From assembly GCA_021820165.1 (NCBI GenBank), contig JAKADW010000016.1:1-13566 (forward strand): a DNA stretch of 13,566 nucleotides, read 5' to 3'. Positions within the stretch are counted from its first letter, which is position 1, and the number at the start of each line of letters is the position of its first letter. The notes beneath the pieces are model-generated. The model had not been told where the DNA came from, made no database searches, and saw only the letters and a list, made by a program, of their open reading frames with translations. Both the position numbers and the translations under genes were made by a program. Origin of the DNA: Bacillota bacterium (lineage in GTDB: Bacteria > Bacillota_E > Sulfobacillia > Sulfobacillales > Sulfobacillaceae). Shown here piece by piece: positions 1-13,566 of this stretch.

Positions 1-1
1 T

Positions 2-526
2 GACGCTAAAGGGGAGTCGGACCGTTTTTTTGTCAATGCGCAGGTGCCGACCACTTTCCTGCTGGCGACTTTCTACTGGGACAATATGATTCACTTTGGT
101 ATGGGACCGCAAAAAGGTGAGGATGGGAGCTATAGCCTGACGCTGCCGATGGGGGAGGAAAAACTCGCGGGAATCGCCGCCTCCGATATTGGTGAGGCTG
201 CCTATGCCATTTTCCAAAATCGCGAGCAATATCTCGGAAAATTTGTAGGGGTGGCGGGCGACCACCTGACGGGCGACGAGATGGCATCGGCTTTAAGCCG
301 AGCCTTGGACGTGCCCGTACGGTATCATGCCATTGACCCGGAGGACTATCGTGCCTTGGGATTTCCTGGTGCCGACGACTTGGGCAATATGTTCCAATAC
401 TATCGCGATTACGCCATGGTATTTTTAGCTTCCAGAGATTTGGCGGGATCACGAACGTTAAATCCGAACCTGAAAAACTTCGAGGCATGGCTTACCGAGA
501 ATAAAGACCGCATTCCCTTAGGCTAG
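2..526 (+). CDS. NmrA-like NAD(P)-binding protein, 3' part only
   Basis: This is the C-terminal part of a protein whose start lies before the window; the frame is already open at base 2 and stops with TAG at 524-526. The visible 174 residues resemble the C-terminal substrate half of the NmrA/HSCARG group of atypical short-chain dehydrogenases. Signs are a hydrophobic stretch with FYWDN, a segment on IAASDIGEAAYAIF (the usual conserved D-[IV]-G before a short helix), the phrase FVGVAGDHLTGDEMASAL, and an ending NFEAWLTENKDRIP that matches the family's typical last helix. Such proteins bind NAD(P)H and act as redox sensors or reductases; the substrate cannot be told. The NAD(P)-binding Rossmann motif would be upstream and is not visible. 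A GTG at 44 could serve as a start, but it would remove the whole Rossmann fold, so it is taken as internal. A strong terminator follows at once. Confidence 0.82.
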   Translation, partial: DAKGESDRFFVNAQVPTTFLLATFYWDNMIHFGMGPQKGEDGSYSLTLPMGEEKLAGIAASDIGEAAYAIFQNREQYLGKFVGVAGDHLTGDEMASALSRALDVPVRYHAIDPEDYRALGFPGADDLGNMFQYYRDYAMVFLASRDLAGSRTLNPNLKNFEAWLTENKDRIPLG

Positions 527-537
527 ACCTCGCACTG

Positions 538-569
538 GAGCCGTCCTTTTTGGGGGCGGCTCTCTTTTT
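538..569 (+). terminator. Intrinsic terminator after the NmrA-like gene
   Basis: Positions 538-546 (GAGCCGTCC) pair with 554-562 (GGGCGGCTC) as a 9-bp stem with one G-T pair and a 7-nt loop, followed by CTTTTT at 563-569. It begins 12 nt after the TAG stop, so it most likely ends the NmrA-like transcript. Confidence 0.85.
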
Positions 570-577
570 GTTAGAAT
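569..577 (+). promoter_or_regulatory. Extended -10 promoter for the MDR gene
   Basis: TGTTAGAAT is an extended -10 element (TGn plus TAGAAT at 572-577). No good -35 is visible, which is normal for extended -10 promoters. The start would be near 584, giving a leader of about 13 nt that just contains the Shine-Dalgarno GAGGTGG. It sits directly on the T-tract of the previous terminator, so the two genes are probably separate units. Confidence 0.5.
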
Positions 578-596
578 TTGGCTCGAGGTGGTCCAA

Positions 597-1541
597 ATGC
601 GTGCGTTGTTTGCGAAACAGCCTGGAGGGCCACTAGCCATCCGCGAGGTAGCCAAACCCGTACCCCAAAGTAACGACGTGGTGGTACGCATGGAAGCGGC
701 GGGAATCAATCCGAGTGATATCAATAACGTGGTGGATGGGAGGTTCCCTGAGACGACGTTTCCGTGTATCCCGGGCCGGGATTTTGCTGGAGTGGTCGTG
801 GAAGGCCCTCCCTCATGGAAAGGACAACCGGTGCTGGGTTCGGTTAGTTCCCTCGGATTCACGCGGCCGGGGACTCATGCGGAATACATATCCGTGCCGA
901 CGGATGCTTTGGTACGGCGTCCGGAATCCCTTCCTGTATCCCAAGCGGCGGCACTCGGCGTGCCCTTCACAACCGCTTGGATGGCTCTTCTGGTTCGTGC
1001 AGGGCTTCAACCAGGGGAGACGGCTTTGGTCACTGGGGGGCGTGGTGCCGTGGCCACTGCCGCTCTTCAAATAGGGCGTTGGGCCGGAGCCAAAATGATT
1101 GGGGTGAGCCACGGTCCGCCCGAGGCGGCGGATGGGGTGACCTGGGTTAAGCTTCAGCCTGGATGGGCGGACGAGGTTTTGGACGTCACCGAGGGTCGTG
1201 GCGTAGACCTGGTGTTCGACATGGTGGGAGGTGAAGGATTCCGGGAATGTCAAGAGGCGTTGGGCTATCGTGGCCGCATGGTGGTGATTGCCTCGCCAAG
1301 CCACCCGATCGTGAGCCTGCCGGTGGTCGATTTCTATCATCAAGAGCAGACGTTGATGGGGGTAGATAGTCTGAAGTTCACGATTGCCGAGATCCGCCGT
1401 CTATTGGAGCGGGTCGTTTCCGGGATTATTTCCGGACATCTTTCCGGCCTTTCAGTATCCCCGGCCCCTTTGACGAATGCGGTTGACGTGTACATGAACC
1501 TGAAGCACGGCACACATGGAAAATGGGTGCTCTTAAATTAA
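597..1541 (+). CDS. Zinc-independent MDR-family oxidoreductase (quinone oxidoreductase-like)
   Basis: A 314-residue medium-chain dehydrogenase/reductase, the usual length for NADPH:quinone oxidoreductase or enoyl-reductase members. The N-terminal GroES-like domain covers about residues 1-120, with the family phrases AAGINPSDIN and IPGRDFAGVVVEG. The Rossmann domain begins with ETALVTGGRGAVATAALQIG near 141-160, a variant of the usual GAxGGVG loop. The GHE zinc motif and structural cysteine cluster are absent, so it should be zinc-free. Such enzymes transfer hydride from NAD(P)H to quinones or conjugated carbonyls in the cytoplasm; the substrate is unknown. The start chosen is ATG 597, because GAGGTGG at 585-591 lies 5 nt upstream; the GTG at 588 lies inside that site. 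Its stop codon interlocks with that of the convergent redoxin gene. Confidence 0.85.
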   Translation: MRALFAKQPGGPLAIREVAKPVPQSNDVVVRMEAAGINPSDINNVVDGRFPETTFPCIPGRDFAGVVVEGPPSWKGQPVLGSVSSLGFTRPGTHAEYISVPTDALVRRPESLPVSQAAALGVPFTTAWMALLVRAGLQPGETALVTGGRGAVATAALQIGRWAGAKMIGVSHGPPEAADGVTWVKLQPGWADEVLDVTEGRGVDLVFDMVGGEGFRECQEALGYRGRMVVIASPSHPIVSLPVVDFYHQEQTLMGVDSLKFTIAEIRRLLERVVSGIISGHLSGLSVSPAPLTNAVDVYMNLKHGTHGKWVLLN

Positions 1542-1975
1542 TCTGGGAGTGCTGCTAGGGCTTGCCGGAAGTCTGGCAGATCCCGCATGGTTCGCCCGTG
1601 ATGCGTATAGACTTCGGTGCCCAAGGCATTCAATAGGATGAGCCCCGGCATTCGGCCAAGCTTCCACCAGGACGTCTCTTGGCCGAGACGATTTAATAAT
1701 GTTCCACGCGGATCGGGAATGGCCCAGAACGTGAATTGATGGGTCTCCCAGTACGACTGAATGCGTCCCGGCGGGTCTGGGGTAATCACCAGCACTGTCA
1801 CGCCTTGTTTCTGTATGCTGGGGAGTTGGTGATGGAGCTCCACGAGTTCCTTTTGGCAATAGGGTCAGGTGAGGCCTCTCAAAAGCACCAGCATAAGCGG
1901 AAGTTTGTGCCCTAAGAGCTCGCGAGAAACGGGGTCTCCTTTGAGGTCGAGGGCAGCGAATTCAGGAAGGTCCAT
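1538..1975 (-). CDS. Putative selenoprotein: thioredoxin-fold/peroxiredoxin-like protein with UxxC motif
   Basis: Read on the minus strand from ATG 1975-1973, with AGGAGG at 1990-1985 upstream, this frame runs 145 residues to TAA (1540-1538) with one interruption: TGA at 1867-1865, codon 37. The region reads LLRGLT-(TGA)-PYCQKELVELH, where AhpC/TSA- and Prx-like2-type proteins have RGxxCPYC. So TGA replaces the first cysteine of the CxxC, giving U37-P-Y-C40. The rest of the fold is intact: the strand VTVLVITPD at 59-67, then GRMPGLILLNALG at 107-119 with the cis-proline (P110) typical of thioredoxin folds. A hairpin fitting the bacterial SECIS pattern follows the TGA. If translated, it would be a selenium-dependent thiol oxidoreductase or peroxidase. 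Translation could only restart at GTG 1843, losing the active site. The alternatives are a point-mutated pseudogene or a base-calling error (TGC/TGT to TGA). Automated annotation would probably truncate or miss it. Confidence 0.75.
1834..1850 (-). promoter_or_regulatory. Candidate bacterial SECIS hairpin
   Basis: On the minus strand GGAACTCGTGGAGCTCC folds as a 7-bp stem (GGAACTC with GAGCTCC, one A-C mismatch) closed by the loop GTG. It begins 15 nt after the in-frame TGA, and the first loop G lies 22 nt after it. Known bacterial SECIS elements have a short stem, a small apical loop with G in the first two positions, and that G roughly 16-37 nt after the UGA; all three hold here. The sequence is also coding (ELVEL), so the match could be partly chance. 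Confidence 0.55.
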
Positions 1976-2083
1976 CAATCATGTCCTCCTCAAATATTTT
2001 TTCTGACGGCCAGCATTTTTTCGTGTAAAGTCTAAAGATTATCATTAAATGACGGGTGCCATGGGAATGGAAGGCGAATTAAT

Positions 2084-3403
2084 TTGCGTGTCTTTATGAA
2101 ATATCCGGGCTTTCGCTGGCTTTGGTCGGGTCAACTCCTATCCCAATTGGGTAACGCGGTTTTCTACATTCTAGGCCTTTGGGAGATTCAGTTGAAGTCC
2201 CCATTTTTACTATCGGTGGCTGGGATGGCAGTGACGGTTCCCGCCATGTTAGGGCTTTTCGGTGGGGTTTTGGTGGACCGACTGGATGCCCGTCGAGTGA
2301 TGCTGATAACCGATCTCTTCCGAGGGACGGCGGTGTTGTTGGGACTGTTTGCGCTGGCTATTCCCCACGCCTTGGTCTGGGTGGTGATTGGGCTATTAGC
2401 AATTAATTCGCTCGGCATGGCCTTTTTTGGACCGGCTGAAAGCGTTATGGTTCCCCATATGGTGTTGGAGCACGATCTGACCGAGGCCAATGGATTCTAC
2501 TCACTGACCAGTCAGTTATCCGCGGCGGTCGGTTCGGCTTTGGGCGGCGCGGCTGTGGCGGCGATTGGGGTATCCTTGGTGTTTGGCTTGGACATGGCCT
2601 CGTTCTGGATTTCCGCTCTCGCGATTTGGCTTATGATGCGGACCGTGACTCGTCCCGGGCGTCCGGCAGCTGATCGGGATCCAACCGTCCGGCCGGCGGG
2701 CTTTCTGACCAGCTTTGCCGAAGGACTGCGCGCCTTTCGATCGATTCGGGTGTTAAGTCGTCTGCTCCCGTTAATTGTGCTCATGAACTTTGCCTTTATG
2801 GCGGCCTTTGTCATGTTGCCAGCCTGGGTCCGCCTTCATCTTCACGGGACGGCCGTCTGGTATGGCATTATCGATGCATCGTGGGCGTTAGGTGTTGTGC
2901 TGGGAAGCGTGTTGAGCGGTCAATTTAGCCGTATGCCACTGAAAACTGCACTGCTCATCACGTTCTTAGTGGAGAGCGTCCTTTTCGTCGGGTTCGGGTT
3001 GTCGCCCTGGGTGACGGTGTCGGCCGCCATTCTGCTGGTAGCCGGTGTCGCCAACGGCATCGGAAATGCGTTAAGTTTTACCTGGATGCAGCGCCTCATT
3101 CCCGGCTCCATGAGAGGGCGCGTGTTCGGGCTGATTATGACGGTATTTTCTCTAGCCAATCCGTTCGGGTCATTGGCCGCAGGCCTCTTATGGCATGTGC
3201 TGCCGGGGATTTGGGCTTGGGCTTTGTCTTCTCTAGCGGGGTTATTATTTTGCATCGGTTTATGGCGCATGCCGGGAACCTTGGAAGAGGCCGTAACCAT
3301 CGAGGGGGCTTTCGAATTGGGTCAGAAAATTGCGCAGGCGTTCGAATCTTCTCATATGATGCCGAAACATCTTTGTAAAAATTGCCTGGTAGCCTTTATG
3401 TAG
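2084..3403 (+). CDS. MFS transporter, MFS_3/DHA3-type exporter
   Basis: A 439-residue, very hydrophobic protein with about 12 membrane segments. It opens with YPGFRWLWSGQLLSQLGNAVF, characteristic of the MFS_3/DHA3 group (macrolide-efflux and enterobactin-exporter relatives). Between TM2 and TM3 is GGVLVDRLDARRVMLITD, the family's motif A loop, and the C-terminal half has a matching MRGRVFGL segment. It probably exports a small molecule by proton antiport; the substrate is unknown. The chosen start is TTG 2084, about 9 nt after GGAAGG at 2069-2074; the alternative ATG at 2096 would drop four residues and lies about 21 nt from that site. The last 40 residues after TM12 form a hydrophilic tail with an odd HLCKNCL cysteine pair. 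The divergent redoxin gene starts about 110 nt away, so the 1976-2083 spacer must hold promoters for both. Confidence 0.85.
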   Translation: MRVFMKYPGFRWLWSGQLLSQLGNAVFYILGLWEIQLKSPFLLSVAGMAVTVPAMLGLFGGVLVDRLDARRVMLITDLFRGTAVLLGLFALAIPHALVWVVIGLLAINSLGMAFFGPAESVMVPHMVLEHDLTEANGFYSLTSQLSAAVGSALGGAAVAAIGVSLVFGLDMASFWISALAIWLMMRTVTRPGRPAADRDPTVRPAGFLTSFAEGLRAFRSIRVLSRLLPLIVLMNFAFMAAFVMLPAWVRLHLHGTAVWYGIIDASWALGVVLGSVLSGQFSRMPLKTALLITFLVESVLFVGFGLSPWVTVSAAILLVAGVANGIGNALSFTWMQRLIPGSMRGRVFGLIMTVFSLANPFGSLAAGLLWHVLPGIWAWALSSLAGLLFCIGLWRMPGTLEEAVTIEGAFELGQKIAQAFESSHMMPKHLCKNCLVAFM

Positions 3404-3424
3404 AGGATGAGGAGGTGGCCCGCA

Positions 3425-3592
3425 ATGAATGACAGGGAAACGGCACAAGCGACACGGACGTTGGCCAAAGTGATTATGGTCCAACAAATTCTCGGCGAGT
3501 CGGCGACTTTGGACCAAATCTTTCACGTCATAAGGCGGGAAGGGTCGGCTATGGGTGCTGAGTTCAGCCGCCAACATCCCCAGGCAGGCTAG
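3425..3592 (+). CDS. Small unknown protein, 55 residues
   Basis: This short frame begins 22 nt after the MFS stop and has an excellent Shine-Dalgarno, AGGAGGTGG at 3410-3418, 6 nt before ATG 3425. The in-frame ATG at 3407 overlaps that site and is unlikely. The product has no membrane segment, no cysteine and no signal peptide. The sequence from about residue 5 to 40 (TAQATRTLAKVIMVQQILGE, then LDQIFHVIRREG) looks amphipathic and helical, which would suit a small helical bundle. I do not recognise a family. Its position suggests co-transcription with the upstream transporter. Confidence 0.6.
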   Translation: MNDRETAQATRTLAKVIMVQQILGESATLDQIFHVIRREGSAMGAEFSRQHPQAG

Positions 3593-3617
3593 TGGGGGAC
3601 TAACCTGAGCCGGTTGA

Positions 3618-3626
3618 TGGTACAAT
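3618..3626 (+). promoter_or_regulatory. Extended -10 promoter abutting the second MFS gene
   Basis: TGGTACAAT is a TGn-TANNAT extended -10, with TACAAT at 3621-3626. Exactly 6 nt separate it from the ATG at 3633, so transcription should begin at or within a base or two of the start codon, giving a leaderless or nearly leaderless mRNA. No convincing -35 or well-spaced Shine-Dalgarno is present. Confidence 0.5.
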
Positions 3627-3632
3627 GAGGAC

Positions 3633-4874
3633 ATGTTTTCCTCGGGGGCTCATCTAAAGCCGGTGACACGGCTCTTTCTCATTCAAACCGGTTGGACGCT
3701 AGCCATGTTTCTAGCGTCCAACTTCGTGGGGGCCTGGTTCTGGGACATTGGTACCGGGCTTCGGTCGATTCTTCTCTTTTACGCACTCATCTTTGTGATG
3801 ATGGTGACGAGCTTTGGGCTCGCTTCGAGGATTCGGGGACGGATTTCGAGTCCGCTTTTGATGACGCTGGGCATTATTTTGAACGCGCTCTACCTGGCCC
3901 TTTTATTAATTCTTAAGACCAAGACCCGCGAGTATTTTATCCCACTGGCACTTCTCGATGGCCTTTCATCCAGCTTCTATTGGCTCAGTCTGTTTGTCTT
4001 GGCGTCATCATGGGTGGAGTCGGGCCAAGCTTCCTGGTACAACAGCTGGACCGGGACCATTGAAGCGGTGTTGGGCTTGCTGGCTCCGGTCATGAGTGGT
4101 TGGGTGATTCGAGTCCTGCCGGGATTGGCTGGATATCGCACGGTCTTTTTTATTGCTTTTGTGAGTCTTTTGGCTTGTGCTTGGCTCATTTTGACAGCTC
4201 ACCATCGCTTGCCTAAGTCCCAACCGGAAGAGTGGGACGCCCCTTCTTCGACCCCTGTGGAGATTCCGGGATGGCGACGGCTTAGCTGGAGCTTTTGGGC
4301 GCTGGGGATGCGCGACGGCGTATACTTTTTCGTGCCAAGCCTGCTGTTATTTATTGTGACCGACAATACCGTCTTGTTGGGGACATTTGCGGCCATGCAG
4401 GCAGCCATTGAGGGAGGGCTCTTTTGGGCATTGACCCGCTGGTCGGGCGCGTTGGCTGAAGAAAAAGGGCTGTTTGCGGCGATGCTGGTCTCGTTGACGG
4501 CCCTCGGGCTTCTAGTTCTCCCGTTAACCGCCGTGGTGCTCTTCCTCTTGGGGGCGGCGATTGCCATCTCCTATCCATCGTTTAAGGTTCGTCTGGAATC
4601 GGCGGCCCTCACGGCGATTACCCAGGTGAGTCGAGACGACCAAGACCGGGTTCGATTGACGGGTCTTAAGGAAGTCTGGATTAATGGGGGCCGACTGATG
4701 AGTCTTCTCATTGTGCTCGGAATCGTCACCTTGATTGGTCGCCCAGACCTACGAGTGTTTCGGTGGATTCTTAGCCTCTGGTCGTTTGTGGCAGTGGTCT
4801 TGTTTTTCACCGCCCGGCGTCTGCCCAGGGCCCAAGCGCTAAAAAACTCGTCGGATAGCGCGCCCCAAAGCTGA
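3633..4874 (+). CDS. MFS transporter of unassigned subfamily
   Basis: A 413-residue integral membrane protein with about 12 hydrophobic segments in two halves. They are split by a hydrophilic loop near residues 188-212 (AHHRLPKSQPEEWDAPSS). The second half begins with SFWALGMRDGVYFFVPSLLLFIV, a pattern seen in MFS proteins annotated as YqgE/YxiO-like. The classic motif A is degenerate (SRIRGRISSPLLM), so a substrate cannot be assigned. ATG 3633 is preceded only by GAGG at 3627-3630, too close to work as a normal Shine-Dalgarno, while a -10 box sits 6 nt upstream, pointing to leaderless translation. A third MFS gene follows 12 nt after the stop in the same direction. Confidence 0.8.
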   Translation: MFSSGAHLKPVTRLFLIQTGWTLAMFLASNFVGAWFWDIGTGLRSILLFYALIFVMMVTSFGLASRIRGRISSPLLMTLGIILNALYLALLLILKTKTREYFIPLALLDGLSSSFYWLSLFVLASSWVESGQASWYNSWTGTIEAVLGLLAPVMSGWVIRVLPGLAGYRTVFFIAFVSLLACAWLILTAHHRLPKSQPEEWDAPSSTPVEIPGWRRLSWSFWALGMRDGVYFFVPSLLLFIVTDNTVLLGTFAAMQAAIEGGLFWALTRWSGALAEEKGLFAAMLVSLTALGLLVLPLTAVVLFLLGAAIAISYPSFKVRLESAALTAITQVSRDDQDRVRLTGLKEVWINGGRLMSLLIVLGIVTLIGRPDLRVFRWILSLWSFVAVVLFFTARRLPRAQALKNSSDSAPQS

Positions 4875-4880
4875 TATCAT
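4872..4880 (+). promoter_or_regulatory. Extended -10 promoter abutting the third MFS gene
   Basis: TGATATCAT (4872-4880) is an extended -10 with TATCAT at 4875-4880. It overlaps the TGA stop (4872-4874) of the preceding gene and lies exactly 6 nt before ATG 4887, the same geometry as the promoter-like element before 3633. There is no good -35, and only AGG at 4884-4886 just before the ATG. Confidence 0.45.
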
Positions 4881-4886
4881 CATAGG

Positions 4887-6086
4887 ATGCGTGCACTCTC
4901 CAATGCTCAGATTTTTCTCGTCAGCGAATTCCCCTGGTCGGTCACCATGGCTTGGATGGGGTCATATCTCACCCTGTTTCTTGTCGACGAACACTTAAGT
5001 CCCCATCAAGTGGGATTGGCGTTGGGGTTGGGCGCTTTCGTGCAGGTCATCGGCCTGGGTTTCTCAGGGATGCTGGCGCGCCGTCTGGGGCGAAAGGGAA
5101 GCATCATGAGCGGGGACTTTCTTGGCTGGGTGGTTGTGCTGGGCCTATGGACGCTCTCCCGGAATCCTTGGTGGTTATTCTTAGGCGTGGTAATTAATCA
5201 AGCCATGGGGATGGTGGGGCCAGCCTGGAATAGCCTCTTTAGCGCGGGAGAGGACCCGGTAAAGCTACCCCGCTATTTCTTTTTGCTGCAGATGGCTACC
5301 GTGTTGGGGGGCCTGGTGTTGCCCCTGATGGAAGGATGGATTTCAAAACGGGGTGTGGTTTTCACGGGCCATCACCTGCTTTGGATTTTGTGGCCGGCAG
5401 TATTGATGGCGTGGTTGACGCGGCTTGTCTTCTTGAGGGAGCCGAAAGGCGCCAGCCAATCCACCTCGCCGATTGGGTTTCGGGCCATCGCCGCGCACTT
5501 GCGTCAAGGAATCGCTGGAACTGGGGCGGTACTAGCAGGACTCCGCATTCTCATCCAAGTGCCACTGGTCTTGTTCGCGAACTTAGCCCCCTTGGCTTTG
5601 GTGTCGTCCGCAGGGACCGACTTGCCGCCTAGCCGCTTAGCCTGGCTTCCGTTGGCGGCAGTAGTATCGGCTCTGGTCCTCTTGATGGTGCAAGCCAAGA
5701 CAGATAGCCGACACAGCCGCATGTTAATGGGACTGGCGGTGCTCTGGTTGGGACTCGGGTTTCTTCTACTAGTTCTGACCGGCCCCGGTCACTTCTGGCG
5801 GGTCATGGTCGCCTGGGCCCTCATTGTTGCGGGGCAGAGTCAGTTTTGGACGAGTCATACCAGTTATTGGATGTCCTGGCTTCCCGACTCGGTGCGGGTC
5901 GACGTGCAAGGGTGGATTGGGGTGGTCACGGCGGGGCTGGTGGCTATTTTGTCACCGATGTTGGCTCCAGTGTTCGCCCATGCCCCTCGGTTGCTCTTTT
6001 CTGGTGGGGTGATTCTGATTGTCATCGCCCTCGCCCTCTGGACTCTCCTACCGAGACAGCTGGCATTTTCATCAGCGAACGAATGA
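4887..6086 (+). CDS. MFS transporter, third in tandem
   Basis: A 399-residue membrane protein with about 12 hydrophobic segments. A clear MFS motif-A-like loop lies between TM2 and TM3 (GMLARRLGRKGSIMSGD, about residues 66-82), with a long central loop around residues 183-208 (REPKGASQSTSPIG). It differs clearly from its two MFS neighbours, so the group does not look like a recent tandem duplication. The substrate is unknown. ATG 4887 is the first start after the previous gene's stop (4874), and it has almost no Shine-Dalgarno. The last residues, LLPRQLAFSSANE, form a short cytoplasmic tail. Confidence 0.8.
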   Translation: MRALSNAQIFLVSEFPWSVTMAWMGSYLTLFLVDEHLSPHQVGLALGLGAFVQVIGLGFSGMLARRLGRKGSIMSGDFLGWVVVLGLWTLSRNPWWLFLGVVINQAMGMVGPAWNSLFSAGEDPVKLPRYFFLLQMATVLGGLVLPLMEGWISKRGVVFTGHHLLWILWPAVLMAWLTRLVFLREPKGASQSTSPIGFRAIAAHLRQGIAGTGAVLAGLRILIQVPLVLFANLAPLALVSSAGTDLPPSRLAWLPLAAVVSALVLLMVQAKTDSRHSRMLMGLAVLWLGLGFLLLVLTGPGHFWRVMVAWALIVAGQSQFWTSHTSYWMSWLPDSVRVDVQGWIGVVTAGLVAILSPMLAPVFAHAPRLLFSGGVILIVIALALWTLLPRQLAFSSANE

Positions 6087-6142
6087 ACCACTCCTGGCAT
6101 AAGTTTGACGTCTGGGCGCATGCTATTTGCGGGAGGTGACCT

Positions 6143-6850
6143 ATGCGTCGGGCATATTGGGCCCTGGGCTTGGGAATCCTTGCCCTCGGACTCGCGCTGG
6201 GGGCGGGCACCGGATTACCTGCCGGGCATGCAGCCGGCTTTACATCGACCACCCAACTGGCGGCGGTGGGCGGAATTCCCGCCTGGCCCTGGTTGCCCGG
6301 TGGGGTCACGTGGAACCATGGGCAATTTCAGGCCGTGCCCTATGCGGTGAAAACCATCAAGGACGGGTCCATGCCCAAGGGACAACGGGCCGTTCTCCAT
6401 CCGGGAACGGAAGGGACGGTGATGGCCGTAGGGAGCGCCCGGGTGAAAATATCGCCGCCGGTTGACGCCACGGTGGCGCTCGGAACGGCTCCGGTACATA
6501 AATTGGTGGTGCATGGTGTGACGTACCATTATGATCGCGTGATAACGATGATGACCACGGCCTATAACGGGTCCTTCGCGATGAATGGGCCATCGGGCGC
6601 GGTTGCCGCCTGGAATGGCCAACCCCTAAAGCCGGGGGACGTGGCTGTCGACCCCCGTGTCATCCCGCTCGGTACCTACCTCTATATCGATGGATATGGA
6701 CCTGCCCGAGCGGTCGACACCGGTTCGGCGATATGGGGCGACCATGTCGACCTCTTTTTCAAAGAATCGGCCATGAAAATTTCCCTGTATGGCATCCAGT
6801 TTCATAAAGTTTACGTGCTCACCACCCCTCCGGCACACTTCCACGGCTAA
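6143..6850 (+). CDS. Secreted G5-3D domain protein, probable peptidoglycan lytic enzyme (YabE/Rpf-like)
   Basis: A 235-residue exported protein. Residues 1-31 are a signal peptide (two arginines, a long Leu/Gly/Ala core, then AGHAAG). Residues about 66-100 resemble a G5 domain (VKTIKDGSMPKGQRAVLHPG, then EGTV). Residues about 137-228 are a 3D domain: TTAYNGS, LKPGDVAVDPRVIPLGTYLYI, RAVDTGSAIWGDHVDLFF. The three aspartates expected for catalysis are D170, D192 and D203. In Bacillus the 3D domain (YuiC, YabE, YocH) cleaves peptidoglycan glycan strands as a lytic transglycosylase or muramidase and serves in spore resuscitation and wall turnover; here the function is inferred from the domain. ATG 6143 follows GGGAGGTGA at 6131-6139. 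No terminator is obvious before fabI. Confidence 0.9.
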   Translation: MRRAYWALGLGILALGLALGAGTGLPAGHAAGFTSTTQLAAVGGIPAWPWLPGGVTWNHGQFQAVPYAVKTIKDGSMPKGQRAVLHPGTEGTVMAVGSARVKISPPVDATVALGTAPVHKLVVHGVTYHYDRVITMMTTAYNGSFAMNGPSGAVAAWNGQPLKPGDVAVDPRVIPLGTYLYIDGYGPARAVDTGSAIWGDHVDLFFKESAMKISLYGIQFHKVYVLTTPPAHFHG

Positions 6851-6946
6851 ATCAGCCATAAGCCCGTTTGCATTGAAACAGGATTTCCTCCAAGATATCG
6901 CGAAGGAGATATGAGGCAGCGACATATCGAGGGGGAGAGATCACAG

Positions 6947-7726
6947 ATGGGGCTCTTGGAGGGCAAAATTGCCCTGGTGACGGGCATAGCGAACAAACGG
7001 AGTATCGCTTGGGGGATTGCCCGGGCTTTTGACCGTGAAGGGGCCCGGCTCATTCTTACCTACCAAAGCGACCGCTTGAAGGAGAATTTAGACAAGCTCG
7101 TAGCCGAGCTGTCGATAGCTCCGCTCGCCATTTTGCCGTTGGACGTTTCCGACGATGCGTCAGTCGGACAACTCGGGGAGCGGGTGAAAGAGAAAACCGA
7201 CCGACTGGACGTGTTGGTACACTCCATTGCATTTGCCAAGAGTGAAGACTTATCTGGCCGGTTTTTGGAGACGAGTCGCGAGGGGTACCATGTGGCTCAA
7301 GACATTAGCGCATACTCGCTGACAGCATTGGTGCGCGCGCTTTATGAACCCTTAAACCGTGCCGAGCGGGCGAGCGTGATGGCCATGACCTATCAGGGAT
7401 CCGAACGCGTTATGCCCAACTACAATGTGATGGGCGTGGCCAAAGCGGCCTTAGAGTCTTCCGTGCGCTACTTAGCATTCGACCTCGGCCGCGATGGGAT
7501 CCGGGTCAACGCCATTTCCGCGGGGCCGATTAAGACTTTGGCGGCGGCCGGGGTCAAAGGTATTTCATCGGCGTTACACAGTACTCTAGAACGGGCTCCG
7601 ATTCCCGAAAATATTACCACCGACGACGTGGGCAACGCGGCGGTATTTCTGGCGTCGCCATGGTCGGAACGGATTACCGGCCAGGTACTCTATGTGGATA
7701 GCGGATTTCATATCATGGGATTTTAA
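6947..7726 (+). CDS. fabI: Enoyl-[acyl-carrier-protein] reductase, FabI type
   Basis: A 259-residue enzyme for the last step of the type II fatty-acid elongation cycle, reducing trans-2-enoyl-ACP with NAD(P)H in the cytoplasm. The family signatures are intact. The cofactor loop is GIANKRSIAWGIA (14-26), the SIAFA segment lies at 93-97, and the catalytic pair is Y159 with K166 (Y-x6-K), preceded by Y149 in MTYQGSE. The length is typical of FabI (about 258-262). ATG 6947 is chosen because GGGGGAGAG at 6931-6939 is well placed and MGLLEGKIALVTG is the normal N-terminus. The ATG at 6911 would add 12 atypical residues. It is probably an operon with the dehydrogenase 11 nt downstream. This is the triclosan-target type of enoyl reductase. 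Confidence 0.95.
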   Translation: MGLLEGKIALVTGIANKRSIAWGIARAFDREGARLILTYQSDRLKENLDKLVAELSIAPLAILPLDVSDDASVGQLGERVKEKTDRLDVLVHSIAFAKSEDLSGRFLETSREGYHVAQDISAYSLTALVRALYEPLNRAERASVMAMTYQGSERVMPNYNVMGVAKAALESSVRYLAFDLGRDGIRVNAISAGPIKTLAAAGVKGISSALHSTLERAPIPENITTDDVGNAAVFLASPWSERITGQVLYVDSGFHIMGF

Positions 7727-7737
7727 GGGGGACAACC

Positions 7738-8589
7738 ATGGAGAATACGATTGCAGTCATTGGTCAAGGGACGATGGGGAGTGGGATATCCCATGTTGCA
7801 GCCCTTCATGGATATCGGGTGCTCATGCTGGATGCCGAGTCCGGTACCGTCGACCGAGCTCGTCACATGATTGGTCAGCGCTTAGCGCGGGACGTGGAAA
7901 AAGGGAAGCTGAGCGCCGCAGACCGTGACGGGACGCTTGAACGTTTGGTGGCGGCCGAGTGGGATGATGTTCGGCAGGCGTCGCTGGCAATTGAGGCGGT
8001 GCTGGAAATCATGGCGGTCAAAAAAGAGGTTTTTCAGAAATTGGACGCCCTATTGCCGGCCGACGCGCTTTTGGCCACCAACACCTCATCGCTCTCTATT
8101 ACGGAGATTGCCGCCACGACTCGGCGACCCGATCGGGTGCTGGGGCTTCATTTCTTTAATCCCGCTCCGGTGATGAAATTGATTGAGATTGTTCGGGGTG
8201 AAGAAACCAGCGACGCGGCCCTAAAAGCGGCCCAGTCGTATGCGCGGTCAATCGGCAAGGAGACGGTGGTTGTCGAGAAGGATACCCCAGGATTCGTTGT
8301 CAATCGCGTTTTGATGCCCTTATTCATTGAAGCGATGCGAATTTACGAGGAGGGCATCGCCTCCAAAGAGGACATCGATAAGGCTATCAAGCTGGGTTTG
8401 AACCACCCGATGGGTCCATTAACTTTGGCGGACCTGACCGGATTAGATGTGGACTTGCACGTGATGGATTATATGTACAATGAGTTTCACGATGATCGCT
8501 TTGCGGCACCCCTCGTCCTTCGGCGATTAGTCAGAGCCGGACGCTTGGGTCGAAAAGCTCAGCGCGGTTTCTACGATTACGAGTCCTAA
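7738..8589 (+). CDS. 3-hydroxybutyryl-CoA (3-hydroxyacyl-CoA) dehydrogenase
   Basis: A 283-residue NAD(P)-dependent dehydrogenase that interconverts 3-hydroxyacyl-CoA and 3-oxoacyl-CoA, with the length of the short Hbd/MmgB/PaaH group. Seen in order are the Rossmann motif GQGTMGSG (9-16), the acidic residue after strand 2 (MLDAE, favouring NAD), TNTSSLSITEIA (114-125), GLHFFNPAPVMKLIEI with catalytic H138 and E150, and TPGFVVNR with N189. The C-terminal helical domain includes GLNHPMGPLTLADLTGLD. AAGGGGG at 7726-7732 gives a good ribosome site 5 nt before ATG 7738 and overlaps the fabI stop region, so the two are likely co-transcribed. Whether it works in butyrate-type synthesis or beta-oxidation cannot be decided; no thiolase or enoyl-CoA hydratase is nearby. 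Confidence 0.93.
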   Translation: MENTIAVIGQGTMGSGISHVAALHGYRVLMLDAESGTVDRARHMIGQRLARDVEKGKLSAADRDGTLERLVAAEWDDVRQASLAIEAVLEIMAVKKEVFQKLDALLPADALLATNTSSLSITEIAATTRRPDRVLGLHFFNPAPVMKLIEIVRGEETSDAALKAAQSYARSIGKETVVVEKDTPGFVVNRVLMPLFIEAMRIYEEGIASKEDIDKAIKLGLNHPMGPLTLADLTGLDVDLHVMDYMYNEFHDDRFAAPLVLRRLVRAGRLGRKAQRGFYDYES

Positions 8590-8606
8590 TTGAGTGCCAG
8601 ACCCTG

Positions 8607-8633
8607 GCCCCGCGTGCTGCGGGGCTTTTCTTT
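8607..8633 (+). terminator. Intrinsic terminator of the fabI operon
   Basis: GCCCCGC (8607-8613) pairs perfectly with GCGGGGC (8619-8625) around a 5-nt loop, followed by TTTTCTTT. It lies 18 nt after the stop of the dehydrogenase gene. Confidence 0.92.
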
Positions 8634-8693
8634 GTTCCGACAACACATGAGTATATCGGGAAGAGATCGGTAGCGATGGATGGGGAGAGGGAG

Positions 8694-9050
8694 ATGTCCG
8701 AGCTCGTTATTTTGGGCGAGTTATACGATACGCCCATGCATGGGTATTTGTTGCAACAAATCTTAACTCAAGTGTTAGGTCCCATGCGAACGGTGAGTTG
8801 GGGCATGCTCTATCCGGTGTTGCAACGATTGCATCCGGAAGGTGTCACTGCCCTATCTAAGGCGAACAGGAAGGCGACTGGCCGCCCGAAAAAGGTGTAT
8901 GCCATTACTGAACAGGGGCGTATCCAATTTCGGCGGTTAATGGCCAGACCTTTGGACCACAACGCCGAATCAGAGGATATCTTTCGTATAAAGTTAGCCA
9001 AGTTTCATTTGGTTGACCCCCCTTCGTGTGGAGATTTTGTCACAGTATAA
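8694..9050 (+). CDS. PadR-family transcriptional regulator, N-terminal part, frameshifted
   Basis: The N-terminal 110 or so residues are a PadR winged helix: MSELVILGELYDTPMHGYLLQQIL, then GMLYPVLQRLHPEGVTAL, the wing GRPKKVYAITEQGRIQFRRLM, and DIFRIKLAKFHLVDP. ATG 8694 is preferred over ATG 8676 because GGGGAG at 8682-8687 lies 6 nt upstream. The natural C-terminal helices do not continue in this frame. After VDPP the frame gives SCGDFVTV and stops at 9050, whereas frame +1 from about 9019 continues as LRVEILSQYKALLELVLDA, the expected PadR dimerisation domain. The switch is at a C6 run (9017-9022). PadR proteins bind DNA as dimers through that C-terminal domain, so this 118-residue product should not repress normally. 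PadR genes often regulate an adjacent exporter, which fits the MFS gene downstream. Confidence 0.75.
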   Translation: MSELVILGELYDTPMHGYLLQQILTQVLGPMRTVSWGMLYPVLQRLHPEGVTALSKANRKATGRPKKVYAITEQGRIQFRRLMARPLDHNAESEDIFRIKLAKFHLVDPPSCGDFVTV

Positions 9051-9234
9051 GGCGCTCTTGGAATTGGTGCTGGACGCGGTGGCGATTACCCGCGATCGCG
9101 TGATCGGGGAACCGCAGATTAGTCATGACGAGCGGCCCGATATCTTAGAAGCCCTTGATTACGAGACCGCCGTTTACGCGGCGCGTTTGCACTGGGTGGA
9201 GCAGTCATTAGGAAAGGCGAAAGGCGGGGAAGCC
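9019..9234 (+). pseudogene. PadR C-terminal dimerisation region, now out of frame with its N-terminus
   Basis: In the frame of the downstream transporter this stretch encodes LRVEILSQYKALLELVLDAV, then ALDYETAVYAARLHWVEQSL, the helical C-terminal domain of PadR regulators (the [EY]-x2-[VY]-x-A-x3-W-[IVL]-E pattern). No stop separates it from the MFS gene, so one long frame runs 9013-10998. Losing one C from the run at 9017-9022 would restore a continuous PadR reading (VDPLRVEIL) and would produce a PadR-MFS fusion unless the transporter starts on its own at GTG 9235. The stretch is either a broken part of padR, a region joined by frameshifting, or evidence of a one-base error. Confidence 0.6.
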
Positions 9235-10998
9235 GTGAACGCGTCAATTCAGGAGGATCCCAGGCGTTGGTGGGCTCTCGGGGCCATAGCCTTCGGGCTA
9301 TTCATGGCACTCTTGGACGTCACGGTGGTCAACGTCGCGCTGCCGGCCATTCAAAAAGGATTACATGAATCCTATACCAGTCTTGAATGGATTGTGAATG
9401 CCTACGCTCTGGTGGTCGCGGTACTATTGGTGACATCCAGCCGTCTCGGCGATATCTTCGGCCGGAAGAAGCTCTTCGGGTTGGGTATGGGAGTTTTCAC
9501 CCTCGGTTCGTTGCTCTGTGCATTGTCTCCCCACATTCATGTCGGGTCCCTGAGCGGTGCCGACGTGCTGAATATTTCTCGTGGCATCCAAGGCATTGGT
9601 GGCTCCGCCATGCTTCCTTTGTCGCTATCCTTGATTACGGCAACCTTTCATGGCCGCGAACGGGGAACGGCCTTCGGGATTTGGGGCGGAGTTGCCGGGT
9701 TGGCGACGGCCTTGGGACCTCTGGTGGGCGGTGTGTTGGTCAGCAAGGTGGGATGGCCGTCCATCTTTTATTTGAACGTGCCGATCGGCATTCTCGGAAT
9801 TCTTCTCGGGCTGTGGGCGATTCACGAGTCCAAAGACGAGCATCATCCGGGCTCGATCGATGTCTTTGGGCTAATTACCTTGACCATTGCTCTCTTCTGT
9901 TTGGTCTTAGCGTTGATGCGGGGGAACGAGAAGGGTTGGGGATCGACCTACATTCTTACGCTGTTCGTGGCCGGGGGCGTGAGTTTAGGCGCTTTCATCA
10001 TTGGGGAGTTGAAGATTCGCTACCCCATGCTGGATCCGCGGCTCTTTAAAATCCCCAGCTTCACCGGTTCCGCAATCGCGGGCTTTACCGTTAGCGCAGG
10101 CGTCTACGCATTGCTCTATTATCTCAGTATTTATATGCAGAATTACTTGGGATTTTCCGCGTTGGGCGCAGGTCTACGTTTTTTGCCCTTGTCAGCCCTC
10201 GTCCTGATTGGAGCTCCGTTAGCCGGTCGATTTACGGATCGCATTGGCGCGAAGTGGATATTAGGGCTCGGGATGGTCTTTATGACGGGTGGGACGCTCT
10301 TTTTGACGCGGTTAGGACACGCGACGGTGGCTCCCGATTGGACCATGCTCCTCCCGGGACTCATTTTGATCGGAATTGGTAACGGGTTGGTGAATCCCCC
10401 GATTTCTTCTTTGGCCATGGGAACCGTCGCACCGCGCCAAATTGGCATGGCCTCAGGAACCAGCAACGTGGCCCGGCAAACGGGTACGGCGTTCGGAATT
10501 GCCGCCTTAGCCGCTCTTCTGGCCAATCGCTATAACCACCACATTCAGAAAGCGGTGCTCACCATTCACCAGGTGCCGGGGAGTGCCAAGGCCGCCATCA
10601 TCCACCGGGTGAAAGCGGCCGGCCCGATTGCTGGGAGTCTCGGGTTAAGGTCGGCGGGATCCCAATACACCCATTCCCCGATCTTTCCAGAAATTGCGGC
10701 CATGGCGCGTCAAGCTTTTTTGCTGGCCACGCGGGATACGGTGTGGATGGCGGCGATGATTGTTCTGGTAGGGCTTTTGGCTTCACTCACTCTGGTGCGC
10801 CAAAAGGATATGATGCATCATGGGACCGAAAAACCGTCGAACTCCCCGGTCCCGACACACCATCGCGCGCTCGTTGTGGCCTTGGCGGCCGCCTGGCTTG
10901 CGCGAAACGGCGCGAAACCGACGGCAAGCCCGGAAGAAGAGGAACAATTAACCCGCGCTTTGCGGCTCATTCGCCGAATTCTTGACCAGAGCCGGTAA
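9235..10998 (+). CDS. MFS drug exporter of the DHA2 (EmrB/QacA) family, 14 membrane segments
   Basis: About 587 residues from the proposed GTG 9235 (GGCGGGGA at 9222-9229 upstream); the frame itself is open from 9013. Membrane domain signatures are ALLDVTVVNVALPAIQ in TM1 (motif D1), RLGDIFGRKKLFG (motif A), RGIQGIGGSAMLPLSLSLI (motif B), and GPLVGGVLVSKVGWPSIFYLNVP (motif C, typical of proton antiporters), followed by the extra two central helices of 14-TM members. These proteins expel drugs, dyes or lipophilic compounds using the proton gradient. A large external loop lies near the end (SQYTHSPIFPEIA). The last 60 residues are an unusual cytoplasmic tail with HRALVVALAAAWLARNG and a charged helix EEEEQLTRALRLIRRIL. 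The upstream PadR-like gene is the expected regulator. No clear terminator follows. Confidence 0.85.
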   Translation: MNASIQEDPRRWWALGAIAFGLFMALLDVTVVNVALPAIQKGLHESYTSLEWIVNAYALVVAVLLVTSSRLGDIFGRKKLFGLGMGVFTLGSLLCALSPHIHVGSLSGADVLNISRGIQGIGGSAMLPLSLSLITATFHGRERGTAFGIWGGVAGLATALGPLVGGVLVSKVGWPSIFYLNVPIGILGILLGLWAIHESKDEHHPGSIDVFGLITLTIALFCLVLALMRGNEKGWGSTYILTLFVAGGVSLGAFIIGELKIRYPMLDPRLFKIPSFTGSAIAGFTVSAGVYALLYYLSIYMQNYLGFSALGAGLRFLPLSALVLIGAPLAGRFTDRIGAKWILGLGMVFMTGGTLFLTRLGHATVAPDWTMLLPGLILIGIGNGLVNPPISSLAMGTVAPRQIGMASGTSNVARQTGTAFGIAALAALLANRYNHHIQKAVLTIHQVPGSAKAAIIHRVKAAGPIAGSLGLRSAGSQYTHSPIFPEIAAMARQAFLLATRDTVWMAAMIVLVGLLASLTLVRQKDMMHHGTEKPSNSPVPTHHRALVVALAAAWLARNGAKPTASPEEEEQLTRALRLIRRILDQSR

Positions 10999-11143
10999 TT
11001 GCCTCGGCCTTTGACGTGCTTAGGTCAAAAAATGGATAGGGTTTCGGCTTGCTCACTGTTTGTCGGCGCTACTTGAGCCACGGGACGGTTTGTCTATTGT
11101 ACGACGGCCCGGCTGAAGAGGGTCGGCCGTTTCCACGCCGTCA

Positions 11144-11173
11144 AACCTCCATGGGACACGTTTCATGGAGGTT
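11144..11173. repeat. Perfect 10-bp inverted repeat (hairpin or operator) before the tRNA promoter
   Basis: AACCTCCATG at 11144-11153 is exactly complementary to CATGGAGGTT at 11164-11173, with a 10-nt spacer. It could form a hairpin of 10-12 bp, but no T-tract follows on either strand, so it is not a standard intrinsic terminator. It ends 8 bp before the -35 of the tRNA promoter and could be an operator or a transcript-end structure for the MFS gene. Confidence 0.55.
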
Positions 11174-11181
11174 CCACCATC

Positions 11182-11210
11182 TTGACCCATTTAGGCTCAC
11201 ATGGTATACT
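11182..11210 (+). promoter_or_regulatory. Strong sigma-A promoter for the tRNA cluster
   Basis: TTGACC (11182-11187) and TATACT (11205-11210) are separated by 17 bp, close to the housekeeping consensus. The predicted start near 11217 lies about 7 nt before the first tRNA. Confidence 0.85.
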
Positions 11211-11223
11211 AACGCATGTTGTT

Positions 11224-11298
11224 GCGGAAGTAGCTCAGCGGTAGAGCATCGCCTTGCCAAGGCGAGGGTCGCGGGTTCAAATCCCGTCTTCCGCTCCA
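11224..11298 (+). tRNA. tRNA-Gly(GCC)
   Basis: Full cloverleaf: acceptor GCGGAAG pairs with CTTCCGC, the anticodon loop is TTGCCAA with GCC at 11256-11258, and the T arm is GCGGGTTCAAATCCCGT. The discriminator is T and CCA is encoded. U73 and anticodon GCC identify glycine. Confidence 0.97.
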
Positions 11299-11318
11299 AG
11301 TTTTCGCCTTATCATCCC

Positions 11319-11393
<75 letters not shown>

Positions 11394-11399
11394 AGGTTT

Positions 11400-11477
11400 G
11401 GGTGGTTAGCTCAGTTGGTTAGAGCGCTCGCTTGACATGCGAGAGGTTCAGAGGTTCGAGTCCTCTACCGCCCACCA
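11400..11477 (+). tRNA. tRNA-Val(GAC)
   Basis: Acceptor GGGTGGT pairs with ACCGCCC (one T-G pair). The anticodon stem CTCGC/GCGAG encloses TTGACAT with GAC at 11434-11436. The T arm is AGAGGTTCGAGTCCTCT, the discriminator is A and CCA is encoded. It starts 6 nt after tRNA-Cys, and the T-rich tract 11478-11489 directly follows it. Confidence 0.97.
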
Positions 11478-11589
11478 TTTTTTTATTTTGCGCACCCCCT
11501 CAGTCGGCCTTCGACTAGGCTGTCGAATAGCCTTGCCCAAACTGCATATACTATCGTGGATAGAATTGGCAGGAAAGGCAGGCGAGAGC

Positions 11590-12435
11590 GTGGCCCAATG
11601 GATAGTGTCGACCAATCATCCGGTGATGGCCGAGGGGCTGGGCGAGTTTTTGGCGCGCACCATTCCCGGTCAATGGACCGAATCTCGGCAAGGGCAACAT
11701 GTCGCCTATACGCTGGAAGGCGAAGAGGATGACGAGTTGCGACTTGCCTGGCCGATTAGCCGTGCGTTAGCGCAGTTTCTTCTCATCTACCACGAACGCA
11801 ATTGGTTGGACGAGATGCTTGCCCGCCGCTATCACACCTTTGACGATGAAGAACATCGGGAGATTGTACAGGATGTCCTGAAGCTGCTTCACACCGATCG
11901 CGAGCAAGATGTCGGACGTCTGGACCTCGCCTCGACCCTCATTTTCAGCTACTTGGAGTCGAATCCGGCCGTGGTCGTGGAAGGGATTCGGACATTTTTA
12001 CTGCCCGAAATCCGGCTGGAGTACGAGGAGGCGATTGACCAGGCGGTGGACATTTTTCTCATGGAGCAGGAGTACCAGGAATTCGTGCGGCTGTTGCGCC
12101 AGCTGGTAAAGGTTGCAGGGCATTCGATGGACTGGATCCATGTCCGGTTTGATGGCAATCAGTTTTACTTTGAGGACCCTTCCGGCACCCGTATGGGGGA
12201 CGATTTAGTGGCGGACATGTTGGAAGGGGTCGATCCCGAGGAGGGGGCGTTGGACGATGTGCTGATTAGTGCCCTGGTCACCATGGCGCCGAGGCGCATT
12301 ACCGTTCATCGAGGGCGGCTGAATCGAGAAGGACGCGAAACCTTAAAGCAGGTGTTTGAGGGCAACGTCCTCTTCTGCCATGGCTGTGCTCGTTGCTACA
12401 GCCGAGAGATTGACACGGACTGGCGAAGTTTCTAG
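11590..12435 (+). CDS. ytxC: YtxC-like sporulation-associated protein
   Basis: About 281 residues with no signal peptide or membrane segment, mostly acidic and helical. The pattern WPISRALAQFLLIYHERNWLDEMLARRY, then ASTLIFSYLESNPAVVVEGIRTFLLPEI, a long helix near 145-177, a C-terminal beta-rich part (ALVTMAPRRITVHRG) and a final cysteine cluster matches the YtxC family, whose Bacillus gene also sits immediately before thrS. Its biochemical role is not known; it is listed among sporulation proteins. The ending carries C263-x2-C266-x2-C269, a possible metal-binding site. GTG 11590 is chosen because the purine-rich AGGCGAG (11579-11585) precedes it. The longer open frame reaches back to 11437 through tRNA-Val and cannot be coding there. 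A TATACT at 11547-11552 could be its -10, though the -35 is weak. Confidence 0.82.
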   Translation: MAQWIVSTNHPVMAEGLGEFLARTIPGQWTESRQGQHVAYTLEGEEDDELRLAWPISRALAQFLLIYHERNWLDEMLARRYHTFDDEEHREIVQDVLKLLHTDREQDVGRLDLASTLIFSYLESNPAVVVEGIRTFLLPEIRLEYEEAIDQAVDIFLMEQEYQEFVRLLRQLVKVAGHSMDWIHVRFDGNQFYFEDPSGTRMGDDLVADMLEGVDPEEGALDDVLISALVTMAPRRITVHRGRLNREGRETLKQVFEGNVLFCHGCARCYSREIDTDWRSF

Positions 12436-12438
12436 AAT
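12410..12438 (+). promoter_or_regulatory. Near-consensus sigma-A promoter for the thrS T-box transcript
   Basis: TTGACA (12410-12415) and TAGAAT (12433-12438) are separated by 17 bp. The whole promoter lies inside the end of ytxC, and the TAG stop of ytxC (12433-12435) is the first half of the -10. Transcription should begin near 12445, just before the T-box leader. Confidence 0.85.
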
Positions 12439-12444
12439 GATGCT

Positions 12445-12677
12445 AATCACTAGCAAACGATGATGAGGACGAGGATAGAAGAACCTTAAGAGAGAATCGG
12501 TCGGGGGCTGAAAGCCGATTCAGGCACTCTTCTATCGGACCACCTCGGAGTTCCGGTAACCCACGATGCTAAGCCGGCGGTGCGCCCGATATTGCGCGAT
12601 GAGTGGAACCTCTGTTCAAGGGGGGTGGAACCGCGGCCTTGTGGCCGTCCTCCCGCGTACAGCGGGTTTTTTATTTT
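12445..12677 (+). promoter_or_regulatory. T-box riboswitch, threonine (thrS leader)
   Basis: The T-box core GGGTGGAACCGCG is at 12623-12635, with UGGA (12626-12629) as the bulge that pairs with the NCCA end of uncharged tRNA. In Stem I, GATAGAAGA (12474-12482) pairs perfectly with TCTTCTATC (12528-12536). Below it, GAGG (12465-12468) pairs with CCTC (12543-12546). The internal loop between them holds ACC (12539-12541) followed by the expected purine, so the specifier codon is ACC, threonine, read by tRNA-Thr(GGU). The apical part holds a second stem, GAATCGG with CCGATTC. Uncharged tRNA-Thr stabilises the antiterminator and allows thrS expression; charged tRNA lets the terminator at 12652-12677 form. 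Confidence 0.93.
12652..12677 (+). terminator. Regulated terminator of the thrS T-box
   Basis: CCCGC (12652-12656) and GCGGG (12662-12666) form a stem with a 5-nt loop, followed by TTTTTTATTTT. A second small hairpin CGGCC/GGCCG lies just upstream (12635-12648), overlapping the end of the T-box. This is the off-state structure of the riboswitch. Confidence 0.85.
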
Positions 12678-12691
12678 AAGGGGGAAACGTG

Positions 12692-13566
12692 ATGGCGTCG
12701 CTGAAATTTGAAGTGGATGACCGGTTGGTTGAAGCACCAAGTGGGGTTAGGGCCTGGGAATTAACGGACGTGCCTACCGGGGCTTTGGCCGTGTGGGTCA
12801 ATGGCCAGTCGCTGGACTTGAATCGGCCGCTCCAGCAAGGTGGTCAGATTCAATTTTTAACCTTTGAAGATTCGGCCGGTCGACAGGTCTTCCGCCATTC
12901 CAGCGCCCACTTGCTGGCGCAAGCGGTGAAAAGGTTGTGGCCGAAGGCTAAGTTGGGCACTGGGCCAGCCTTGGAAGATGGATTCTATTACGACATTTCG
13001 CTCCCCGAACCACTCACGGAAAAGGATTTGCCGCGCATTGAGGCAACCATGCGCCAAATTGTCGAAGAGAATCTGCCGATTGAGCGATTAGAGTTGTCCC
13101 GTGACGAGGCCTTGGCCCTGTTTCGTGAGCGGGGGGAATCGTTCAAGGAAGAAATTATCCGGCGAATCCCGGATGACGCGATAATCTCCGCCTACCGCCA
13201 GGGGGAATTTGTCGACCTTTGTTCCGGACCGCATTTACCCTCCACCGGCCTCATCGGTGCGCTGAAACTTACCCAAGTATCGGGTGCCTATTGGCGTGGA
13301 GATGAGAAGAATCCGATGATGACCCGCATTTACGGCACCTCATTCCCTGATGAGGCCGGTCTGGACCAGCACTTGGCACGCATTGAGGAAGCGAAATTGC
13401 GCGATCACCGGAAGCTCGGGACGCAATTAGAGCTCTTCACATTTCGGGAGGAGGCACCAGGTTTCGTCTTCTGGTATCCGAAGGGCCATGATCTCTATCG
13501 TCGCCTTGAGAATTTCTCCCGAGCGGTGCAATCGGTTCGGGGCTACGAGGAAGTCGCTACTCCCTG
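12692..13566 (+). CDS. thrS: Threonyl-tRNA synthetase, 5' part
   Basis: The first 291 residues of ThrRS are visible; the frame is open to the window end. The enzyme charges tRNA-Thr with threonine in the cytoplasm. Residues 1-60 are a TGS domain (ALAVWVNGQSLDLNRPL). Residues about 63-220 are the second additional (editing) domain, with H69-SSA-H73 and VDLCSGPH giving C177 and H181, the four residues of the editing site. The catalytic domain begins around 235 with DHRKLGTQLELFTF and WYPKGHDLYRRLE. Class II motifs 2 and 3 and the anticodon-binding domain lie beyond the window. AAGGGGG at 12678-12684 is 7 nt before ATG 12692; the GTG at 12689 is in frame and would add one residue. Expression is controlled by the T-box just upstream. 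Confidence 0.96.
   Translation, partial: MASLKFEVDDRLVEAPSGVRAWELTDVPTGALAVWVNGQSLDLNRPLQQGGQIQFLTFEDSAGRQVFRHSSAHLLAQAVKRLWPKAKLGTGPALEDGFYYDISLPEPLTEKDLPRIEATMRQIVEENLPIERLELSRDEALALFRERGESFKEEIIRRIPDDAIISAYRQGEFVDLCSGPHLPSTGLIGALKLTQVSGAYWRGDEKNPMMTRIYGTSFPDEAGLDQHLARIEEAKLRDHRKLGTQLELFTFREEAPGFVFWYPKGHDLYRRLENFSRAVQSVRGYEEVATP

Follow-up and report, generated by a model that had tools for sequence, protein, structure and literature searches.

The window analysed in this study (the whole stretch of DNA, 13,566 nucleotides) contains on its minus strand a redoxin gene whose reading frame is interrupted by a single TGA, proposed here to encode selenocysteine (Sec). The features of this locus are as follows.

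1538..1975, minus strand: putative Sec-containing redoxin gene, 145 codons, start ATG 1975, stop TAA 1540-1538
1978, minus strand: TTG, alternative start of the redoxin gene
1985..1990, minus strand: Shine-Dalgarno sequence AGGAGG
1865..1867, minus strand: in-frame TGA, proposed Sec37, first position of the UxxC motif, kept in relatives
1856..1858, minus strand: TGC, Cys40, second position of the UxxC motif, aligned to the Cys of T(P/S)GC peroxiredoxins
1834..1850, minus strand: SECIS-like hairpin GGAACUC-GUG-GAGCUCC, one A.C mismatch, loop beginning 21 nt past the UGA
1646..1648, minus strand: Pro110 of the GRMP motif, invariant in n=29 sequences

Translation of 1975-1538 on the minus strand confirmed the frame reported in the preliminary description, namely 145 residues from 1975 with one TGA (1867-1865, codon 37) in the context RGLT-U-PYC, and the Shine-Dalgarno sequence said to precede ATG 1975 was found as AGGAGG at 1990-1985. 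The ordinary ORF list likewise bears out that gene calling shows, in the redoxin frame, only a truncated 101-residue piece (1538-1843) downstream of the TGA; because the Sec codon reads as a stop, the protein tends to be cut at its active site in databases. That piece starts at GTG 1843, as would be expected if termination were programmed and the locus yielded a 36-residue peptide and a separately started 101-residue protein; however, the whole site would then lie in neither half, and the Cys forms of the family are single full-length proteins, which makes this arrangement very improbable. The full-length window protein matches the Pfam AhpC-TSA family (4.5e-13, 49.7 bits versus a cut-off of 26). 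A scan of the window for further TGA-interrupted frames with a redox motif gave two places, both unconvincing.

The TGA is conserved among relatives of the gene. A genome contig scan with the single window sequence returned no relatives, the phage collection searched gave no match to the redoxin, and the window protein used as a query retrieved three proteins, all truncated, one of which was the window's own piece. Altogether, 326 relatives were confirmed by genome contig scan, and the stop counts rest on the best 80 of them: TGA occupies the UxxC codon in 80/80 kept loci, with no other stop within the matched range. Duplicates were removed before counting (L112, L117 and L126, which are the genes already counted as L002, L003 and L005, as well as L033, identical to L019 across the compared part). 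The rows of the tree represent Bacillota, Chloroflexota, Thermomicrobiota, Actinomycetota, Acidobacteriota, Latescibacterota and Myxococcota, and the relatives' records include many metagenome bins. A plasmid copy from Thermomicrobium roseum has TGA at the aligned codon (RGLR-U-PYC), and for this locus the incomplete PLSDB gene table gives only a hypothetical protein with a 129-nt CDS ending at the TGA. In the order of Sulfobacillus harzensis (42 genomes), 23 genomes had a match, 21 of them a full-length orthologue with one internal stop, the TGA at the UxxC codon (21/21), while the remaining two (G021 and G023) had weak partial matches only. Close relatives with other stops, named beforehand as evidence that would speak against Sec, did not appear among these orthologues (0/21 within the matched range).

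Differences between the window gene and its S. harzensis counterpart fall mainly on third positions of codons, past the TGA as well (37, 26 and 63 by codon position, p = 8e-5), as expected of a translated frame. It could be argued that the gene is broken and owes its TGA to a nonsense mutation or a sequencing error, given that the standard code treats TGA as a stop and that one TGA-bearing relative (L179) carries a second stop. However, a single TGA without any other stop in all of the best 80 of 326 loci and all 21 orthologues of the order, together with the third-position bias that continues past it, makes this reading extremely improbable, in agreement with the earlier argument that a random nonsense mutation would be unlikely to fall on this one codon. 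Within the Chloroflexota sample, the TGA place was inspected in four copies (G097, G241, G125 and G314) and three loci (G005, G012 and G013), and additional stops in the matched range were seen as TAA in G241 and G314 and as a second TGA in G125. The G314 copy is L179, whose extra in-frame TAA perhaps reflects decay or a sequence error. Four distant Chloroflexota homologues (L173, L174, L175 and L176) have a stop (TGA) at the aligned codon, in the contexts UPNC, ULSC, UPNC and UMQC, and are possibly further Sec subfamilies.

A search for homologues with Cys opposite the TGA, suggested in the preliminary description as a check, was successful: P0015 (RGFTCPFC) and L167 (RGLVCPFC) have Cys aligned with the TGA, and further Cys forms were found, the true Cys forms seen being few. 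Among 236 database proteins fetched (from the best 120 of 321 and the best 120 of 7864 listed), pattern matching placed the beginning of 140 downstream of the Sec codon and gave W at the Sec position in 76, Cys in 9, Arg in 2 and Leu in 1; inspection by eye of the 8 outside the pattern showed Cys in P0132 and W in three. In a quickly built tree that leaves many forks open, the 11 Cys rows require 8 state changes, which suggests that Sec and Cys were swapped several times.

Sec decoding genes are widespread in relatives. Across the 42 genomes of the order, SelB was above its curated cut-off in 38, SelA in 36 and SelD in 38, and each SelD gene carries one TGA of its own (38/38). The tRNA-Sec model, which over-calls (5 of 14 control genomes lie above its cut-off), was above cut-off in 31 of the 42, and ARAGORN called tRNA-Sec(TCA) in 29 of these 31 best hits; of the other two, the G047 hit was assigned to tRNA-Cys and the G002 hit is interrupted by the end of its contig. 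In S. harzensis, the nearest to the window in the tree, SelA, SelB, SelD and tRNA-Sec were all found. All four Sec genes were found by the models in 17 of the 21 redoxin carriers of the order (15 without G047 and G002); the gaps concern G020 (SelA and selC), G049 and G051 (selC), and G052 (1.7 Mb, 0/4 found), and such absences carry little weight because many assemblies are draft. Co-occurrence within the order is uninformative because carriers and non-carriers are much alike (SelB in 20/21 versus 18/21). Among 400 sampled Chloroflexota genomes, SelB was found in 46 of the 47 that carry a close orthologue with the TGA, G097 being the TGA carrier without it, compared to 310 of all 400 (P = 4.5e-5, an optimistic value because the genomes are related). 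In the first 14 genomes examined, ARAGORN found tRNA-Sec(TCA) in 12 and SelB was above cut-off in 12; SelB was not found above cut-off in G009 and G011, nor SelD in G009, nor tRNA-Sec in G008. Putative Sec-containing formate dehydrogenases are reported in all of the genomes of a Sulfobacillus study (PMC4378227, excerpt). Judging from these relatives, the window's own genome presumably has Sec genes as well.

In Sulfobacillales genomes, the tRNA-Sec model also matches some genes of 89-95 nt that ARAGORN assigns to tRNA-Cys(GCA), namely L166 and, of 13 second hits checked, 11 (L223-L231, L234 and L235); these resemble the selC-type tRNA-Cys of an excerpt of PMC7609411. Together with the W found in 76/236 database proteins and the selC-like tRNA-Cys with a UCA anticodon known elsewhere (same excerpt), they could be taken to indicate that a different tRNA inserts Trp or Cys at the UGA. 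However, the anticodon is GCA in 12/12 of the tRNA-Cys genes examined, tRNA-Sec(TCA) occurs in 29/42 genomes beside SelD genes with their own TGA, and the codon is TGA in 80/80 kept loci, the W in database entries presumably being TGA translated by gene callers under table 4. Reading as Trp or Cys is therefore highly improbable, and the Sec reading of the TGA made in the preliminary description, which draws support from the conserved TGA, the aligned Cys forms and the Sec genes of relatives, is considered very probable.

Relatives share a conserved SECIS-like hairpin, and the window hairpin lies at the position of theirs. Published bSECIS elements have a G among the first two nucleotides of the loop, a spacing of 16-37 nt and an energy limit of -7.5 (PMC13188914, excerpt); the window hairpin agrees in its loop (GUG) and spacing (21 nt), but its energy of -5.1 kcal/mol misses the limit and its stem is broken by the A.C mismatch, which is common to L125. 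Of 200 shuffles, 119 were at least as good as the window hairpin (z 0.33), and only L001 and L008 stood out when seven hairpin regions were shuffled; folding energy alone gave no SECIS support in the window, L002, L113 and L125, and weak support in L127. Relatives within the order mostly have a stem of the GAGCUC-GGN-GAGCUC type with the loop after 21 nt, and in 18/20 order sequences the stem is unbroken, spans 6-8 bp and lies at 20-21 nt, while those outside the order mostly have GGCGC-AGUU-GCGCC after 25 nt (AGUU in 69/77). Both types match the published loop and spacing pattern. These counts cover 97 sequences, excluding L129 and L132, which the pattern missed although the TGA is present.

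Compensated pairs were observed in the order (G-C to C-G and to T-A) and outside it (G-C to A-T and C-G to T-A), and when synonymous codons were redrawn from the same genes the observed pairing was reached in 0/1000 trials. Permuting codons within columns nearly reached the observed pairing both in the order (set A: mean 111, maximum 114, observed 116) and outside it (set B: mean 463, maximum 468, observed 469), which indicates that the signal is mostly column-wise constraint and in smaller part covariation. Complete stems were less special (16 in A, reached in 5/1000; 15 in B, reached in 66/1000), only 18/77 B sequences form the outermost pair of their stem, and the Leu codon of the loop is TTG in 76/77. 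SelD hairpins of Sulfobacillales have a GGA or GGC triloop in 12/16 genes (L193 was read at the wrong stop). As a lead, the redoxin hairpin may resemble the SelD hairpin of its own lineage, a pattern that fits Sulfobacillales and from which L219 (G014) departs.

The structure predicted with Cys at residue 37 had Bcp, AhpE and AhpC peroxiredoxins as its best VIA-align matches and ResA as its top Foldseek hit, and the predicted fold is peroxiredoxin-like. In the alignments, Sec37 occupies the Thr position of the peroxiredoxin TxxC motif, and Pro110 falls on the Pro of the thioredoxin-family protein 3hdc and on the Arg of two peroxiredoxins. The protein therefore has U and Pro where the TxxC site and catalytic Arg of peroxiredoxins would place Thr and Arg, and the term 'peroxiredoxin-like' used in the preliminary description holds for the fold but not for the site, which resembles that of a thiol:disulfide oxidoreductase. 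It is possible that the same Sec protein is instead a peroxidase in which Sec37 reduces hydroperoxides and Cys40 resolves; the fold matches and the AhpC-TSA family would suit such a role, and a Sec peroxiredoxin, PrxU, is reported as up-regulated in Sulfobacillus thermotolerans (PMC7409299, excerpt). However, the replacement of Thr by U and of Arg by an invariant Pro means that the usual peroxide site is missing; peroxidase activity thus appears unlikely, and a thiol:disulfide oxidoreductase is somewhat favored.

Taken as a whole, the explanation of the locus as a gene for a probably cytoplasmic Sec redoxin with a UxxC and Pro site on a peroxiredoxin-like fold is assigned a probability of roughly 85%. 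For this redoxin we infer Sec in the protein, along with its location, substrate and electron donor. The UGA at 1867-1865 would be read as Sec by SelB and tRNA-Sec(UCA), guided by the short hairpin about 21 nt downstream, to give a selenoprotein of a Sulfobacillus-like bacterium that is probably cytoplasmic. Sec37 would act as the nucleophile and Cys40 would resolve it as a selenenylsulfide, with the invariant Pro110 at the place of the active-site Pro in thioredoxin-type proteins. The substrates would most likely be disulfides and less likely peroxides, and the electrons may be drawn from thioredoxin.

UxxC Prx-like selenoproteins were described in the Sargasso Sea survey (PMC1088965), are listed in reviews of 2022 and 2026 (PMC9312934, PMC13188914), and comprise several Prx-like subfamilies in the GOS paper (PMC2398784), as excerpts of these sources indicate. 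The Prx-like thiol:disulfide oxidoreductase selenoproteins (PF00578, UxxC/UxxU) have, according to excerpts of PMC1088965 and PMC13188914, UxxC in an AhpC/TSA-type domain, and the window protein has both the AhpC-TSA domain and the UxxC motif; published examples (e.g. WP_010940744.1) were likened to it by motif and domain, from descriptions only. The nearest NCBIfam model, SelL-related redox protein NF040769, was matched by all 29 members scanned with scores below its cut-off of 120 (window 57.7 bits, maximum 89.9 among the 29 scored). Sec peroxiredoxins (TxxU) share the Pfam family and fold of the window protein but have a peroxidatic Sec, while the window Sec lies at the Thr position, with Pro at the Arg position. 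ResA and 3hdc have CxxC at the place of UxxC; 3hdc also has Pro at the place of Pro110, before which the ResA alignment ends. Unlike ResA and other thioredoxin-family thiol-disulfide oxidoreductases, the window protein shows no signal or anchor on inspection by eye, and it carries GRMP and SMRDLP-type motifs. Excerpts of the Sulfobacillus literature on selenocysteine mention a Sec formate dehydrogenase (PMC4378227) and PrxU (PMC7409299), and a UxxC redoxin was not found in them.

The window redoxin is thus a well-supported addition to the already described UxxC Prx-like selenoproteins, its subfamily placement being by description only, and adds a selenoprotein to those of Sulfobacillus-like bacteria. 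The evidence is evenly poised on whether it belongs to a distinct, Sec-dominated subfamily that combines the peroxiredoxin fold with a thioredoxin-type UxxC-plus-Pro site, occurs in at least seven phyla, scores below the cut-offs of matched NCBIfam models, is often cut or mistranslated in database entries, and has a lineage-specific hairpin apex (mostly GGN in Sulfobacillales and mostly AGUU elsewhere). The family is wide and tends to be truncated by gene calling at the catalytic residue. With Sec common and Cys scattered, it offers a system for asking why lineages keep Sec, and it is suited to finding out whether a peroxiredoxin fold becomes a disulfide reductase when Sec takes the place of the Thr.

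The surroundings of the gene tie the window to S. harzensis. The 3-hydroxyacyl-CoA dehydrogenases of the two are 83% identical, the S. harzensis redoxin has matching neighbors (a zinc-dehydrogenase-like gene and three transporter-like genes), and in the tree the window redoxin is sister to that of S. harzensis (SH-aLRT 94) within a 20-sequence branch of the order (99). A Fur-like box at 2049-2031 (minus strand), upstream of the redoxin gene, has 14/19 matches, a score reached in 1/100 shuffles in the window and 1/100 in L115; Fur regulation was dropped because the box is not conserved over 20 upstream regions, and no regulation is claimed. The three consecutive transporter-like genes at 2084-6086 (plus strand), the first being MFS and the sole one scanned, keep their order in S. 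harzensis. A PadR-type regulator gene at 8676-9230 (plus strand) is apparently frameshifted relative to S. harzensis, with its C-terminal half in the frame of the next transporter ORF, and a Gly-Cys-Val tRNA cluster lies at 11224-11477 (plus strand).
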